A stretch of DNA of 64,000 nucleotides. It comes from Candidatus Neomarinimicrobiota bacterium. GTDB taxonomy: Bacteria; Fidelibacterota; Fidelibacteria; Fidelibacterales; Fidelibacteraceae. The position numbers and the translations under genes were made by a program. Within the stretch, counting starts at the first letter, position 1, and every line of letters begins with the position of its first letter. This document shows positions 1 through 64,000 of this stretch, one piece after another. The stretch covers positions 62,001-126,000 of the forward strand of contig JAGGVO010000041.1 in the NCBI GenBank assembly GCA_021157965.1, in the 5' to 3' direction. A model generated the notes under the pieces. That model was not told the DNA's origin. It was given only the letters and a program-made list of their open reading frames with translations, and searched no databases.

Positions 1-433
1 GTTCAATCAGGGGATGTTCCCAATAACAATAATCCGGGGCTTTTGACCAGTTTCCCGATTGCACGCTTTTGTTATGATCGGCAAGACGGTGCACCAGATT
101 GAGAATGTGGGCAAAGGTCATCTGGGCTACAGACCGTGTGCCGTAGGAGGGCACATTTGTGACGGTAATCCCCCTTTCCTGAGCCGCCTTTACATCGACG
201 CTGTCGTATCCGGTCGCTAAAACACCCACATATTTTAAATCCGGCAGTTGTTCCAGCACGGCCCGGGACAACCGGGTTTTATTTGAGAGGATGACATGGG
301 CGCCTGAAGCCCTTTCAATGATTTGAACATCCTGCGTGCGGTCGTAAATCGTCACATCACCCAATGCATTTAATTTCTTCCAATCCAAATCTCCGGGATT
401 GAGAGTATATCCTTCCAGTACAACGATTTTCAT
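1..433 (-). CDS. hprA: Glycerate/D-2-hydroxyacid dehydrogenase (HprA-like), C-terminus cut by window edge
   Basis: This is the N-terminal ~144 residues of an NAD-dependent D-2-hydroxyacid dehydrogenase, cut off by the left window edge. Reading the minus strand gives MKIVVLEGYTLNPGDLDW, then YDRT, LSNKTRLSRAVLEQLPDLKYVG, GYDSVDVKAA and NVPSYGTRSVAQMTFA, which matches the catalytic-domain half of the glycerate (hydroxypyruvate) dehydrogenase group. The Rossmann GxGxxG motif and catalytic Arg/Glu/His would lie outside the window. Two ATGs are adjacent (starting at 436 and 433). A GGAG at about 6-9 nt upstream fits either; I take the second because family members start MKIVVL. It is the last visible gene of the minus-strand operon. 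Confidence 0.85.
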   Translation of the reverse strand, partial: MKIVVLEGYTLNPGDLDWKKLNALGDVTIYDRTQDVQIIERASGAHVILSNKTRLSRAVLEQLPDLKYVGVLATGYDSVDVKAAQERGITVTNVPSYGTRSVAQMTFAHILNLVHRLADHNKSVQSGNWSKAPDYCYWEHPLIE

Positions 434-439
434 CATGAT

Positions 440-538
440 TTACTCCATGGCGGGAATCAGGGCATTTTCAACGGCTTTTAACAGTGCTTTGCTTGTTGTT
501 GCAGCACCTGCCCAAAGATGGTCACGAAAATGTTTCAT
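440..538 (-). CDS. Possible 32-aa small protein, translationally coupled
   Basis: A 32-codon ORF (starts MKHFRDHLWAGAATTSKALL, ends ALIPAME) fills the gap between the lipase-like gene and the hydroxyacid dehydrogenase gene. Its ATG directly follows the TAA of the upstream gene. A GGGAG lies about 11 nt before it, inside that gene. I do not recognise the peptide. The middle could form an amphipathic helix. It may be a real small protein, a coupling leader, or chance. Confidence 0.3.
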   Translation of the reverse strand: MKHFRDHLWAGAATTSKALLKAVENALIPAME

Positions 539-1342
539 TTATTTGGATTCTCCCTGTTTTAACAGATTGGGGATTTCTTCCAGGCTTTTTCCCAGGTTGA
601 ATTCTTTATCAATGAGAGTAGCGTCAAAATGTCCGGTGCGAAAGAAAGCATCTGCCTGCTCAAAGGTCTCTTTGCTGAAAAGAAGACCGGTATGAACCTG
701 TTGGATAATCATGAAATCGGCATAACCGGGTAATTTCGTTTCAACAACCCGGACTTTTCCGTCGTCATCTCCATCCAGCAGAAGGCTGAAACCGATTTCA
801 TTTTTCATTCCCCCGGCAAGGATGGCAAATTCACAGGATGGGGGAGGCAACTGTTTATAATGGGCATGTTTATTGGAAAACCGCAATTCCTGTCCCGGCG
901 TATCGGTCCACCACCGGTACAGGGGAATCCTGTTCCACAGATCGGCGGATAACGCTCCCTGATTGGGCGGAGCCACCATAAGCCAGCGGTAGATGGGAAT
1001 TTCCGGATGGGCATAGTGCATTTCCCGGGCCACCAGATTCCCCATGCTGTGTGTAATCAACAAAATGGTATCCTGTTTTGTCTGGGCCTTAATCCATGTG
1101 GCCAGATCTTCCCCGTGTTCACGAATTGTTTTTTCCGTCGAGGGGTAGAAAAAATTAAACGTTTTATACCCGGCCTGATTCAACCGCCATTCCAGAAGGG
1201 CAAATACTTCCGGAAAGCCCAAAATGCCATGAACCAGTATCACGGGGTAGCGGGTAGGGTCGGGCTGTGACGGGAAAGCACCTTGATTCAGGATAAATAC
1301 CATCAGAAAAATTTTAATTACAACAGATATTTTTCTTTTCAT
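539..1342 (-). CDS. Exported alpha/beta-hydrolase, lipase/PGAP1-like
   Basis: This 267-aa protein has an N-terminal signal sequence (MKRKISVVIKIFLMVFILNQ) followed by an alpha/beta-hydrolase fold. The oxyanion segment VILVHGILG is at about residues 33-41. The nucleophile elbow is LLITHSMGNLVA: the serine sits in THSMG rather than the usual GHSMG. The acid may be in DGDDDGKV, and a late His (QQVHTG) could complete the triad. This suggests an esterase, lipase or thioesterase acting in the periplasm or outer membrane; the substrate is unknown. The ATG forms an ATGA overlap with the TGA of the flippase-like gene, so the two are translationally coupled. Longer in-frame starts lie inside that gene and were rejected. 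Confidence 0.8.
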   Translation of the reverse strand: MKRKISVVIKIFLMVFILNQGAFPSQPDPTRYPVILVHGILGFPEVFALLEWRLNQAGYKTFNFFYPSTEKTIREHGEDLATWIKAQTKQDTILLITHSMGNLVAREMHYAHPEIPIYRWLMVAPPNQGALSADLWNRIPLYRWWTDTPGQELRFSNKHAHYKQLPPPSCEFAILAGGMKNEIGFSLLLDGDDDGKVRVVETKLPGYADFMIIQQVHTGLLFSKETFEQADAFFRTGHFDATLIDKEFNLGKSLEEIPNLLKQGESK

Positions 1343-2214
1343 TTGCTTTCTGATTTGCTCCTTTGATGTGTTATAAAAATAACTCCGCCAATAAGTGCCG
1401 GAAACACCACATTCAGCACAAAAACCATGAGAGGAACAGCGATTCCAACAGCAGTGGGGACACCAAAATCCGCCAAAAGCCAGGCTGTTGCATTTTCTCT
1501 GATTCCCAAACCACTGACAGATACAGGCAGGGCGGCGGCGCCCATGGCAATGATGCAAACAGCCGACACCGTAAACCAGTCGACCGAAAGCATGCGTAAT
1601 AAAATCCAGTACTGAAAAATAAAAACAAAATAGATTCCCAGGGTTAAAACTGCTGTTTTCGCTGCAATCAGTTTATAGCGGATACCTGAAAGTTGCCATT
1701 TTTTTATCCAGGGTTTTTCTCGCAGCTTATATAAGATAAAAGCTCCTGTTGCCGGGATCAGAGAAAAGAGTAAAAAAACCTTATGTTGAGGAAAAAGCAA
1801 AACAACGGCAGGACCAAACAGAAATAAAATAACTGCAGAAATCGTGATTTTTTCAATACCATAGGCTGTAACCCGGTTTCGGGTTTTTCCGGGAATAAAA
1901 AGCATTTTTGCAGCTTCTCCATGACCGCCGGGAACCGTCAACCGGAAAGCAAATCCCATAAAAAATACTTTAATCAATTCCGGATTATTTATTTCATGAC
2001 GGCATTCATCAATGATTAATCGAAAGCGGATAAATTGAAGGAGAAGGTTCACAACACTTCCGAGAATCGTTAAAATTAAAAGAGAAACCGGTAATGATTG
2101 AACATAGGTCCAAAAGTTTTCCGGCTCAATCCGGCGAACAGCCATCCAGACCAATGTAGCAGAGATACCTACTTTCAGTAGATAAAAGAAGATTTTCTTC
2201 ACGCTCTGTCTCAC
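1339..2214 (-). CDS. Flippase-like integral membrane protein (LPG_synthase_TM/UPF0104 family)
   Basis: This 291-aa polytopic membrane protein has about eight hydrophobic segments. It carries the two signatures of the lysylphosphatidylglycerol-synthase transmembrane family: PGGHGEAAKMLFIPGK at about residue 97 and VSVSGLGIRENATAWLL near residue 235. Relatives (AglD/MprF N-terminal-like) are thought to move or handle lipid-linked substrates across the inner membrane. There is no aminoacyl-transferase domain, so lysyl-PG synthesis is not implied. The start is GTG, in a GTGA overlap with the stop of the radical SAM gene. Given two glycosyltransferases and a lipase-like gene in the same operon, a role in translocating a glycolipid is a reasonable inference. 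Confidence 0.85.
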   Translation of the reverse strand: MRQSVKKIFFYLLKVGISATLVWMAVRRIEPENFWTYVQSLPVSLLILTILGSVVNLLLQFIRFRLIIDECRHEINNPELIKVFFMGFAFRLTVPGGHGEAAKMLFIPGKTRNRVTAYGIEKITISAVILFLFGPAVVLLFPQHKVFLLFSLIPATGAFILYKLREKPWIKKWQLSGIRYKLIAAKTAVLTLGIYFVFIFQYWILLRMLSVDWFTVSAVCIIAMGAAALPVSVSGLGIRENATAWLLADFGVPTAVGIAVPLMVFVLNVVFPALIGGVIFITHQRSKSESK

Positions 2215-3257
2215 CGGAAAACCACACTCCTGTAATTAAGATTCAGGGAAGCCGTACAATATTTACACGGCAACATACTTGCTTTATTATTTTTTACTCT
2301 TTCACGAATTTTCATCCATTCTGTTCCTTTCCACAAATCCGTAAAATGTCCTTGTTGATACATCCCGGGGTTAAATACCGCTGTTTTGTCAAAACAACAG
2401 ACAGAAAATGAACCGTCTGAATTTATGACCGGTTGATTCCATAGCTCGGGACAATGTTTTTGATCATTTTTCCGGGTCCATTGATCCGGATGTACACTGT
2501 ATCGCCTGAATTTTTGGTTTTGTGGTAAATAGTCCGCGCTGTCAACACCCGGAGTAATTTCCATGGTTTTAAAGACAAGCTCATCTGCACCAATTTTCCG
2601 GGCAAGATTTTCCAATGATTCTATTTCATGCTCATTCTGCCTGGATATAACACACTGAATGGTTACGCGAGGATTGGAAAGGTTTTTTTTCTGTCGTTTT
2701 TCGATTAGCGATTCCACACCTTTGATAACTTTAAAAAAATCACCACCAATACGATACTTCAGATATGTCTCTTCAGATGCACCATCCAAAGAAATGATAA
2801 GTTCATCCAGCCTGCTGTTGATAATTTCATCAGGTTTGTTCAGAAAGTGTCCGTTGGTGCTGGTCATGGTATATATCCTGCGATCTGAAGCGTACCGTAT
2901 CATGTCCATCAAACGCGGATTCAGGAAGGGTTCTCCCTGGTTCCAAAAAAGGATCATCCAGAGCGAATCCTTCAATTCATCGACAAGGTTCTGAAAAAGA
3001 GATTCGTCAAGATAGGGTTGTTTTCTATGTACCTGTCCGGCACCGCAGGCACAGCAGGGACAATGGAGATTGCAGATGGCTGCAGCTTCGACCATAATCA
3101 CCGGAGGCAACCCCCAAACGAGCGTTTTATCGCTAAGGTTCGAAAGTATTCTTGAAATTTGAGTTTTTAATATGTTCCATAATTTATAAGCAGAAAAGGA
3201 CTTTTTTACAACCCTGTATGCTCTTGGAAGGGTTGCCTGATTGATCCGTGATGCCAT
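2211..3257 (-). CDS. Radical SAM protein with SPASM domain
   Basis: The 348-aa protein has the radical SAM cluster motif CX3CX2C in CNLHCPCC at about residues 62-69. Downstream are GEPFLNP (GGE-like, SAM binding) and STNG, then a C-terminal SPASM-type Cys set including CPELW, SVCCFDK and CKYC. Such enzymes modify peptides or small molecules, and related members also occur in surface-glycan clusters; the substrate here is unknown. It lies one base after the GT2 gene and overlaps the flippase-like gene by 4 nt, so it belongs to the same transcript. No precursor peptide gene of the RiPP type is obvious next to it; the only small ORF is three genes downstream. Confidence 0.88.
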   Translation of the reverse strand: MASRINQATLPRAYRVVKKSFSAYKLWNILKTQISRILSNLSDKTLVWGLPPVIMVEAAAICNLHCPCCACGAGQVHRKQPYLDESLFQNLVDELKDSLWMILFWNQGEPFLNPRLMDMIRYASDRRIYTMTSTNGHFLNKPDEIINSRLDELIISLDGASEETYLKYRIGGDFFKVIKGVESLIEKRQKKNLSNPRVTIQCVISRQNEHEIESLENLARKIGADELVFKTMEITPGVDSADYLPQNQKFRRYSVHPDQWTRKNDQKHCPELWNQPVINSDGSFSVCCFDKTAVFNPGMYQQGHFTDLWKGTEWMKIRERVKNNKASMLPCKYCTASLNLNYRSVVFR

Positions 3258-3258
3258 G

Positions 3259-4335
3259 TTACTTCCAACGGCTTTCTTTTACACTTCCGGCAACAGAGGA
3301 TATCAGAACATGTAAGGGGTAATATACGGCTATCAAAGGGAACCAAAGCGCCAGTTTAAGATATCCAAAACGTTTTCCGGCAATTATAATGCCTGTCCAT
3401 TCAAGAAAAGTCTTAATTATCAACGACCCTCCCCAGAGAGTGGGTGGTAAGGTAAAAATACTTACAGGAATCGCAAGATAGTAAAGCAACACAAAAAAGC
3501 CAATTCCGCGATAGAGGGGAGCCAGATGTAAAATCTTGCCATTTCTTCGCAGTTGCTGGCTGACATATTTCTTTGAAAAATCATCCCGTTTCGTCACCAC
3601 AAAACTTTCAGGGTGCATTGCCTGTCTGAATGTGCACTGTGTTTTCAGCCAGATATCCCGGGTGAGAAAAAAATCATCCCCTGTCGCAATTGTACCTGAA
3701 CTCTCATAGCCATTCACCTCAAAAAATAGACGGCGACGGAATGCCAGATTTCGGGCTGATGAATAAGGGGGAATATTCCAATATGCTCCGGCAGTTTGTA
3801 CAGCCACCCGGGCAAGATGATCAAATTCCAAAAAACGTTGAAATAATCCACCGGCTTTTTCAATAGGAGAAAAACCAAGCACCATTCCCGTCTCCTCATT
3901 AAAGCAGGCAACCATTCTTTTCACCCACTTGGGGCCGGGTCTGCAATCTGCATCTGTCAATAAAATAATTTCTCCGTCGGCAAGTCCTACCGCCTGTGTA
4001 ATGGCATTTTTCTTACCTGATAATCCTTCTTCCTTTTCATGAATATGAACCGCCCTGATTCGAGGATCTTCACGGGCTGCTTTTTCAATCAACTCGCGTG
4101 TTTTGTCTGTAGAGGCATCATCAACAAGAAGAATTTCAAGCATCCCTTCAGGATAATCCAGCGCTTTTAGCGATCTCACAAGATCAGGAATATTATGCTC
4201 TTCGTTCCTGGCACATATAATAACCGTAGCGCTCAGTTCCGGATCTTTCCGGCAAATTTTTTCCCGCATTAGGGCAACAATAACCATGAAAATCAAAATA
4301 AAATAAATCAAAGATAAGACGGTAAAGGATATCAT
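3259..4335 (-). CDS. Membrane-associated family 2 glycosyltransferase
   Basis: This 358-aa protein begins with a hydrophobic segment (LSLIYFILIFMVIVALM), then a GT2 GT-A domain: VIICARNEEHN, LLVDDASTDKTREL, the metal-binding DADCRPGPKW near residue 130, and the acceptor-site GDDFFLTRDIW near residue 215. QQLRRNGK stands where QxxRW is usual. The C-terminus has two or three membrane helices, as in ceramide-glucosyltransferase-like and other processive or lipid-acceptor GT2 enzymes. It probably transfers a sugar from a nucleotide sugar to a lipid acceptor at the inner face. The start overlaps the upstream stop by one base (TAATG). Confidence 0.88.
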   Translation of the reverse strand: MISFTVLSLIYFILIFMVIVALMREKICRKDPELSATVIICARNEEHNIPDLVRSLKALDYPEGMLEILLVDDASTDKTRELIEKAAREDPRIRAVHIHEKEEGLSGKKNAITQAVGLADGEIILLTDADCRPGPKWVKRMVACFNEETGMVLGFSPIEKAGGLFQRFLEFDHLARVAVQTAGAYWNIPPYSSARNLAFRRRLFFEVNGYESSGTIATGDDFFLTRDIWLKTQCTFRQAMHPESFVVTKRDDFSKKYVSQQLRRNGKILHLAPLYRGIGFFVLLYYLAIPVSIFTLPPTLWGGSLIIKTFLEWTGIIIAGKRFGYLKLALWFPLIAVYYPLHVLISSVAGSVKESRWK

Positions 4336-6020
4336 TAGTGTTTCACCTGCACTTGAATTTGAGCATAATGGGTCATTTCAGAATCTCTCCACCGGGGTCC
4401 CCAGGTAAAGTCAAGCCATCCATTATTCATAAATTGCCATTGCCATCGAAAATCAAGGGAAAGGGTTTTTTGAATCTCACCCATCAGGTTTTTCGTGGAA
4501 AAGTCATATTCTTTATTTCTATCATTGTAATTCTGGTTTGCATTACTTCCGATAGGGAAATAATCCGGGTGATCTTTCGGAAGGGGCTCAATACCTTTCT
4601 CTAACGCTTTGATAGAGAGGTTGAAATAATGTGCTGCACTGAACCATCCCCTTATGCCACCGGTATATTGTCGAGCATTTGGTCCGGCATAAAATCCCAG
4701 GCAATCCCCTTTGTGTGTAAACGTATTTATTTCTTTGTAATGAGAATATGTCCACGGGCGGACTAACGTTCCCTCAAAAAATAGTTCCCATGATAATATT
4801 CCCGGCAGGGCCATACTTCCGCCAATTTGATATCCTCTTTTATTTCCCCACCATTCTGAATTGATTTCACTGAATTTAAATTCATCAAGGAGTACACTTC
4901 CATGTAACCGAAATCCTTTGAATGGTTGCCAGGCCATTTCAAATCCGAGAATTGAATTATCTCTGTCTTCAAGATTATGTTCCGCTGACCAGAGAAAGTT
5001 CACCGGAATGAAATAGGTCAACTCAGGATTTCTTTCTCCATAGACAAGAAGTTCAGTAAACGAAAAGGAAAGATTTTGTAATGGATATACTTCTAACCGA
5101 TGCCCCGCAAGATATTTTTCTGGATACAATTTTGAATGCCCATCTTCACTCAGGGTATATGTCGCGTTCATCAGACTGCCATGAAAAAACACATAGCGGA
5201 ATTTATAAAAAGCTCTTTGCCACATTACATAAGGAAATGTCGCCGTTTTACCGGATATATAAAGAGGCTCTTCACCATATCCCCACCGAATCGGATCATT
5301 TCCCAAAGTAAATAATCCACCATGGGACTGTAATTGAATATACCCCATTGTATTATCAAAGCTCACCAGTGAAGATGCAGAATCTGCATGAAGATAGAAA
5401 CCACGGCTGTCGACAGGATCATCTCTATACCCATCACGGACAAAGAGTCGGTATGCCATGGCCTCACCAAAAACACTGACATTCCCCATTTGCGCAAAAC
5501 CCCGGAAGCCCACATGTCCGGAGAATCGAAACAACTCGTTTTTATTCTCAAGGCGAACCAATCCATCGCCCTGAAGAAAGAGATATTCATCATCGGTTTC
5601 AAACAGAAACAGGTAATCCGGCTCACTGATTATGGAGCGAGTCCATTGCCGCTGAAGATCTTCCCGGAGATGAAGGGGAAAGGCATGGACACTATCTGTT
5701 TGAGTCAGGCGGGGGTGTTTCACATCCGATATTTCAGGGCGGTACCTGTTGACCAGCATTTGCAGGATCTCCCGTTCTGTTCCGCGGAGTTTGTCGGTTT
5801 TTTTCAAAAGAGTCTTCAGATGTTCGGCGACATCACTTTTTATCCAGGGCCGGGTTGCCGGAAGGGGGGATTCCAGAAGTCCCCGCGTTTCCATGGCCTG
5901 CAGAAAGGGATATTCCGGGCTCTCTTCCGGTACATGCATCTGTGTACCCCACAGCGTTTGCATCCCCAGGCTGAAAATGATAAGAGAAAGCAATAATCCG
6001 AACCGGCAAAACGTTGTCAT
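4335..6020 (-). CDS. Outer-membrane beta-barrel protein, possibly Wzi/capsule-assembly-like
   Basis: The 561-aa product starts MTTFCRFGLLLSLIIF, an export signal ending near LWG. The helical N-terminal part (about residues 30-120) is followed by many alternating aromatic/polar strands typical of a large porin-like barrel (for example GGLFTLGNDPIRWGYGEEP, FRLHGSVLLDEF), ending in the barrel-like IQVQVKH. The WGYG segment and size resemble the Wzi/capsule-assembly family, but this is tentative. The ATG is in an ATGA overlap with the upstream glycosyltransferase stop; an in-frame ATG 8 codons earlier lies inside that gene and was rejected. The context suggests a role in displaying the glycan made by the operon. 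Confidence 0.72.
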   Translation of the reverse strand: MTTFCRFGLLLSLIIFSLGMQTLWGTQMHVPEESPEYPFLQAMETRGLLESPLPATRPWIKSDVAEHLKTLLKKTDKLRGTEREILQMLVNRYRPEISDVKHPRLTQTDSVHAFPLHLREDLQRQWTRSIISEPDYLFLFETDDEYLFLQGDGLVRLENKNELFRFSGHVGFRGFAQMGNVSVFGEAMAYRLFVRDGYRDDPVDSRGFYLHADSASSLVSFDNTMGYIQLQSHGGLFTLGNDPIRWGYGEEPLYISGKTATFPYVMWQRAFYKFRYVFFHGSLMNATYTLSEDGHSKLYPEKYLAGHRLEVYPLQNLSFSFTELLVYGERNPELTYFIPVNFLWSAEHNLEDRDNSILGFEMAWQPFKGFRLHGSVLLDEFKFSEINSEWWGNKRGYQIGGSMALPGILSWELFFEGTLVRPWTYSHYKEINTFTHKGDCLGFYAGPNARQYTGGIRGWFSAAHYFNLSIKALEKGIEPLPKDHPDYFPIGSNANQNYNDRNKEYDFSTKNLMGEIQKTLSLDFRWQWQFMNNGWLDFTWGPRWRDSEMTHYAQIQVQVKH

Positions 6021-7114
6021 CTTTTCATCCTCTCTTTGGGCCATTCACGAATCGCTTCATCCAATAAATCTGTCCGGTTGAACCACTCACTCAGATCCGG
6101 CGGATGATACGCCCGGGCTGCTCCCAAATCTTTTGAAAGGTTCAGCCTTTCCTGACTGACGGTATAAAACCAGCCGCGGCTGTGATAGAGTTGCGCCTGA
6201 TATTCCTGTTCGCTTTGTCCGGGAGTGGGAACCATAATCGCCTTTTTCCCAAGACAGACTAAATCCATGGCAGAGGTATAACCGGAGCGGCAAATTACCA
6301 TCCGGCTCCGGTTAATCAGTTCATTTATCTCTTTTCTGTCCACTAACCCCAAAATGCTTATATCTCCATGTTTCGGCGGAAAAGCACCTTCAATACCACG
6401 GATAAGAATCTTTTTCCCCGGCAGGCAGGACATTTGTTTCAGGAGTATATTCTCAAACAGAGTCCGCATGGGTTCAGGGCCAGACAAAATGGCCAGCAGA
6501 TCAATATCTTCTTCACATTTTCGGGGTGTCAAATCTGACCATAATCCCATAAAGCGGACTTTGGGATGTTCGCTCAGGGCATTTCCATGGGTAAGAAATC
6601 CGGATAAATTTTTTTCAGGATGAGGGGAATCCAATGCCCAGATTCCTGTAAAACCTTTGAACACTATCCGGTTAAAGATAATGCTCAGGGGTTCAATATG
6701 GCGGACCGGCATGTGAAATCGCAACTGATGGGTGATCAAATAAGACGGAATCTTTCTATCCCAGACACCGTATCGGTTGTCGGAAATGATTCGTTCAATT
6801 TTCAAGTGTTTCACCAGATTTTTGGTCAGCTGGTGTTCTCTTCGTATTCCCGCCAGCATTTTCACGGCCTGAATCGCCAGGGAAAAAGGCATAAGAAACT
6901 TATATTTCGCATAACGGATACGTGCATCTTTCAGAGGGATGCACAAGTTTTTGGGGAAACGCCGCCTCAATAGAATCATAGCCCGGCCATCTGCGGCCAG
7001 AATCACTTCATGGTGCCGGTTAAGGAATTCAATCAGGGGAAAGGCATGAATGGTGTGTCCGTATCCCCAGTTCAAAACGGCATAGAGAATGCGTTTACTT
7101 TTCTCTTCTGCCAT
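6017..7114 (-). CDS. GT28/MurG-fold glycosyltransferase
   Basis: This 365-aa soluble glycosyltransferase has a GT-B fold. The N-terminal LNWGYGHTIHAFPL is the glycine/His loop equivalent to the GGH loop of MurG-type enzymes. The C-terminal half has the nucleotide-sugar site VICRSGYTSAMDLVCLGKKA followed by PTPGQSEQEYQA. Proteins like this transfer hexose or HexNAc to lipid or glycan acceptors; the acceptor here is unknown. It is 3 bases downstream of glgB and overlaps the next gene by 4 nt. It may act in series with the GT2 enzyme two genes later. Confidence 0.82.
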   Translation of the reverse strand: MAEEKSKRILYAVLNWGYGHTIHAFPLIEFLNRHHEVILAADGRAMILLRRRFPKNLCIPLKDARIRYAKYKFLMPFSLAIQAVKMLAGIRREHQLTKNLVKHLKIERIISDNRYGVWDRKIPSYLITHQLRFHMPVRHIEPLSIIFNRIVFKGFTGIWALDSPHPEKNLSGFLTHGNALSEHPKVRFMGLWSDLTPRKCEEDIDLLAILSGPEPMRTLFENILLKQMSCLPGKKILIRGIEGAFPPKHGDISILGLVDRKEINELINRSRMVICRSGYTSAMDLVCLGKKAIMVPTPGQSEQEYQAQLYHSRGWFYTVSQERLNLSKDLGAARAYHPPDLSEWFNRTDLLDEAIREWPKERMKR

Positions 7115-7117
7115 TGT

Positions 7118-9304
7118 CTATTTTATCCGTTTAAAAATAACCATTCCCAAGGGGGGAAGTCCGAAAGAAATAGAATGGGAACGGCCGTTCCAGGGGACAT
7201 TCTCACTCACATGTTCACTATTCCGGATGACTCCGCTGCCATAGTAGATTTTCGCATCGGAATTAAAAATTTCCCTGTATTTTCCCGGCATGTTAACACC
7301 TGTACGGAATTCAAAATACGTTTCCGGTGTGAAATTACAAACAAAGAGCAAATCTTGATCAGGATCTTTCCCATGGCGAATAAATGAAACAACCGACTGA
7401 TCGGCGTTACCGGCATCAATCCATTCAAAACCTTCGGGCCGGGTATCCAGTTCCCAGAGTGCCGGTTCGCTCACATAAAGCTTATTCAGGTGTTCCAGAT
7501 ACAGGCGGGCATTTTTATGAGGTTCCCACTGCAATAATCTCCAATCCAGCCCTTCCTTGTCGTTCCATTCATGCCAGGGAGCCAGCTCCGATCCCATGAA
7601 GAGCAGTTTCTTTCCCGGATGTCCCGTCATGAACCCCAGGAGCAATTTAAAATTTGCAAACTTCTGCCAGTCGTCTCCGGGCATTTTGCTCAGGAGCGAA
7701 CGCTTGCCATGAACCACTTCATCGTGGCTGAGAACCAGGACATAGTTTTCCGAATAGGCATAGAGCATGGAAAACGTCAGTTCGTTGTGGTGGTATTTCC
7801 GGTAGATGGGATCTTTGGACATATAACTGAGGAAGTCGTTCATCCAGCCCATATTCCACTTATACGTAAATCCGAGGCCGTTTTCCTGCACCGGTTTTGT
7901 CACGCCGCCCCAGGCTGTGGATTCCTCAGCGATAATCAGGGCATCCGGAAAATATTCATGCAGCACGGAATTCATGTGCTTTAAAAATTCAATGGCTTCC
8001 AGGTTCTCATTCCCGCCATATTTATTGGGAATCCATTCTCCTTCTTTCCGGCTGTAGTCCAGATACAGCATGCTGGCAACGGCATCGATACGCAGCCCGT
8101 CGGCATGGTATTCCCTCAGCCAGTACACGGCATTGGCAAGAAGGAAGTTTTTCACTTCATTCCGGCCGTAATTGAAAATATAGGTCCCCCAGTCCGGATG
8201 TTCTCCCCGCCGGGCATCTTCGTGCTCATAAAGGGCCGTCCCGTCAAAACGGGCCAGGGCAAAATCATCCTTTGGAAAGTGGGCCGGCACCCAATCCAGA
8301 ATAACCCCGATTCCATTCCGGTGGCAGATATCGATGAGATATTTCAAATCATCGGGAGCGCCGAACCGGCTGGTGGGAGCATAATAGCCGGTGACTTGAT
8401 ATCCCCATGAGCCGTCAAAGGGGTGTTCCATGATCGGCAAAAATTCAATATGCGTAAAACCCATCTCTTTCACATAGGGCACAAGTTCCCGGGCCAGATC
8501 CCGGTATGTGTACCAGCTGCCATCCTCCCGGCAGCGCCAGGATCCCGGATGGACTTCATACACATTCAACGGAGATGTGAGGGTTTCTTTACCGGCACGA
8601 GCTTTCATCCACGCTTCATCCTTCCAGGCGTGAGAGGACTGAAAAATAATGCAGGCGTTTTCGGGTCTTTTCTGAAAATACTGGGCATAGGGATCGGCTT
8701 TCACCCGGAGTGTCCGGCTTGCCGTAAAGATTTCAAATTTATAAAGGACTCCTGCCCGGGCTTCTGGAATAAAAATTTCCCAAACTCCGGAATTTCCCAT
8801 GGCCCTCATCTGATGAAAGCGGCCGTCCCAGCGGTTAAAATCCCCAACAACACTCACACGCCGGGCTGTCGGCGCCCATACGGCAAAACGTACACCGGAA
8901 ATCCCGTCATGAATACAGGGATGTGCTCCCAGCTTTTCATAGACAAAACGGTGATCTCCCTTGTTAAACAAATAAAGATCATCCTGACTGATAGTGGGCG
9001 TAAACTGGTACGGGTCCACATAGTCATAGTGATTTCCATCCGGATAGCGAGCGTGTATCTGATAGTGGAAAAAATGCTTCACACGGATTTCCGTCTGCCA
9101 GAATCCCTCAACATCCATGGGGGAGAGGGTATAGGTGGTTTTTTTTCCACCCAAACGCTGAACGGAAACTTCTGTTGCATCCGGCACAAATACCCGGATC
9201 ACTTTTTTAGCCGGTGAAATATCGTGGATTCCAAGAATATTGTGGGGATCGTGAAAATCTCCCCTGGAAATATTAACCAGTTTCTGGTTTAGTGTCAGTT
9301 TCAT
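7118..9304 (-). CDS. glgB: 1,4-alpha-glucan (glycogen) branching enzyme
   Basis: GlgB makes alpha-1,6 branch points in glycogen. At 728 aa it has the full two-CBM48 bacterial length. An N-terminal beta-sandwich (about residues 1-110) precedes the second CBM48 (GVRFAVWAPTARRVSVVGDF). The GH13 barrel shows DWVPAHFPKDD, the nucleophile Asp in GLRIDAVASMLYLDYSR (about residue 400), the acid/base Glu in IIAEESTAWGG, and LSHDEVVHGKRS. The start ATG lies 3 bases after the stop of the NUDIX gene. No other glycogen gene (glgA, glgC, glgP) is present in the window. Confidence 0.96.
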   Translation of the reverse strand: MKLTLNQKLVNISRGDFHDPHNILGIHDISPAKKVIRVFVPDATEVSVQRLGGKKTTYTLSPMDVEGFWQTEIRVKHFFHYQIHARYPDGNHYDYVDPYQFTPTISQDDLYLFNKGDHRFVYEKLGAHPCIHDGISGVRFAVWAPTARRVSVVGDFNRWDGRFHQMRAMGNSGVWEIFIPEARAGVLYKFEIFTASRTLRVKADPYAQYFQKRPENACIIFQSSHAWKDEAWMKARAGKETLTSPLNVYEVHPGSWRCREDGSWYTYRDLARELVPYVKEMGFTHIEFLPIMEHPFDGSWGYQVTGYYAPTSRFGAPDDLKYLIDICHRNGIGVILDWVPAHFPKDDFALARFDGTALYEHEDARRGEHPDWGTYIFNYGRNEVKNFLLANAVYWLREYHADGLRIDAVASMLYLDYSRKEGEWIPNKYGGNENLEAIEFLKHMNSVLHEYFPDALIIAEESTAWGGVTKPVQENGLGFTYKWNMGWMNDFLSYMSKDPIYRKYHHNELTFSMLYAYSENYVLVLSHDEVVHGKRSLLSKMPGDDWQKFANFKLLLGFMTGHPGKKLLFMGSELAPWHEWNDKEGLDWRLLQWEPHKNARLYLEHLNKLYVSEPALWELDTRPEGFEWIDAGNADQSVVSFIRHGKDPDQDLLFVCNFTPETYFEFRTGVNMPGKYREIFNSDAKIYYGSGVIRNSEHVSENVPWNGRSHSISFGLPPLGMVIFKRIK

Positions 9305-9307
9305 ATA

Positions 9308-9871
9308 TCAAGATTCCCCTTCATCCATGGCGGCAGATTGTTGGAATTCATAACTCAGCAGAATTGCTGCCACGGATTTTGCGTCGGTTATCTCTCCCTT
9401 TAACACCATTTGACGTGCTTCATCGAATGGTATATGAAATATTTCAAGAAATTCATCATCATCACGGTTCTCTTTCTGAAAAGATAAACCATGCCCCTCA
9501 TAAAGATAGATGACTTCATCGGTATATCCGATACTGGGATGCGTTTTTCCCAGGTAATTCAAATGTTTACAAGTATATCCCGTTTCTTCCAGCAGCTCAC
9601 GATGGGCCGTTTCTTCCGGGGTTTCTCCCGGATCAATTTTCCCGGCAGGACACTCGATAAAAACCTGGTTGACAGGATATCTGAACTGTTTTTCCAGAAT
9701 GACATCCCCGTTCTCCAAAAAGGGGAGAACGACAACTGCTCCGGGATGACGGATATACTCCCGGATGCTGATCCTGCCGTTCGGGAGTTTCACCTCATCC
9801 AGGTGAACCTTCAGCAGACAGCCGTCATAAACCAGTGTGCCGGATATTTTTTCTTCCTTCAGTGACTTCAC
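9308..9871 (-). CDS. NUDIX hydrolase, ADP-ribose pyrophosphatase-like
   Basis: A 187-aa NUDIX enzyme. The Nudix box GKIDPGETPEETAHRELLEETGY (about residues 79-101) is complete (GX5EX7REUXEEXGU), and the upstream LEKQFRYPVNQ is the typical ADP-ribose pyrophosphatase element. It likely hydrolyses ADP-ribose or a sugar nucleotide. I choose GTG at 9871 because GAGG lies 5 nt before it and the protein then begins VKSLKEEKI, as relatives do. An ATG at 9943 gives a 24-residue longer protein without family support. First gene of the glgB operon. Confidence 0.85.
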   Translation of the reverse strand: MKSLKEEKISGTLVYDGCLLKVHLDEVKLPNGRISIREYIRHPGAVVVLPFLENGDVILEKQFRYPVNQVFIECPAGKIDPGETPEETAHRELLEETGYTCKHLNYLGKTHPSIGYTDEVIYLYEGHGLSFQKENRDDDEFLEIFHIPFDEARQMVLKGEITDAKSVAAILLSYEFQQSAAMDEGES

Positions 9872-10050
9872 AAAGACCTCATGCTTTAGTTGTAAAATGT
9901 AAAGAAACCCCCGTAACAAACAAAGGAGTTCTGTCCCCGGCAATCACTTCAGGATCAGTAACCCTATCTCCGCTCATACAGAAAACTTATTCATAAAGAC
10001 GGTAATAACAAAATGCCGGTCCGTTTATTTTCACACGTTCGACGGAAATA

Positions 10051-10218
10051 TCAGACAAAATGTGGCTTTATCTGTTTATCCGCAAAGCTTTTCACGGCAC
10101 ACGGAAAGGAAATTCCCGAGAGAATGTCGATACTGTAGTGTCCTCTGAAAATAAAAAGGGATCCAATAATTACACAGAGTGAAAACTGATAGAACTGATG
10201 CCGGTATGCCCGGACTGA
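10051..10218 (-). pseudogene. Remnant of a PAP2-superfamily (lipid phosphatase/synthase) C-terminus
   Basis: Directly after the dapF stop, in the same frame, 55 codons without a start encode VIIGSLFIFRGHYSIDILSG near the middle. The HYSID segment has the HxxxD spacing of PAP2 motif 3, as in sphingomyelin-synthase-like and lipid phosphatase proteins, followed by a hydrophobic stretch. The rest of such a gene (motifs 1 and 2) is missing. The remaining bases of 9872-10218 show no other gene. Identification rests on one motif, so it is tentative. Confidence 0.4.
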
Positions 10219-11205
10219 TCAGGGCAGGCATTCCATGCTGAGTTCCCCCTGGCAAATTTCCACAACAGGGGCCGTCATCGTCAGGGAGGCATCCGGATGG
10301 ATGTGGATATGAATGATGCCTCCGGGGACGTGTACATTCATGTCGTTGCCACACAAACCAAGCCGGTGGGCCACAGTGGCTGCGGCACAACTGCTGCTCC
10401 CGGATGCCAGCGTATACCCAACACCCCGCTCCCAGATTTCAATGCGAATCGTCTTCTCGTCCAGGGGGGACATGAACTGAACATTTGTTTTATTTGGAAA
10501 AAGTGTGTGCGTTTCAATCAAGGGACCCCAGGTTTTCGCCAGTTCCGGAGTCAACTCGTTTGGATTTTCAATCAACACCACACAGTGTGGATTTCCTACC
10601 GTAACGGCGGAAATTCTGAAGCAGCGCTTTTTAATCTTCAAGGGTTCATCCAAAACATCGCGGGGTTCCCCCCGAACCGGAATCATCTCGCTCCACAAGC
10701 TGGCTTTTCCCATATCCACCCGAATCAGTCCATCCTTTTCCAAAACCTGCGCCGTGACAACACCCCCTTTTGTTTCAATGGTCACAGGATCGTACCGTAT
10801 ATCCCCCCGGTCAAACAGATAACGGGTAAAAATGCGGAGTCCGTTGCCGCTTTTTTCAAACTCACTGCCATCGGGATTGTACATACGCACGCGGAAATCC
10901 GCTATAACAGATGCAAGGGGGCCGTGAAGCAGTCCGTCCGAACCCACCCCGTAATGCGAATCACACACGCGACGGACAAAATCCGGGGTGAACCTTTCTT
11001 CAGAAATCTCCGGTCCCATGACGATATAATCGTTACCTAATCCATGGTATTTTTTAAAGGGAACATTAAAAACTGAAAGTTCAGAATGGGGATTCTGAGA
11101 GTTGCGCTTTGATACATCTGCCTGAGGTCGTCTGTTCAGCGGCTGTGTTAAGTGCTGAATATCAGACAAGATTTGAAAATCATTTTCGGAAGATTTTTTA
11201 TCCAT
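10219..11205 (-). CDS. dapF: Diaminopimelate epimerase homologue lacking both catalytic cysteines
   Basis: The fold and family are clear: FKKYHGLGNDYIVM, YGVGSDGLL, NPDGSE, GNPHCVV, IWERGVGYTLAS. DapF interconverts LL- and meso-diaminopimelate for lysine and peptidoglycan using two cysteines. Here the first catalytic position (usual MCGNG) reads EKSGNG, giving Ser119 (codon 10849-10851). The second (usual ACGTG) reads ASGSS, giving Ser268 (codon 10402-10404). The protein is 328 aa, about 45 residues longer than typical, with a polar N-terminal extension. There is no convincing later start, because the ATG before FKKYHG is out of frame. It may use serines, be a non-catalytic paralogue, or act on another substrate. 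It lies 40 nt downstream of glyQS. Confidence 0.85.
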   Translation of the reverse strand: MDKKSSENDFQILSDIQHLTQPLNRRPQADVSKRNSQNPHSELSVFNVPFKKYHGLGNDYIVMGPEISEERFTPDFVRRVCDSHYGVGSDGLLHGPLASVIADFRVRMYNPDGSEFEKSGNGLRIFTRYLFDRGDIRYDPVTIETKGGVVTAQVLEKDGLIRVDMGKASLWSEMIPVRGEPRDVLDEPLKIKKRCFRISAVTVGNPHCVVLIENPNELTPELAKTWGPLIETHTLFPNKTNVQFMSPLDEKTIRIEIWERGVGYTLASGSSSCAAATVAHRLGLCGNDMNVHVPGGIIHIHIHPDASLTMTAPVVEICQGELSMECLP

Positions 11206-11245
11206 TCACTTTATTTTTCGGGCAGCCTCTCGTATCCTTATGCCC

Positions 11246-12562
11246 TCATATTCTCTCATCCAGTGCCTTTTCGACCTTATCCAAAGAAACACGAATCTGT
11301 TCCAATGAATCGCGGTCTCGAAGGGTTACGGTTCTGTCTTCCAGGGTCTGGTGATCAATTGTAATGCAAAAGGGCGTACCGGCCTCATCCTGGCGGCGGT
11401 ACCGTTTTCCGATGGATCCACCGGTATCATAGAATGCGGCAAATTTAAAACGAAGGTCCTCATATAATTTTCGTGCAACGTCGGGCATCCCCTCCTTATT
11501 GAATAGTGGGAAAATGGCAACTTTAAAGGGGGCCACCGAGGGATGGAGCCGCAGGACGATCCGGTCGTTATCGGAGTCTTCCCAATAGCCGTCTGCCAAA
11601 AGAGTTAAAACCGTGCGATCAACTCCGGCAGAGGTTTCCACCACAGCTGGAATGATTTTCTGTCCCCGGTTATCCTGATCCACATAATGGAGCTTCTTCC
11701 CGCTGAGCTTGATATGCCGGGTCAGGTCATAAGTCCCGCGATCTGCAATGCCTTCCAGCTCGGAAAATCCGTATGGGAATTCATATTCCACATCATAACA
11801 GGCCGTGGAATAGTGTGCCAGTTCATCTTTGCCATGAGCCCTGAGACGGAGTTTCTCCGGGGTAATTCCCAGGGATTTGAACCAGTTCAACCGTTCCTGT
11901 GCCCAATATTCAAGCCATTGGCTGTTTTCGCCGGGACGGATAAAAAATTCCATCTCCATCTGTTCAAATTCCCGGGTTCTGAATATAAAATTTCCTGTCG
12001 TGATCTCATTCCGGAAGGCTTTTCCCAATTGGGCAATGCCAAAGGGGAGTTTCACCCGGTTGGATGAAACCACATTGTCAAAATTCACAAAAATCCCCTG
12101 GGCGGTTTCCGGCCTCAGATAAATTTCCTGTGCCCCTTCTTCCGTCGATCCAAGAAAAGTTTTAAACATGAGATTGAACTGCCGGGGTTGTCCCAGATCT
12201 CCCTGGCATTCAGGACACTGAGCGGTTCCCTCCGGCAGATCGTCCTGGCGGAATCTGCGGCGGCATTTCCGGCATTCCACCATGGGGTCGTGAAAATTCT
12301 CCACGTGTCCTGATGCTTCCCATACTTTGGGATGCATGAGTATGGCTGCATCCATACCCAGAACATCCTCCCGGGCTGTGACCATATCCCGCCACCAGAG
12401 ATTTTTCACATTCCGTTTCAGTTCAACACCCAGGGGACCATAATCGTAAACGGCATTGATCCCACCGTAAATTTCACTGCTTTGAAATAAAAATCCTCTC
12501 CGGCGGCTGAGGGCTACCAATTTTTCCATCAGAGGATAGGACAAGGGTTTTACAGACGTCAT
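11246..12562 (-). CDS. glyQS: Glycyl-tRNA synthetase, single-chain dimeric type
   Basis: Class II aminoacyl-tRNA synthetase that charges tRNA-Gly. The 438-aa chain has the eukaryotic/archaeal/Thermus-type architecture, not the GlyQ+GlyS tetramer: RRGFLFQSSEIYGGINAVYDYGP at the start, LRPETAQGIF, motif 2 in FRNEITTGNFIFRTREFEQMEMEFF, motif 3-like SAGVDRTVLTLL, and an anticodon domain from about residue 340. A CX2C...CX2C insertion (CRKCRRRF...CPEC, about residues 97-120) probably binds zinc. The ATG is in an ATGA overlap with the stop of topA. Confidence 0.96.
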   Translation of the reverse strand: MTSVKPLSYPLMEKLVALSRRRGFLFQSSEIYGGINAVYDYGPLGVELKRNVKNLWWRDMVTAREDVLGMDAAILMHPKVWEASGHVENFHDPMVECRKCRRRFRQDDLPEGTAQCPECQGDLGQPRQFNLMFKTFLGSTEEGAQEIYLRPETAQGIFVNFDNVVSSNRVKLPFGIAQLGKAFRNEITTGNFIFRTREFEQMEMEFFIRPGENSQWLEYWAQERLNWFKSLGITPEKLRLRAHGKDELAHYSTACYDVEYEFPYGFSELEGIADRGTYDLTRHIKLSGKKLHYVDQDNRGQKIIPAVVETSAGVDRTVLTLLADGYWEDSDNDRIVLRLHPSVAPFKVAIFPLFNKEGMPDVARKLYEDLRFKFAAFYDTGGSIGKRYRRQDEAGTPFCITIDHQTLEDRTVTLRDRDSLEQIRVSLDKVEKALDERI

Positions 12563-14880
12563 GAATGTTTTTTTCCTTTCCGTTTTCCGGATTTCTTTGC
12601 GGCACCGGCTTTAATAAGTTCGTGACATTGCTCCAGGGTCAGGGATGCCGGATCCGTCGTTTTGGGTATTGTTGTATTTTTTTTCTTATAGGAAATATAG
12701 GGACCGAACCGGCCATTCAAAATTTTTAATCCCGGTTCTTCCGGGAATTCTTTAATGAGTTTTTTCTTCTCTTTTTCCCGTTTGGCTTCAATGATTTCTA
12801 TCGCCCGGTCCGGGGTCACCGAGAGGGGGTCATCCTCTTTTCCAAGGGAATAAAAACTGTTCTTGTGTTTTACGTAGGGACCGAACCGGCCAATGTTGGC
12901 GGTTACCGGCTCTCCTTCATACTCGCCGACAGTCCGGGGCAGTTTGAAAAGTTCCAGGGCTTCTTCAAGCGTGATGGTCTCCAGGCTCTGGTTATCCCGC
13001 AAACCGGCAAAACGGGGTTTCAGGGCTTCATCCGCTTTCCCGATTTGCGCCATGGGACCGTAGCGGCCGATTTTTACAAAGACATCCCGACCACTTTCGG
13101 GATCTTTTCCCAGGTAGCGTTCTCCCTTGAATTTTTCCGATTCCTTCATCGTTTTTTCAACATTTTCATGAAAGGGGCCATAAAAATCCCGGATCATGTC
13201 CACCCAGTCTACCCGTCCGTCAGCAATGCGGTCGAATTCCACTTCTACATCAGCCGTAAATCCATAATCCATGATATTCTGAAAATGTTTCATCAGGAAC
13301 TGATTCACCACCTGGCCGATATCCGTGGGAAAGAGTTTTTTCTTTTCCGCCCCCTGGATTTCAATGCCGGTTTTTTCCGAAACTTTCCCGTTATTCAGAA
13401 TGAATATTTTAAATTCCCGTTTCTCTCCGGGACGGCTTTCATTCACTACGTATTTCCGCTTTTGAATGGTGGATATTGTAGGAGCATAGGTTGAGGGACG
13501 GCCAATACCCAATTCCTCCAGTTTTCGAACCAGGGCTGCTTCAGAATACCGGGGCGGAGCCTTTGTAAAGCGCTCCCGGCCTTCCATTGCCTGGAGGATA
13601 AGTGCATCATTCACTGCCAGACGGGGGAGCCCGGCCGTTTCCTCATTTGATTCTTCGTCCCGGGATTCCTGATAGACCCGGAGGAAACCGTCAAAAACAA
13701 TCACCTGTCCCTTCGCAACCAGCTTTTCCGGACGGGTGGATATGTTGATGCTTACCTGTGTGTTTTCCAGTTTTGCCGGTGCCATCTGGCTGGCAATCAT
13801 CCGTTTGCGGATTAAATCGTATAATCGCTGCTGATTCCTGTCCCCCTGAATGGTTTCCCGACTCAGATAAGAGGGACGGATGGCTTCGTGGGCTTCCTGG
13901 GCGGATTTGCTTTTTGTAGTAAAATTTCGGGGTTTTGAATATTCTTTTCCATACCGGGCCGTAATCAGTTCTTTGGCCGCACCAATGGCCATGGAGGAAA
14001 GATTCACCGAATCTGTTCTCATGTACGTGATATAACCGGCTTCATATAATTTCTGCGCTACAGACATGGTCCGTGAGACGGAAAATCCCAGTTTGCGCCC
14101 GGCTTCCTGTTGTAAGGTGGATGTGGTAAAAGGAGGTGCGGGATTTTTAACAGCCGGTTTCCGTGAGATGTCGCTGACAGTAAACTCTGCATTCCGGCAA
14201 TCCTCAAGAAATTCCCTTGCTTTTTCTGCCTCGGATATTTTTTCCGGTAATTCTGTCGAAAAAGTCTCATTTTCACGCTTTTCGGGATGGAATTCCCCCG
14301 TGATTTTAAAATAATTTTCAGGTTTGAAATTCCGGATTTCAACTTCCCGCTCCACGATCAGGCGCACGGCCACACTTTGAACCCTGCCGGCGGAAAGGGC
14401 CGGTTTTACTTTTTTCCAGAGGACGGGCGAAACCTCAAATCCCACCAGTCGATCCAACACACGGCGTGCCTGCTGGGCATCCACCAGATGCCGATCAATA
14501 TGGCGGGGATTCTTTAAGGCCTCCTCAATGGCCTGTTTGGTGATTTCATGAAAAACAATCCGGTATGTCTTTTCCGGATCCAGGTCCAGTACCCGACACA
14601 AATGCCAGGCAATGGCTTCACCCTCCCGGTCTTCATCAGAGGCTAAAAAGATCTTTCCCGCTTCGGAAACTTTCTCTTTCAAAGCCTTGATCACTTTCTT
14701 CTTATCCGGAGGAATGATATACGAGGGTTCAAAATTCCCCTCCACATTCACACCCATGCTTTTAGGCGGCAGATCCCGCACATGTCCCATGGATGCGACG
14801 ACATCGTAATCCTTTCCAAGAAACCGGCTGATGGTTTTTGCTTTTGACGGTGATTCAACAATGATCAGATTTTTACTCAC
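12559..14880 (-). CDS. topA: DNA topoisomerase I
   Basis: Type IA topoisomerase that relaxes negative supercoils. The 773-aa chain begins with the TOPRIM domain (IIVESPSKAKTI, ASDEDREGEAIAWH). The active-site Tyr is in YITYMRTDSVNLS (about residue 300), and domains II/III follow. The C-terminus carries three TopA repeat units (KIGRYGPMAQ, NIGRFGPYVK, LNGRFGPYIS) instead of Cys4 zinc fingers, and a basic tail. GTG start with GGAGG 5 nt upstream. Confidence 0.96.
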   Translation of the reverse strand: MSKNLIIVESPSKAKTISRFLGKDYDVVASMGHVRDLPPKSMGVNVEGNFEPSYIIPPDKKKVIKALKEKVSEAGKIFLASDEDREGEAIAWHLCRVLDLDPEKTYRIVFHEITKQAIEEALKNPRHIDRHLVDAQQARRVLDRLVGFEVSPVLWKKVKPALSAGRVQSVAVRLIVEREVEIRNFKPENYFKITGEFHPEKRENETFSTELPEKISEAEKAREFLEDCRNAEFTVSDISRKPAVKNPAPPFTTSTLQQEAGRKLGFSVSRTMSVAQKLYEAGYITYMRTDSVNLSSMAIGAAKELITARYGKEYSKPRNFTTKSKSAQEAHEAIRPSYLSRETIQGDRNQQRLYDLIRKRMIASQMAPAKLENTQVSINISTRPEKLVAKGQVIVFDGFLRVYQESRDEESNEETAGLPRLAVNDALILQAMEGRERFTKAPPRYSEAALVRKLEELGIGRPSTYAPTISTIQKRKYVVNESRPGEKREFKIFILNNGKVSEKTGIEIQGAEKKKLFPTDIGQVVNQFLMKHFQNIMDYGFTADVEVEFDRIADGRVDWVDMIRDFYGPFHENVEKTMKESEKFKGERYLGKDPESGRDVFVKIGRYGPMAQIGKADEALKPRFAGLRDNQSLETITLEEALELFKLPRTVGEYEGEPVTANIGRFGPYVKHKNSFYSLGKEDDPLSVTPDRAIEIIEAKREKEKKKLIKEFPEEPGLKILNGRFGPYISYKKKNTTIPKTTDPASLTLEQCHELIKAGAAKKSGKRKGKKHS

Positions 14881-14945
14881 CCAAACCTCCGTTTTATGAG
14901 GGCAAATTTACAAAAGTGAATCTGAATCGCAAATATTCTCAGGAC

Positions 14946-15818
14946 TCAGGGGCGAAAAAAGCTAATAAATCGATCATCTTTTTGATAATCGGGATGAATA
15001 TTCAGGTCTTTATAGGAATGAAAAATCTCTTTCACGGCCTCCTTCTGGGGAGGTCCGCCAAATTCCAGGACCGCCAATCCTCCGGGAAGCAGCCAGTCAT
15101 GAAACCTTTCGGCAAAATGCCTGTAAAAGGCCAGGCCATCCTGGCGGTCAGTCAGGGCCAGAGGCGGTTCATAATAACCTACATTTTTCGGAAGATATTC
15201 CATCTCCCCTTCGGCAATATAGGGAGGATTGCTGACAATGATATCGTAAGGTTCAGGTGCCTCCCAGTGAAAAACATCCTCCTGGAAAATACTGATCCGG
15301 TTCATCAAATTATGAAATCTGCAATTCTTTTTCAGGATATCAACGGCCTGCGGAGAAACCTCCAGGGCATGAACACGGGCCATGGGCAGATGTTTTGCCA
15401 AAGCAATGGCTATGGCACCGGATCCGCTGCCGATATCCAGAATGGAAAAGGGGGCCGTTCGATTCCCGGCCTGCGTGATCACAAATTCCACCAGGCGTTC
15501 CGTTTCAGGACGGGGTATCAGCACATCGGGGCTAACAGTAAGGGAAATGCCGTAAAAATCCGCCTGGCCGATCACCTGTTGGACCGGCTGGTGGGCAGCA
15601 CATCGAAGGAGCAATGGCTTATATTGGTTCAGTTCATCACGACTCAGGGGGCGGTCAAAATTCAGATACAAATCAACACGGGACATTTTCAGTACGTGGG
15701 TCAGCATCCATTCCACGGCGGTACGTGCATCTTCAACGCCTTTTTCCCGAAGGTAGTCAACAGACCAGTTCAGCAGTTCTATTAAACCCCAGATTTTATC
15801 CCGTGTTTGTTCCGTCAT
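14946..15818 (-). CDS. prmC: Release factor glutamine methyltransferase
   Basis: PrmC (HemK) methylates the Gln of the GGQ motif in RF1/RF2. The 290-aa protein has the N-terminal helical bundle (about residues 1-80), LIPRPETERLVEFV, the SAM-binding ILDIGSGSGAIAIALAK, and the catalytic VSNPPYIAEGE. Its substrate gene prfA lies immediately upstream (4-nt gap), the classical prfA-prmC pair. Confidence 0.94.
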   Translation of the reverse strand: MTEQTRDKIWGLIELLNWSVDYLREKGVEDARTAVEWMLTHVLKMSRVDLYLNFDRPLSRDELNQYKPLLLRCAAHQPVQQVIGQADFYGISLTVSPDVLIPRPETERLVEFVITQAGNRTAPFSILDIGSGSGAIAIALAKHLPMARVHALEVSPQAVDILKKNCRFHNLMNRISIFQEDVFHWEAPEPYDIIVSNPPYIAEGEMEYLPKNVGYYEPPLALTDRQDGLAFYRHFAERFHDWLLPGGLAVLEFGGPPQKEAVKEIFHSYKDLNIHPDYQKDDRFISFFRP

Positions 15819-15822
15819 GGAA

Positions 15823-16884
15823 TCAGAGATTTTTCAGTTTTTCCATGTTATCCGCCAGGGTCAACTCTTCTATGAGCTCATCCAGATCACCATCCATCAC
15901 GGCGGTAAGGTTGTGGGCCGTATAATTGATTCTGTGATCCGTTATCCGTCCCTGAGGGAAGTTATACGTGCGGATTTTAGCACTTCTGTCCCCGGTGGAA
16001 ACCTGGGATTTCCGTTCTTCGGCAATGGACTTCTTCTGAGCCTCGGCCATTTCCGAGTAGACACGGCTATATAAAATTTTCATGGCTTTTTCTTTATTCT
16101 TATGCTGCGAACTCTCATCCTGGCAGGTTACCACAATTCCGGTGGGAAAATGGGTAATACGAATGGCCGAATCGGTTTTGTTTACATGTTGTCCGCCATG
16201 CCCGGAGGCCCTGTACGTATCAATGCGGATATCTTTTTCGTCGATTTCCACATCCACATCATCCATTTCAGGAAGGACGGCCACAGTGGCTGCGGATGTA
16301 TGAATCCGCCCGGAGCTTTCGGTGACCGGTACACGTTGAACACGGTGAACTCCTGATTCATATTTCAGCTTGCTGTATACACTATCCCCGGAAATCAGCA
16401 TGGATATTTCCTTCAAGCCGCCGATACCCAGCTCGGAAGAGGTCAGCACTTCTATTTTCCATCCCTGCCTTTCGGCATAGCGGGTATACATCCGGTACAG
16501 ATCGGCAGCAAACAAGGCCGCTTCATCTCCTCCGGTTCCGCTGCGGATCTCCAGAATCGTATTCCGGTCGTCATTGGGGTCCCTGGGGATCAGCAGAAAT
16601 TTCAGCTGCTCCTCCATGGATTCTTTTTCTGCAAGCAGTCCATCCAGTTCTTCCCGGACAATCTGCTTCAATTCGGCATCGTTCCCCCTGAGGATTTGTT
16701 CATCCTCGTGGATATGATCTAAAAGCTGTTCATATTTTTCCGTTGCGCGGACGATGGGTTCCAGATTTTTCTGATCACGGGTGAGTTGTTTATACCGCTC
16801 CTGGTCCCTGAAAATATCCGGGTCTGCCAGCGTTTCCAGTATCTCCTGATACCGGATTTTGATGTGTTCAAGTTTATCTCTCAT
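15823..16884 (-). CDS. prfA: Peptide chain release factor 1
   Basis: RF1 terminates translation at UAA and UAG. The 353-aa chain has the coiled-coil N-terminus, the anticodon-mimic PVT in [15 protein letters not shown], and the GGQ loop in [19 protein letters not shown] (about residue 230). PVT rather than SPF identifies RF1, not RF2. It overlaps the stop of the DUF1385 gene by one base (TAATG). Genes in this window that end in TGA would need RF2, encoded elsewhere. Confidence 0.96.
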
Positions 16885-17873
16885 TAGTCAACAGCTTCGG
16901 CGATGTATTCTTTGCCGGTATAGGCATCCCAATCTTTGTCAAAAGCGGTTCTGAGGGCTGTCAGGGCACATTCGATCTGACTGTCGTCGGGTTGGGATGT
17001 CGTAATGCGCTGGAGCCACAACCCCGGCTTTGTCATCCAGCCGATCCAGGGCTTATTCATGTGCCTGCTTGTCCATTTCAGCACCTCATATCCCACTCCC
17101 ATCACCAGAGGTATCAGGGGCAGGTGGACCAGAAGCCGGGTTGTCAAAGACATGGGACCGTGAAAGGCCATAATGACGGAATCAATCACGGCATACATGA
17201 TAATGGCATTTATCAGCGTGATAAAAAGGAAACTGGTACCGCAGCGGGGATGAAAGGTGGAAAAGGGGCGGATATTCTCAAGGGTCATATCCCGTCCGTG
17301 TTCAAAGGCAAACACCGTTTTATGTTCCGCTCCGTGATATTCAAACAAGCGCTTAATATCCTTCATCCGGCTGATTAAAAATAAATAGACCAGAAAAAAG
17401 AAAATTCGAAATAGTCCCGCCACCAGATTGAAAAGCCAGGCTGTTTTTTCGATTGCAAAGACTTTCGTTGTCAACCACAGGGGGAGGACGGCAAAAAGGC
17501 CCAGGGCCAGAGCAAAGGAAAAAAGTATCGTGAGCGAATTATAGACTTTTTCCCAAAAGGCACTTGTCTTTTTGTCCGGTTCCGGCATGGCATGATCCGC
17601 GGAAAACCGGAGAGTTTCCATGCCTATTTTCATGGATTCAAAAAGGGAAACAATGCCCCGGATAATGGGCAAACCGAGCCACTTGATCCGTTTGGATGCG
17701 GAAATAAAGAGTTTTCGTTCCGTAACAATCGTCTGATCCGGGATCCGCACGGCTGTTGCATAAGCGCCGGGGACCCTCATCATGACACCCTCGATCACTG
17801 CCTGTCCCCCCACAAGGATGGAGGATTTCTGAAGCATCAGAATCAGGCTCCGGGTGAACCGCCGGTATTTCAT
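16884..17873 (-). CDS. DUF1385 membrane protein (YqhQ-like)
   Basis: A 329-aa membrane protein of unknown function, recognised by the DUF1385 signature [19 protein letters not shown] near the N-terminus, [16 protein letters not shown] and [10 protein letters not shown]. About four transmembrane segments follow residue 110. The gene commonly neighbours rpmE and prfA, as here. Two starts are possible: ATG at 17873 (MKYRRF, no clear SD) or ATG at 17837 ([15 protein letters not shown] 10 nt upstream). The second gives the more usual family N-terminus. Confidence 0.87.
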
Positions 17874-17880
17874 AGGTGGG

Positions 17881-18090
17881 CTACTTTTTGGGATTGATAT
17901 TGTATTTTCTGTTGTATTTCTCAATACGACCCGCCGTATCCAGCAATTTCTGCTTTCCCGTATAAAAGGGATGGCAGGCAGAACAGATTTCAATCCGCAT
18001 ATCTCCCACTGTACTCCGGGTTTCTATTACGTTCCCACAGGAGCAAGTAATCGTGCAGGGTTCATATTTCGGGTGAATTTTATCTCTCAT
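17881..18090 (-). CDS. rpmE: 50S ribosomal protein L31, zinc-ribbon type
   Basis: L31 of 69 aa: [20 protein letters not shown]...[28 protein letters not shown]. The cysteines (CSC and CSAC) show the zinc-containing (C+) form. It heads the rpmE-DUF1385-prfA-prmC transcript. On the minus strand upstream, a TATAAT lies about 60 bases before the start, without a good -35 partner. Confidence 0.96.
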
Positions 18091-18218
18091 GAGAATCCTC
18101 TTGTCTTTTCTTTCAGCCCGGTATCTTACAAATGACTACAGAAAAAAACAAATTATATTTGTCCGCACTGCATTAAAGCAGGATAGCCTGACTTTGGTAG
18201 TATTCTGTTTATAGCTGA

Positions 18219-18464
18219 TCCTTACAACGGGGACAGAACCTTGCAAAAGCCCGGAGGAAAGACCCACTGGCCAAATTAACGCCGGCACTTTTACACTATC
18301 GCTTATATCTCACCTTAACTGATATTCCCGACCATCTTGTTCCGGTTTTTGAAGACCTTCAGCGGCAGGAGATCGGACACCAGAAACGCATTATGAAAAT
18401 GATTGAAAACGAAACCAAAACCCCATCGGGAGGGGGGCCAGATGACCTTTCTTGTATCTGTTGA
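18219..18464 (+). pseudogene. Degraded rubrerythrin/ferritin-like fragment
   Basis: An 82-codon open stretch without a start codon encodes LLHYRLYLTLTD, then VFEDLQRQEIGHQKRIMKMI. This has the second-helix pattern of ferritin-like/rubrerythrin proteins, with an ExxH (EIGH) di-iron ligand pair. The first half-helix ligands and the rubredoxin domain are absent. It overlaps the start of the peroxiredoxin remnant that follows. Rubrerythrin and peroxiredoxin are frequent partners in anaerobes, which supports the reading, but the similarity is short. The rest of 18091-18218 shows no gene. Confidence 0.4.
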
Positions 18465-18653
18465 AGCCCCTGATTTCACGGCGTCGTCCGTCATGCCGGA
18501 CAATACAATCAATCCGTCATTTCGCTTATCGGATTATAAAGGAAAACCGTTAGTCCTGTTTTTTTGACCTATACCCGGGAGACGGGCGGGGTGTGTCCTG
18601 CGGGCCGGGAATCCGGCAAATCGGCCATTGGGGCCGGCAGCGAAGTTGTTTAA
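18442..18653 (+). pseudogene. Degraded 2-Cys peroxiredoxin (AhpC/Prx1-like)
   Basis: An ATG with a strong SD (GGGAGGGGGG) begins a 41-codon frame: APDFTASSVMPDNTI, FRLSDYKGKPLVLFF, then TGA. This is the conserved Prx1/AhpC N-terminus, normally followed by YPLDFTFVCPSE. The break falls in a run of seven T. In the shifted frame the sequence continues TYTRETGGVCPAGRE ... GAGSEVV and stops, so the peroxidatic-Cys segment VCP is recognisable but displaced. The remaining ~120 residues of the enzyme are absent. It is a decayed gene unless the sequence contains assembly errors. Confidence 0.72.
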
Positions 18654-18655
18654 AG

Positions 18656-20332
18656 CTATTTCATCAAATTTTCTGAAGATTTGTTATCCGGAATAAACAC
18701 AAAACGGCTGTAATGAAAAGCTCCGTCATCTTTTCGGGTGACGGCGATGGGAATTTTTATACTTTTAGGAAAACAATGGTAGGCTCCGGTTAATACATGA
18801 AAACGGCCCAGGGGGTGTCCCCGGATTTCATCAATGTGCACGGATAGCTCCCCCTGATCGTATTGTGTAAACAGTGTTTCCCCGATCCCGGCAAAGACAT
18901 CGTCCATCCGTTCAACAACATTCGGTGTTTGCCGGTCATCCCACCACGCCGAGTAGGGATTCATCATCATCATCATCAGGTGTTTCAGAAATAATTCTGG
19001 ATGCTCGCCGGGCCAGAGGGCAAGGTCGGGATAGATAACCTGCAAGTCGTCCCGGTAAACCTTATCCAGCAAAGTGGAGATAAAAGCCCCCCACAAGGCG
19101 GGATCTTCTGTTTGACTCAACCGTTTTAAAGCTTCGTGATCCGGGTACCGCCGGCGCATCTCGGCAGCCAGCTCTTTTTCGGAGGAACCCATAATCATGG
19201 CCGGAACAGAATCATGACCCGTAGCTCCGGCAGACACCGCATAAGAAAAATCCTTCAAAAGACGGACATTCAGGCTGTCCCGTTCCATCAAGTGTGCAAA
19301 TACCTTCCCGCTGATATCAAAGAGGCGGGCAGGAAATTGAATGGCGAATTCAGCCATTTCGACTCGGATGGTCATCTCCGGGCCGGCCGTTTCCTCCCCG
19401 GGTGCCGAAGCCGGCTCAACGGGGATAAAATCACATCGTGCCGGGCTGGCAAACCCCTTATTTCCATAAAAAAACAGGGGTAATCCGGTATGCAGAATAA
19501 TCTGCGACCGGGAAGAATCCACACAGACCGTCATTTCGGTCCAGTCCTCATTTTCCCCTCCCGAATAACCAAAAAGGGGAATTCCTTCCATGCCCTGCTC
19601 CGGAAAAACCGTCATCAGGCCCACTTTTCGTCGAACATCCCTGTCCAGTTTGCAGAACGCCATGAAATCCCGGATATGGCCGGGTTCAAAGTCTGGTATG
19701 GTCACGTCTAAAATTGCTTCAAACTGTTTTTTTACCTGACGGCCGTAATAGATTTCGGTATAGCGGATAAAGAAAGGCAGTGACCAGTTTTCAAATTGTG
19801 ACCAGCGCAGAAGGTGCCATACGGCCAGGACATCTTCCGGGGTCCAGGGTGTGGTGTCCACGTGATACCAGCGGCACCCCGACGGTGGTGGAAGATTTGA
19901 AAACCGTTGATTGATTCCCCTGACAAAGTGTTCAAGGTTTTCCCGTGTTTCATCGGGGAGATTCGACAGGGTTTTCGTGGCAAGATCTTCAAATTGCCAG
20001 GCACTCAGGTAGGCATCGTCTTCTTTGTATTCACCTCCAAAATAACGGGAGAGTTGGCCCCCGGCACAAAGCCGGAGATACATCATCCGATCGCCGACGG
20101 CCCATGCCTGAGCAAAACCAAGGGCCTGAAAAAAATCCTCTTCTCTGGAGAGGTTGACATGAATTTTTCCCTCCGCTTCTTCCCTGCGGATGATAAACGC
20201 ATGATCGCCTTTCATACGTATTTCCGGATTGACGGCCGTTTCACCCTGGCGCAACCAGGACCTAAACAAAAAGAAAACCGTCCCTGCCAAAACCAGGAAA
20301 AGACACGTCAAATACAAGGCTTTGCGCATCAT
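18656..20332 (-). CDS. Divergent, short penicillin-acylase (S45) family protein
   Basis: A 558-aa exported or membrane-anchored protein (N-terminal hydrophobic segment, residues 4-24). The first ~200 residues resemble the alpha chain of S45 N-terminal-nucleophile acylases: DFFQALGFAQAWAVGDRMMYLRL, GGQLSRYFGG, WQFEDLATKTLSNLP and HFVRGINQRF. The usual beta-chain start with Ser nucleophile (SNNW-type) is not seen; the matching stretch reads SGGENEDWTEMTV. The protein is also some 200 residues shorter than active acylases. I infer a non-catalytic or functionally changed homologue. It overlaps the DUF3108-like gene by 4 nt. Confidence 0.6.
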   Translation of the reverse strand: MMRKALYLTCLFLVLAGTVFFLFRSWLRQGETAVNPEIRMKGDHAFIIRREEAEGKIHVNLSREEDFFQALGFAQAWAVGDRMMYLRLCAGGQLSRYFGGEYKEDDAYLSAWQFEDLATKTLSNLPDETRENLEHFVRGINQRFSNLPPPSGCRWYHVDTTPWTPEDVLAVWHLLRWSQFENWSLPFFIRYTEIYYGRQVKKQFEAILDVTIPDFEPGHIRDFMAFCKLDRDVRRKVGLMTVFPEQGMEGIPLFGYSGGENEDWTEMTVCVDSSRSQIILHTGLPLFFYGNKGFASPARCDFIPVEPASAPGEETAGPEMTIRVEMAEFAIQFPARLFDISGKVFAHLMERDSLNVRLLKDFSYAVSAGATGHDSVPAMIMGSSEKELAAEMRRRYPDHEALKRLSQTEDPALWGAFISTLLDKVYRDDLQVIYPDLALWPGEHPELFLKHLMMMMMNPYSAWWDDRQTPNVVERMDDVFAGIGETLFTQYDQGELSVHIDEIRGHPLGRFHVLTGAYHCFPKSIKIPIAVTRKDDGAFHYSRFVFIPDNKSSENLMK

Positions 20333-21021
20333 GAATCCCCTAACAAACGGGCCGTGAGCGTATGGGGTGAAAGAGTGAACCTGGCAAAAACGATACGGCC
20401 TGATGATTTATCAATACTAATAAAACTTTTGGCTTCCGGATCCGCCAGGCGGGAAGTGAATAAATCTGTCTCCGCCAAAACGGGAGATCCCCCTTCCGGA
20501 AATAAAAGAATTTCCCATTCAAGAATATCCCGGCTTTTCTCCCGGGGGACCATCAGCGCTTCATAGTACTCCCCCTCAATGTCCACGGGAACGCGGAATT
20601 CCCGGGGTATAGATATCCGTGTCAGAGCCAGAATCAGTGATAACATCGTATGACAATTTTTTTCCGGAATTCTTTCCTCGCCCGTAGAATAAATAATTTT
20701 TTCGGGGTTGTAAAGGGTGCTGAAAGATTGCTGAAGGTTTTTCTGGGAAATCTCCTTTTCATAGAAGACAATCCGGCTCATGGAAGTATCCATTGTCACA
20801 CGATAGCGATTGTTGACCCTGTAAATGGTGGAAAAAAATCGGTTGGTCCGGGCAGTGTACTCATAGGTAATGCGTGTTGGATCTTCATCCGGAATCGGCT
20901 GAATATGAACATGCACCACCGGGATTCCAAGAAAACTCACCTCGTAATCCTGTCCCCACAGGTTGCATGGAATCAATACAAAGAAAAAGGCGGGAATCAG
21001 AAAATATTGTTTTATCATCAT
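20329..21021 (-). CDS. Exported DUF3108-like protein
   Basis: A 230-aa protein with a signal peptide ending in NLWG followed directly by Gln (QDYEVSF). The body is beta-rich (FLGIPVVHVHIQP, YEYTARTNRFFSTIYRVNNRY, SRIVFYEKEI), as in DUF3108 periplasmic proteins of unknown function. No catalytic motif is visible. It is coupled by 4-nt overlap to the acylase-like gene, which suggests a shared envelope role. Confidence 0.65.
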   Translation of the reverse strand: MMIKQYFLIPAFFFVLIPCNLWGQDYEVSFLGIPVVHVHIQPIPDEDPTRITYEYTARTNRFFSTIYRVNNRYRVTMDTSMSRIVFYEKEISQKNLQQSFSTLYNPEKIIYSTGEERIPEKNCHTMLSLILALTRISIPREFRVPVDIEGEYYEALMVPREKSRDILEWEILLFPEGGSPVLAETDLFTSRLADPEAKSFISIDKSSGRIVFARFTLSPHTLTARLLGDS

Positions 21022-21064
21022 AGAACAAATATACGCAAGAGAAACGAAAATCGTCGGACCGTTT

Positions 21065-21910
21065 TTATTCTTTTTCGATCTCCGGGGGCGGCGGGGGGGC
21101 GAGAGGGCGGAAATAGGGCCTCAGCAGTCTTATCCCCAGCCACAGCATCAATCCGGCAATCAGAACCCACATATTCCTGACGCGTCCTTCGGCGACATAC
21201 CAGAGTGGCTCGTGTTCAAGATTCAGAAGAATCATGGAAAAGAAATTATAGGCTCCATGACAAAAAACGGCCGGCCAAACAGACCGGAGTCCGGACGAAA
21301 GGGTTCCAAGAATAATGCCCAGGATAAAAATTTGAACAAGATACCATGGTAAAGCATGAACCAGGGCAAAAAAGACAGATGACATGACAATGGCTGTCCT
21401 GGGACTTCGGAAAGCTTTTTCCATGGACTGGAGAAGCATCCCCCTAAAAATCGCTTCTTCCGCAAAAGCTGCCACGCCGGATACGGCAATAATCATTAAA
21501 AGGGCCTCGCCTTTTCCGGACCACTTCATCCCTTCCAGGAGGGTAAAATATTCAGGTGGTATATCCAGCCACCGCATAAGCAGCCGGTCCACTGAATCTG
21601 CCAGGATAAGCAGGCCCGCCACAAAAAGAATCACTCCCGGCCAGGTGCGTCTGTCGGGTGGTGAGAGTTTAAAAAGCCGGGCAAGGGATATCTCCGGTTT
21701 TTTCAACCGCACATACCAGGCCACCGGCACGAGAAAAATCAGTTCCAGAATCATCATGCCGAAAACCGTCTTGTAGTAGGTGTCGGGAAAAAATGAGGCT
21801 GTCAGCAGGGGAGAGAAAATCATAGAAAGCCCCCAGCCGGCCAGCAAAAGGGCCAGTGATGTTCTTAAAGGGAGTCCCTTGTCGTGTGTGTTAAAATCCT
21901 GCCTTGTCAT
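21065..21910 (-). CDS. CPBP-family intramembrane metalloprotease
   Basis: A 281-aa polytopic protein with the three CPBP/Rce1-like motifs: EEAIFRGMLLQ, FFALVHAL and HGAYNFF. These supply Glu/His ligands for an intramembrane zinc-dependent peptidase. About eight membrane segments are predicted by eye, and the tail is proline- and acid-rich. The substrate is unknown; bacterial members act in peptide maturation, immunity or stress. It stands alone between the DUF3108-like gene (43 nt) and the eIF2B-like gene (9 nt). Confidence 0.88.
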   Translation of the reverse strand: MTRQDFNTHDKGLPLRTSLALLLAGWGLSMIFSPLLTASFFPDTYYKTVFGMMILELIFLVPVAWYVRLKKPEISLARLFKLSPPDRRTWPGVILFVAGLLILADSVDRLLMRWLDIPPEYFTLLEGMKWSGKGEALLMIIAVSGVAAFAEEAIFRGMLLQSMEKAFRSPRTAIVMSSVFFALVHALPWYLVQIFILGIILGTLSSGLRSVWPAVFCHGAYNFFSMILLNLEHEPLWYVAEGRVRNMWVLIAGLMLWLGIRLLRPYFRPLAPPPPPEIEKE

Positions 21911-21919
21911 ATTACACGA

Positions 21920-22753
21920 TTAAAAGTGATGTAAGGAACCATTAATGATGATTCCCCCGGGTTTTGCAAAAGCAACCGATTCAAAATAGGGATTAAATAC
22001 TGTAATATTGGGGATGCTTTCTGCCAAAATCAGCGAGGCGGGGTGATTATCCTTGCTCCAGTCTCCGGGAGGCCCGGGCATCTCTTTGCTGGAATCGGTA
22101 AGCACATACAGGGGAATCTTCTTTTCCCGGCACAGGCGGGATACAAGTCCTGTCCCGATTTTATTCACAAAGCCGTTTTTCCAGTACCAATCCGTGCCCA
22201 CCATGGCCAGATCACACCTTTCAATCGCCTTTTCCATGGCGGAATCGGTATACAGCATCACCTCGATTTCATAACGGGCCAGAAACTTCGCCAGATTCAC
22301 AGCCTCATTTACAGGACGGCATTCCGTGGTATGAACCGTAAAGATGATGCCATTCTGCATCGCTCGCACCAGCGATTTACGAACAATAGAGCTGTGGCTG
22401 AAAGAAAACACGCGGGCTCCGTCTTCAATCAGGGATGAGGCGGTTTCCACGGTTTTGTCGATTTTATCATTCAGGGCTTCCCGGAATATCTCAATAATTT
22501 CGGGGACGGTTTGATCACCCTTCTGAAACGTGTCCATGATATACTTATACAGATTAGGGAAAATGGCCATCAGGGGATGGGCCTCGGTGACTTTTTTATA
22601 AAAGAACTGGATTTTTTTGATTTGTTCGTCCCGGGAAAAGTTGCTGTTTTCCGTAAAAAACCGGGTCAGAATATTTAAAAATTTCAGCAAAAGTGTTGTA
22701 GCTCCAGCTTCCTGTTCGAGCAGGAGGGTTTCAAATTCAGGATAATACTTCAT
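21920..22753 (-). CDS. eIF2B-alpha/IF-2B family sugar-phosphate isomerase-like protein
   Basis: A 277-aa protein of the eIF-2B alpha/beta/delta family: FSFSHSSIVRKSLVRAM, FTVHTTECRPVNEAVNLAKFL, AMVGTDWYWKNGFVNKIGTG, VLTDSSK. Bacterial and archaeal members isomerise methylthioribose-1-phosphate or ribose-1,5-bisphosphate, and others are uncharacterised. The Cys and Asp of MtnA are not clearly conserved (TTECRP does keep a Cys). I chose the ATG at 22753 (MKYYPEF), preceded by GAGGAG. It overlaps the DUF2225 gene by 17 nt, and a longer frame upstream lies inside that gene. Confidence 0.8.
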   Translation of the reverse strand: MKYYPEFETLLLEQEAGATTLLLKFLNILTRFFTENSNFSRDEQIKKIQFFYKKVTEAHPLMAIFPNLYKYIMDTFQKGDQTVPEIIEIFREALNDKIDKTVETASSLIEDGARVFSFSHSSIVRKSLVRAMQNGIIFTVHTTECRPVNEAVNLAKFLARYEIEVMLYTDSAMEKAIERCDLAMVGTDWYWKNGFVNKIGTGLVSRLCREKKIPLYVLTDSSKEMPGPPGDWSKDNHPASLILAESIPNITVFNPYFESVAFAKPGGIIINGSLHHF

Positions 22754-23441
22754 CGGGGCTCTCCTCACGGGGAAGTTGAACAATCCCCGATTTTTTTTCA
22801 TTGATGAGCTGCCACTGGAAATCAAAAAGCCTGCGCATCATTTTTATGGATGTATCCAGATTGTACAAATTTTTTCTCGCTTTGTCGAAATTTTTATTTC
22901 GCCGGTGCATATCCGCCATAAGATAGTGGGACATGGAAACGTCTTTGGCATTCATATTCGTTTCCAGCAAAGACCGTTCAAAGTATTCAATGGCCTTCCC
23001 CCTGTTTTCAGCTGCCCGGGTATCGTTTCCTTCATCATCATAGAGCCAGGCGATGCGCATATAACAGTCGCCGATAAGATGGGAGCGGGCGCCATCCACA
23101 GTCAAAATGCCGAGGTAGGCCCGGAACAGCTCCAGTGTTGTCGGATTGTTGTCGGAAAATTGTTCCAGGTAAGCCGGGCTTTCAACATAAACAGAAACCT
23201 CCTGAAGGTTTTGGGGCGGCAAGGCAAAATCGTGACTCACATAATAACACACCGGACACTGTATCAACCAGTCATCCAGCAGGTCATCCTGGAGAGTGTG
23301 TATTCTGAAATCTGTATCAATGGCTTCTATTTCAAAGAGCATGTCTTTGGGATTATTGGGGATATTGGTTCCACAAACCGGACAGGCAACGGCTCGCTGC
23401 CCGTTATCGATATCCTCGGGAACATAATTGTCATGATTCAT
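22737..23441 (-). CDS. DUF2225 family zinc-binding/TPR-like protein
   Basis: A 234-aa cytoplasmic protein. The N-terminal third has two CPVC pairs (VACPVCGTNI and IQCPVCYYV), probably a zinc site. The rest is helical and TPR-like (YFERSLLETNMNAKDVSMSHYLMADMHRR). Matches the DUF2225 pattern; function unknown. The ATG at 23441 (MNHDNY) has GGAG 10 nt upstream and overlaps the NUDIX gene stop by 11 nt. Confidence 0.75.
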   Translation of the reverse strand: MNHDNYVPEDIDNGQRAVACPVCGTNIPNNPKDMLFEIEAIDTDFRIHTLQDDLLDDWLIQCPVCYYVSHDFALPPQNLQEVSVYVESPAYLEQFSDNNPTTLELFRAYLGILTVDGARSHLIGDCYMRIAWLYDDEGNDTRAAENRGKAIEYFERSLLETNMNAKDVSMSHYLMADMHRRNKNFDKARKNLYNLDTSIKMMRRLFDFQWQLINEKKSGIVQLPREESPDEVLS

Positions 23442-23901
23442 TGAGTTTGATCTCCAACCATTTTCTTGCTTCAAATCCTTCCTGCATCATACGGGCAATG
23501 GCCCTGAGAGCCATTTGGTGATTTCCCCAGGCCACTTTTTCCATGGCATCTTCCAGGGAAAGCCATTCATAGCTTTCATGTTCATTGCCTATTTCGACCC
23601 TTTCCGTTTCTACCTCGGCGGCAAAAACGGGGACCAGGTTCATGCGGTCTTCCGTTGCTTCATAAAAGGAGCTGGTAACGTCGGCAACCCAAAAGCGAAC
23701 CGGTTTCAGCCCCGTCTCTTCGTACATTTCCCGCAGCGCTGTTTCCCAGGCCCTTTCCCCGGGGAGGATTTTACCATGGACACAGTGGTGGATGCCGGCA
23801 TAAATACGTTCCGGCGCCCGTTTCATGATCAAAAAACGGAGTCCGCCGGAAGTCCGCCGGAAAATCCAGCAATCAATCACCCGTGTGATAATACGTGTCA
23901 T
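23431..23901 (-). CDS. NUDIX hydrolase (dNTP pyrophosphohydrolase-like)
   Basis: A 156-aa NUDIX protein. The box GKILPGERAWETALREMYEETGL (about residues 44-66) has all metal-binding residues. The N-terminus (IDCWIFRRTSGGLRFLIMKR) and the acidic C-terminal half resemble NudB/MutT-like dNTP pyrophosphatases. It may sanitise nucleotides, fitting its position beside ssb. Gap to ssb 11 nt. Confidence 0.85.
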   Translation of the reverse strand: MTRIITRVIDCWIFRRTSGGLRFLIMKRAPERIYAGIHHCVHGKILPGERAWETALREMYEETGLKPVRFWVADVTSSFYEATEDRMNLVPVFAAEVETERVEIGNEHESYEWLSLEDAMEKVAWGNHQMALRAIARMMQEGFEARKWLEIKLNES

Positions 23902-23912
23902 GATATCCTGAA

Positions 23913-24383
23913 TCAGAAGGGAAGGTCGTCTTCTTGGGGCAGATTTTCCGAAGTCCCGGAACCGGAAGCCGTATTCTTGTTTTCATCATAGTGAATCGAT
24001 ACGTCCGAAGCAGTTGCACTGTCATAGTCATTCGAGCCGGATCCCTTCCTGTCCAGAAGAATAAGGATATCAACAAGAATTTCAGTTGTATACTTGTCGT
24101 TCCCTTCCTTATCCTGCCATTTGCGGGTCCTGAGCCTGCCCTCAATATAGACTTTGCGTCCTTTGGTCACATACTGGTTGATATAATCCGCCGTTTTTCC
24201 GAATGCAACACAGCGATGCCATTCGGTAATTTCCTTGATTTCACCGCTGGATCCATCCCGGTAAGATTCCGTTGTCGCCACTGAAAAGTTTGAAATAGCC
24301 CGTCCGTCTGGCAGTGCTCTCCGCTCCGGATCCCGTCCGAGATTACCAATAATGATCACTTTGTTCATGGAATTCTTATGCAT
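23913..24383 (-). CDS. ssb: Single-stranded DNA-binding protein (primary)
   Basis: A 156-aa SSB with an OB-fold (NKVIIIGNLGRDPERRALPDG, ITEWHRCVAFGKTADYI, VYIEGRLRTRKWQDKEGN). A Ser/Thr/Asn-rich linker follows, ending in the partner-binding tip EDDLPF. That tail marks the replicative SSB that recruits repair and replication proteins. The first ATG (MHKNSMNK) is supported by GGGAGG six nt upstream. Compare the second ssb at 47649, which lacks the acidic tip. Confidence 0.95.
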   Translation of the reverse strand: MHKNSMNKVIIIGNLGRDPERRALPDGRAISNFSVATTESYRDGSSGEIKEITEWHRCVAFGKTADYINQYVTKGRKVYIEGRLRTRKWQDKEGNDKYTTEILVDILILLDRKGSGSNDYDSATASDVSIHYDENKNTASGSGTSENLPQEDDLPF

Positions 24384-24406
24384 CTGTTTCCTCCCGTTTT
24401 TAGGCG

Positions 24407-24883
24407 CTATTTTTTCAGCGTCTTTAACTCCTTTTCAATCAACGCTTCTACCTGCGCGCGGTCGCGGTAAAGCAGTCCCAGAATTTTTTTCTTCTGATGG
24501 GATCCCAGAATGGCATTCCATACCAGTGGATCACACCGAATGGTATTAGGTTTATCTATATCGCCGGCGGCTACAATTGCTGATGGAATCTTTCGGCTAA
24601 CCGGGGGGCTAAAGACGAAACTCATGTCCGGAAAACGCGGACCCAGGTCGTCCCTGTTTTTTCCCACCAGGGGGTTGATCCCGCTGGCATTGATGTAATC
24701 TTTCACACAGACAATATCCTCCGGTAATGCAGGCACAAACGCTGTAAATATCAACATATCATAGGGCCGAAAAATATCGGGATTTCCTTCCCGGGAAAGA
24801 GTTATGACATCGGCAACCGTTCCGTTCGGAAAAAGGTTTTGGTCTGTCATGTCTGCAATGAGAATCTTTTTTATTTGTGTCAT
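24407..24883 (-). CDS. Small protein derived from purine nucleoside phosphorylase family
   Basis: A 158-aa protein with the PNP/MTAP-family signature VKDYINASGINPLVGKNR...LGPRFPDMS at about residues 61-87. The family normally has 240-290 aa, with phosphate-binding Ser/His upstream (GGSG, HGR) and the purine-binding EXXA(F)G / MEG(M)ES downstream. Neither is seen here: the N-terminus is short (IKKILIADMTDQNLFPNG) and the C-terminus (LVWNAILGSHQKKKILGLLYR) is new. Phosphorylase activity is unlikely in the usual form. The frame is intact and coupled to yggS by a 4-nt ATGA overlap, so it is probably expressed. Confidence 0.6.
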   Translation of the reverse strand: MTQIKKILIADMTDQNLFPNGTVADVITLSREGNPDIFRPYDMLIFTAFVPALPEDIVCVKDYINASGINPLVGKNRDDLGPRFPDMSFVFSPPVSRKIPSAIVAAGDIDKPNTIRCDPLVWNAILGSHQKKKILGLLYRDRAQVEALIEKELKTLKK

Positions 24884-25563
24884 AGGTTCTCCGGTCTCGG
24901 TCCGAAAAGGCCCTGTCCGATCCTCAGCATCGTAGCACCCTCCTCCAGGGCAATGCGGTAATCTCCGGACATGCCCATGGAATATTCCCTGAAAGAAAAG
25001 GTATCCGTTTCGAAGGGCCGGAGAGAATCTCCAATCTCCCGGAGGAGGCGGAAGGCTTTTCGGATTCTGTTTTCATCATCTGTTAACGGCCCCATGGTCA
25101 TGAGTCCGCGAATATGCAGGGCCGGGGTCTCTTTATACAAGATTCTGACAAAGTCCTGCACCTTGTCCGGCGGAAGGCCGCTTTTTGATTTTTCACTACT
25201 TGTATTCACCTGTATACAAATATTCACGTGGGATTTCTTCTCGTGAATTTTCCGGGCTGTTTTCAGCTGATCCAGGCTATGCAGCCAGTGAAAATGATCC
25301 ACAAACTTCTGAACTTTGTTAGATTGAAGCACACCGATAAAATGGCGGATCACGCCGGGAAAGGGTTCCTTTTCGAATTTTTCCAGGGCCTCCTGCATCC
25401 GGTTCTCTCCCAGATTACGGATGCCCAGGTCCACGGCCTGCTTCATAACGGAGACGGGAAAACGTTTGGTGACGGCAACCAGCGTTACCCTGTCGGGGTG
25501 GGGAGACAGTTGTTTGATATCCGCCTTGATACGTAAAAGATTTTCTTCGAGGGTTTTTGTCAT
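24880..25563 (-). CDS. yggS: YggS/PLPBP-family PLP homeostasis protein
   Basis: A 227-aa PLP-binding protein that buffers pyridoxal phosphate. [22 protein letters not shown] holds the PLP-lysine. [42 protein letters not shown] and the C-terminal [27 protein letters not shown] are all canonical. It is coupled to gyrA (ATGA overlap 25560-25563) and to the PNP-like gene. Confidence 0.94.
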
Positions 25564-28007
25564 TCTTCGCCGTTTTCGCCTTCTTCATCTTCTTTCAGGT
25601 AGGCAACCGAGCTGATTTTATCATCCGGTTTCAGATTGATCAGTCTTATACCCTGTGTATTGCGGGAATATACACTGATATCCCGGACGTGCATCCGGAT
25701 AAGGAGCCCCTGAACCGTAATCAGCATCAGGTCGTCTGTGTCAACCACTTCTTTGAGGGCCACCATTTTCCCGATTTTGGGGAGTGTTTTCAGGGTAATC
25801 ACGCCTTTTCCGCCCCGGTTGGTCACCCGGTAATCCACAATTTCGGAGCGTTTTCCAAAACCCCGTTCACTGACAGCCAAAACGCTGGCTCCTTCCCGTT
25901 TGACCACAACCATATCCACCACCCGGTCTTCCTTATTGGCAAGGGTAATGCCCCGTACTCCGGAGGCATTTCTGCCCATATTGCGGATATGTTTTTCATT
26001 GAAGCGAATGGCTTTCCCTTCCAGGGTTCCCAGAATAATATCCTGCTCGCCGTTGGTAATATCCACACCGACCAAGTCATCATCTTCCCGGAACTTAACC
26101 GCCAAAATGCCCGTTCTTCTGGGGTGACTGAATGCAGACAGTACCGTTTTCTTAATAACCCCTTTCCGGGTTGCCATAATGACAAAACGGTCATCTGAAA
26201 ATTCACGGACATTGAGAAATGCCCGGACATTCTCCCCTTTTTCACACTCCAGAAGATTCACAATAGCCCGTCCGCGGGATGCCCTTCCGGCCTGAGGAAT
26301 CTGGTGGACCTTCAGCCAGTACACCTTCCCAAGGTTGGTAAAAAACATCATGTATTCATGAGTGGATGCAATAAAGAGATTTTCCACAAAATCTTCGTCC
26401 CGGGTTCCGGCACCCCGTTTGCCTACACCTCCGCGTTTCTGAGAGCGGTAGGCCGAGACGGGAGAACGCTTGATGAACCCGTTGTGGGTAATGGTAATCA
26501 CCATCTCTTCATCGGCAATCATATCTTCAATAGTAAAATCATCACTGTCGGCAATCATCTCCGTCCGCCGGGGGTCACCGTATCTGGATTTGATATACTC
26601 AAATTCTTCCTTGATGATTTCCATCCGCTTGGATTTATTTTCAAGGATGAATTTCAGTTTCTCAATCAACTTCAGTTTTTCCAGATATTCCTGAACAATT
26701 TTATCCCGCTCCAGTCCCGTCAATTTCTGAAGTCGCATATCCAAAATGGCCTGGGCCTGCTTTTCGCTGAAATTAAAACGGGCGATGAGATTTTTCCGGG
26801 CTTCCTGTACACCTTGTGCGGCACGGATAATTTTAATAACCTCATCAATGTTATCCAGTGCGATTTTCAGACCTTCCAGAATATGGGCCGCTTCTTCGGC
26901 TTTATTCAGATCAAACCGGGTTCGTTTTACAACGATATCATGACGGAATTCTATGAAATGAGTAAGTATCTGCTTCAGGTTCAAAACCTTGGGTACGCCG
27001 TTCACCAATGCCAGAAGAATTATGCCGAAGGTGGTCTGAAGCTGTGTGTGTTTGTACAAATTGTTCAGAACCACTTCCGGGATGGCATCCCGCTTCAGTT
27101 CAATCACGATGCGGATACCGTCCTTGTCCGATTCGTCTCGCAGGTCGCTGATGCCATCAATCACCTTATTCCGAACCAGGTCTGCAATTTTTTCCATCAC
27201 ATTGCTTTTGTTAACCTGGTATGGAATTTCAGTAATAACAATTTGTTCTTTTCCTCCCCGGATTTGTTCTGTAGAGGCCCGGGCCCGGATTTGCACTTTG
27301 CCCCGTCCGGTCAGATAAGCGGAGTTCAGTCCGGCTGAACCAAACACAAGACCTCCGGTTGGAAAATCCGGACCCTTGATATATTTCATCAGATCCTGAA
27401 TTTCCAGATCGGGATTGTCTACCAGCGCCGAGAGGGCATTACAGATTTCTCCCATGTTGTGGGGCGGTATATTGGTCGCCATGCCTACGGCAATACCCGA
27501 CGCCCCGTTTACCAGAAGGTTGGGGACCTGTGTCGGCAGAACAACCGGCTCTTGAAGGGTTTCATCAAAATTCGGGCGGAAATCCACCGTTTCTTTTTCT
27601 ATATCCACCAGCAGTTCGCCGGCAAGGCGGGTCATCCGCGCTTCGGTGTACCGCATTGCGGCTGCGTTATCACCATCCACCGACCCGAAATTTCCTTGTC
27701 CGTCCACCAGGGGATAGCGCATGGCAAAATTCTGGGAAAGCCGGACCATGGCGTCGTAAACGGAAGAATCGCCATGGGGGTGATATTTACCCATGACTTC
27801 ACCCACAATACGAGCAGATTTTTTATAGGAGCGGTTATGCTGAACGCCCAATTCATTCATTCCAAACAGAATCCTCCGGTGAACCGGCTTCAGGCCGTCC
27901 CGGACATCCGGCAGGGCCCTGGATACGATTACAGACATGGAATAATCGATATAGGACTCTTTAAGTTCATCCTCAATATTTACGGGTATAATGCGTTGAT
28001 TGGTCAA
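25560..28007 (-). CDS. gyrA: DNA gyrase subunit A
   Basis: GyrA breaks and rejoins DNA in gyrase. The 815-aa chain has the winged-helix tower with the catalytic Tyr in [10 protein letters not shown] (about residue 119) and the coiled coil [20 protein letters not shown]. The C-terminal beta-pinwheel contains a GyrA box, [10 protein letters not shown], supporting GyrA over ParC. The start is TTG with GGAG six nt upstream, giving [15 protein letters not shown]. It lies 25 nt downstream of gyrB, in the usual gyrB-gyrA order. Confidence 0.96.
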
Positions 28008-28032
28008 TGTTTCTCCTATCCTTTTTTCACTG

Positions 28033-30006
<1,974 letters not shown>

Positions 30007-30282
30007 TTATATGAACCTGATTTTTTTTACAATCGTTTCACCCATGAGGGTCCTATATTTTTCCACAAGCTCTTCGGACATCATCATAAGCTCATTGCGC
30101 CACACATGGTCCCGGACCCGGACATAGAGAATTCCATAAACAATCTTTTCGGGCTCCGTGACGTCCGCAATTTTCTCTCCGACAACATCCCGCCATTTGC
30201 GAAAGGCTTTATATTCGATCAACGCCCGTGGGCCGGTCAGTCTCGTCAAAAGAGCATTCAATGGACCTTCAATACTTTTCAT
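30007..30282 (-). CDS. DUF721/DciA-like protein
   Basis: A 91-aa protein of the DUF721 family: FRKWRDVVGEKIADVTEPEKIVYGILYVRVRDHVWRNEL. In many bacteria DciA loads the replicative helicase where DnaC/DnaI is absent. Its place between recF and gyrB is the standard one, so a helicase-loader role is the likely function, by inference from family and position. Confidence 0.8.
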   Translation of the reverse strand: MKSIEGPLNALLTRLTGPRALIEYKAFRKWRDVVGEKIADVTEPEKIVYGILYVRVRDHVWRNELMMMSEELVEKYRTLMGETIVKKIRFI

Positions 30283-30351
30283 CGTTTAAATTTATAAAAT
30301 TAACCCTTAAATATGAAGGAGTAATTGTTCAAAATTAACTGTCTGAGGGGC

Positions 30352-31446
30352 CTATACATCAATGATATTAAACGATCCCGGGGAGAGTGATATCCCCTGC
30401 CGTCTTAAATCACTAAGGTCTGTAGACGTAACAATTATTTCTTTCAAATTCTGAATATGATTCAGCAATTTCCGGGTATGGTCAATATCCAGTTCCGAAA
30501 ACAAGTCATCAAATAAATAGAGCGGTACAATACCACCTTTCTTTTGAATATATTTACCCTCAGCCAGCTTCATACAGACCAACCAGAATTTTTTTTCTCC
30601 CTGGGAAGCCCCGGCCTTAAGGGCCTGTTCGGACCGTTTAAATTCAACCCGGTCATAGCCGGCGCCGCGCAGGGACCTTTTTAACAAGATTTCATTTTGG
30701 ATATTTCTACTGGATTCAGTTAAAAAATCATGGATATATGCGTCGTCTGTTTCGGGAGCAGATACGGAAGATTTGTACTCAATGAATACAGGAATATCCC
30801 GTTCGTCGATAGCCCGAAAATATTCCTGTAAAAAATCGTTCAGAATAGCAAAATTATCCTTTCGGAAAATATAAAGTTCCCGGGATAAAGGAGCCAGCTG
30901 CTCGTCATAGATTTCAAGCTGGGTATCGTAAGTGAAAGACTTTTTTTCATTTTTAAGTTTAAGATACGCATTTCGTTGTTTCAGCAGCTTGGAATAGCGA
31001 ATCAGGGTGATTAAATATTCATGGGAAACCTGGGAAAAAAGCCGGTCAAAATACTGACGTTTCAATTGAGGCGTTCCGCTTGTCAGCACTGAATCTTCCG
31101 GAGACAGGACCACGGCAGGCAATTTTCCGATCCAGTCACTATACCGTTCAACGGGCGCATCATTCAGAAGCAATTTTTTTCCCAGATTCCGGACCAGGGT
31201 GAATTTAACGGTCCCCAAATTTTCCCATTTGCTTTTAATCAAAGCATGATCAGAATCCCGCATGATGGCTTCAGCGTCCCGGGACGTTCGAAAAGAGCGG
31301 GTAAGGCAACTGAAAAAGATTGCTTCAAGAACAGATGATTTTCCCGACCCGTTCGAACCGAACAGAATGTTCAGGCCGGGAGAAAAGTTAAAAGTTTGCT
31401 TCTGAAAGCAGCGAAAATGTCTGAGTGTTAAAGTCTGCAACATCAT
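30352..31446 (-). CDS. recF: DNA replication and repair protein RecF
   Basis: A 364-aa SMC-like ATPase that loads RecA at gaps. Walker A is GSNGSGKSSVLEA (about residues 34-46), the signature-like region contains GASQGEKKFW, and Walker B is LFDDLFSELD. The start is separated from dnaN by a clear terminator hairpin (31461-31486), so recF may need its own promoter or read-through. Confidence 0.93.
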   Translation of the reverse strand: MMLQTLTLRHFRCFQKQTFNFSPGLNILFGSNGSGKSSVLEAIFFSCLTRSFRTSRDAEAIMRDSDHALIKSKWENLGTVKFTLVRNLGKKLLLNDAPVERYSDWIGKLPAVVLSPEDSVLTSGTPQLKRQYFDRLFSQVSHEYLITLIRYSKLLKQRNAYLKLKNEKKSFTYDTQLEIYDEQLAPLSRELYIFRKDNFAILNDFLQEYFRAIDERDIPVFIEYKSSVSAPETDDAYIHDFLTESSRNIQNEILLKRSLRGAGYDRVEFKRSEQALKAGASQGEKKFWLVCMKLAEGKYIQKKGGIVPLYLFDDLFSELDIDHTRKLLNHIQNLKEIIVTSTDLSDLRRQGISLSPGSFNIIDV

Positions 31447-31460
31447 TAAGGAGAATATAC

Positions 31461-31486
31461 AAAAAAGGGCGGTTTCTGCCGCCCTT
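31461..31486 (-). terminator. Rho-independent terminator after dnaN
   Basis: On the minus strand an 8-bp perfect stem AAGGGCGG / CCGCCCTT (31465-31486 including a 6-nt loop) is followed by TTTTTT. It begins 10 nt after the dnaN stop codon and ends about 15 nt before recF. Confidence 0.85.
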
Positions 31487-31496
31487 CTTCTGATTC

Positions 31497-32606
31497 TTAA
31501 AGCCGGATAGGCATGAGCAAAATCAACAGGTTTTCATTTTCTGCCTGTTCTTCAGGATAGAAAAGTCCTGCTGACAAGGGCGTATTGAGAAATATTTTTG
31601 CTTTTTCCCCGTCGATATGACGGATGGCTTCCTTCAGATACTCGGCATTATACCCGATGGTTAAAGGTTCTCCTTCGTAACTGAGGGACAATTCTTCTTT
31701 TGCCGTAGAAGCCGTTTCCACATCTTCCGTCGATATGACAACCTTGTTTTCGGTGAATGTCAAGGCAATCTGGTGAGTGTTTTTGTTGGAAAAAATGGAA
31801 ATTCTTTTAATAGCCGATAAAAAGGTATCAATATCAACAAGGACCTTATTGGGATTTTTAACAGGAATCACGCTTTCATAGTCCGGAAAGCGCTCCTCGA
31901 TAATCCGTGTGTAAATAACACTCTCTTCTGTTTCCAGCATGACATGATTTTTTCCCACCTTGAAGCGCACTTCATTAACGTTTTTGATATTGGCCACGCT
32001 GACATTAAGAAATTTAACGGGAATAATCACATCCCGCTCGAGTGTGTCGTTTTCAAAATTTTCATAGGTCAGCTGGACCAGTTTGTGCCCATCTGTTGCG
32101 ACGCCCCGCAGGGAATTTTCCCGGAACTGAAAAAGCACACCATTCAGGCCTGCTTTCATTTCATCGTGACTCACACAAAAGATGGTTTTTTCAACCATTC
32201 GCTGGAGTTTTTCCGTTGAAAAAAGAATGGTCGTACTGTCATCAATCAGGGGAACACCCGAAAATTCGGCAGAGGACCGTCCGGTTATGTGATATTCTCC
32301 ACCCTGAGGCGTTTTAATTTCAATACTTTCACCATCAACACTAAACGTTAACTCGGTTTCGGGAAGTTCAGATGTAATGTCGAGAATCATGCGTCCCGGT
32401 ATAGCAATGGAACCACCTTCTTCCACGTCAGCCTTGCAGAATGTTTCCATGGTAATTTCAAGATCTGTTGCTCTTAAACGAAGTTCTCCGTCTTCAGCAG
32501 TAACAAGAATACAACTCAGGATAGGCAATGTAGAACGGATCGGGGTTACTTTTGAGACCTTCTGCAGTGATTGGTAAAGATCATTTTTAGAAACGGTAAA
32601 TTTCAT
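31497..32606 (-). CDS. dnaN: DNA polymerase III beta subunit (sliding clamp)
   Basis: A 369-aa clamp that tethers Pol III to DNA. Three clamp domains are visible: MKFTVSKNDLYQSLQKVSKV..PILSCILV, the middle domain with RGVATDGHKLVQL, and the third ending in NENLLILLMPIRL (usual end MPMR[LV]). It is the first gene of the dnaN-recF-dciA-gyrB-gyrA block, which in most genomes directly follows dnaA but here lies 13 kb from it. Confidence 0.96.
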   Translation of the reverse strand: MKFTVSKNDLYQSLQKVSKVTPIRSTLPILSCILVTAEDGELRLRATDLEITMETFCKADVEEGGSIAIPGRMILDITSELPETELTFSVDGESIEIKTPQGGEYHITGRSSAEFSGVPLIDDSTTILFSTEKLQRMVEKTIFCVSHDEMKAGLNGVLFQFRENSLRGVATDGHKLVQLTYENFENDTLERDVIIPVKFLNVSVANIKNVNEVRFKVGKNHVMLETEESVIYTRIIEERFPDYESVIPVKNPNKVLVDIDTFLSAIKRISIFSNKNTHQIALTFTENKVVISTEDVETASTAKEELSLSYEGEPLTIGYNAEYLKEAIRHIDGEKAKIFLNTPLSAGLFYPEEQAENENLLILLMPIRL

Positions 32607-32646
32607 TGTATTAATTCCTTATTCTTTTTTAAAAATTACTAATAAT

Positions 32647-32675
32647 AATATACGGGTGGAAAGTGTGAATATCAC
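32647..32675 (-). promoter_or_regulatory. Candidate dnaN promoter
   Basis: Minus strand: GTGATA, 17-nt spacer, TATATT, about 40 nt before the dnaN start. It matches 4/6 and 5/6 positions of the sigma-70 consensus. The DnaA boxes lie just upstream of it. Read by eye only. Confidence 0.3.
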
Positions 32676-32717
32676 ATGTAAAGTGAAAAAAAATAAGCTT
32701 TTTGGACGCTTGAAAAT

Positions 32718-32829
32718 TGTGGATAACTTTATTGTTCATGTGGACAAGTTTTATGAATTCAGAGGAATTTTGTAATTTTGTCAAGTTGTTCATACACATT
32801 AACATGTTATTAACAGGAGATGTGGATAA
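32718..32829 (+). other. DnaA-box cluster upstream of dnaN
   Basis: Two perfect boxes, TGTGGATAA at 32718-32726 and 32821-32829, plus one with a single mismatch (TGTGGACAA, 32739-32747). All are in one orientation, in an AT-rich 223-nt gap between surA and dnaN. The box at 32821 abuts the stop codon of the surA-like gene. The site could regulate dnaN, titrate DnaA, or be part of a split origin. Confidence 0.75.
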
Positions 32830-34116
32830 CTATCTTTTGATTTCAACATAGAACTTTTTATAAAGAGAATCCAGCCAACGATTCCAGGCTTCCTGTTTTT
32901 TTTGTGATGCAGCCATGTTTTCCAAAATATTATAATGGGTTTCCAATGTGATTCTTTCAGAAGGCTTCCGCTTATTAAGCTTCAGTATATGATAACCAAA
33001 AGAAGTTTGAAAAGGTTTGGAAATTTCCCCTTCTTTCATTGTATCCACAACCGATTTAAATTCTTCAATCTGCAGTGTGTTAACAGGAAATTCTCCCAAA
33101 TGCCCTTTATTGGTTTCAACATCAGGATCTTCGCTGTACCGAAGAGCAAAATCCTCAAAACCCCCACCAGAAAGGATTGAATCGCGGATTGTGGACAACA
33201 TGTGGATAGTTCTGGCGTTATCTGTTTCATCCTTCTTGATTTCAAAAAGGATATGTGCCGGGTTTACCAATTCTCCCCGCCGTTCTACCAGTTTTATCAG
33301 GTGAAGGCCGAACTGAGTTTCCACAATATCTGAAATCTCGCCTTCTTTCAGAGAAAAAGCGGTTTTTTCGAAATTGGGAACAAAAGTACCTTTAGGTGAA
33401 AAACCCAATTCTCCTCCATTAGCGGCTGAGGGACGGTCGGCAGAAAATTCACGGGCCGCTTCGTCGAAAGAAATTTCTCCGGACAGGATTCGTTCTCTTA
33501 AGGCCTTTAACTCTTCACGTTTTTGGTTCACTTTATCTTCTGAGGGGTTCGGAATCATCAAAATATGGCTGATATCGACCCGTTCCGGAATATCAGGTAT
33601 AGAATCCCGGTTTTCTTTATAGAAAGACACCACTTCCGGGCGACTGACGCTTATGTTGCCGAAACGCTCATTCTGAATTTGTTGTACGATCAAAGAACTT
33701 TTCACACGATCATATAGGAATTCGCGGATTTTTCTCATGGGCAGATTGAAAGCCTTTTCAATTTGTTCTTCTGATCCAAAGACATCCATATACTGCTGAA
33801 GCTGCTGATCCAGAGACGTTTGAATATCCCTTTCCCGGACAACAATGGAATCTTCTTCGGCCTGAAGAAGGATTATTTCCATGTTGATTAATTCATGCAG
33901 CGCATCATTTTGCATGGACATAAAATCGTTATCAGTCATGGAGGATGGATTCGCGCCGGAAGAGCGCAGCATTTCTATGGTAAGCTGCTGCACATCAGAG
34001 TATAAAATAATTTCCTGTCCCACAATCGCTGCGATACCGTCTACCAGTTGCTGGGCGTTCAGAGGAAAGAGCCCGAACAGTATGAAAAGAATTCCTTTAC
34101 TTAAGTACTTCAACAT
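32830..34116 (-). CDS. surA: SurA-like periplasmic peptidyl-prolyl isomerase/chaperone
   Basis: A 428-aa exported protein. The signal peptide ends LFPLNA followed by QQLVDG. An N-terminal SurA chaperone region (VDGIAAIVGQEIILYSDV) precedes two parvulin domains: ISHILMIPNP...GGELGFSPKGTFVPNFE...GLHLIKL and PAHILFEIK...KGHLGEFP...SFGYHILKL. It helps outer-membrane proteins fold, which fits a genome with a 2041-aa SprA barrel. The start overlaps the preceding parvulin-like gene by 20 nt. Confidence 0.93.
   Translation of the reverse strand: MLKYLSKGILFILFGLFPLNAQQLVDGIAAIVGQEIILYSDVQQLTIEMLRSSGANPSSMTDNDFMSMQNDALHELINMEIILLQAEEDSIVVRERDIQTSLDQQLQQYMDVFGSEEQIEKAFNLPMRKIREFLYDRVKSSLIVQQIQNERFGNISVSRPEVVSFYKENRDSIPDIPERVDISHILMIPNPSEDKVNQKREELKALRERILSGEISFDEAAREFSADRPSAANGGELGFSPKGTFVPNFEKTAFSLKEGEISDIVETQFGLHLIKLVERRGELVNPAHILFEIKKDETDNARTIHMLSTIRDSILSGGGFEDFALRYSEDPDVETNKGHLGEFPVNTLQIEEFKSVVDTMKEGEISKPFQTSFGYHILKLNKRKPSERITLETHYNILENMAASQKKQEAWNRWLDSLYKKFYVEIKR
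33190..33209 (+). repeat. Tandem DnaA-box-like pair inside surA, shared with the dnaA origin
   Basis: TGTGGACAACATGTGGATA (33190-33208) is identical over 19 nt to 45586-45604 in the dnaA upstream region. Each copy contains two near-consensus DnaA boxes 11 nt apart. Here it lies within the surA coding frame. Confidence 0.6.
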
Positions 34117-34885
34117 GTGATTTTTTCCTGAGTTTATGAATAAGGGCAGTGTATGCCCGGTTGTATTTCATGATGCCGATTTCCTGGCGGATCTCTTCGC
34201 GAACTTCCGAGATAGGAAGGTAGGACTCCGGTGGAAAGGTTTCAACGATTTCAAAAACAAAGTACGCATTTTCGTGAGAAAAAGGTTCCGATATTTTCTG
34301 CGGTCGGCCCGAAAAGAAAATCTTTCTGATTTTGGGAGTAACAGTATTCTCTTTTACAAATCGCGTATTGATCAAATGGTTTTTTTTTATTTCCTGGACG
34401 GCGTCGGGATTATTGCGAAGAAGGGTAAGGTAAGCATCACGGGCGCCATCCGGTGTTTCAAATGTATAGACATTCACTTTATGGGTAAGTACTGCCACTC
34501 TGAACTGTTCTCGGTTTTGAAAATAGTATTCATTAATCTCTTGGTCGTCAGCGCTCAACTGGTCTCCCAGTTCCATTTGAAGGTATTGGTTGGCAACCAA
34601 CTGTTTCTGATATTGAAGGAGCTGGTTTTTCACTTCCGGGTTTTTATCCAGTTTCCGTTTCACACCTTCCTGGTATAAAAGTTCAGTGGTAACCCAGTTT
34701 TCAATCAGCAGGGTTCTTTCCGTTTCCAAAGAAGATTCGGGCCCTGTTATGGTGGGAATCAGGTTCAGGTTTTCTTCGGTCAGGTAGGATTTGTTTACCC
34801 GGGCCAGTGCGTGAGACGGCTCCTTTTCAGTACAGGAGGTAATCAGCAGGCTCGAAACCAGCACCCAGAGCAATTTATTTTTCAT
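34097..34885 (-). CDS. Lipoprotein with SurA/PrsA-like N-domain, parvulin domain degenerate
   Basis: A 262-aa protein with a lipobox (LVSSLLITSC), so a probable outer- or inner-membrane lipoprotein. The helical body (LLIENWVTTELLYQEGVKRKLDKNPEVKNQLLQYQKQLVANQYL) resembles the chaperone domain of PrsA/SurA. The C-terminal half has a parvulin-like layout (ISEPFSHENAYFVFEIVE) without the full active-site set. The ATG at 34885 overlaps the preceding PPIase gene stop by 11 nt. It lies between two clear parvulins and is probably a third member of an OMP-folding set. Confidence 0.75.
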   Translation of the reverse strand: MKNKLLWVLVSSLLITSCTEKEPSHALARVNKSYLTEENLNLIPTITGPESSLETERTLLIENWVTTELLYQEGVKRKLDKNPEVKNQLLQYQKQLVANQYLQMELGDQLSADDQEINEYYFQNREQFRVAVLTHKVNVYTFETPDGARDAYLTLLRNNPDAVQEIKKNHLINTRFVKENTVTPKIRKIFFSGRPQKISEPFSHENAYFVFEIVETFPPESYLPISEVREEIRQEIGIMKYNRAYTALIHKLRKKSHVEVLK

Positions 34886-36557
34886 ACAGAGGATTGATTT
34901 GTACATCATATTTTTCATAAAGGGTTTTAAAGGCATTCTCTTTGGCCTCGGCCCGCTTGTCCCGGATATAGTCCTGAACGACTTTCTTTTTTATCTGGTC
35001 GTAGGCCATGGGGGCCTCAGGATAAAATTCAATTACCTGAATGATGGAATACCGTTTATCTTTAAGGGGTATGGGCTCCGAAAGTTCTCCCGGCTTCATC
35101 TCAAAGGCCTTTCGGCCCATTTCACCATATTGTCCCTTGTAAAAGGGATCCAGTAAGCCCCGGTTCCGTTTCCCGACAGGGCGTTCGGTGTATTTTTCCG
35201 CAAGGCCGGCAAAATCGGTCCCCGCTTTTAATTTTTTGTGGATTTCACGGGCAAGGGTGCTGTCTGAAACAAGAATTTCCTGAACGTGCACTCGTTCCGG
35301 CATCATATAGTTTGATTTGTGCCGGACATAATACCGGGCAAGGTCTTCATCCGTTGGCTCCAGATCTTCGTAAATAACCACACTATAGTAATATGCATGT
35401 GCTGTCCGGAGGATATAGCGATTGATTTTTCTTTGAAAGTCTTCGTTTTTCACCACATCCAATCTGGACCCGGTGCGGACAAGCAGGTCGAGAATATGGT
35501 TATCCTGAACGAAATCCGTCAGATCTTCTGCCGATTTAAAGCGTGGGATTTTTTCATGGTCTAGAAAAAAGGCCATATAATCCACAACCCAGTTTTTGTC
35601 GACCTTCACGCCGGGGTATTCGGCAAGGAGGAAAGTGTCGGGCATATCAAGCAGTGTTTTAAAGACATTTCCTTTTTGAGACATCATGGAATCAAAGACA
35701 GTGTAAAAAGATTCTATTGCTTCAGGGTAAAACGTGATGGGATTTTCTTGTGTCAGTGAATCGATGTATTCCCGTTGTCGTTCGATAAATCGTTCCGGCC
35801 ATAATTTCCGGGCTAAAATTTTCAGGCGCGGCATTTCTTCTTCGCGGGATTTGACGGCAAGGGAACGCTCCTGTTTCGGGTAGATGATATGGTATCCATA
35901 GGATGTTTTGAAAGGTGGACTGATCTGGCCGGTTTTTGTTGCAAACAGAGCACTGTCGAAGACAGCAATCATCTGACCGGCCTTGATCCATCCCAGGTTA
36001 CCGCCCTTGTTTCGAGTGGCCGGGTCTTCGGAATATTCTGTCGCCAGGGATTCAAAATTTTCCGGATTGACCCGCCGGCGGATCTGATTAATAAGCACAA
36101 AGGCCTCTTTGTCCGTTCTTTTAGTCTCCGGATTTTGGGGATTCTTGTAAGTTATGAGAATATGGCAGGTTAATTTTTGGGCTTTTATACGGTTGTACAA
36201 TTCATCATAGGTTTCATCATCGACCAGCTGTTTAAACACCTCGTGGTCATACAAGGCCTGGGCGTATTCACGGGCTTTTTTAACCTGGATTTTGTATTTC
36301 AACCGGTAATCGTCAAAGCGCCCCGTTTCCTTAAGGTACTTTGTTGCCAGGATCATGTTGATATAATCGTTGACCCGCTCTTTCACCACGTTGGCCGAGA
36401 CGCTCCTGAGGTAGTCGGCGGAATAGTAATCTGCCAATTCATCCAGGGTATATTTTTCACCATCCACATAGGCAATGGTTTGATCATCAAATTTTTTTTC
36501 ACAGGATGTTACCATCAAGAGCAGTATGAGAAAAAACAGAAATAACCGATGTTTCAT
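34875..36557 (-). CDS. Two-domain parvulin-type peptidyl-prolyl isomerase lipoprotein
   Basis: A 560-aa lipoprotein (lipobox LLLMVTSC, Cys at residue 19). The first parvulin domain (CHILITYKNPQ...GGNLGWIKAGQMIAVFDSALF...SYGYHIIYP) is at about residues 125-230. A helical middle follows, then a second domain (VHVQEILVSDSTLA...NRGLLDPFYKGQYGEMGRKAFEM). It likely acts in periplasmic folding of secreted and outer-membrane proteins. The gene is 15 nt downstream of mfd. Confidence 0.9.
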   Translation of the reverse strand: MKHRLFLFFLILLLMVTSCEKKFDDQTIAYVDGEKYTLDELADYYSADYLRSVSANVVKERVNDYINMILATKYLKETGRFDDYRLKYKIQVKKAREYAQALYDHEVFKQLVDDETYDELYNRIKAQKLTCHILITYKNPQNPETKRTDKEAFVLINQIRRRVNPENFESLATEYSEDPATRNKGGNLGWIKAGQMIAVFDSALFATKTGQISPPFKTSYGYHIIYPKQERSLAVKSREEEMPRLKILARKLWPERFIERQREYIDSLTQENPITFYPEAIESFYTVFDSMMSQKGNVFKTLLDMPDTFLLAEYPGVKVDKNWVVDYMAFFLDHEKIPRFKSAEDLTDFVQDNHILDLLVRTGSRLDVVKNEDFQRKINRYILRTAHAYYYSVVIYEDLEPTDEDLARYYVRHKSNYMMPERVHVQEILVSDSTLAREIHKKLKAGTDFAGLAEKYTERPVGKRNRGLLDPFYKGQYGEMGRKAFEMKPGELSEPIPLKDKRYSIIQVIEFYPEAPMAYDQIKKKVVQDYIRDKRAEAKENAFKTLYEKYDVQINPLYEK

Positions 36558-36572
36558 TGAATCTCCCGTATT

Positions 36573-39500
36573 TTAAAACTCAAATTTATTTTTATTCGTT
36601 ACCGATTCCAACAGCATTTTCAGGACCTCCGGTTCTTTCCCATTATCCAAATAAATGCGGACAGAAAAGTTCCCCTTTGTATGAAATGAGTGGGAAATGT
36701 TGAGATCTTTAAGATGGGGGATGATAGCGAGGGCAATCTTTTGAAGTGTTTCGTGGGGAATGTCGGGATTGAAAACCAGACTTGTGTATTTATGGTGTTG
36801 TGTAATTGCCACTATACCCAGGCGCCGGGCAAGAAGGTACAGACTTCTGAGTTGAAGGAGGTTTACGGCTTCCCTTGGAGGCGGGCCGAAGCGGTCTGTC
36901 AGCTCTTTGTGAAGCATTCGAAGATCTTCTGAATTTTCAGCGGCGGCAACGGATTGATACAACTCCAGTCGGATTGTGCCCGAAGGAATGTATGTCTCCG
37001 GCAGAAAAGCCCGAATGGGCAGAGAGATGTCAGGTTGTGTTTTAAGGGGAGATTTGCGCCGCGTTCGCAATTCAATTTCATCTGTGAGCAATTTCATGAA
37101 ATAACTGTACCCCACTTGGTCGATGTGTCCGCTTTGTTCCGTTCCAAAGAGATTTCCGGCCCCCCGCAGCTCGAGATCCCGCAAGGCAATATGATAGCCG
37201 GATCCCAGATCGGTATAGTATTCCAAGGCCTTTAACCGCTGCATGGCTTCCGTGTTGATGTGTCGGTGCCGTGGAATGACCAGATACGCATAAGCTTTTC
37301 GAAAAGAACGCCCGACCCGCCCGCGAAGTTGATACAGCTGAGATAAGCCAAAGCGGTGTGCATTCATGACAATCAGCGTATTGGCATTGGGGATGTCGAT
37401 TCCCGATTCGATGATGGTTGTACTTACAAGGATATCATACTTGTGGTGATGGAAGTCAATCAGCTGGTTTTCAAGGGTTTTGCCGGTTAATTGTCCATGG
37501 GCAAAACGGATTTTTGCCTCGGGAACCAGCAACTCCAGATTGCGGGTAAGTGCCGCCAGTTCGCGAATATTGTTTTCCACCACAAGGATTTGTCCGCCCC
37601 TTTTAAGTTCATCCCGGAGGACCTGCCGGATGAGAGCCGAATCCCAGTGAATGATTTTTGTATAGATGGGTATCCGTTCCTTGGGCGGTGTGTCAATGCG
37701 GAGAATGTCCCTGATTCCGGACAGGGAAAGCTGAAGCGTTCGGGGAATTGGGGTGGCGCTCAGGGCCAGAACATCCACGTTGGCTCTTATCGATTGAATT
37801 TTCTCTTTATGCCGGACCCCAAAGCGATGTTCTTCGTCTATGATAAGAAGCCCTAAATTATTAAAAAACAATTTATTAGAAAGGATTCGGTGTGTTCCGA
37901 TAAGAATATCAGTCTTGCCTTGAACAACGGATTCGCGAATGGTTTTAAATTCCCGTTCTGTACGAAAGCGATTCAGGATATCGACAGACACGCCCATGGG
38001 TGAAAGGCGCTCCCGAAAAGTTTCGTAATGCTGGATGGATAGAATGGTTGTGGGCACCAGGACGGCAACCTGATAACCTGAAATAACAGCCCTGAAAGCC
38101 GCCCGGATTGCCACTTCTGTTTTTCCGAAGCCGACATCGCCGCAGATCAACCGATCCATAATGACGGGTTTTGCCATGTCTTCTTTAACTGTTTTTATGG
38201 CAAAGTCCTGATCGCGGGTTTCAGACCAGGGAAAGGAAAGGGTCAACTCACTCTCTGAAGCCGGCTCACCTTCCATGGCGAATCCCTGTTTGGAGACTCT
38301 TTTACGGTACAACTTCAGCAGTTCATCCGCCATGTGAACCACGCTTTTTTTGACCCGCTGTTTTTTAGGTTCCCATGTTTTCCGTTTAAGGGAGTCGGGA
38401 CGTGGCGGATGTGCGTGAGCCTCCGAGAAGCGGTAAATTTTGTCAATGTGTCTTACCGGCAGATAGACCCGGTCTTCATGGTCGTACTCAAGAATTAACT
38501 GTTCATCCCCGTCGGCAAAGCGGGTACCAAGGTAAATACCGATACCATAATCCACATGGATCACGGCGTCTCCGTACTTCAGAACATCCCGCCGGGGCAC
38601 CCGTTCCACATCGGGAATAAAGGGTGCGTCGGGGTTGAAAAGATGTTCTTTCTGAAAAAAATAATTATCGTTAATAAAAGCAGCTCTGATATCTTTTAAA
38701 AGAAAAGAATCAGGAAGACTTCCGCGAATGAAGCGGACGTTGTTTTCAGACTCGAGAAGATCTTTCAACTGATCTTTCAAAAGTGTGCTTTGCCAGAAGA
38801 TGTAAACAGTATTCAGGTTCTGAACAAATTGGAGGATTTTAGAATCGCGTGACAGATCGGCCAGAAAGGGTGGCAGGGAAAGAACCTTAAAGGATTCTTC
38901 ATCTGAAACGGATGAAAAGGTAATGGATAAAAGGGAATATTTTTGGAGGAAAGGCAGGGCAGAAAAATTCATGAGAACGCACTTTTCGGTCAATTGGGTG
39001 ACAAAGGGGGAGCGGGGAGAAAAGGAAGCAGAAGAGGGAAAAAGCCGAAGGTGTTTTTCCTCTTTGACAGAGAGTTGGGAATCGGGATTGAAAGCACGGA
39101 TTGATTCAAGCGTATCTCCAAAAAATTCCAGCCTGCAAGGTAAGGGTGAGCCGTAGGGATACACATCGACGATACCGCCACGGACGCAGAATTCTCCAGG
39201 ATGTTCCACCAGCTCGGTCCGTTCATATCCCATCTTTGACAGGCGGTGGACAAGCCAGCTAAAAGAAACAGATTGGTCTTCAAACAGCGAGAGACTTGGA
39301 ATCGTGGGAGCGGCGGGATTTTGTACAGAGTGTTTCAGGAGATCTGGAGAGGTGATAATGCAGGAGAGCTTGTTTTGGGTAAGAAGAGAAGCGTAGTGGG
39401 CAAAATGATTTTCAAAACGGGCGGTGTTATAGAGTTCCGTGCCGTAATCATAAAAAGGGAGCCAGGCAACGGTCTCTTCGGGGAAAAAGGAAAGGCAGGC

Positions 39501-39701
39501 TTCCAGCATTTTTTCAGATTTCCGTTCGGTATCGACAAGTAAAACCGGAAAGAGGCCATCCTCCAGAAAAGCCCGAGAAAGTAAGGCAATAAATGAGGTA
39601 ATCTGAGATTCTGCTCGTATTTGTTTATCATGAATCAAGCGGTTCAACAGCGCCGTATAGGACGGTGTTTTCCGGAATGTATTTATCAGAGTCTTATCCA
39701 T
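36573..39701 (-). CDS. mfd: Transcription-repair coupling factor
   Basis: Mfd removes stalled RNA polymerase and recruits UvrA. The 1042-aa protein, slightly shorter than the usual ~1150, has an N-terminal UvrB-like module, the RNAP-interacting domain (GDAVIHVDYGIGIYLGTRF, VYLPVRHIDKIYRF), Walker A GDVGFGKTEVAIRAAFR, DEEHRFGV, SATPIPRTLQL, the motif VI region QLRGRVGRS, and the C-terminal TRCF domain. The ATG lies one base after a parS site that fills the 16-nt gap to mnmG. Confidence 0.96.
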   Translation of the reverse strand: MDKTLINTFRKTPSYTALLNRLIHDKQIRAESQITSFIALLSRAFLEDGLFPVLLVDTERKSEKMLEACLSFFPEETVAWLPFYDYGTELYNTARFENHFAHYASLLTQNKLSCIITSPDLLKHSVQNPAAPTIPSLSLFEDQSVSFSWLVHRLSKMGYERTELVEHPGEFCVRGGIVDVYPYGSPLPCRLEFFGDTLESIRAFNPDSQLSVKEEKHLRLFPSSASFSPRSPFVTQLTEKCVLMNFSALPFLQKYSLLSITFSSVSDEESFKVLSLPPFLADLSRDSKILQFVQNLNTVYIFWQSTLLKDQLKDLLESENNVRFIRGSLPDSFLLKDIRAAFINDNYFFQKEHLFNPDAPFIPDVERVPRRDVLKYGDAVIHVDYGIGIYLGTRFADGDEQLILEYDHEDRVYLPVRHIDKIYRFSEAHAHPPRPDSLKRKTWEPKKQRVKKSVVHMADELLKLYRKRVSKQGFAMEGEPASESELTLSFPWSETRDQDFAIKTVKEDMAKPVIMDRLICGDVGFGKTEVAIRAAFRAVISGYQVAVLVPTTILSIQHYETFRERLSPMGVSVDILNRFRTEREFKTIRESVVQGKTDILIGTHRILSNKLFFNNLGLLIIDEEHRFGVRHKEKIQSIRANVDVLALSATPIPRTLQLSLSGIRDILRIDTPPKERIPIYTKIIHWDSALIRQVLRDELKRGGQILVVENNIRELAALTRNLELLVPEAKIRFAHGQLTGKTLENQLIDFHHHKYDILVSTTIIESGIDIPNANTLIVMNAHRFGLSQLYQLRGRVGRSFRKAYAYLVIPRHRHINTEAMQRLKALEYYTDLGSGYHIALRDLELRGAGNLFGTEQSGHIDQVGYSYFMKLLTDEIELRTRRKSPLKTQPDISLPIRAFLPETYIPSGTIRLELYQSVAAAENSEDLRMLHKELTDRFGPPPREAVNLLQLRSLYLLARRLGIVAITQHHKYTSLVFNPDIPHETLQKIALAIIPHLKDLNISHSFHTKGNFSVRIYLDNGKEPEVLKMLLESVTNKNKFEF

Positions 39702-39717
39702 GGTTTCACGTGAAACA
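39702..39717. other. parS site in the mnmG-mfd junction
   Basis: GGTTTCACGTGAAACA matches the parS 16-mer TGTTTCACGTGAAACA at 15 of 16 positions, with a perfect 14-bp palindromic core (39703-39716). It occupies exactly the 16 bases between the mnmG stop and the mfd start codon. ParB is expected to bind here for origin segregation. Confidence 0.9.
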
Positions 39718-41568
39718 TCAGGTCAAATAAACAAGGAGAATCTGAATATCTGACGGAGATACTCCCCGGATCCTGCCGGCTTGTCCCAGGGTTTCGGGTC
39801 GAAAACGTTTTAGTTTTTCCCGGCCCTCATTTGAAAGGGATTTAACTTTGTCGTAATCGAAATGTTCGGGGATATTTTTCTCTTCCAGCAGCCTCATTTT
39901 TTTCACCATTTGTTCCTGTCTCCGGACATATCCTTCATAGAGGATTTCAATGAAGGCCTGATCCAGGCTGTGAAACTGATATTCAGAAAAGAGTTCCCGG
40001 TGTAAAGCCCGAAGATGTTCCTGGCGGAGAAGGTGTTTTTTGATCAGGCGGTCATATCGTTCGGTTCGGGTTGGCGAGAGAGGCCGCGACGCGTCTTTGG
40101 GATACGCATTGAATTTAAAGAAATCTTTGATGTGGTTTCGCTCCCGTACCGAGGTTTTAAACCGTTCGATCATTTCCTGAGATTGTATTCCTATATTTTG
40201 GGCAGCCTGATACAGGCGATGGTCGGCATTGTCTGCCCGGAGGATAAGGCGGTATTCGGCGAGACTGGTAAACATCCGGTATGGTTCGTCGGTTTCTTTG
40301 GTAATCAAATCATCAATAAGAACACCAATGTAGGCGTCAGCACGGGAAAAAATCAACGGTTCAAGTCCATCCAGCGAACGGCTGGCATTTACAGCCGCCA
40401 TAAACCCCTGGACCGCCGCTTCCTCGTATCCGCTTGTCCCATTGATTTGTCCGGCAAAATATAGGCCCGACACATCTTTTGTTTCCAAGGAATGCCGAAG
40501 CTGATAGGATGGGAAATAATCATATTCGATGGCATAGCCGGGTTTGATAAATTCCGCCTTTTCCAGTCCGGGGACGGTTCTCAGAGCCTTAAACTGAATA
40601 TCTATGGGGAGGGACGAGCTGAAGCCGTTAATATACCACTGTTCCGAGCCCTCCCATTCCGGTTCAATGAAGAGCTGGTGAGAGGGCTTTTCGTGAAACC
40701 GGACGATTTTATCCTCGATGGATGGACAGTAACGTGGACCGGTTCCCCGGATATCTCCGGCATAGAGAGGGGAACGATGAAGTGCGGACCGCAGAATATC
40801 GTGGGTTTTCTCTCTTGTGTGGGTCAGGTAGCAGGGGATATCTTTGGGATGAAAATGGGTTGTGGCATAAGAAAAGGGTTCCGGATCCTGGTCGCCGTAC
40901 TGAGGTGTCATGCGTGAAAAATTGATGGAGCGTCGGGTTATACGGGACGGGGTTCCCGTTTTAAGGCGTTTTACCACAAACCCTTCCGCTTTCAGTTGGT
41001 CACTGAGTCCTGTAGAGGGGAGCTCACCATAGCGCCCGGCAGAAATTTGCACCGGTCCGATATGAATCAGCCCGTTTAAAAAAGTGCCGTTAGTGAGAAT
41101 GACGGTTTTTCCGGGGACATTGCGACCGTCTTTGAGCTGAAGGCCGCGGACCGAGGAGCCAGAAAACAACAAGCGGTAGCCTTCACCCTCGATGATGTAA
41201 AGACTTTCAGTGCTTAAAAGGGTTTTCTGCATATAATCGGCATACCGGCGTTTGTCTGCCTGGGCTCTGGGGGACCACACAGCCCGCCCCTTGGAACGGT
41301 TCAGCATTTTGAACTGAATTCCGGTCTGGTCTATCGCTCGGCCCATTTCACCGCCAAGAACATCCAGTTCACGAACCAGGTGCCCCTTGGCCAGTCCGCC
41401 AATGGAGGGATTGCAACTCATGCGGGCAATGCTGTTCAGCGACAGGGTGACCAAGGCTGTCTTTTTCCGAAGCCTGGCAGCCGCAAGAGCGGCCTCCACA
41501 CCGGCATGACCGCCGCCGACCACGATTACGTCAAATTCATCTAAAGGGCGTTTCACGTGAAACATCAT
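39718..41568 (-). CDS. mnmG: tRNA uridine-5-carboxymethylaminomethyl modification enzyme MnmG
   Basis: FAD/NADH-dependent partner of MnmE that modifies U34 of tRNAs. The 616-aa chain has the FAD motif VIVVGGGHAGVEAALAAARL, SLNSIARMSCNPSIGGLAKGH, TGTFLNG-like TNGTFLNGLIHIG, FAGQINGTSGYEEAAVQGF, and the C-terminal helical domain. The start codons encode MMFHVKRP because a parS site overlaps them. It follows mnmE with adjacent stop and start codons. Confidence 0.96.
   Translation of the reverse strand: MMFHVKRPLDEFDVIVVGGGHAGVEAALAAARLRKKTALVTLSLNSIARMSCNPSIGGLAKGHLVRELDVLGGEMGRAIDQTGIQFKMLNRSKGRAVWSPRAQADKRRYADYMQKTLLSTESLYIIEGEGYRLLFSGSSVRGLQLKDGRNVPGKTVILTNGTFLNGLIHIGPVQISAGRYGELPSTGLSDQLKAEGFVVKRLKTGTPSRITRRSINFSRMTPQYGDQDPEPFSYATTHFHPKDIPCYLTHTREKTHDILRSALHRSPLYAGDIRGTGPRYCPSIEDKIVRFHEKPSHQLFIEPEWEGSEQWYINGFSSSLPIDIQFKALRTVPGLEKAEFIKPGYAIEYDYFPSYQLRHSLETKDVSGLYFAGQINGTSGYEEAAVQGFMAAVNASRSLDGLEPLIFSRADAYIGVLIDDLITKETDEPYRMFTSLAEYRLILRADNADHRLYQAAQNIGIQSQEMIERFKTSVRERNHIKDFFKFNAYPKDASRPLSPTRTERYDRLIKKHLLRQEHLRALHRELFSEYQFHSLDQAFIEILYEGYVRRQEQMVKKMRLLEEKNIPEHFDYDKVKSLSNEGREKLKRFRPETLGQAGRIRGVSPSDIQILLVYLT
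41549..41564. other. parS site at the 5' end of mnmG
   Basis: CGTTTCACGTGAAACA (core GTTTCACGTGAAAC at 41550-41563) matches the parS consensus at 15/16. It overlaps codons 2-6 of mnmG, so its conservation also fixes the peptide FHVKR. With the site at 39702 it brackets mnmG. Confidence 0.9.
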
Positions 41569-42936
41569 TTATTTTCCAATACAAAAACGGCTGAAAATGT
41601 GATTCAATATCTCTGGCGAAGTTGTTTTACCTGTAATGTCATCAAGGGCACTCATGGCATCCCGTATATCCATGGCGATAAATTCAGGGGGCAGATTGTC
41701 TTCAAGGGCCTTTTGGGCATTTAAAAGTGCTTTCCGGGCCCTTTTTAAATGATTCTGATGCCGTAAATGTGATATCATAACGGATTCTGTGTTAAGGACA
41801 TAATGCGTTTTCAGAAGATCCAGGATTCGGTCCATGAGAACCGTAATGTGGATGTCTTTTAAGGCACTGACGGCAATGACCGGCAGGTTCGGCGTTGAAT
41901 GAGATAAGGCTTCCCGGACCTTTTTTTCAGGCACCCGGTCGATTTTATTCAGGACGATGAGCCCCGGAGTGTCCATAGTTTTAAGATAGGCTGCTATATC
42001 CGGAACCTCTTCCGGGAATTCGGTGATCATAAGAATCAGGTCGGCGTCTTTCATCAATTTTTTGGTTTTTTCAAGCCCCGCAAGCTCTATGAAATCCCGG
42101 GTGTCCCGCAAACCGGCCGTATCAAAGAGCCGAAGCAGATATCCCGAATGGTTTATTCGCTCTTCTATGTAATCCCGGGTTGTCCCCGGAATATCGGATG
42201 TTATAACCCGTTCTTCTTTGAGAATGGCATTGAGTAAACTTGATTTACCGGCATTAGGCTTCCCAATAATGGGGATACGAGCCCCGTCATGTAAAATGCG
42301 GCCCGTCTGATAACTGGCAATCAGAGCCCCAATGTGTTTCAGTCCCCGCCCAATCCGGTCACGAATTTCTTCCGGGTCAATGGTTTCAATGTCCTGGTCA
42401 CTGAAATCCAGGCCGATTTCCAGTAGCGAGGCGGCATCTAAAAGAAGAAAACTAATCTCTTCCAGCTCCCGGGATAAGCGGCCCTTAAGAAGGACGCGCG
42501 CCGATTTCAGGCTCTTTTCCGTTTCTGCGTGAATCATATCGGCCACAGCTTCCGCCTGGGCGAGATCCATTTTTCCGTTAATAAATGCACGACGCGTAAA
42601 TTCGCCAGGCAGTGCAGGACGGGCACCCTGTGCATAAAGAACTTCCAGAATAAGACCCGGGATAATCCGTCCGCCATGGCACGAGATTTCAACAAGATCT
42701 TCGCCCGTATAGGAACGGGGGGATTTGAAATATGTGACAATTACATCATCTATGAAATTCTTGTCTTTCGGATTGGTAAAGGTCGTATGGGTGGCACGTA
42801 AGGGTTCCCCCGGTGTTCGGGACAAACAGGGTTTTAGGATGTTCAGGGCATCCGGTCCGGACACACGGACAACTGCAATGCCGCCGACGCCTTCCGGTGT
42901 TGAAAGTGCGGCAATTGTTCCTTCATACCCCGCCAT
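41569..42936 (-). CDS. mnmE: tRNA modification GTPase MnmE
   Basis: A 455-aa GTPase working with MnmG on wobble uridine. The N-terminal folate-binding domain has TIAALSTPEGVGGIAVVRVSG and FTRRAFINGKMDLAQAEAV. The G domain has GKPNAGKSSLLNAIL, IPGTTRDYIEE, DTAGLRDT and NKID. The C-terminus ends in FCIGK, keeping the conserved CxGK cysteine. Four bases separate it from yidC. Confidence 0.96.
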   Translation of the reverse strand: MAGYEGTIAALSTPEGVGGIAVVRVSGPDALNILKPCLSRTPGEPLRATHTTFTNPKDKNFIDDVIVTYFKSPRSYTGEDLVEISCHGGRIIPGLILEVLYAQGARPALPGEFTRRAFINGKMDLAQAEAVADMIHAETEKSLKSARVLLKGRLSRELEEISFLLLDAASLLEIGLDFSDQDIETIDPEEIRDRIGRGLKHIGALIASYQTGRILHDGARIPIIGKPNAGKSSLLNAILKEERVITSDIPGTTRDYIEERINHSGYLLRLFDTAGLRDTRDFIELAGLEKTKKLMKDADLILMITEFPEEVPDIAAYLKTMDTPGLIVLNKIDRVPEKKVREALSHSTPNLPVIAVSALKDIHITVLMDRILDLLKTHYVLNTESVMISHLRHQNHLKRARKALLNAQKALEDNLPPEFIAMDIRDAMSALDDITGKTTSPEILNHIFSRFCIGK

Positions 42937-42940
42937 ACCC

Positions 42941-44704
42941 CTATTTCTTTTTCTTTTTTGTCTTTTTCTGTCTGGCGTTCATTTTCTCCCGCTGTTCCGC
43001 CAGTTTCGCATGAACCGAGGGATTGATGAAGAGTTTCTGCTGGAGAATAGTCAGCAAATTAAAAACAGTGTAGTACAAATTCAGACCGGAGGGAAAATTG
43101 TTAAAAATCAACAGAAAGAAAATGGGCATAAACCACATCATGATTTTCTGCTGCTGGTTGGCCTGGCTCGCCCCGGTCATTTTTTGCTGGAGAATCATTG
43201 TCAGAGCCATAACGATCGGAAGAACAGCAACTCCGTCTCCATAGAGTGGTATTGAAAAAGGCAAAGTAAAGATAACATCTGGTGTGCTTAAATCTTTGAT
43301 CCACCAGATAAAAGAAGCCCCCCGAAGCTCAATGGTTGTGCGGAAGACGATGAACAAGGCGTAGAGCAACGGCATCTGGAAAAGCATGGGAAGACATCCG
43401 CCAAGAGGATTCACGCCATATTCCTTGTATAGTTTCATCGTTTCCTGGTTCAGAGCCTGAGGGTTGTTGGCGTGTTTTTCCTTCAATTCGGCCAACAAGG
43501 GCTGAAGCTCCTGCATTCGCTTCATGGATTCGTAGCTTTTATGGGTCAATGGGTAGAGGATGATTTTTATCAGGAAAGAAAAAAACAAAAGTACTATACC
43601 ATAATTCGGAATGAATTTTCGCATGAATTTAAGAAGTTTTAGGATTCCCACAGAGATGGGTTTGATGAGTTTCCATCCCCAGTTCATCACAAGCTCATGG
43701 CCGTATCCGAGAGATGTAAGATAACTTTCGTCCAGTGGTGCAATCACAATCTTGTATTGATCTTCATGCATATTCCTTGCGGGCAGGCGCATGAAAAGGC
43801 GGGCATTGAAAAAACGCTCTGTTTTGCTTCGCGTCCCACAAATTTCTGTCCGAATGCCTGGCCCGGATTCGGCAACAATAGATGCCAGAAAATATTTAGA
43901 CCGCAGGGCAACCCATCGGGCATCCCCGTCCGTTCTGATACTTTGTTCTTTTTCCTTTAATTGAAGGTTGGTTAATTCTTCACCAGCCTTGCTGTAGACG
44001 TAAGAATAATTTAAATCGTCGGCTACATTTTTCTCGGTAATGGCAAAGCCGTCATACCAGTTTATGGTATATATCATATTGGGGGCAAGGGCGCTCCAAT
44101 TCTTTAAAACGACATCAAGGTCAAAAGCATAACCATCCGGGGGAAAGGTAAAAGTGCGAACAATTTCCTGGTTTTCTTTCGTTTTTAATGTAAATGTGAG
44201 GTTCAAGGGCCGGTTAACATAAAGGGTGTCCAGGTTAGAATACCGTTCAAAGACGGCCGAGTAGAAAGGGATATCATTAAATGAAAGGGTTTCCGTGTCG
44301 GATAGGGGAAATTCCATCCCCAGATTTCCACCGGCCCCGGGCTTTAAAAGATGAACCCGGTTTCCACGGAAGTTCTGGTATTCTTTAAAGCAGAACTGGG
44401 TGATGGTTCCGCCTCCCCGGTTTGAAAGGGTTAAAAAATAAGTTTCTGTAGAAATTACCAGCTCTTTTTCCTCGGCGCTTGTTTCTGCCGCTATCTTGTT
44501 TTCCGGATTGTCACCGGACTCCGACAGGATTTGGGTTTCTGTAAATTCAGTCTCTTCGCCCTCTGCCGGATTCTGAGCGATTTCCGTCCGGGATATCTCG
44601 GGAACAGGTTCCCGTTCTCCGACAAATTGCTTTTGATAAAAAGGCATAAAAATCATAATTAAAGCGATGAGAATAAAAGCGACCACCGTATTTTTGTCAA
44701 GCAC
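42941..44704 (-). CDS. yidC: Membrane protein insertase YidC
   Basis: YidC inserts proteins into the inner membrane. The 587-aa Gram-negative form has TM1 ([16 protein letters not shown]), a large periplasmic beta-sandwich domain (about residues 85-335), then the conserved core [27 protein letters not shown] with [23 protein letters not shown] and [14 protein letters not shown]. The tail is Lys-rich. I choose GTG at 44704, with AAGGAG before it and an 8-nt overlap with yidD; an upstream ATG lies inside yidD. Confidence 0.93.
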
Positions 44705-44927
44705 TGTTTTTCTCCTTTTCCGGTACCGGATCATATCCTCCGGGATGAAAGGGATGACATTTAAAAATTCTGAATAAAGCCATTTTGCCGCCCCTGAAAA
44801 CCCCGTACCGCTCTATTGCCGTATAAGTATAGCATGAACAGGTGGGAGAAAAGCGGCAGGAAGGTGCAAAATATGGGGAAACAAAATTCTGATAAAAGCG
44901 AATGCCTTTCAGTATCAGATATTTCAT
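44697..44927 (-). CDS. yidD: Membrane protein insertion efficiency factor YidD
   Basis: A 76-aa protein with the family signature [35 protein letters not shown] and [15 protein letters not shown]. It assists YidC-dependent insertion. It overlaps rnpA by 4 nt (ATGA) and yidC by 8 nt. Confidence 0.95.
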
Positions 44928-45259
44928 TTGATCTGGACCACCATTTGTTTTAGATATTTTTCAACCTGGTGCGTTGTTCCCTTTTCCGGAACTATCTTTG
45001 CAATGAAACCGTAATCATAACCGGCGGGTATGATATCCTGATTCAGACGGACGGCTTCTTTCAGTACACGTCGCGCCCTGTTCCGCCGGACAGCTCCCCG
45101 GATTGTTTTTAGGGTGCCGAAAAGATAGTGCTTTTCTCCGGCATTGGGAGAATATACCACATGAAAGAAGGGACAGCTTTTCCAGCGTCCCCTTTCAAAA
45201 AGCACTTGAATGGTAGTCCTGTCCCTTAAAACGGCTTTTTTTTTCAGGAAAGGGCTCAC
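44924..45259 (-). CDS. rnpA: Ribonuclease P protein component
   Basis: A 111-aa basic protein subunit of RNase P, which matures tRNA 5' ends. It has the RNR motif [16 protein letters not shown] and the typical [16 protein letters not shown] start. The GTG start overlaps the TGA of rpmH (GTGA), so both are translationally coupled. Confidence 0.94.
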
Positions 45260-45396
45260 GAAGAGACCGACAGACGCTTCCGTCCCTTGGCGCGGCGCCG
45301 CGAGAGTACGGCCCGCCCTCCCCGTGTTTCCATGCGTGAGCGAAAACCGTGTTTATTTTTGCGCCGTCTGTTGCTGGGTTGAAATGTTCTTTTCAA
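45256..45396 (-). CDS. rpmH: 50S ribosomal protein L34
   Basis: A 46-aa L34: [17 protein letters not shown], then [20 protein letters not shown] and KRLS. The start is TTG at 45396, with AGGAG seven nt upstream. An upstream ATG at 45412 is in another frame. It begins the minus-strand rpmH-rnpA-yidD-yidC-mnmE-mnmG-mfd series that leaves the origin leftward. Confidence 0.96.
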
Positions 45397-45771
45397 GGGA
45401 AATCTCCTTCATTTTCCGTTTTTTTGATTTACAACTTATTAATTTCCAAAAATTGTCCGTCATTATCAAATATTTACGAATAAAAATAACAGCCATGTTT
45501 TATAATGAATTTATGATTTTCTCAAAAAGCCTCTTGACATTGCCGTCTCAATTTGCAAACTTCACTTGGCGCAGATTGGAATTAATGTGGACAACATGTG
45601 GATATCTAAAATGCGCCAGAGTCCCTTTCTTTGGGTGTGTGAGGAGGATAAAAACGGAACAGGCTGATTATAAGGATGTTAAGGGAATTTTGCCCCCCTT
45701 CTTCTCTCAAATAATGGGTGTGGATAACTTAGAAGCTGCATATATATTATACCTTCGCAATTGTGGATAAG
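45397..45771. other. Putative chromosomal origin of replication (oriC)
   Basis: The divergent rpmH-dnaA gap holds four DnaA boxes in the same orientation: TGTGGACAA (45586-45594), TGTGGATAT (45597-45605), TGTGGATAA (45719-45727) and TGTGGATAA (45762-45770). The last covers the potential GTG start of dnaA. AT-rich stretches at 45421-45530 and 45741-45752 (TATATATTATA) could be unwinding elements. Gene direction switches from all minus to mostly plus here, consistent with bidirectional replication from this point. Confidence 0.85.
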
Positions 45772-47178
45772 ATGGATTCTGAAATGCTTAAAAAGTGGGA
45801 TGCCCTCTTGGAAGATCTGCAAAAGTTTATTCCTTCACACAGCTTTACATCCTGGTTTTTACCCTTAAATCCCGTGTACTTCAACGAGCGGGCTCTCCGC
45901 ATTTCAGCGCCGAGCCGTTTTCATTCCGAATATGTGGAAATGCATTATAGGGATGTTTTAAAGAAAAGTATCAAATCAGTCTTTGGCCGGGAGTTATTAG
46001 TACAGTTTATTATTGCAGAAAACACAGCGAAAAATTTTGTTTCCGAGAATCCGTCCCGGCGGGACCCGTCAACCCGGGAAAAAATAAGCGATCGGAACGA
46101 CAAGGACAGTCTCCCGCCGCGGGAGTACTATATTGAGGATAGATATAGTCAACTGAATGGAAGATATACTTTTGAAACTTTTGTGGAGGGACCGCATAAT
46201 CAGTTTGCGAAGGTTGCCAGCAGGGCTGTTGCGGAAGCACCGGGAAATACTGCCTTCAACCCCCTGTTGATTTATGGTGGTACGGGCCTGGGGAAAACCC
46301 ATCTTTTACAGGCCATCGGCCATTATGCACGGACCCGGAATCCCAACAGGCGGGTTATTTATGTGTCTAGTGAAAAGTTTATGGTGGATTTTATCACAGC
46401 CATTCGGAATAACCGTCTGAACGAATTTGGCAATATCTACCGAAAAGCAGACCTTTTGCTGGTGGATGACATACAGTTCCTGGAATCCCGTGAAGGGACA
46501 CAGGAACAATTTTTTCACACGTTCAACGACTTGTATCAGAGAGGAAGGCAAATTGTCATTACATCGGACAGGACCCCGAAGGAGTTGAAAGGCGTGGAAG
46601 AACGGTTGATTTCCAGATTTTTGTCCGGTTTAACTGTGGATATTCAACCTCCGGATTTTGAATCCCGTATTGCTATCCTCCAGAAAAAGGCGGATATAGA
46701 TCAGGTGGCGATTCCCCCGGAAGTGATAGAATTTGTGGCTCAGAATATCACAACCAATGTCCGTGAACTGGAAGGGGCCATGACCCGGATTTTTGCCTAT
46801 AGTTCTCTTGCTCATACGGATGTGACCATCAACCTGGCAAAGAAAGTGATCAAAGATATTCTGGGCGTCAGGAAAACACGCCATATTTCTATTGATATTA
46901 TTCAACGCGCTGTATCAGATTATTACAAAGTGACTGAAAATGAGCTTATGGGCAAGGGCCGGAAACGGGAAGTCGCCCTGGCGCGGCAGGTTATCATGTT
47001 CCTGAGTCGCGAGATAAGCGGAATGTCATTAAAAACCATTGGTCTGCGCCTGGGCCGCAGGGATCATACAACGGTCATGCATGCCTGCAATGTGATTGGA
47101 AAGAAAATTCGCGAGAACAAAGATTTTTCCCGGGAAATTGATGCTATCCGCCATCAAATCGATCTGACGGCCGGATAA
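45772..47178 (+). CDS. dnaA: Chromosomal replication initiator protein DnaA
   Basis: DnaA binds oriC and opens it. From the ATG at 45772 the protein has 468 aa. Domain I is KKWDALLEDLQKFIPSHSFTSWFLPL. AAA+ motifs are GGTGLGKTHLLQAIGHYA, LLVDDIQFLESREGTQEQFF, and the sensor/box regions SDRTPKEL and ERLISRFLSGL. The domain IV signature is LRLGRRDHTTVMHACNVI. A GTG at 45763 would add three residues (MDK) and lies within a perfect DnaA box. Neither start has a clear SD, so initiation may be autoregulated by DnaA. Confidence 0.95.
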   Translation: MDSEMLKKWDALLEDLQKFIPSHSFTSWFLPLNPVYFNERALRISAPSRFHSEYVEMHYRDVLKKSIKSVFGRELLVQFIIAENTAKNFVSENPSRRDPSTREKISDRNDKDSLPPREYYIEDRYSQLNGRYTFETFVEGPHNQFAKVASRAVAEAPGNTAFNPLLIYGGTGLGKTHLLQAIGHYARTRNPNRRVIYVSSEKFMVDFITAIRNNRLNEFGNIYRKADLLLVDDIQFLESREGTQEQFFHTFNDLYQRGRQIVITSDRTPKELKGVEERLISRFLSGLTVDIQPPDFESRIAILQKKADIDQVAIPPEVIEFVAQNITTNVRELEGAMTRIFAYSSLAHTDVTINLAKKVIKDILGVRKTRHISIDIIQRAVSDYYKVTENELMGKGRKREVALARQVIMFLSREISGMSLKTIGLRLGRRDHTTVMHACNVIGKKIRENKDFSREIDAIRHQIDLTAG

Positions 47179-47266
47179 ACTCCGGATTCATTATGGAATA
47201 ATGTGTAATGTTTGGTTTTTTTAGTTTTCTCAGGGTATTTTTTCATGATAAAAAGAAAGAGATAAT

Positions 47267-47549
47267 ATGGAAACTTTAAAAACAGGCATAAAACCCCGGA
47301 TCCCGGTTCAACACATGCCTCCTTTGCCAAAAAGTATTATATCCCCTTTTCCCTCCTTTCCGATCCGGAAAAAGAGGTCCTGAAAAATATGGAGCCTTGG
47401 AACCCCAAAAAATGTACGGCCGTGAATATGAGAGGGTGACCCGAAAAACCTTTCTCTTCAATAAAAAGGGCAATTTGGTTAAAATCTATTCCAAAGTCCG
47501 TGTTAAAAGCCATTCTAAGGCGGTTTTGAAGTACATTAAAATACTATAG
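47267..47549 (+). pseudogene. Degraded PrxQ/Bcp-type peroxiredoxin
   Basis: An ATG start (METLKTGIKP, like the Bcp N-terminus) is followed by loss of the ~60-residue region that would carry the peroxidatic Cys. In another frame come HASFAKKYYIPFSLLSDPEKEVLK, in pieces matching the Bcp segment before KYGV. After a one-base loss in an A run near 47380, KYGALEPQKMYGREYE, then RKTFLFNKKGNLVKIY and VRVKSHSKAVLKYI to TAG, match the Bcp C-terminus. Two frame breaks plus an internal deletion make function impossible. The rest of 47179-47648 has no other gene. Confidence 0.8.
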
Positions 47550-47584
47550 CGCCTATATACATTTATTATAATTATACTATAATA

Positions 47585-47613
47585 TTGACATTTGTCTGCT
47601 TCTTGTGTATACT
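47585..47613 (+). promoter_or_regulatory. Consensus sigma-70-type promoter for the second ssb
   Basis: TTGACA (47585-47590), 17-nt spacer, TATACT (47608-47613): a perfect -35 and a 5/6 -10 at ideal spacing. It lies 35 nt before the ssb start codon and 36 nt after the decayed peroxiredoxin. Confidence 0.8.
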
Positions 47614-47648
47614 TCTTTCAGAAAAACAAAAGAAGCAAGGAGGCATCT

Positions 47649-48035
47649 ATGAACCGTAATTCTGCGAACAAGGTGATACTTGTTGGTTATTTGGGAAATC
47701 AGCCTGAAATGCGATATACTCCCAATGACATTATGACCACTACATTCAATTTGGCGACCAATTTTGTGTGGCGGGACGAAGAGGGAGAATTTCAGGAACG
47801 GACGGATTGGCATCGGATTGTGGCCTGGCGGAGTCTGGCTGAATACGCCAAAAGCCTGAAAAAAGGACAGTTGCTCTATGTAGAAGGACATCTGCAGTCA
47901 CGGGAGTGGACGGATAAAGACAATAGTAAACACTTTGTTACAGAAGTCATTGCAGAAACCCTTACGATGCTTGGTGCCCGGAAAAGGGGAGAAAACAACA
48001 ATGGAAATGAGTCGGGCAAAGTGAATCAGAATTGA
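47649..48035 (+). CDS. Second single-stranded DNA-binding protein, no acidic tail
   Basis: A 128-aa SSB paralogue: NKVILVGYLGNQPEMRYTPND, RTDWHRIVAWRSLAEYA, LLYVEGHLQSREWTDKDN. It ends GNESGKVNQN, without the DDLPF-type tip of the SSB at 23913. Start at 47649 (MNRNSANK) with AAGGAGG upstream and a strong promoter. Its stop overlaps the convergent radical SAM gene by about 10 nt. It may serve in competence, recombination or stress, or form mixed tetramers. Confidence 0.9.
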   Translation: MNRNSANKVILVGYLGNQPEMRYTPNDIMTTTFNLATNFVWRDEEGEFQERTDWHRIVAWRSLAEYAKSLKKGQLLYVEGHLQSREWTDKDNSKHFVTEVIAETLTMLGARKRGENNNGNESGKVNQN

Positions 48036-49195
48036 TCCCTGTGGCGGGGGGTGCTAAAAGAGAGATAATCTTCTAAATGCGGCGGTTCGGAAAGTAGTCC
48101 CGGAAAGTGATGGTAGAGGTGGCGGGCAAACCAGTAATCCAGTTCTCCATTACTGCCCGGGGCTTTTCCCGTGACAGCCGTCCAGGTTTCGGAATCTTCC
48201 ATACAAAAATAGATAAAAACATCCGGACCGCCATATTTTCTGAGTAATTTGAAAATATGTTGATACAGGCGGATGCGCAGAGGTTTGAAATATCGCAATT
48301 TGCCATCCATGCCTCTTATCATCTCGGCATCCAGAAGGTGGGTTCCGGGAAAACGGCTTAGAATTTTTTCTTTCATATCCGGTGGAAAGCGAAGAGATCC
48401 CATGGAAATCCAGGCAATCCGTGATGAAGGTGCTACGTTAAACAGGTGCTGAATGGTTTTTTCGTAATCTTTTTTCCAAGAGGGATAATAGAGGATGGGA
48501 TCGAAATGAAATGCCAGTTTATAGCCGGCTTTTACTGCCAGTTCCACAGCTTTCAGGCGCCGTGGCAGTGACGCAGCTCCATGTTCTTCGGCCCGGATGA
48601 CTGCCGGGGGATTTATGGACCAGGCAAGAATGGTTTTTCCTTTGTGATTTTCATGTAACAGCGAATGAATCCGGTCAGATTTTGTTTTCAATTCCAGAAT
48701 CATATTCGGAGTATAAGCAGCAAAACGAATTAATGGCTGGGCAAAGTGCCCTTCTTCGTTTAGAGCAAGACTATCTGCCAGTTCACCGGTTCCGATTCTG
48801 AAAAAGCGCCGTGGTTCCCGTGACATTCTTTCCCGGATCTGGCCGATCATCTTTTCCGTATCGGTGAATACGGTGAGATAGGGATTGTTTAAATAGTACT
48901 GGAGTATGCAGTAGCTGCAGTTGAAGGGACAATTCAGGGATTGGTTCAGAACCCAGTAATTACAACAAATGTATTTTTCAGATGTGCCGGGACAGGGTTT
49001 AAATACCTGACCGCGGCTTTCCGCCAGCAAAATCTTGTTTTTTATCACCCCTTCCGGTTTGTTCCCCGGCAGAAGGTCTTCAGGTTTTTCAGCCGAAACA
49101 GATTTTTCAACTTCATAAACACGCCTGAAATGTTTCAGAATCTCACCACGGGACTTGTTCAGGATGATCAGTGATTTTATGTCTCTGTCCGTCAT
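48026..49195 (-). CDS. Spore-photoproduct-lyase-like radical SAM protein
   Basis: A 389-aa radical SAM protein of the SPL type: CX3CX2C in LNCPFNCSYCILQYYL (Cys89, 93, 96), FRIGTGELADSLALN (as GxGExTDSLAL of SPL), LELKTKSDRI, LAWSINPPAV and AFHFDPILYYPSW. SPL repairs thymine-dimer spore photoproducts in Firmicutes; SPL-like proteins also occur in non-sporulating bacteria with unknown roles. A further Cys pair (YICCNY) lies upstream of the cluster motif. It is coupled by an ATGA overlap to the ParB-domain gene, so the two probably work together. Confidence 0.85.
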   Translation of the reverse strand: MTDRDIKSLIILNKSRGEILKHFRRVYEVEKSVSAEKPEDLLPGNKPEGVIKNKILLAESRGQVFKPCPGTSEKYICCNYWVLNQSLNCPFNCSYCILQYYLNNPYLTVFTDTEKMIGQIRERMSREPRRFFRIGTGELADSLALNEEGHFAQPLIRFAAYTPNMILELKTKSDRIHSLLHENHKGKTILAWSINPPAVIRAEEHGAASLPRRLKAVELAVKAGYKLAFHFDPILYYPSWKKDYEKTIQHLFNVAPSSRIAWISMGSLRFPPDMKEKILSRFPGTHLLDAEMIRGMDGKLRYFKPLRIRLYQHIFKLLRKYGGPDVFIYFCMEDSETWTAVTGKAPGSNGELDYWFARHLYHHFPGLLSEPPHLEDYLSFSTPRHRDQF

Positions 49196-50124
49196 AATTC
49201 GAGTCGCTCTTTCAGCAATTTTTTTAAAGATTCCTTTGTTTTTTTGTACCAGAACAAAAATTCATCAGCTTCTTGTTCGTTTCGGATAGTTGCGGAAATT
49301 TCAGCTCCGGGTCTTTCTCCATTTTTATCGCTTTGCACTGTAACAAAACGTGGGGAATTCAGTGCCTTTAATGAGTTTTCAATCTTTTTTTCATATCTGC
49401 TTCGCAGGGGGTAGCGTCTTTCCCGGATGCGCAGGAACAGGCTTTCCGGCCGGATCTGATCCTCCTTGAATTCATCCAGGATTGTCCTGAGGATTTTCCC
49501 TGTGGAAACCCCCTCCCGTTTCTCGATTTCCGACAACATAATCACAGTCTGTTCAAGGCGATTCAGACCAAAATTCACATTCAGCAGGGATGTACATGCC
49601 TGGAGGTCCACAGCCTCGCATATGGCTTTGATCCGGCGCCCCGGAACCGCGTGATCTGTAAAGAAACATGCCCATTTCTGCGGAAGGTTTTTCATACACA
49701 GGTATATTTTGTGATAATCCGGCCGGTCGGGAAGGTTCAATGCCTGCATGATTTCGGAAGCATCTGCGTGTGAATGCATGTTTCTCAACATTAGATATGC
49801 GGACACCTTTTCAATGAAGGGCAGGGTTCCCCGGGCATCCTGTTTCAGGATGAGAGCAAGGTGAGTCCTCCACGTGAAGTCCTTCTCCGCAATGTGAATA
49901 ACCGGTACGGAAAATGAAGAAGGAAAGTGTTTTGATAACGCATGGATGCGTTTAAAACCATCAATGATCATAGGATGGTTGTTTTTTGTCGTGATATACA
50001 ACGGATCGCAGATACCGGTTTTCACCATGGTTTGCGCCAGGGTCTCATCCTTCAGATAGGTTCTGTATCGGAAATCAGTGTTACTTTGTTTGAAATGTTT
50101 TAAAGGCAAGTATGTTAATTTCAT
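49192..50124 (-). CDS. ParB-like N-terminal domain protein
   Basis: A 310-aa protein. Residues ~1-75 resemble the ParB/sulfiredoxin-like domain (LPLKHFKQSN, MVKTGICDPLYI, MIIDGFKRIHALSKHF, where DGFKR stands for the DGxRR box). The middle is helical (VSAYLMLRNMHSHADASEIMQALNLPDRPDYHKIYLCMKNLP), perhaps a KorB-like helix-turn-helix. The C-terminus is charged. It is not the canonical chromosomal ParB: there is no parA neighbour and the order differs. AAGGAG lies 8 nt before the ATG. It is co-transcribed with the SPL-like gene. Confidence 0.7.
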   Translation of the reverse strand: MKLTYLPLKHFKQSNTDFRYRTYLKDETLAQTMVKTGICDPLYITTKNNHPMIIDGFKRIHALSKHFPSSFSVPVIHIAEKDFTWRTHLALILKQDARGTLPFIEKVSAYLMLRNMHSHADASEIMQALNLPDRPDYHKIYLCMKNLPQKWACFFTDHAVPGRRIKAICEAVDLQACTSLLNVNFGLNRLEQTVIMLSEIEKREGVSTGKILRTILDEFKEDQIRPESLFLRIRERRYPLRSRYEKKIENSLKALNSPRFVTVQSDKNGERPGAEISATIRNEQEADEFLFWYKKTKESLKKLLKERLEL

Positions 50125-50180
50125 TCAACGCTCCTTTCATTGGAATTTACACAGAAGTCCGCAAGGTCATAACGGAACTT

Positions 50181-50211
50181 TCAGTGAAAGCACTGAGAAA
50201 TACGGTATAAT
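50181..50211 (+). promoter_or_regulatory. Candidate promoter with inverted repeat upstream of the MATE gene
   Basis: TATAAT at 50206-50211 lies 43 nt before the GTG start. Just upstream, TCAGTG-AAAG-CACTGA (50181-50196) is a perfect 6-bp inverted repeat over the expected -35 region, where no good hexamer is seen. It may be an activator or repressor operator shared with the divergent ParB-domain gene. Confidence 0.4.
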
Positions 50212-50253
50212 GATGTTAAATTCACGCACTTTGGCAAAAAAAACGGAAGGACA

Positions 50254-51627
50254 GTGCTGGGTAACAAAAAGAAAAGAAAAGTAAACGGCTTCATAAAAAA
50301 TCCCCATAGGGCTCTCTGGAAACTTTCGATTCCCATTATGTTTGGCATGTCGGTTCAGACTATCTACAGCCTTGTCGATATGGTGTTTATCGGTCGCCTG
50401 GGTGGTGAAGCCATTGCAGCCCTCGGCTTTACCATGCCCCTGCTTTTTTTTGCTATTGGAATAACCTTCGGGCTGGGTTCCGGAGTTACCAGTGTGATTT
50501 CCCGTTTTTTAGGAGCCAATTCCAAAAAAGATGCCGATAACTCTGCAGAACACGGCGTTCTTATGGGAATTGTCTTTGGGATTATTCTCTCGGTTGTAGG
50601 CTATTTGCTCAGATATTCAATCTTTGAATTTTTGGGGGCCACGCCGGAGATCATTCCCCTGGCAGTGGACTATTTTTCTGTTATCGTGCTGGGTTTTATT
50701 TTTCATATTATGAATGTTTTTTTTCGTTCAATTTTATCCGGTGAAGGGGATACGGTGACTCCTATCCGTTTTCAGATTACCGGCACATTGCTGAATATGG
50801 TTTTAGATCCTATTTTTATTTTCACCCTGAATATGGGAATCCGCGGGGCAGCCCTGGCTACCATTTTAAGCCAGTTTATTGTGATGTTATTTTTCCTTAA
50901 CTATTTATTCAAGCGTAAACAATCCTATATCCACTTCAGGTTCAGCGAATTCCATTTTTCTTTTTCACTGTTGAAAGAGATCTTCCGGGTCGGTATTCCC
51001 GCATCGATGGCGATGATCATTATGTCCCTGGGAGGAATGGTGTTTAACCGCCTGCTTATCCGTTTTGGCAGTGAAGCTGTCGCCGCCTTTGGCATCGCCA
51101 GAAACCTGGATCAGATTTTCTTTTTACCCATCATGTCTATGGCTAGCGGAATGGTCACTTTAGCCGGTATGTTTTACGGCGCCGGCGAGTATGAAAAAAT
51201 CCGGGAAACCTGGTATTATGCCATTTTCCGGGGAATTATTATTGCCATTAGCATTGGTTTTCTTTTTTACCTGAGCGCACCCGATATCTACAGAATATTC
51301 AGCACCGAAAAGGAAATCCTGAAAATTGCCATCCAATATACGCGTCTGATGGTATTCGTTTATCCATTTATTGTGATATCCATGATTTCCGGACGTGTTT
51401 TTCAGGGACTTGGGCAAGGACTTCCCGGATTGATTATTACTTCTCTCCGCGTTGTGTTTATCAGTATTTTATTTGCCGTCTTTTTTGTCCTCTACTTGAA
51501 GAAGCCTCTGCATTATATCTGGTATTCAAACATGATTTCGTCGGTATCGGCAGGCTTTCTTGCTTTTTTCTGGTTGCGGTACCGGCTGCACAGGCTGGAA
51601 GAAAGCCGTTCACGGCTCATCATGTGA
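50254..51627 (+). CDS. MATE-family multidrug/cation efflux transporter
   Basis: A 457-aa protein with twelve membrane segments and MATE hallmarks: LSIPIMFGMSVQTIYSLVDMVFIGRLGGEAIAALGF, SGVTSVISRFLGA, FFRSILSGEGDTVTPI, and the repeated second half (VGIPASMAMIIMSLGGMVFNRLL). It exports drugs or metabolites using H+ or Na+. The start is GTG with AAGGA upstream. No local regulator gene is obvious. Confidence 0.93.
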   Translation: MLGNKKKRKVNGFIKNPHRALWKLSIPIMFGMSVQTIYSLVDMVFIGRLGGEAIAALGFTMPLLFFAIGITFGLGSGVTSVISRFLGANSKKDADNSAEHGVLMGIVFGIILSVVGYLLRYSIFEFLGATPEIIPLAVDYFSVIVLGFIFHIMNVFFRSILSGEGDTVTPIRFQITGTLLNMVLDPIFIFTLNMGIRGAALATILSQFIVMLFFLNYLFKRKQSYIHFRFSEFHFSFSLLKEIFRVGIPASMAMIIMSLGGMVFNRLLIRFGSEAVAAFGIARNLDQIFFLPIMSMASGMVTLAGMFYGAGEYEKIRETWYYAIFRGIIIAISIGFLFYLSAPDIYRIFSTEKEILKIAIQYTRLMVFVYPFIVISMISGRVFQGLGQGLPGLIITSLRVVFISILFAVFFVLYLKKPLHYIWYSNMISSVSAGFLAFFWLRYRLHRLEESRSRLIM

Positions 51628-51675
51628 TGTGTTGAGTTCTATTTAAAGTCATAGTATATTTTACTCCATTAAAAA

Positions 51676-52287
51676 ATGAACACAATGAAACTCGTACTTG
51701 CCACACACAACAGAGATAAGGTTTCTGAGCTTAAAGCGGTTTTGAAAAGCGAACAGATTTCTATTTTGACCTGCGATGATTTTCCGGCGATGCCGGAAAT
51801 AATCGAAGATGGGGATACCCTGGAGGAAAACGCCCTGAAGAAAGCCCGGGGAATCCATCAATATACGAAACTGCCCGTCCTGGCTGATGATACAGGGCTG
51901 GAAGTACCGGCGTTAAAAGGTGCTCCGGGCGTGATGTCCTCCCGCTATGCCGGCGACCAGGCAAGCTATGCTGATAACGTGGCGAAATTATTGAAGGAAA
52001 TGGCCCATATCCCCATGGAACAAAGAGAAGCCCGCTTTCGTACAGTTATGGTGTATCTGGACGACAGGAATAAAATCATAACGGAAGGCGACGTATCGGG
52101 ACAAATTCTCGAGGATGTCCGGGGGAGAGGGGGATTCGGTTATGACCCCGTGTTTTATTATCCGCCTTTCAATAAAACCTTTTCAGAAATGACTCTCAGC
52201 GAGAAAAACCGCATCAGTCACCGGGGGCAGGCGCTTCTGAAAATGATAAAAGCCTTAAGAGAAAACCATATACTCAAGGAGGTGTGA
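51676..52287 (+). CDS. rdgB: Non-canonical purine NTP pyrophosphatase (RdgB/HAM1)
   Basis: Removes dITP/XTP from nucleotide pools. The 203-aa protein shows MKLVLATHNRDKVSELKAVL, DTLEENALKKARG, LADDTGLEVPALKGAPGVMSSRYAG, GRGGFGYDPVF and NRISHRGQALLKM. ATG at 51676 (MNTMK) or 51685 (MKLV); neither has an evident SD. Confidence 0.95.
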   Translation: MNTMKLVLATHNRDKVSELKAVLKSEQISILTCDDFPAMPEIIEDGDTLEENALKKARGIHQYTKLPVLADDTGLEVPALKGAPGVMSSRYAGDQASYADNVAKLLKEMAHIPMEQREARFRTVMVYLDDRNKIITEGDVSGQILEDVRGRGGFGYDPVFYYPPFNKTFSEMTLSEKNRISHRGQALLKMIKALRENHILKEV

Positions 52288-52335
52288 TCAGACTATTTGT
52301 TACAGGTTGTGAAAGTTAACAAAACCGGACATTGA

Positions 52336-55300
52336 ATGATCGTGGCACAAAAACGGCTTTTCCGGGTCCTCCTCAGTCTGATCACCGCATCTGTCTTATG
52401 GGCCCAGGCACCATCTCCCGATTCAAACATACAGTTCACCTATGAGTGGAAACCGTTGGGTATTATGCCCCTTATTTATTCTGAACCCAAAGGTTTTGAC
52501 CGTTTAATACCTAATCCCGATATGCCGTTGCGCTATGCATTTCCCGTTTCCATCTCCGGCTTGAGGGTTATCCGTGAGGTCGGCAGCGGCGGCCGGCTTC
52601 TCAAACAATATGAATCTAAAAATGATATCATAATTCGAAAACCGGTCGTTGCTTCATTTGACAGTTTTTATGAAGAGATGAAGGCGGCAAAGATACGGGA
52701 AATCTGGCAAAAGGAAATCGCTTCGAGATTTGATCAGAAACAGGCGGGGAAACAGGAAACCAGCATCGAAATCATCGGTGCGGATATAGCCGGCCAACGG
52801 GTTTCCCTGCGTGTCAGCGGAAACATCAGCATTTCCGGAAAACTCTCTCAACGGGACCAATCCAACCAGGTTACCAGCTATCAGCAGACTAAAACCACCA
52901 GTTTTATTATGGATCAGGAGCAAAACTTTACCATCGAAGGACGGGTGGGCGATCGTGTAAGTATCAAGGTGGATCAGGACAGTCAGAGAGATTTTAATTT
53001 TGAAAACACCCTTCGTATCCACTATACAGGTAAGGAAGATGAAATTATACAAAAGGTTGAAGCCGGCAATATATCCCTCTCCCTCCCGGGTACCAATTTT
53101 GTCAAAGGACAGGCAAACGCTACAGGGCTTTATGGTATAAAAGCACTGATGAAATTTGGCCCCCTGGATGTCACAGCCATCGCGTCGGTGGAAGAAGGGC
53201 AAAATAAAAAAGTAAAGTGGGGCGGCGGCAGTGAGAGCGAACCGGTAATAATCCAGGATTATGAATACATTCGTCGCAAATACTTTTTTATTAGTGATCT
53301 TTACCGGCAAAATATGTATCCCCTGGATGATCAGGCCCGCTTTATGATTCGTCGCCGGATTACACAGTTCGAACTCTACAAGCAGGTTCAACCCCAGGAA
53401 GAAGGAGCCTTTATGGCGACGGCCTGGGTAGATCCCCGGGACACAACCCGGTATCAGTCGTGGGCGGAACGGAATTTTTACTTCAAGCGGATGGAAGAGG
53501 GGAAAGATTATATCCTGGATGAAAACCTGGGGTATTTTAAAATGCTGACATCCGTCAATGCAGGAGACGTTTTGGCCGTTGCCTACCGGGATACAACGGA
53601 AATTGACGGCGATCCAAATCCGGTCATTACAGAAGGAGACCTGGTTGTCACAGGTGAATATCCCAAAAACCTGAAATTGATAAAACCCGTCAATCCACGA
53701 CCAGGACATCCCACCTGGGATCTGGAATTTAAAAACGTCTATTATCTGGGAACCCGGAATATTGAAGAAGAAGGCTTTGAGCTGAAAATTTATTATGACG
53801 GCGGAAATGCTCCACAGGAACGGCATGCAGACGGCACACCCTATATCCGGATGTTCGGATTGGACCGGCAGGATGAAAACGGTGTGTTCGGTCAGTATGA
53901 TGATCAGGTGGATTTGAACGCCAATTTTATCAATCTCACAGAGGGAGAACTGATGATCCCCTATATCCGGCCCTTCACATCTGAAGAAGCTGCCTGCTCC
54001 GGGGATCCGGAATGTTTTGACGGAAAATATAACCCCAACCTTCCCGCTGATTTTTCCTCCACGGCTCTGTATGATACCACCACAAACAACAACGCCCATG
54101 CCACTGAACACAAATTTTTTATTGAGGTAAAATACAGCAATCGCAGCGAAGTCATTGAATTGAAAGATTTTATGATTATTGAAGGCAGTGAGGAAATCAC
54201 GGCTAACCAGGTGAAACTGGTGCGGGGTATTGACTATGAAATTGATTATTTCACCGGGCGGATTGTTCTGAAAAGTGATGTCGCCCGAAATCCCAATGCA
54301 GAACTGGATATATCCTATAATTCCCGCCAGGTGTTTCAACTGGATAAGAAAATCATCGCCGGGACACGCGCCGAGTACCGCTTTGGGGATAAAAGGCAGA
54401 ATTTCCTGGGCGGGACCTTTATGTATTTCAACAAGTCCTCAATTGATGACCAGGTCCGGGTCGGTGAAGAGCCGTACCGGAATCTGATATGGGACATCAA
54501 CGGGGAATACCGGAAAGATCTGGACTGGTTAACCCGGGGACTGAACAGGTTGCCCTTAATCAACACGAGCGGAAACAGTTATATCCACCTGTCGGGAGAA
54601 ATTGCCCAGATCATCCCCAACCCCAATACCATCTCCAATAAAGAAACCGGTGATGTGAACGGAGTCGCCAATATTGATGATTTTGAAGGCTCAAAACGGG
54701 TCACCTCGCTGGGGGTTGAACGCCGGGGATGGCGGATGGCAAGTCCGCCGGTGGATGACTTTTTCCGGCTCCGATATCCAAACACCGGTTTCCTTTTCTG
54801 GTACAATCCCTATAACGATGTACCCACCAACAGTATTTGGCCCAACCGGGAAGTGAGTGCCAACAAGCAGAATGATGTAACACGCGTTCTCACCATGGTT
54901 CTTGACCCTTACATTGAAAATGTTACCGGCGATTCTCTGATCACCGATGAGTCACCCTGGGTTCCTGAAAATTCCTGGGGGGGTATGATGAAATCCCTTT
55001 ATTCCGGTGCTTTTGACCAATCCCAGAGCAAGTATATTGAAATCTGGGTAAAAGGCAGAAAAGGTGTGTTACGAATTGACCTGGGAAAAATTTCTGAGGA
55101 CCTGAAGATTACACCGAATGTGACAGATGGGAAACCGGTACAAAACGGGAAGCTGGATACGGAAGATAAACCGGAAGCCGGATTTGTTGTAGGGAACGGC
55201 ATTATTGATGACGGTGAAAATGTTGGTTTGAACGGATTGACGGATGAAGAGGAAGCCCTTCTTGGCTGGGACCCCAGGATGGATAATTACAAGTTTGAAC

Positions 55301-58300
55301 CGGGCAAGGAGGAATACCGCTGGATAAACGGGACCGAAGGAAATGAAGATGAATCGGGGCATATTCCGGATACGGAAGATATTAACAACAACGGCCGCCT
55401 GGATGTTTCAAATGATTATTTTATTTATGAGCTGGATCTTGAAGATCCCGGTTCCCCCTATTATGTGACCGAAACCCGCTTTACTGACCTTCCCGGAAGT
55501 CCCAAAACCGGTTGGCGTTTATACCGGATTCCCCTCGCAGACACACTGGAAACCGTGAACAATCCGAGCATGACGGAAATTGAGTTTGTCCGCCTGATCT
55601 TTGCCGGTGTTACATCACAGGATACCGTGCAAATTGCTTCTATCGGCCTTGTAGGAAATGAATGGCAGGAAAAGGGCGTTGCCGCTATCATGGATTCCAC
55701 GCAGTTTAAAAAGGATGATGATGTTTTCTCCATTACGGTTGTGAATACCGACGATAACCCTGAATATTATTCCCCGAATGGTGTTCAGGGGAAACTGGAC
55801 AGAATTTACAATATCCGTTCCAAAGAACAATCTCTTGCCCTCAAACACATAGATTTGCCCCCTAAACACATGACGGCTGCCCGTAAACAATTGTATCAAA
55901 GTGAAAATTATATCCTCTATAACCGGATTAAAATGTTTATTCATGGGGATGACCGCCATCCCGTGGATGAAAAACAGGTGGATTTCTATCTTCGCCTTGG
56001 GCGTACGACATCCGAGACGGATTATTATGAAATTGTGACACCGGTATATGCCGGATGGGATGAGAGAAATACGATAAATGTGGATTTTAAAACCTTAACG
56101 CAACTGAAACTGTTGAATCAGGCCACGATTCCCGATACGCTCTCTTATCATATTTCAGCCGATGGACAAGTCCGGGAATTTCACGAACTGGATGAAAATC
56201 AAAATCCTACAGGCCGGATCTACCGTGTCGTGGGTGATCCCTCACTGGCGCGTATTGACCAATTCATTATCGGGGTGATCAATGACTCGCCTGATTATTA
56301 CACAGGAGATATTTGGATTAATGAACTCCGGGTTAGCGATCCGAAACGGGAAAAAGGACTTGCTTTCCGTGGAAGTGCCAATCTGAGTCTGGGGAATATT
56401 TCAACTATTCGGGTAAATTCCACTTATCAGGAAGCCGAATTCCACGAGGTGGACCAGAAAAATCCCTTTGAAAGGGGAACGCAAAATTTGGAGGATTCAC
56501 GGCGTTTTGATGTAGTGTATACTTTTAATACCCATGAATTGCTGCCTAAAAAATGGAATCTGAGAATCCCCCTGACACTCTCGCTGTCCGAGGTGGAACG
56601 GGTTCCCAAATATTCTCCCGGAAGTGATATTCTCCTGACAGATGCCCCCGATAGTTTAATTGTATCTTCTGTCCGAAAAAGCCTTCAGACATCTTTCAAT
56701 AAAAATTCCAAATCCGACTTTTTTCTCACGCGGTGGACCGTTGACCGGACATCCCTCAGCTTTACCATGACGGATAACTTCAGTAAGGACCGCTTCACAC
56801 AGGAAAAGAGAGCCCAGACATACAAGGGAAGGGTGACATACAGTGCCCAGCTCCAGAAAGGCAAAGGTATCCCATACCTGGCCTGGCTTCCCCTGATCGG
56901 AAAGCATTTTAATGAGAGTCGCCTATACTGGAAACCTTCTCTGATAAAATATGACATAAGCACGACGGAGAATATTTCAAAAAATACTCCGTGGTCCGGC
57001 GAAACGGTGCCCAATCATACCTGGATCATGAAACGGCAGTTCACATTGAATTATAACCCTACGGATAAAATCGCATTAAAATACAACCGAACGGCTGATG
57101 CAAACTACCTCGATTACCTGACTCAGAAACTGGATGTTTTGAAAGAATTCGCCCCCGGTGAAGTAACGAACATTACAGAGGGACTGAATGCAACCTTTTC
57201 CCCGGAATTCACATCCTGGTTGAAGCCAAGTTTTACCTATGGTTCCACATTTACACAAAACGAGCCCCTGTCCCGAAATTATGCCAATGTGGGAAATACC
57301 CGTTCTCTCAGCGGGAGCCTGAATTTGAATCTCCGTTCAATCTTTTCTGAAAAAGGAAAATCCCCCACATCGGCCAAAAGTACCGCTCGGAGACGCCCTC
57401 AACGAACAACCAGATCACAGGAAACGCAGGATACCGGGCGTCAGGAGCCGGAAGAAGAGAAGAAAATCCTCAACCTTTCGCCCAAAAAACTTTTCTTCGG
57501 TTTTGTTAAAAAACTTTCACCCATATCCATCCGGGCCTCTGAGACCCGAAGGTTGAGTCATAACGGATTAGTGCTTGGTGACAGCACGGAGCAGAAGTCC
57601 CCAAACTGGGCTTATCGCTACGGATTTTCTGATACGCCTGGCGATTCCATTGCCCTGGATCAGGTAGGACAGAATTACCGGGGGTTGAATATTACAAGGA
57701 ATTTGAATCTCCAAAGCGGGTATCAGTTGACGAAACGAATCTCAACAACCTTTGATTTTGCCCTGTCGTCCACGGTTAATGAAGCCGGGGTCAATCTGAC
57801 AGAAACATTTACACGAAACTATTTCCCCCTGGGTGACGAGGGGCGGTCCGGTATCCCTTTGCCGGGATGGTCTGTGCGGTGGACCGGCCTGAATACCATG
57901 AAATTTCTGAGCAAGTACACAACCAATGTAACACTTGAACACCGGTATTCAGGCAAGGAGATGGTTCAATATCAGAATAACGAAGAAAAAAGTTCAACCT
58001 ATACTCATGATTATCAACCACTTATCGGTCTGACAGTTGCATTGAAAAACGGATTGCGTTCCACTACCCGGTGGACCCGGAGTTTGGACATCCGGAATAC
58101 AGAAGCAGATACCAAAAGAACCTTTACCGATAATGCTTCTTTAACTTTTGCCTATAACCACAAGGGTGGATTATCTATTCCTCTTCCCTTTATGGAGCGT
58201 GTGAATCTCCAGAACTCCATGGATGTTTCAGCCACGATTACATACAGTAACCAGAAAACCCTGCAGCGGAGAGGTGGAGGGGAGAAATTTGCCGAGATGG

Positions 58301-58461
58301 ACCGGCGACAAAGCTGGGTTTTTCAACCGGAACTCAGTTATCAGTTTTCACGGAATATTAACGGAGCCGCCTGGTTTATGTACAGTGAAACGAAGAGCAA
58401 AATGCCCACGCGGATTTCCCGGGATTTTGGAATTAAAGTCAATATAAGGATCCGAGGATGA
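52336..58461 (+). CDS. sprA: Type IX secretion translocon protein SprA
   Basis: SprA forms the giant (36-strand) outer-membrane pore of the type IX secretion system. The 2041-aa protein begins with a signal peptide ending VLWA before QAPSPD. Large SprA-type repeats follow: GNISISGKLSQRD, NFTIEGRVGDRVSIKVDQDSQRD near residues 175-225, and a second unit around residue 620-720 (RGIDYEIDYFTGRIVL). Asp/Asn-rich loops like those of SprA (NGIIDDGENVGLNGLTDEEE near 953, DINNNGRLDVSNDY near 1015) and many C-terminal barrel strands complete it. It is shorter than the ~2400-aa Bacteroidetes proteins. It overlaps the M28 gene by ATGA, so the two are coupled. Confidence 0.93.
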   Translation: MIVAQKRLFRVLLSLITASVLWAQAPSPDSNIQFTYEWKPLGIMPLIYSEPKGFDRLIPNPDMPLRYAFPVSISGLRVIREVGSGGRLLKQYESKNDIIIRKPVVASFDSFYEEMKAAKIREIWQKEIASRFDQKQAGKQETSIEIIGADIAGQRVSLRVSGNISISGKLSQRDQSNQVTSYQQTKTTSFIMDQEQNFTIEGRVGDRVSIKVDQDSQRDFNFENTLRIHYTGKEDEIIQKVEAGNISLSLPGTNFVKGQANATGLYGIKALMKFGPLDVTAIASVEEGQNKKVKWGGGSESEPVIIQDYEYIRRKYFFISDLYRQNMYPLDDQARFMIRRRITQFELYKQVQPQEEGAFMATAWVDPRDTTRYQSWAERNFYFKRMEEGKDYILDENLGYFKMLTSVNAGDVLAVAYRDTTEIDGDPNPVITEGDLVVTGEYPKNLKLIKPVNPRPGHPTWDLEFKNVYYLGTRNIEEEGFELKIYYDGGNAPQERHADGTPYIRMFGLDRQDENGVFGQYDDQVDLNANFINLTEGELMIPYIRPFTSEEAACSGDPECFDGKYNPNLPADFSSTALYDTTTNNNAHATEHKFFIEVKYSNRSEVIELKDFMIIEGSEEITANQVKLVRGIDYEIDYFTGRIVLKSDVARNPNAELDISYNSRQVFQLDKKIIAGTRAEYRFGDKRQNFLGGTFMYFNKSSIDDQVRVGEEPYRNLIWDINGEYRKDLDWLTRGLNRLPLINTSGNSYIHLSGEIAQIIPNPNTISNKETGDVNGVANIDDFEGSKRVTSLGVERRGWRMASPPVDDFFRLRYPNTGFLFWYNPYNDVPTNSIWPNREVSANKQNDVTRVLTMVLDPYIENVTGDSLITDESPWVPENSWGGMMKSLYSGAFDQSQSKYIEIWVKGRKGVLRIDLGKISEDLKITPNVTDGKPVQNGKLDTEDKPEAGFVVGNGIIDDGENVGLNGLTDEEEALLGWDPRMDNYKFEPGKEEYRWINGTEGNEDESGHIPDTEDINNNGRLDVSNDYFIYELDLEDPGSPYYVTETRFTDLPGSPKTGWRLYRIPLADTLETVNNPSMTEIEFVRLIFAGVTSQDTVQIASIGLVGNEWQEKGVAAIMDSTQFKKDDDVFSITVVNTDDNPEYYSPNGVQGKLDRIYNIRSKEQSLALKHIDLPPKHMTAARKQLYQSENYILYNRIKMFIHGDDRHPVDEKQVDFYLRLGRTTSETDYYEIVTPVYAGWDERNTINVDFKTLTQLKLLNQATIPDTLSYHISADGQVREFHELDENQNPTGRIYRVVGDPSLARIDQFIIGVINDSPDYYTGDIWINELRVSDPKREKGLAFRGSANLSLGNISTIRVNSTYQEAEFHEVDQKNPFERGTQNLEDSRRFDVVYTFNTHELLPKKWNLRIPLTLSLSEVERVPKYSPGSDILLTDAPDSLIVSSVRKSLQTSFNKNSKSDFFLTRWTVDRTSLSFTMTDNFSKDRFTQEKRAQTYKGRVTYSAQLQKGKGIPYLAWLPLIGKHFNESRLYWKPSLIKYDISTTENISKNTPWSGETVPNHTWIMKRQFTLNYNPTDKIALKYNRTADANYLDYLTQKLDVLKEFAPGEVTNITEGLNATFSPEFTSWLKPSFTYGSTFTQNEPLSRNYANVGNTRSLSGSLNLNLRSIFSEKGKSPTSAKSTARRRPQRTTRSQETQDTGRQEPEEEKKILNLSPKKLFFGFVKKLSPISIRASETRRLSHNGLVLGDSTEQKSPNWAYRYGFSDTPGDSIALDQVGQNYRGLNITRNLNLQSGYQLTKRISTTFDFALSSTVNEAGVNLTETFTRNYFPLGDEGRSGIPLPGWSVRWTGLNTMKFLSKYTTNVTLEHRYSGKEMVQYQNNEEKSSTYTHDYQPLIGLTVALKNGLRSTTRWTRSLDIRNTEADTKRTFTDNASLTFAYNHKGGLSIPLPFMERVNLQNSMDVSATITYSNQKTLQRRGGGEKFAEMDRRQSWVFQPELSYQFSRNINGAAWFMYSETKSKMPTRISRDFGIKVNIRIRG

Positions 58462-59366
58462 GACAATGTGTACAATCCCTGATCGTGTTTTTGCTCACTT
58501 GCCAGCTGCTTCCGGCCGTTACACCCTCTTTTAACGGAAATAAAGCCTTTTCATATCTCACCACCCAAACAGATATGGGACCGCGGAATCCGGGTAGCCC
58601 GGGACATGCCGCATGCATTCAGTGGCTTGTGGAAAAAGGTGAGAAATGGGCGGATACGGTTGTGGTACAAGAGTTTACCGGATTTAACCCCCACGGGCCG
58701 GATGACGTTTCCCTTACAAATGTGATATACCGCTTCCAGCCGGGAAATCCTGAAAGAATCATGCTTTCAGCACATTTTGATACACGGCCGGTGGCCGATT
58801 TAGACCGTATACGCCGGAACGAACCCATTCCAGGCGCCAACGACGGAGCCAGCGGTGTTGCCGTTCTGCTCCATATTGCAGAAATCCTTGCACAATCTCC
58901 CCCGCCTGTTGGTGTGGATATTGCCTTTTGGGACGGGGAGGATATGGGGCGGCCCGATTACCCGGAAGAATTTTGTCAGGGAAGCCGCTTTTATAGCCGG
59001 AATCCCCTGGAACCAATCCCCCAAAAAGGAATTTTGATCGATATGATTGGTGATACAGATCTTCAGATTTTCTATGAGCTGTATTCCCTCCGTTTTGCAC
59101 CCGGACTTGCACAGGTGATATGGGATGCCGCTAAAAAAGCAGGATATGCGGATGTATTCATCCAAAAACCCGGCCCGGGGGTCTATGACGACCATGTTCC
59201 TCTTTCAGAAGGAGGGATTCCAACCGTGGATATCATTGATTTTCAGTACCCTGACGCACGAACGAATTACTGGCATACTCACGAAGATACTGCGGATAAA
59301 TGCGCTCCGGAAAGTCTGCAATGTATTGGGGACGTTCTTTTAATGTGGCTCTATGCACAGGAGTAA
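58458..59366 (+). CDS. Exported M28 metallopeptidase/glutaminyl-cyclase-like protein
   Basis: A 302-aa protein with a signal peptide (MRQCVQSLIVFLLTCQLLPAV). The M28/QC fold shows MGPRNPGSPGH, the zinc ligands in LSAHFDTRP (His) and IPGANDGASG (Asp), FWDGEDMG (Glu), LIDMIGD, and the late His in NYWHTHEDTADKC. This set matches glutaminyl-peptide cyclotransferases of the type II (animal-like) group as well as M28 aminopeptidases. Coupling to sprA and the Gln after several signal cleavage sites here favour glutaminyl cyclase, which would cap exported proteins as pyroglutamate. Confidence 0.85.
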   Translation: MRQCVQSLIVFLLTCQLLPAVTPSFNGNKAFSYLTTQTDMGPRNPGSPGHAACIQWLVEKGEKWADTVVVQEFTGFNPHGPDDVSLTNVIYRFQPGNPERIMLSAHFDTRPVADLDRIRRNEPIPGANDGASGVAVLLHIAEILAQSPPPVGVDIAFWDGEDMGRPDYPEEFCQGSRFYSRNPLEPIPQKGILIDMIGDTDLQIFYELYSLRFAPGLAQVIWDAAKKAGYADVFIQKPGPGVYDDHVPLSEGGIPTVDIIDFQYPDARTNYWHTHEDTADKCAPESLQCIGDVLLMWLYAQE

Positions 59367-59369
59367 AAC

Positions 59370-60209
59370 ATGACGAAAAAAGGTTTTGCAAAAATCAGTC
59401 TGCCGCCCCATACTTGGATCCATGAAGCCCTGGAGCGGGATTTTCTGGAAACCGGCCGTCTGCAGGCCGTGGAAATCAATCCGACGGCTATTGTTATCTG
59501 GGACTCGTGGGAAAGCAGTGATGAGCTTATGAAAAGCCTGACAGACCATTTTCCGGGCGTTCAGGTTGAACGGGAATTTGTCCCCGATCAGGATTGGAAT
59601 CTGACTTGGATTGATGGTTTCAAACCCCGGAAAATTGGACATTTGTGGGTTACGCCCCCCTGGCACATGGATAAAATTCCCCCGGGAGAATCGGTAGTCT
59701 GCATTAATCCGGGTTCTGCTTTCGGTACGGGAACCCATGAATCCACGCGATTAAGTTTAATGATGCTTCAAAGATATATAAAGCAAGGTCAGTCGGTTCT
59801 GGATCTGGGATGCGGATCGGGCATCCTGTCTATTGCAGCATCTCTGTTGGGAGCATCCCCCGTGGTTGCCTGTGATGTGGATCCCCAGATAGAAACGAAT
59901 ATCCGTGAAAATATTGAACTGAACGGCAATCCTCCCATCCGCTGGGATGTATGCGATGTTTTTAAGTTGAATACCTATGCCTGCGATTGGGCTATGATAA
60001 ATATTCAAAAACCCGTTATATTCCCCCTTCTTGAAAAATTTTCCACCCTGTCTGCCAACAGAAAAGCGGATCATCTGATTTTAGCCGGACTGTTGATTGA
60101 AGACGAAAAGGAACTGAAACGTCTTTTATCTGAAGCGGGATACAGGGTGACCGATAAACAAACGGACGGCGAATGGCTTGCCATCTGTGCAACCCGAAAT
60201 GTGCTATGA
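59370..60209 (+). CDS. prmA: Ribosomal protein L11 methyltransferase-like (PrmA)
   Basis: A 279-aa SAM-dependent methyltransferase. The substrate-recognition N-domain is followed by NPGSAFGTGTHESTRLSLMML, the diagnostic PrmA motif, then VLDLGCGSGILSIAASLLGA and a catalytic-region NIQKPVI in place of the usual NI(L/V)A. L11 methylation is the expected role, by family. The ATG has GGAG 8 nt upstream. ATGA overlap with the next gene. Confidence 0.9.
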   Translation: MTKKGFAKISLPPHTWIHEALERDFLETGRLQAVEINPTAIVIWDSWESSDELMKSLTDHFPGVQVEREFVPDQDWNLTWIDGFKPRKIGHLWVTPPWHMDKIPPGESVVCINPGSAFGTGTHESTRLSLMMLQRYIKQGQSVLDLGCGSGILSIAASLLGASPVVACDVDPQIETNIRENIELNGNPPIRWDVCDVFKLNTYACDWAMINIQKPVIFPLLEKFSTLSANRKADHLILAGLLIEDEKELKRLLSEAGYRVTDKQTDGEWLAICATRNVL

Positions 60210-61378
60210 TAATCTCCCGATATGTGAAATATGTGATGCCGCTTCTTCTGTTTTTGGTCATGCGGTGCGGTCCCGAAATTCCTCTTTCCCCCGGCGGGAA
60301 CGAAGACAATGATGGCCCGGTGCTGAGCGCCGCCCTTGTGAATTACCAGGCGTCACCGGGACAATTGCATCTTCATGTCCGGGTTGAATATGGAAATTCT
60401 TCAGAAGATATCAACGTGTATTCCGAAGTGTTCAGGCCGGACAGGGATTCGGTCTGGATTTCTACACGTCTATATGACACGGGTGAAACGGGTGATCAGA
60501 TTGCCGGAGACAGTTACTATGGCATCACCCTGGATTCGACGGTCTCCGATACTTTAAGCGGGGATTTGCTGGCCTTTTTCTGGGCGGTGGCAGAGGATGA
60601 TACCTCCGATACCGTCAGCGCTCTGGCCTCGTTACGGGCAAATGAACCGCCGGTTATCCTGTCCGTTTGGGCTCCGGATACGATAATGCGGCCGGATCCG
60701 GGAGAGGAAGATACGCTGATTGTTGAAGCAGAAGTAATGGATCCGGACGGCTTAAAGGATATTGTGGCCGTGTTCTTTGATGTCCGCGATGATGACGATA
60801 CAACCCGGTGGACTTCCAGTCCCTTTTTCGTGCTGAACGATGCCGGCATCGGAGCGGACCGGGTTTCCGGAGACGGGGTTTTTGCTACGGCTCTCGTTAT
60901 CTCGTGGAATAACCGGCTTACGGACAATATTTTCCGCTATTACGCCCTGGATTATGCCGGCAACACCAGTTCCTATGTGAAAGATACTATCACGGTCTAC
61001 AAAAACTATGTCCCCCAGATTCTGAATTACTTTCTTTCTTCTCCGGCAGAAATAGTAAGGCCTTCAGTCGGCTCAGAGGGGGACAGCCTGCTGTTTTATA
61101 TCCGGGTGGATGATGGAAACGGATTGGAGGACATCACAAGGGTGAGCCTGCAACGCCGTGATCCCGGTGGAAACACGACTGTACAGTCACACCCCCTGGC
61201 CTGTGATGACGGACTTCATGAGGATTTTTCCGCCGGAGACGGATGGTACACTATCAATGCGGGTTTTTCAACGGAAGATGAGTTGGGAACATATTTCTAT
61301 CGGGCCCTGGTGGAAGATAGCTACGGCAATCAGGTGTTAAGTGCTGATTCTATTGAAGTTACATTGGTGAGCGAATGA
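60206..61378 (+). CDS. Envelope protein with Ig-like repeats, possible lipoprotein
   Basis: A 390-aa protein. The N-terminal segment VMPLLLFLVMRCGPEIPLSPGG looks like a signal sequence with Cys, but the lipobox (VMRC) has Arg at -1 and is atypical. The body has repeated Ig/fibronectin-like units with recurrent phrases (GDSYYGITLD, GDGVFATALV, GDGWYTINAG; MDPDGLKDIVAVFFDVRDDDDTTRW, DDGNGLEDITRVSLQRRDPGG). These FCB-type repeat proteins sit near secretion genes; exact role unknown. It is coupled to genes on both sides by ATGA overlaps. Confidence 0.7.
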   Translation: MIISRYVKYVMPLLLFLVMRCGPEIPLSPGGNEDNDGPVLSAALVNYQASPGQLHLHVRVEYGNSSEDINVYSEVFRPDRDSVWISTRLYDTGETGDQIAGDSYYGITLDSTVSDTLSGDLLAFFWAVAEDDTSDTVSALASLRANEPPVILSVWAPDTIMRPDPGEEDTLIVEAEVMDPDGLKDIVAVFFDVRDDDDTTRWTSSPFFVLNDAGIGADRVSGDGVFATALVISWNNRLTDNIFRYYALDYAGNTSSYVKDTITVYKNYVPQILNYFLSSPAEIVRPSVGSEGDSLLFYIRVDDGNGLEDITRVSLQRRDPGGNTTVQSHPLACDDGLHEDFSAGDGWYTINAGFSTEDELGTYFYRALVEDSYGNQVLSADSIEVTLVSE

Positions 61379-62964
61379 GGAGAAAAGCAAGAATATGGCA
61401 GGGAGTGATTCTTTTGCTGCTATGGGTTACCGGGGTCATGGCCGCTCCCTGGACGGTTGCCGGGCATTTTTCACTGAATGATTCCCTGGTTTATGAAGGA
61501 TTGGGTTCAAACGGAATCAGTGGAATCCTTTTTATGGACGATTCCACCTATTTCTTTGCAACGGGCTATGGCCTGTCTGTTACAACCAATGCCGGTGAAA
61601 CATTTTACAGCTATTATAACAATCCTATGGCTGTCCGCTATGGCGGGGTTACATCCATGACGTCACTCGGACAGCACCTTTGGGTGGCAACGGCTTTTGA
61701 CAGTGTCGGTGTGGAAGAAAGCGCTGCGACAGGCAATGGTATCAGTTATAGTCCCGACGGCGGACTCAGCTGGATACAGTATCCCCAAATGACAGATCAT
61801 CCCGATTCCGGGTTTGTTCTCTTGTACGGTGATACGCTGAAAGCCCTGCCCACAACGGTTCCCATTGATAACCTGACTTACGACATGGCCGTTCACGTGA
61901 ATACCGCCGGAGATACACTGCTGTGGGCAACAAGTTTTGCCGGGGGTACACGGGTCAGCCGGGACTTGGGCAAGACCTGGAAGCGGGTGGTTTTGCCTCC
62001 GGACAACATGGATGTCCTGAATGAAGAGAGCCCCCGGAATTTCCAATTGAGTCCCGTAGATCGACCCGATCTGGGCATAACCGGCAATTATAATCACCGC
62101 GCCTTTTCCGTTGTGGCGAGAAAAGATACCGTCGTGATAGGGACCGCCGGCGGCGTGAATCTTTCCACCGACTCCGGTAAAACATGGCGGCGGTATACCG
62201 CACAAAACTCCGATTTAAGCGGCAATTTTATTGTAGCCCTTCATTTGGGAAAAGACGGAACCCTCTATGCTGCGGCCCTGCCGGCCGTGGGTGCCGGAGA
62301 ATTCCAAAGCCTTAGCTATACTGTCAAAGGAACATTCGGCGCCCTTCACTGGGAAAATACCCTCCGTGATAAACGGCTCTATAATGTCTCTACCTGGAAA
62401 AATCAGATTTTTGCCGCCACGGCCACAGGATTGTGGGTGTCAGGCGATGGCTGGAACTGGGTCCCCATACACTATCCCAAAGATTATGCAACAGGTGACC
62501 GGCTTTATTCAGATGAAATATACGCTGCTGCGGTTGATCCTCTGGAACGCTTATGGGTTGGTACAGGTGATGGACTTGCCATGACCGAGGACAACGGCCT
62601 TAACTGGCGAATAATACGAAAGGTTGCGCACATTGGTCCGCCCGGGGATTTTAAAGTTTCTGCCTATCCGAACCCCTTTTCACCCGGCAGAATGAATGTT
62701 TTTGAAGGGGAAGGTCATGTACGGTTTCATGTGTTAATTCCGGAAGAAGGAACCCTGTCACTGGATGTGTTTGATTTTGGGATGACCCGCGTGAAAACTA
62801 TTCTTCGGGAAGCCGACATCTTTCCCGGGGAGAAGGATTTTACATGGAACGGAAAAAACGGCCTGAACAACATGGTGGCAAACGGGACATATTTTGTTCG
62901 TGCGGTTTTTCATGGCCGGGGAACGGAACGGGTGGCATGGACAAAAGTGATTATTCTGGAGTGA
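61375..62964 (+). CDS. Secreted beta-propeller protein with FlgD-type C-terminal sorting domain
   Basis: A 529-aa exported protein (signal GVILLLLWVTGVMAAP). The middle has Asp-box/BNR or YCF48-like propeller blades: GISYSPDGGLSWIQYP, RVSRDLGKTWKRV, NLSTDSGKTWRRY, MTEDNGLNWRII. The C-terminal ~95 residues begin AYPNPFSPGRMNVFEGEG and end MVANGTYFVRAVFHG...VAWTKVIILE. This FlgD-Ig-like fold is a type A-like sorting domain used by type IX secretion in FCB bacteria. It is probably cargo of SprA. The stop overlaps the PorV-like gene start (TGATG). Confidence 0.82.
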   Translation: MRRKARIWQGVILLLLWVTGVMAAPWTVAGHFSLNDSLVYEGLGSNGISGILFMDDSTYFFATGYGLSVTTNAGETFYSYYNNPMAVRYGGVTSMTSLGQHLWVATAFDSVGVEESAATGNGISYSPDGGLSWIQYPQMTDHPDSGFVLLYGDTLKALPTTVPIDNLTYDMAVHVNTAGDTLLWATSFAGGTRVSRDLGKTWKRVVLPPDNMDVLNEESPRNFQLSPVDRPDLGITGNYNHRAFSVVARKDTVVIGTAGGVNLSTDSGKTWRRYTAQNSDLSGNFIVALHLGKDGTLYAAALPAVGAGEFQSLSYTVKGTFGALHWENTLRDKRLYNVSTWKNQIFAATATGLWVSGDGWNWVPIHYPKDYATGDRLYSDEIYAAAVDPLERLWVGTGDGLAMTEDNGLNWRIIRKVAHIGPPGDFKVSAYPNPFSPGRMNVFEGEGHVRFHVLIPEEGTLSLDVFDFGMTRVKTILREADIFPGEKDFTWNGKNGLNNMVANGTYFVRAVFHGRGTERVAWTKVIILE

Positions 62965-63902
62965 TGATGATAAGGAAATCCGTCATATTACATGGGCTTA
63001 TGTGGGTTTGCATTCTGACGTTATCTTTGTCTGCCGCGCCCTTGCAGGAAGCAGGGGGATATGCGGGATCTTATCTCAGAATGCCCTTGTCTGCCCGTGC
63101 GGCAGCCTTGGGGAATGCCGTGGGTGCGTTGAAGGAATCTCCGGAGGCCTTTACGGAAAATCCGGCCCTTTTGGGCCACCTGACCGAACGCAATTTCGGT
63201 TCTTCATTTCAGTTTTTAAGCCTGGACCGTTCACTTCACATGATTGATATAACGATTCCCGTCCCTCCGACGGCCGGCCTGGCCATTGCCTGGGTCCATG
63301 CCGGGGTAGGTAATATTCAGGAACGGAATTTTGCCAATGAGATCACAGGTGAACTGCAAACTTCCCAGGATGCCCTTTTTGTGGGGTTTGCCAACCGGAT
63401 ATGGAAAAGCCTGAGCATCGGAATTAATACCAAAATCTTTATAGATCAACTCCCGGATGTAACGGCAACCGGTTTCGGGTTGGATGTGGGAGCTTTTTAT
63501 GCTCCTTTTGATTTTCTTTCCCTGGGATTTTCCGTAAAGGACATTAACAGTAAAATAAACTGGAATACAAAAGATATTTATGAATTCGGTTCTCAACGGA
63601 CCGATACCTATCCAACGCTGTATCAGGTATCAGGCGCGTTTCAATTTAATAATCATGTGTTTATCACAGCCGCTTACCGTGGAAGTTTTGATATTTTTCC
63701 TACCTTTCATGCAGGGATGGAAGTCCGTGCCGGAAACCACCTGGCTGTCAGGGGCGGCGTGGATAACCGGATGCCTGTCCTGGGCCTGAGCACCCGTTAT
63801 CCGGTATGGAGACATATTGAAACGCAGATAGATTACGCCTTTCTCTTTGGACGATATAATGAAGGAATCAGCCATGCATTTTCATGGATATTTACATTTT
63901 AA
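62964..63902 (+). CDS. PorV/PorQ-like outer-membrane protein (UPF0164 family)
   Basis: A 312-aa outer-membrane barrel: signal peptide ending LSLSAAPLQ, then the PorV-type motif YLRMPLSARAAALGNAVGALKESPEAFTENPALLG, and beta strands ending YNEGISHAFSWIFTF with a terminal Phe. PorV binds the conserved C-terminal domain of cargo at SprA, fitting the adjacent sorting-domain protein. The chosen ATG overlaps the upstream TGA by one base. A longer frame extends into the previous gene and was rejected. Confidence 0.85.
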   Translation: MMIRKSVILHGLMWVCILTLSLSAAPLQEAGGYAGSYLRMPLSARAAALGNAVGALKESPEAFTENPALLGHLTERNFGSSFQFLSLDRSLHMIDITIPVPPTAGLAIAWVHAGVGNIQERNFANEITGELQTSQDALFVGFANRIWKSLSIGINTKIFIDQLPDVTATGFGLDVGAFYAPFDFLSLGFSVKDINSKINWNTKDIYEFGSQRTDTYPTLYQVSGAFQFNNHVFITAAYRGSFDIFPTFHAGMEVRAGNHLAVRGGVDNRMPVLGLSTRYPVWRHIETQIDYAFLFGRYNEGISHAFSWIFTF

Positions 63903-64000
63903 ACGAATCATTGCCCTTTCTGCTTTTTGTTTGGCAACTCTCCTCCATGCCGGATCCGGCCTGACAGTGCTCTCTCTCCCGGAAGATCCGGTGAACGGAT
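63874..64000 (+). CDS. Start of another exported protein, cut by window edge
   Basis: Starts inside the end of the PorV-like gene. Residues MHFHGYLHFKRIIALSA, then CLATLLHAGSGLTVLSLP, form a signal peptide and a short mature part (EDPVNG). AAGGA lies about 9 nt before the ATG. The LTVLSLPEDP start could be a second PorV-like or UPF0164 protein, but only 42 residues are visible. Confidence 0.7.
   Translation, partial: MHFHGYLHFKRIIALSAFCLATLLHAGSGLTVLSLPEDPVNG

Follow-up and report, generated by a model that had tools for sequence, protein, structure and literature searches.

Organization and Genomic Setting of the P-S Locus

The window, a 64,000-nucleotide stretch of DNA, belongs to a Neomarinimicrobiota genome of 2.3 Mb that is 96% complete. 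It contains two overlapping genes, herein referred to as P and S, encoding a ParB/Noc-like protein and a radical SAM protein with the fold of spore photoproduct lyase (SPL), respectively (Table 1). Both open reading frames and their 4-nt overlap were confirmed as given in an earlier note on this DNA. Other members of the genus, as well as the loci L114 and L130, show an identical overlap of P and S.

Table 1. Features of the P-S locus and of its surroundings (coordinates within the window).
Feature	Position	Strand	Basis or details
S, radical SAM protein, SPL fold, 389 aa	48026..49195	-	PF20903, E 2.4e-24; SPL structures by sequence and fold; invariant columns (45 relatives)
S residues			Radical SAM cysteines C89/C93/C96; GTGE motif 135-138; further family-invariant cysteines C68, C77, C78, C331
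P, ParB/Noc-like protein, 310 aa	49192..50124	-	Profile against Spo0J 6sdk, E 1e-16; AF2 model; conservation
P domains			ParB-N ~1-100 (DGFKR box); HTH region ~100-185; private C-terminal alpha-beta-beta-alpha domain ~226-310
ATGA overlap, P stop/S start (translational coupling)	49192..49195	-	Sequence; reads TCAT on the + strand
Shine-Dalgarno-like AAGGAGCGTTGA immediately 5' of P start	50125..50140	-	Sequence
dnaA	45763-47178	+	Named by eye
TTATCCACA boxes near dnaA	45719, 45762		Sequence
TTATCCACA boxes at GC-skew minimum	32718, 32821		Sequence
parS-like sites	39702-39717, 41549-41564		One mismatch each to TGTTTCACGTGAAACA

The flanking genes lie on the strand opposite to P and S, as had been claimed. 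The genes dnaA and ssb, to the left of the pair, and a MATE-type gene to the right of P are all on the forward strand; these three names were assigned by eye from the sequences. The 3' end of S reaches 10 bp into the 3' end of the convergent ssb. The earlier note had also placed the pair about 3 kb from oriC. The position of dnaA and the two TTATCCACA boxes near it, 2-4 kb off, agree with this distance, but the minimum of the cumulative GC skew, at 31-34 kb, does not. Two more such boxes were found at this minimum (31000-34000), 12-15 kb from dnaA. The replication origin may lie elsewhere than at dnaA. An association with oriC was rejected as a general trait of the pair: this placement next to dnaA and ssb is confined to the genus of the window and is not shared by the family.

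Two parS-like sites were found in the window, where 0.18 sites with three or fewer mismatches are expected. These sites fit the canonical ParABS system of the chromosome, not P.

S, a Radical SAM Protein with the SPL Fold

The match of S to the Pfam family for SPL (PF20903, E 2.4e-24) reaches 86 bits, above the cut-off of 27. Scores are below the cut-offs for the SPL equivalog TIGR04070 (109 bits versus 400) and for a second SPL family model (43 bits versus 438). When the AlphaFold model of S (pLDDT 88.8, pTM 0.91) was compared with the PDB, the top six matches were all SPL (TM 0.72/0.82), and the next enzyme followed at TM 0.37. The SPL fold proposed for S is thus supported by both the Pfam match and the model. 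The two motifs reported previously, CX3CX2C (CPFNCSYC, C89/C93/C96) and GELADSL (within GTGELADSL), are present. They show little or no variation across 45 relatives, with the three radical SAM cysteines invariant throughout. Tyr97 of SPL is retained as Y95, and the Lys and Ser of the SPL SAM pocket are conserved.

Two catalytic residues of SPL are replaced in S. The position of the H-donor, Cys141(Bs)/Cys140(Gt), is occupied by the invariant E138 within GTGE, and the position of the radical-relay residue Tyr99(Bs) by I97 in the window and by Ile or Val in the displayed relatives. In SPL, Cys141 and Tyr99 form a radical relay regenerating SAM, and mutants in either residue consume SAM, as its recycling stops (PMC3742179). 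Because this relay is lost, S is predicted to consume SAM and to release 5'-deoxyadenosine. Judged by these residues, S is no SPL in terms of the chemistry that defines SPL.

Four additional cysteines, C68, C77, C78, and C331, are invariant in the 45 relatives, which come from several phyla. They are shared by S and its sister subfamily Sx (see Companion Genes NUC and GT2) and are absent as a set from SPL and from the SPL-family, clostridial-type, and tandem relatives. Since these cysteines come and go as a set, they suggest a putative second metal or Fe-S center.

The earlier note had described S as a DNA-repair lyase. With Cys141 and Tyr99 replaced and four new invariant cysteines present, this proposal is not supported as worded. 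In a modified form, S would use SPL-like chemistry, with C68 as the H-donor, to reverse a DNA lesion of the thymine type or another one generated by radicals, and P would recruit S to the damage. The SPL fold and the conserved SAM-pocket residues of S are in line with this, as are ssb and dnaE found nearby. An alternative H-donor role is possible for C68, whose counterpart in the alignment with Geobacillus SPL is S76, the residue exchanged for Cys in structure 4rh0 (C140A/S76C); the clostridial SPL also uses a different cysteine, C74, as its H-donor (PMC5368176). However, C68 is aligned four residues off the Cys of a clostridial-type relative, and as part of a four-cysteine set it fits a ligand better than a lone H-donor. 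A role of C68 as a clostridial-type H-donor is attractive but tentative. The loss of Tyr99 also argues against lesion repair. A further objection comes from the hosts, which, judging by the organism names, are presumably mostly non-sporulating anaerobes of dark habitats. Overall, we regard lesion repair by S as unlikely, though well worth weighing.

P, a ParB/Noc-Like Protein

On its own, the sequence of P gave weak or chance matches in Pfam, NCBIfam, and the PDB (e.g., keratin and antibody chains), with Noc among the weak family matches (E 6.5e-4). The score against the Noc model TIGR04285, with a cut-off of 315, was 19 bits for the P of the window and 67 bits for that of locus L124. A profile of 36 members matched Spo0J/ParB (6sdk) with E 1e-16 as well as further ParB/Noc chains, and SbnI weakly. 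The AlphaFold model of P has a pLDDT of 93.3, and its best PDB fold matches (Foldseek) are Noc and ParB. The N-terminal ParB-like domain with the DGFKR box, recognized in the earlier note, is thus confirmed, and the structural models give a ParB fold for P and an SPL fold for S.

P differs from chromosomal ParB in its motifs. A loosely defined box of the G-x-[RK]-[RK] type was found in eight of the 36 P members, and some lineages have no such box; the P of the window has DGFKR. The GxRR-type box II, which binds nucleotide in ParB, is degenerate in most members. The earlier note had also considered a kinase-like role for P; since most relatives no longer have the motif for nucleotide binding, such a role appears unlikely for most members. 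The median pI of P is 6.7, and the protein is not generally basic. P-bearing genomes contain a separate match to canonical ParB (50-68 bits), and no ParA-like gene was seen by eye beside P in the neighborhood lists. The separate ParB together with the two parS-like sites led us to reject P as the chromosomal ParB. P is a plausible candidate for a guide that would bring S to its target.

Conservation in P is highest in the C-terminal domain, which had no meaningful match among PDB sequences. Its best-conserved positions are P239 (93% of 56 orthologues) and E270 (98%). One could imagine this domain as the substrate itself: S would modify this domain, which contains the almost invariant E270, the glycosyltransferase GT2 (see Companion Genes NUC and GT2) would glycosylate it, and P would be a modified DNA-binding protein. 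Modification of a protein whose gene lies beside that of the enzyme is common among radical SAM enzymes. Nevertheless, P has no conserved Cys, Gly, or Ser motif resembling a core peptide, and the SPL barrel is not known as a peptide modifier, so that P as a substrate seems very improbable.

Co-Inheritance of P and S

Orthologues were defined by thresholds of at least 110 bits for P and at least 300 bits for S, which separate them from other ParB and SPL-like proteins. Among 119 Neomarinimicrobiota genomes, both genes were found in 45 and neither in 70. P alone was found in two genomes (G061 and G122) and S alone in two others (G019 and G049), in both of which S is a fragment. Fisher's test gave p ~8e-28, uncorrected for shared ancestry. 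Joint absence occurs even within a genus: in g17, S, P, and GT2 are all present in genome G068 and all missing from genome G033.

P and S are adjacent, in that order and on one strand, in 35 of the 45 Neomarinimicrobiota genomes having both. Among 80 relatives from named genomes, P lies directly upstream of S in 38, including MAGs of Elusimicrobia, Cloacimonadota, KSB1, and Aerophobetes. Where P was not seen adjoining S, it was located elsewhere in the genome in 21 of 23 cases. In genus g2 (L063-L067, L072, L074, and L083), S starts 0-3 bp after dnaE, and P is found elsewhere in the genome.

Unlinked genes were found in the class of a Desulfobulbaceae MAG (Desulfobulbus-type). S is present in 69 of the 78 genomes of this class. 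P was found in all 69 of these (68 full-length and one split, in G228) and in none of the nine genomes without S. Here P follows an HU/IHF gene and S lies near ssb; adjacency of S to ssb occurs in two phyla. Each of the neighbors related to DNA (dnaE, ssb, and HU/IHF) was seen in one or two lineages.

The proposed co-occurrence of P and S in other genomes is therefore borne out in both data sets, and the view that they are made together and functionally coupled is supported by the ATGA overlap and by co-inheritance. It is near certain that P and S work together, the strongest evidence being the strict co-inheritance even without linkage; co-inheritance of this kind usually marks parts of one machine. 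If P and S were mere co-transcribed neighbors with no functional link, conserved adjacency within one phylum could be obtained from shared descent alone. This explanation, to which we assign next to no probability, is refuted by the co-occurrence data, as P tracks S without linkage in other phyla and the two are lost jointly, e.g., in G033 compared with G068.

No relatives of S were found in a scan of viral contigs. A role in anti-phage defense was rejected, since neither S nor P of the window matches a PADLOC model and S is absent from viral contigs. The P-S system apparently resides in core, not mobile, DNA of several phyla of mostly anaerobic bacteria.

Companion Genes NUC and GT2

Clustering of neighboring genes revealed two recurrent companions: a family-2 glycosyltransferase (PF00535), herein named GT2, and an MTAN-type nucleosidase (PF01048), herein named NUC. 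The order NUC-GT2-P-S was found in eight Neomarinimicrobiota loci, forming one operon in several families. Other arrangements are NUC-P-S in Cloacimonadota, GT2-P-S in L124, GT2-P in L171, and GT2-S-ssb in Desulfobulbia. In the genome of the window, NUC and GT2 form an overlapping two-gene operon outside the window (L199:4797-6250, ~G000:C41:146796-148249), in which the GT2 orthologue (~C41:147404-148249) lies ~36 kb beyond P-S.

A GT2 profile found a single clear orthologue in 41 of 47 S-bearing Neomarinimicrobiota genomes, in 26 of 33 with other SPL-like proteins, and in two of 39 without any; both of the latter carry P. In the Desulfobulbia-type class, GT2 was found in 62 of 69 genomes with S and in none of nine without S. 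GT2 and, judging by gene neighborhoods, NUC usually belong to the P-S system. With the same profile, GT2 was mostly missing in genus g2 and was not found in single MAGs of Elusimicrobia, KSB1, and Cloacimonadota. Glycosylation is not obligatory everywhere, since some S-bearing lineages have no GT2.

NUC and GT2 also accompany two other SPL-like subfamilies. The sister subfamily of S, Sx, shares all seven cysteines with S and is set apart by GSGQ and HFH motifs. GT2-NUC-Sx operons were found at L190, L192, and L197, in genomes without P; Sx, unlike S, is not accompanied by P. In the phylogenetic tree, S and Sx lie on one side of a branch that separates them from the rest (85/96, not starred). 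Clostridial-type members occur with GT2 in some Neomarinimicrobiota genomes (G029 and G072). In Fusobacterium vincentii, a protein of 623 aa (L142:1580-3451) appears to be a fusion of an MTAN-like domain and a clostridial-type SPL-like domain. SPL-like relatives of another branch were found at L184 (G073:C168) and in G079:C199, forming a tandem pair in G073.

The companions bear on the function of S. A pathway of modification or biosynthesis accounts for them no less well than the repair lyase of the earlier note. If S were a repair enzyme, NUC would clear 5'-deoxyadenosine, and GT2 would be incidental or active elsewhere, which leaves its presence unexplained. The companions could instead point to synthesis of a glycoconjugate or of a small molecule bearing a sugar: S would attach 5'-deoxyadenosyl or another group derived from a radical, NUC would remove adenine, GT2 would transfer a sugar, and P would act in regulation or metabolism as a ParB-fold protein, like SbnI in siderophore synthesis. 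The same gene logic is found in HpnH/HpnG (hopanoids), MqnE/MqnB (menaquinone), and arsenosugar clusters. The best model matches of NUC are HpnG, MTAN, and futalosine hydrolase, and GT2 scores with arsenosugar and mycofactocin glycosyltransferase models; all these scores, however, are far below the equivalog cut-offs. The occurrence of NUC-GT2 with other SPL-like subfamilies and the weak match of the P profile to SbnI are consistent with such a pathway. On the other hand, the fold of S is closest to SPL, far ahead of other enzymes, and P resembles DNA-binding ParB/Noc proteins, including the HTH region, and has lost the nucleotide-binding motif in most members. Moreover, neighborhood analysis revealed no further biosynthetic gene recurring across lineages near P or S. 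A small-molecule product is, in our estimate, as improbable as lesion repair.

Proposed Function of the P-S System

Tentatively, and with a clear possibility of being wrong, we prefer base modification to either of the other two readings, lesion repair or a small-molecule product: P and S, usually with NUC and GT2, would form a SAM-consuming system for radical modification of a base, probably on nucleic acid, rather than for photoproduct reversal. S would bind a second metal or Fe-S center, consume SAM as a co-substrate, and initiate radical chemistry on a base in nucleic acid, thymine in DNA being what the SPL barrel accommodates. The ParB-like P would bring S to the target. NUC would clear inhibitory 5'-deoxyadenosine or else take adenine off an adenosyl adduct, and GT2 would add a sugar to the product. 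Radical SAM enzymes are inhibited by 5'-deoxyadenosine (PMC8102628), and an MTAN-like NUC beside S fits the proposal. Nucleic acid is suggested as the target because of the SPL barrel, the ParB-like partner, and the neighbors dnaE, ssb, and HU/IHF; a sugar on the product is suggested by the presence of GT2.

Several observations weigh against base modification. P is not generally basic, and the ParB box motifs are lost in several lineages. The DNA-related neighbors are each limited to one or two lineages, and GT2 is missing from genus g2 and from several phyla with S.

A bolder version, which we hold to be rather improbable, is oxygen-independent hypermodification of DNA, in which an SPL-derived enzyme with a second cluster would act on thymine or another base, P would pick the sites, and GT2 would add a sugar to the base. 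If true, this would be an anaerobic counterpart of base-J-type modification, located on the chromosome across several phyla.

No description of the P-S pair was found in the searched literature on SPL with ParB, SPL homologues, ParB-like proteins with radical SAM enzymes, or SPL with glycosyltransferases. The main text of a 2025 ParB-fold survey contains no mention of radical SAM or lyase partners. P and S come from known superfamilies; no earlier account was found of their combination or of the altered active site. The system would extend SPL chemistry beyond spores and give a ParB-fold protein a role outside chromosome segregation. If its target is DNA or RNA, it would add a new pathway of modification or repair.

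Comparison with Known Systems

S shares with SPL (SplB; PF20903, TIGR04070; PDB 4fhc-4rh1) the barrel over most of the chain, the CX3CX2C motif, Y95 (corresponding to Tyr97), and the Lys and Ser of the SAM pocket. It differs from SplB in its sequence (22-23% identity), in the replacement of Cys141 by Glu (GTGE) and of Tyr99 by Ile, in the four extra invariant cysteines, in a longer C-terminus, in its fixed ParB-like partner, and in a score of 109 bits versus the 400-bit equivalog cut-off. The SPL-family (TIGR03886) and clostridial-type SPL proteins belong to the same superfamily, and the latter are accompanied by GT2 in G029 and G072. Both, however, form tree branches separate from S, lack the four extra cysteines, and occur in genomes where no P was found.

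SplB-like photolyases linked to SOS polymerases offer a parallel, as radical SAM proteins resembling SplB that are encoded in a DNA-related operon (PMC3765255). Their partners are SRAP, ImuB-C, and Ku/ligase, none of which was noticed near S. P has the ParB-N fold and the HTH region in common with ParB/Spo0J and Noc, but its box is degenerate in most members, it has a C-terminal domain of its own, and no parA was seen beside it. The HpnH/HpnG, MqnE/MqnB, and arsenosugar sets, which to our knowledge use radical SAM families different from that of S and contain no ParB-like protein, share with the P-S system the combination of a radical SAM enzyme and a PNP-type nucleosidase, joined in some of them by a family-2 glycosyltransferase.
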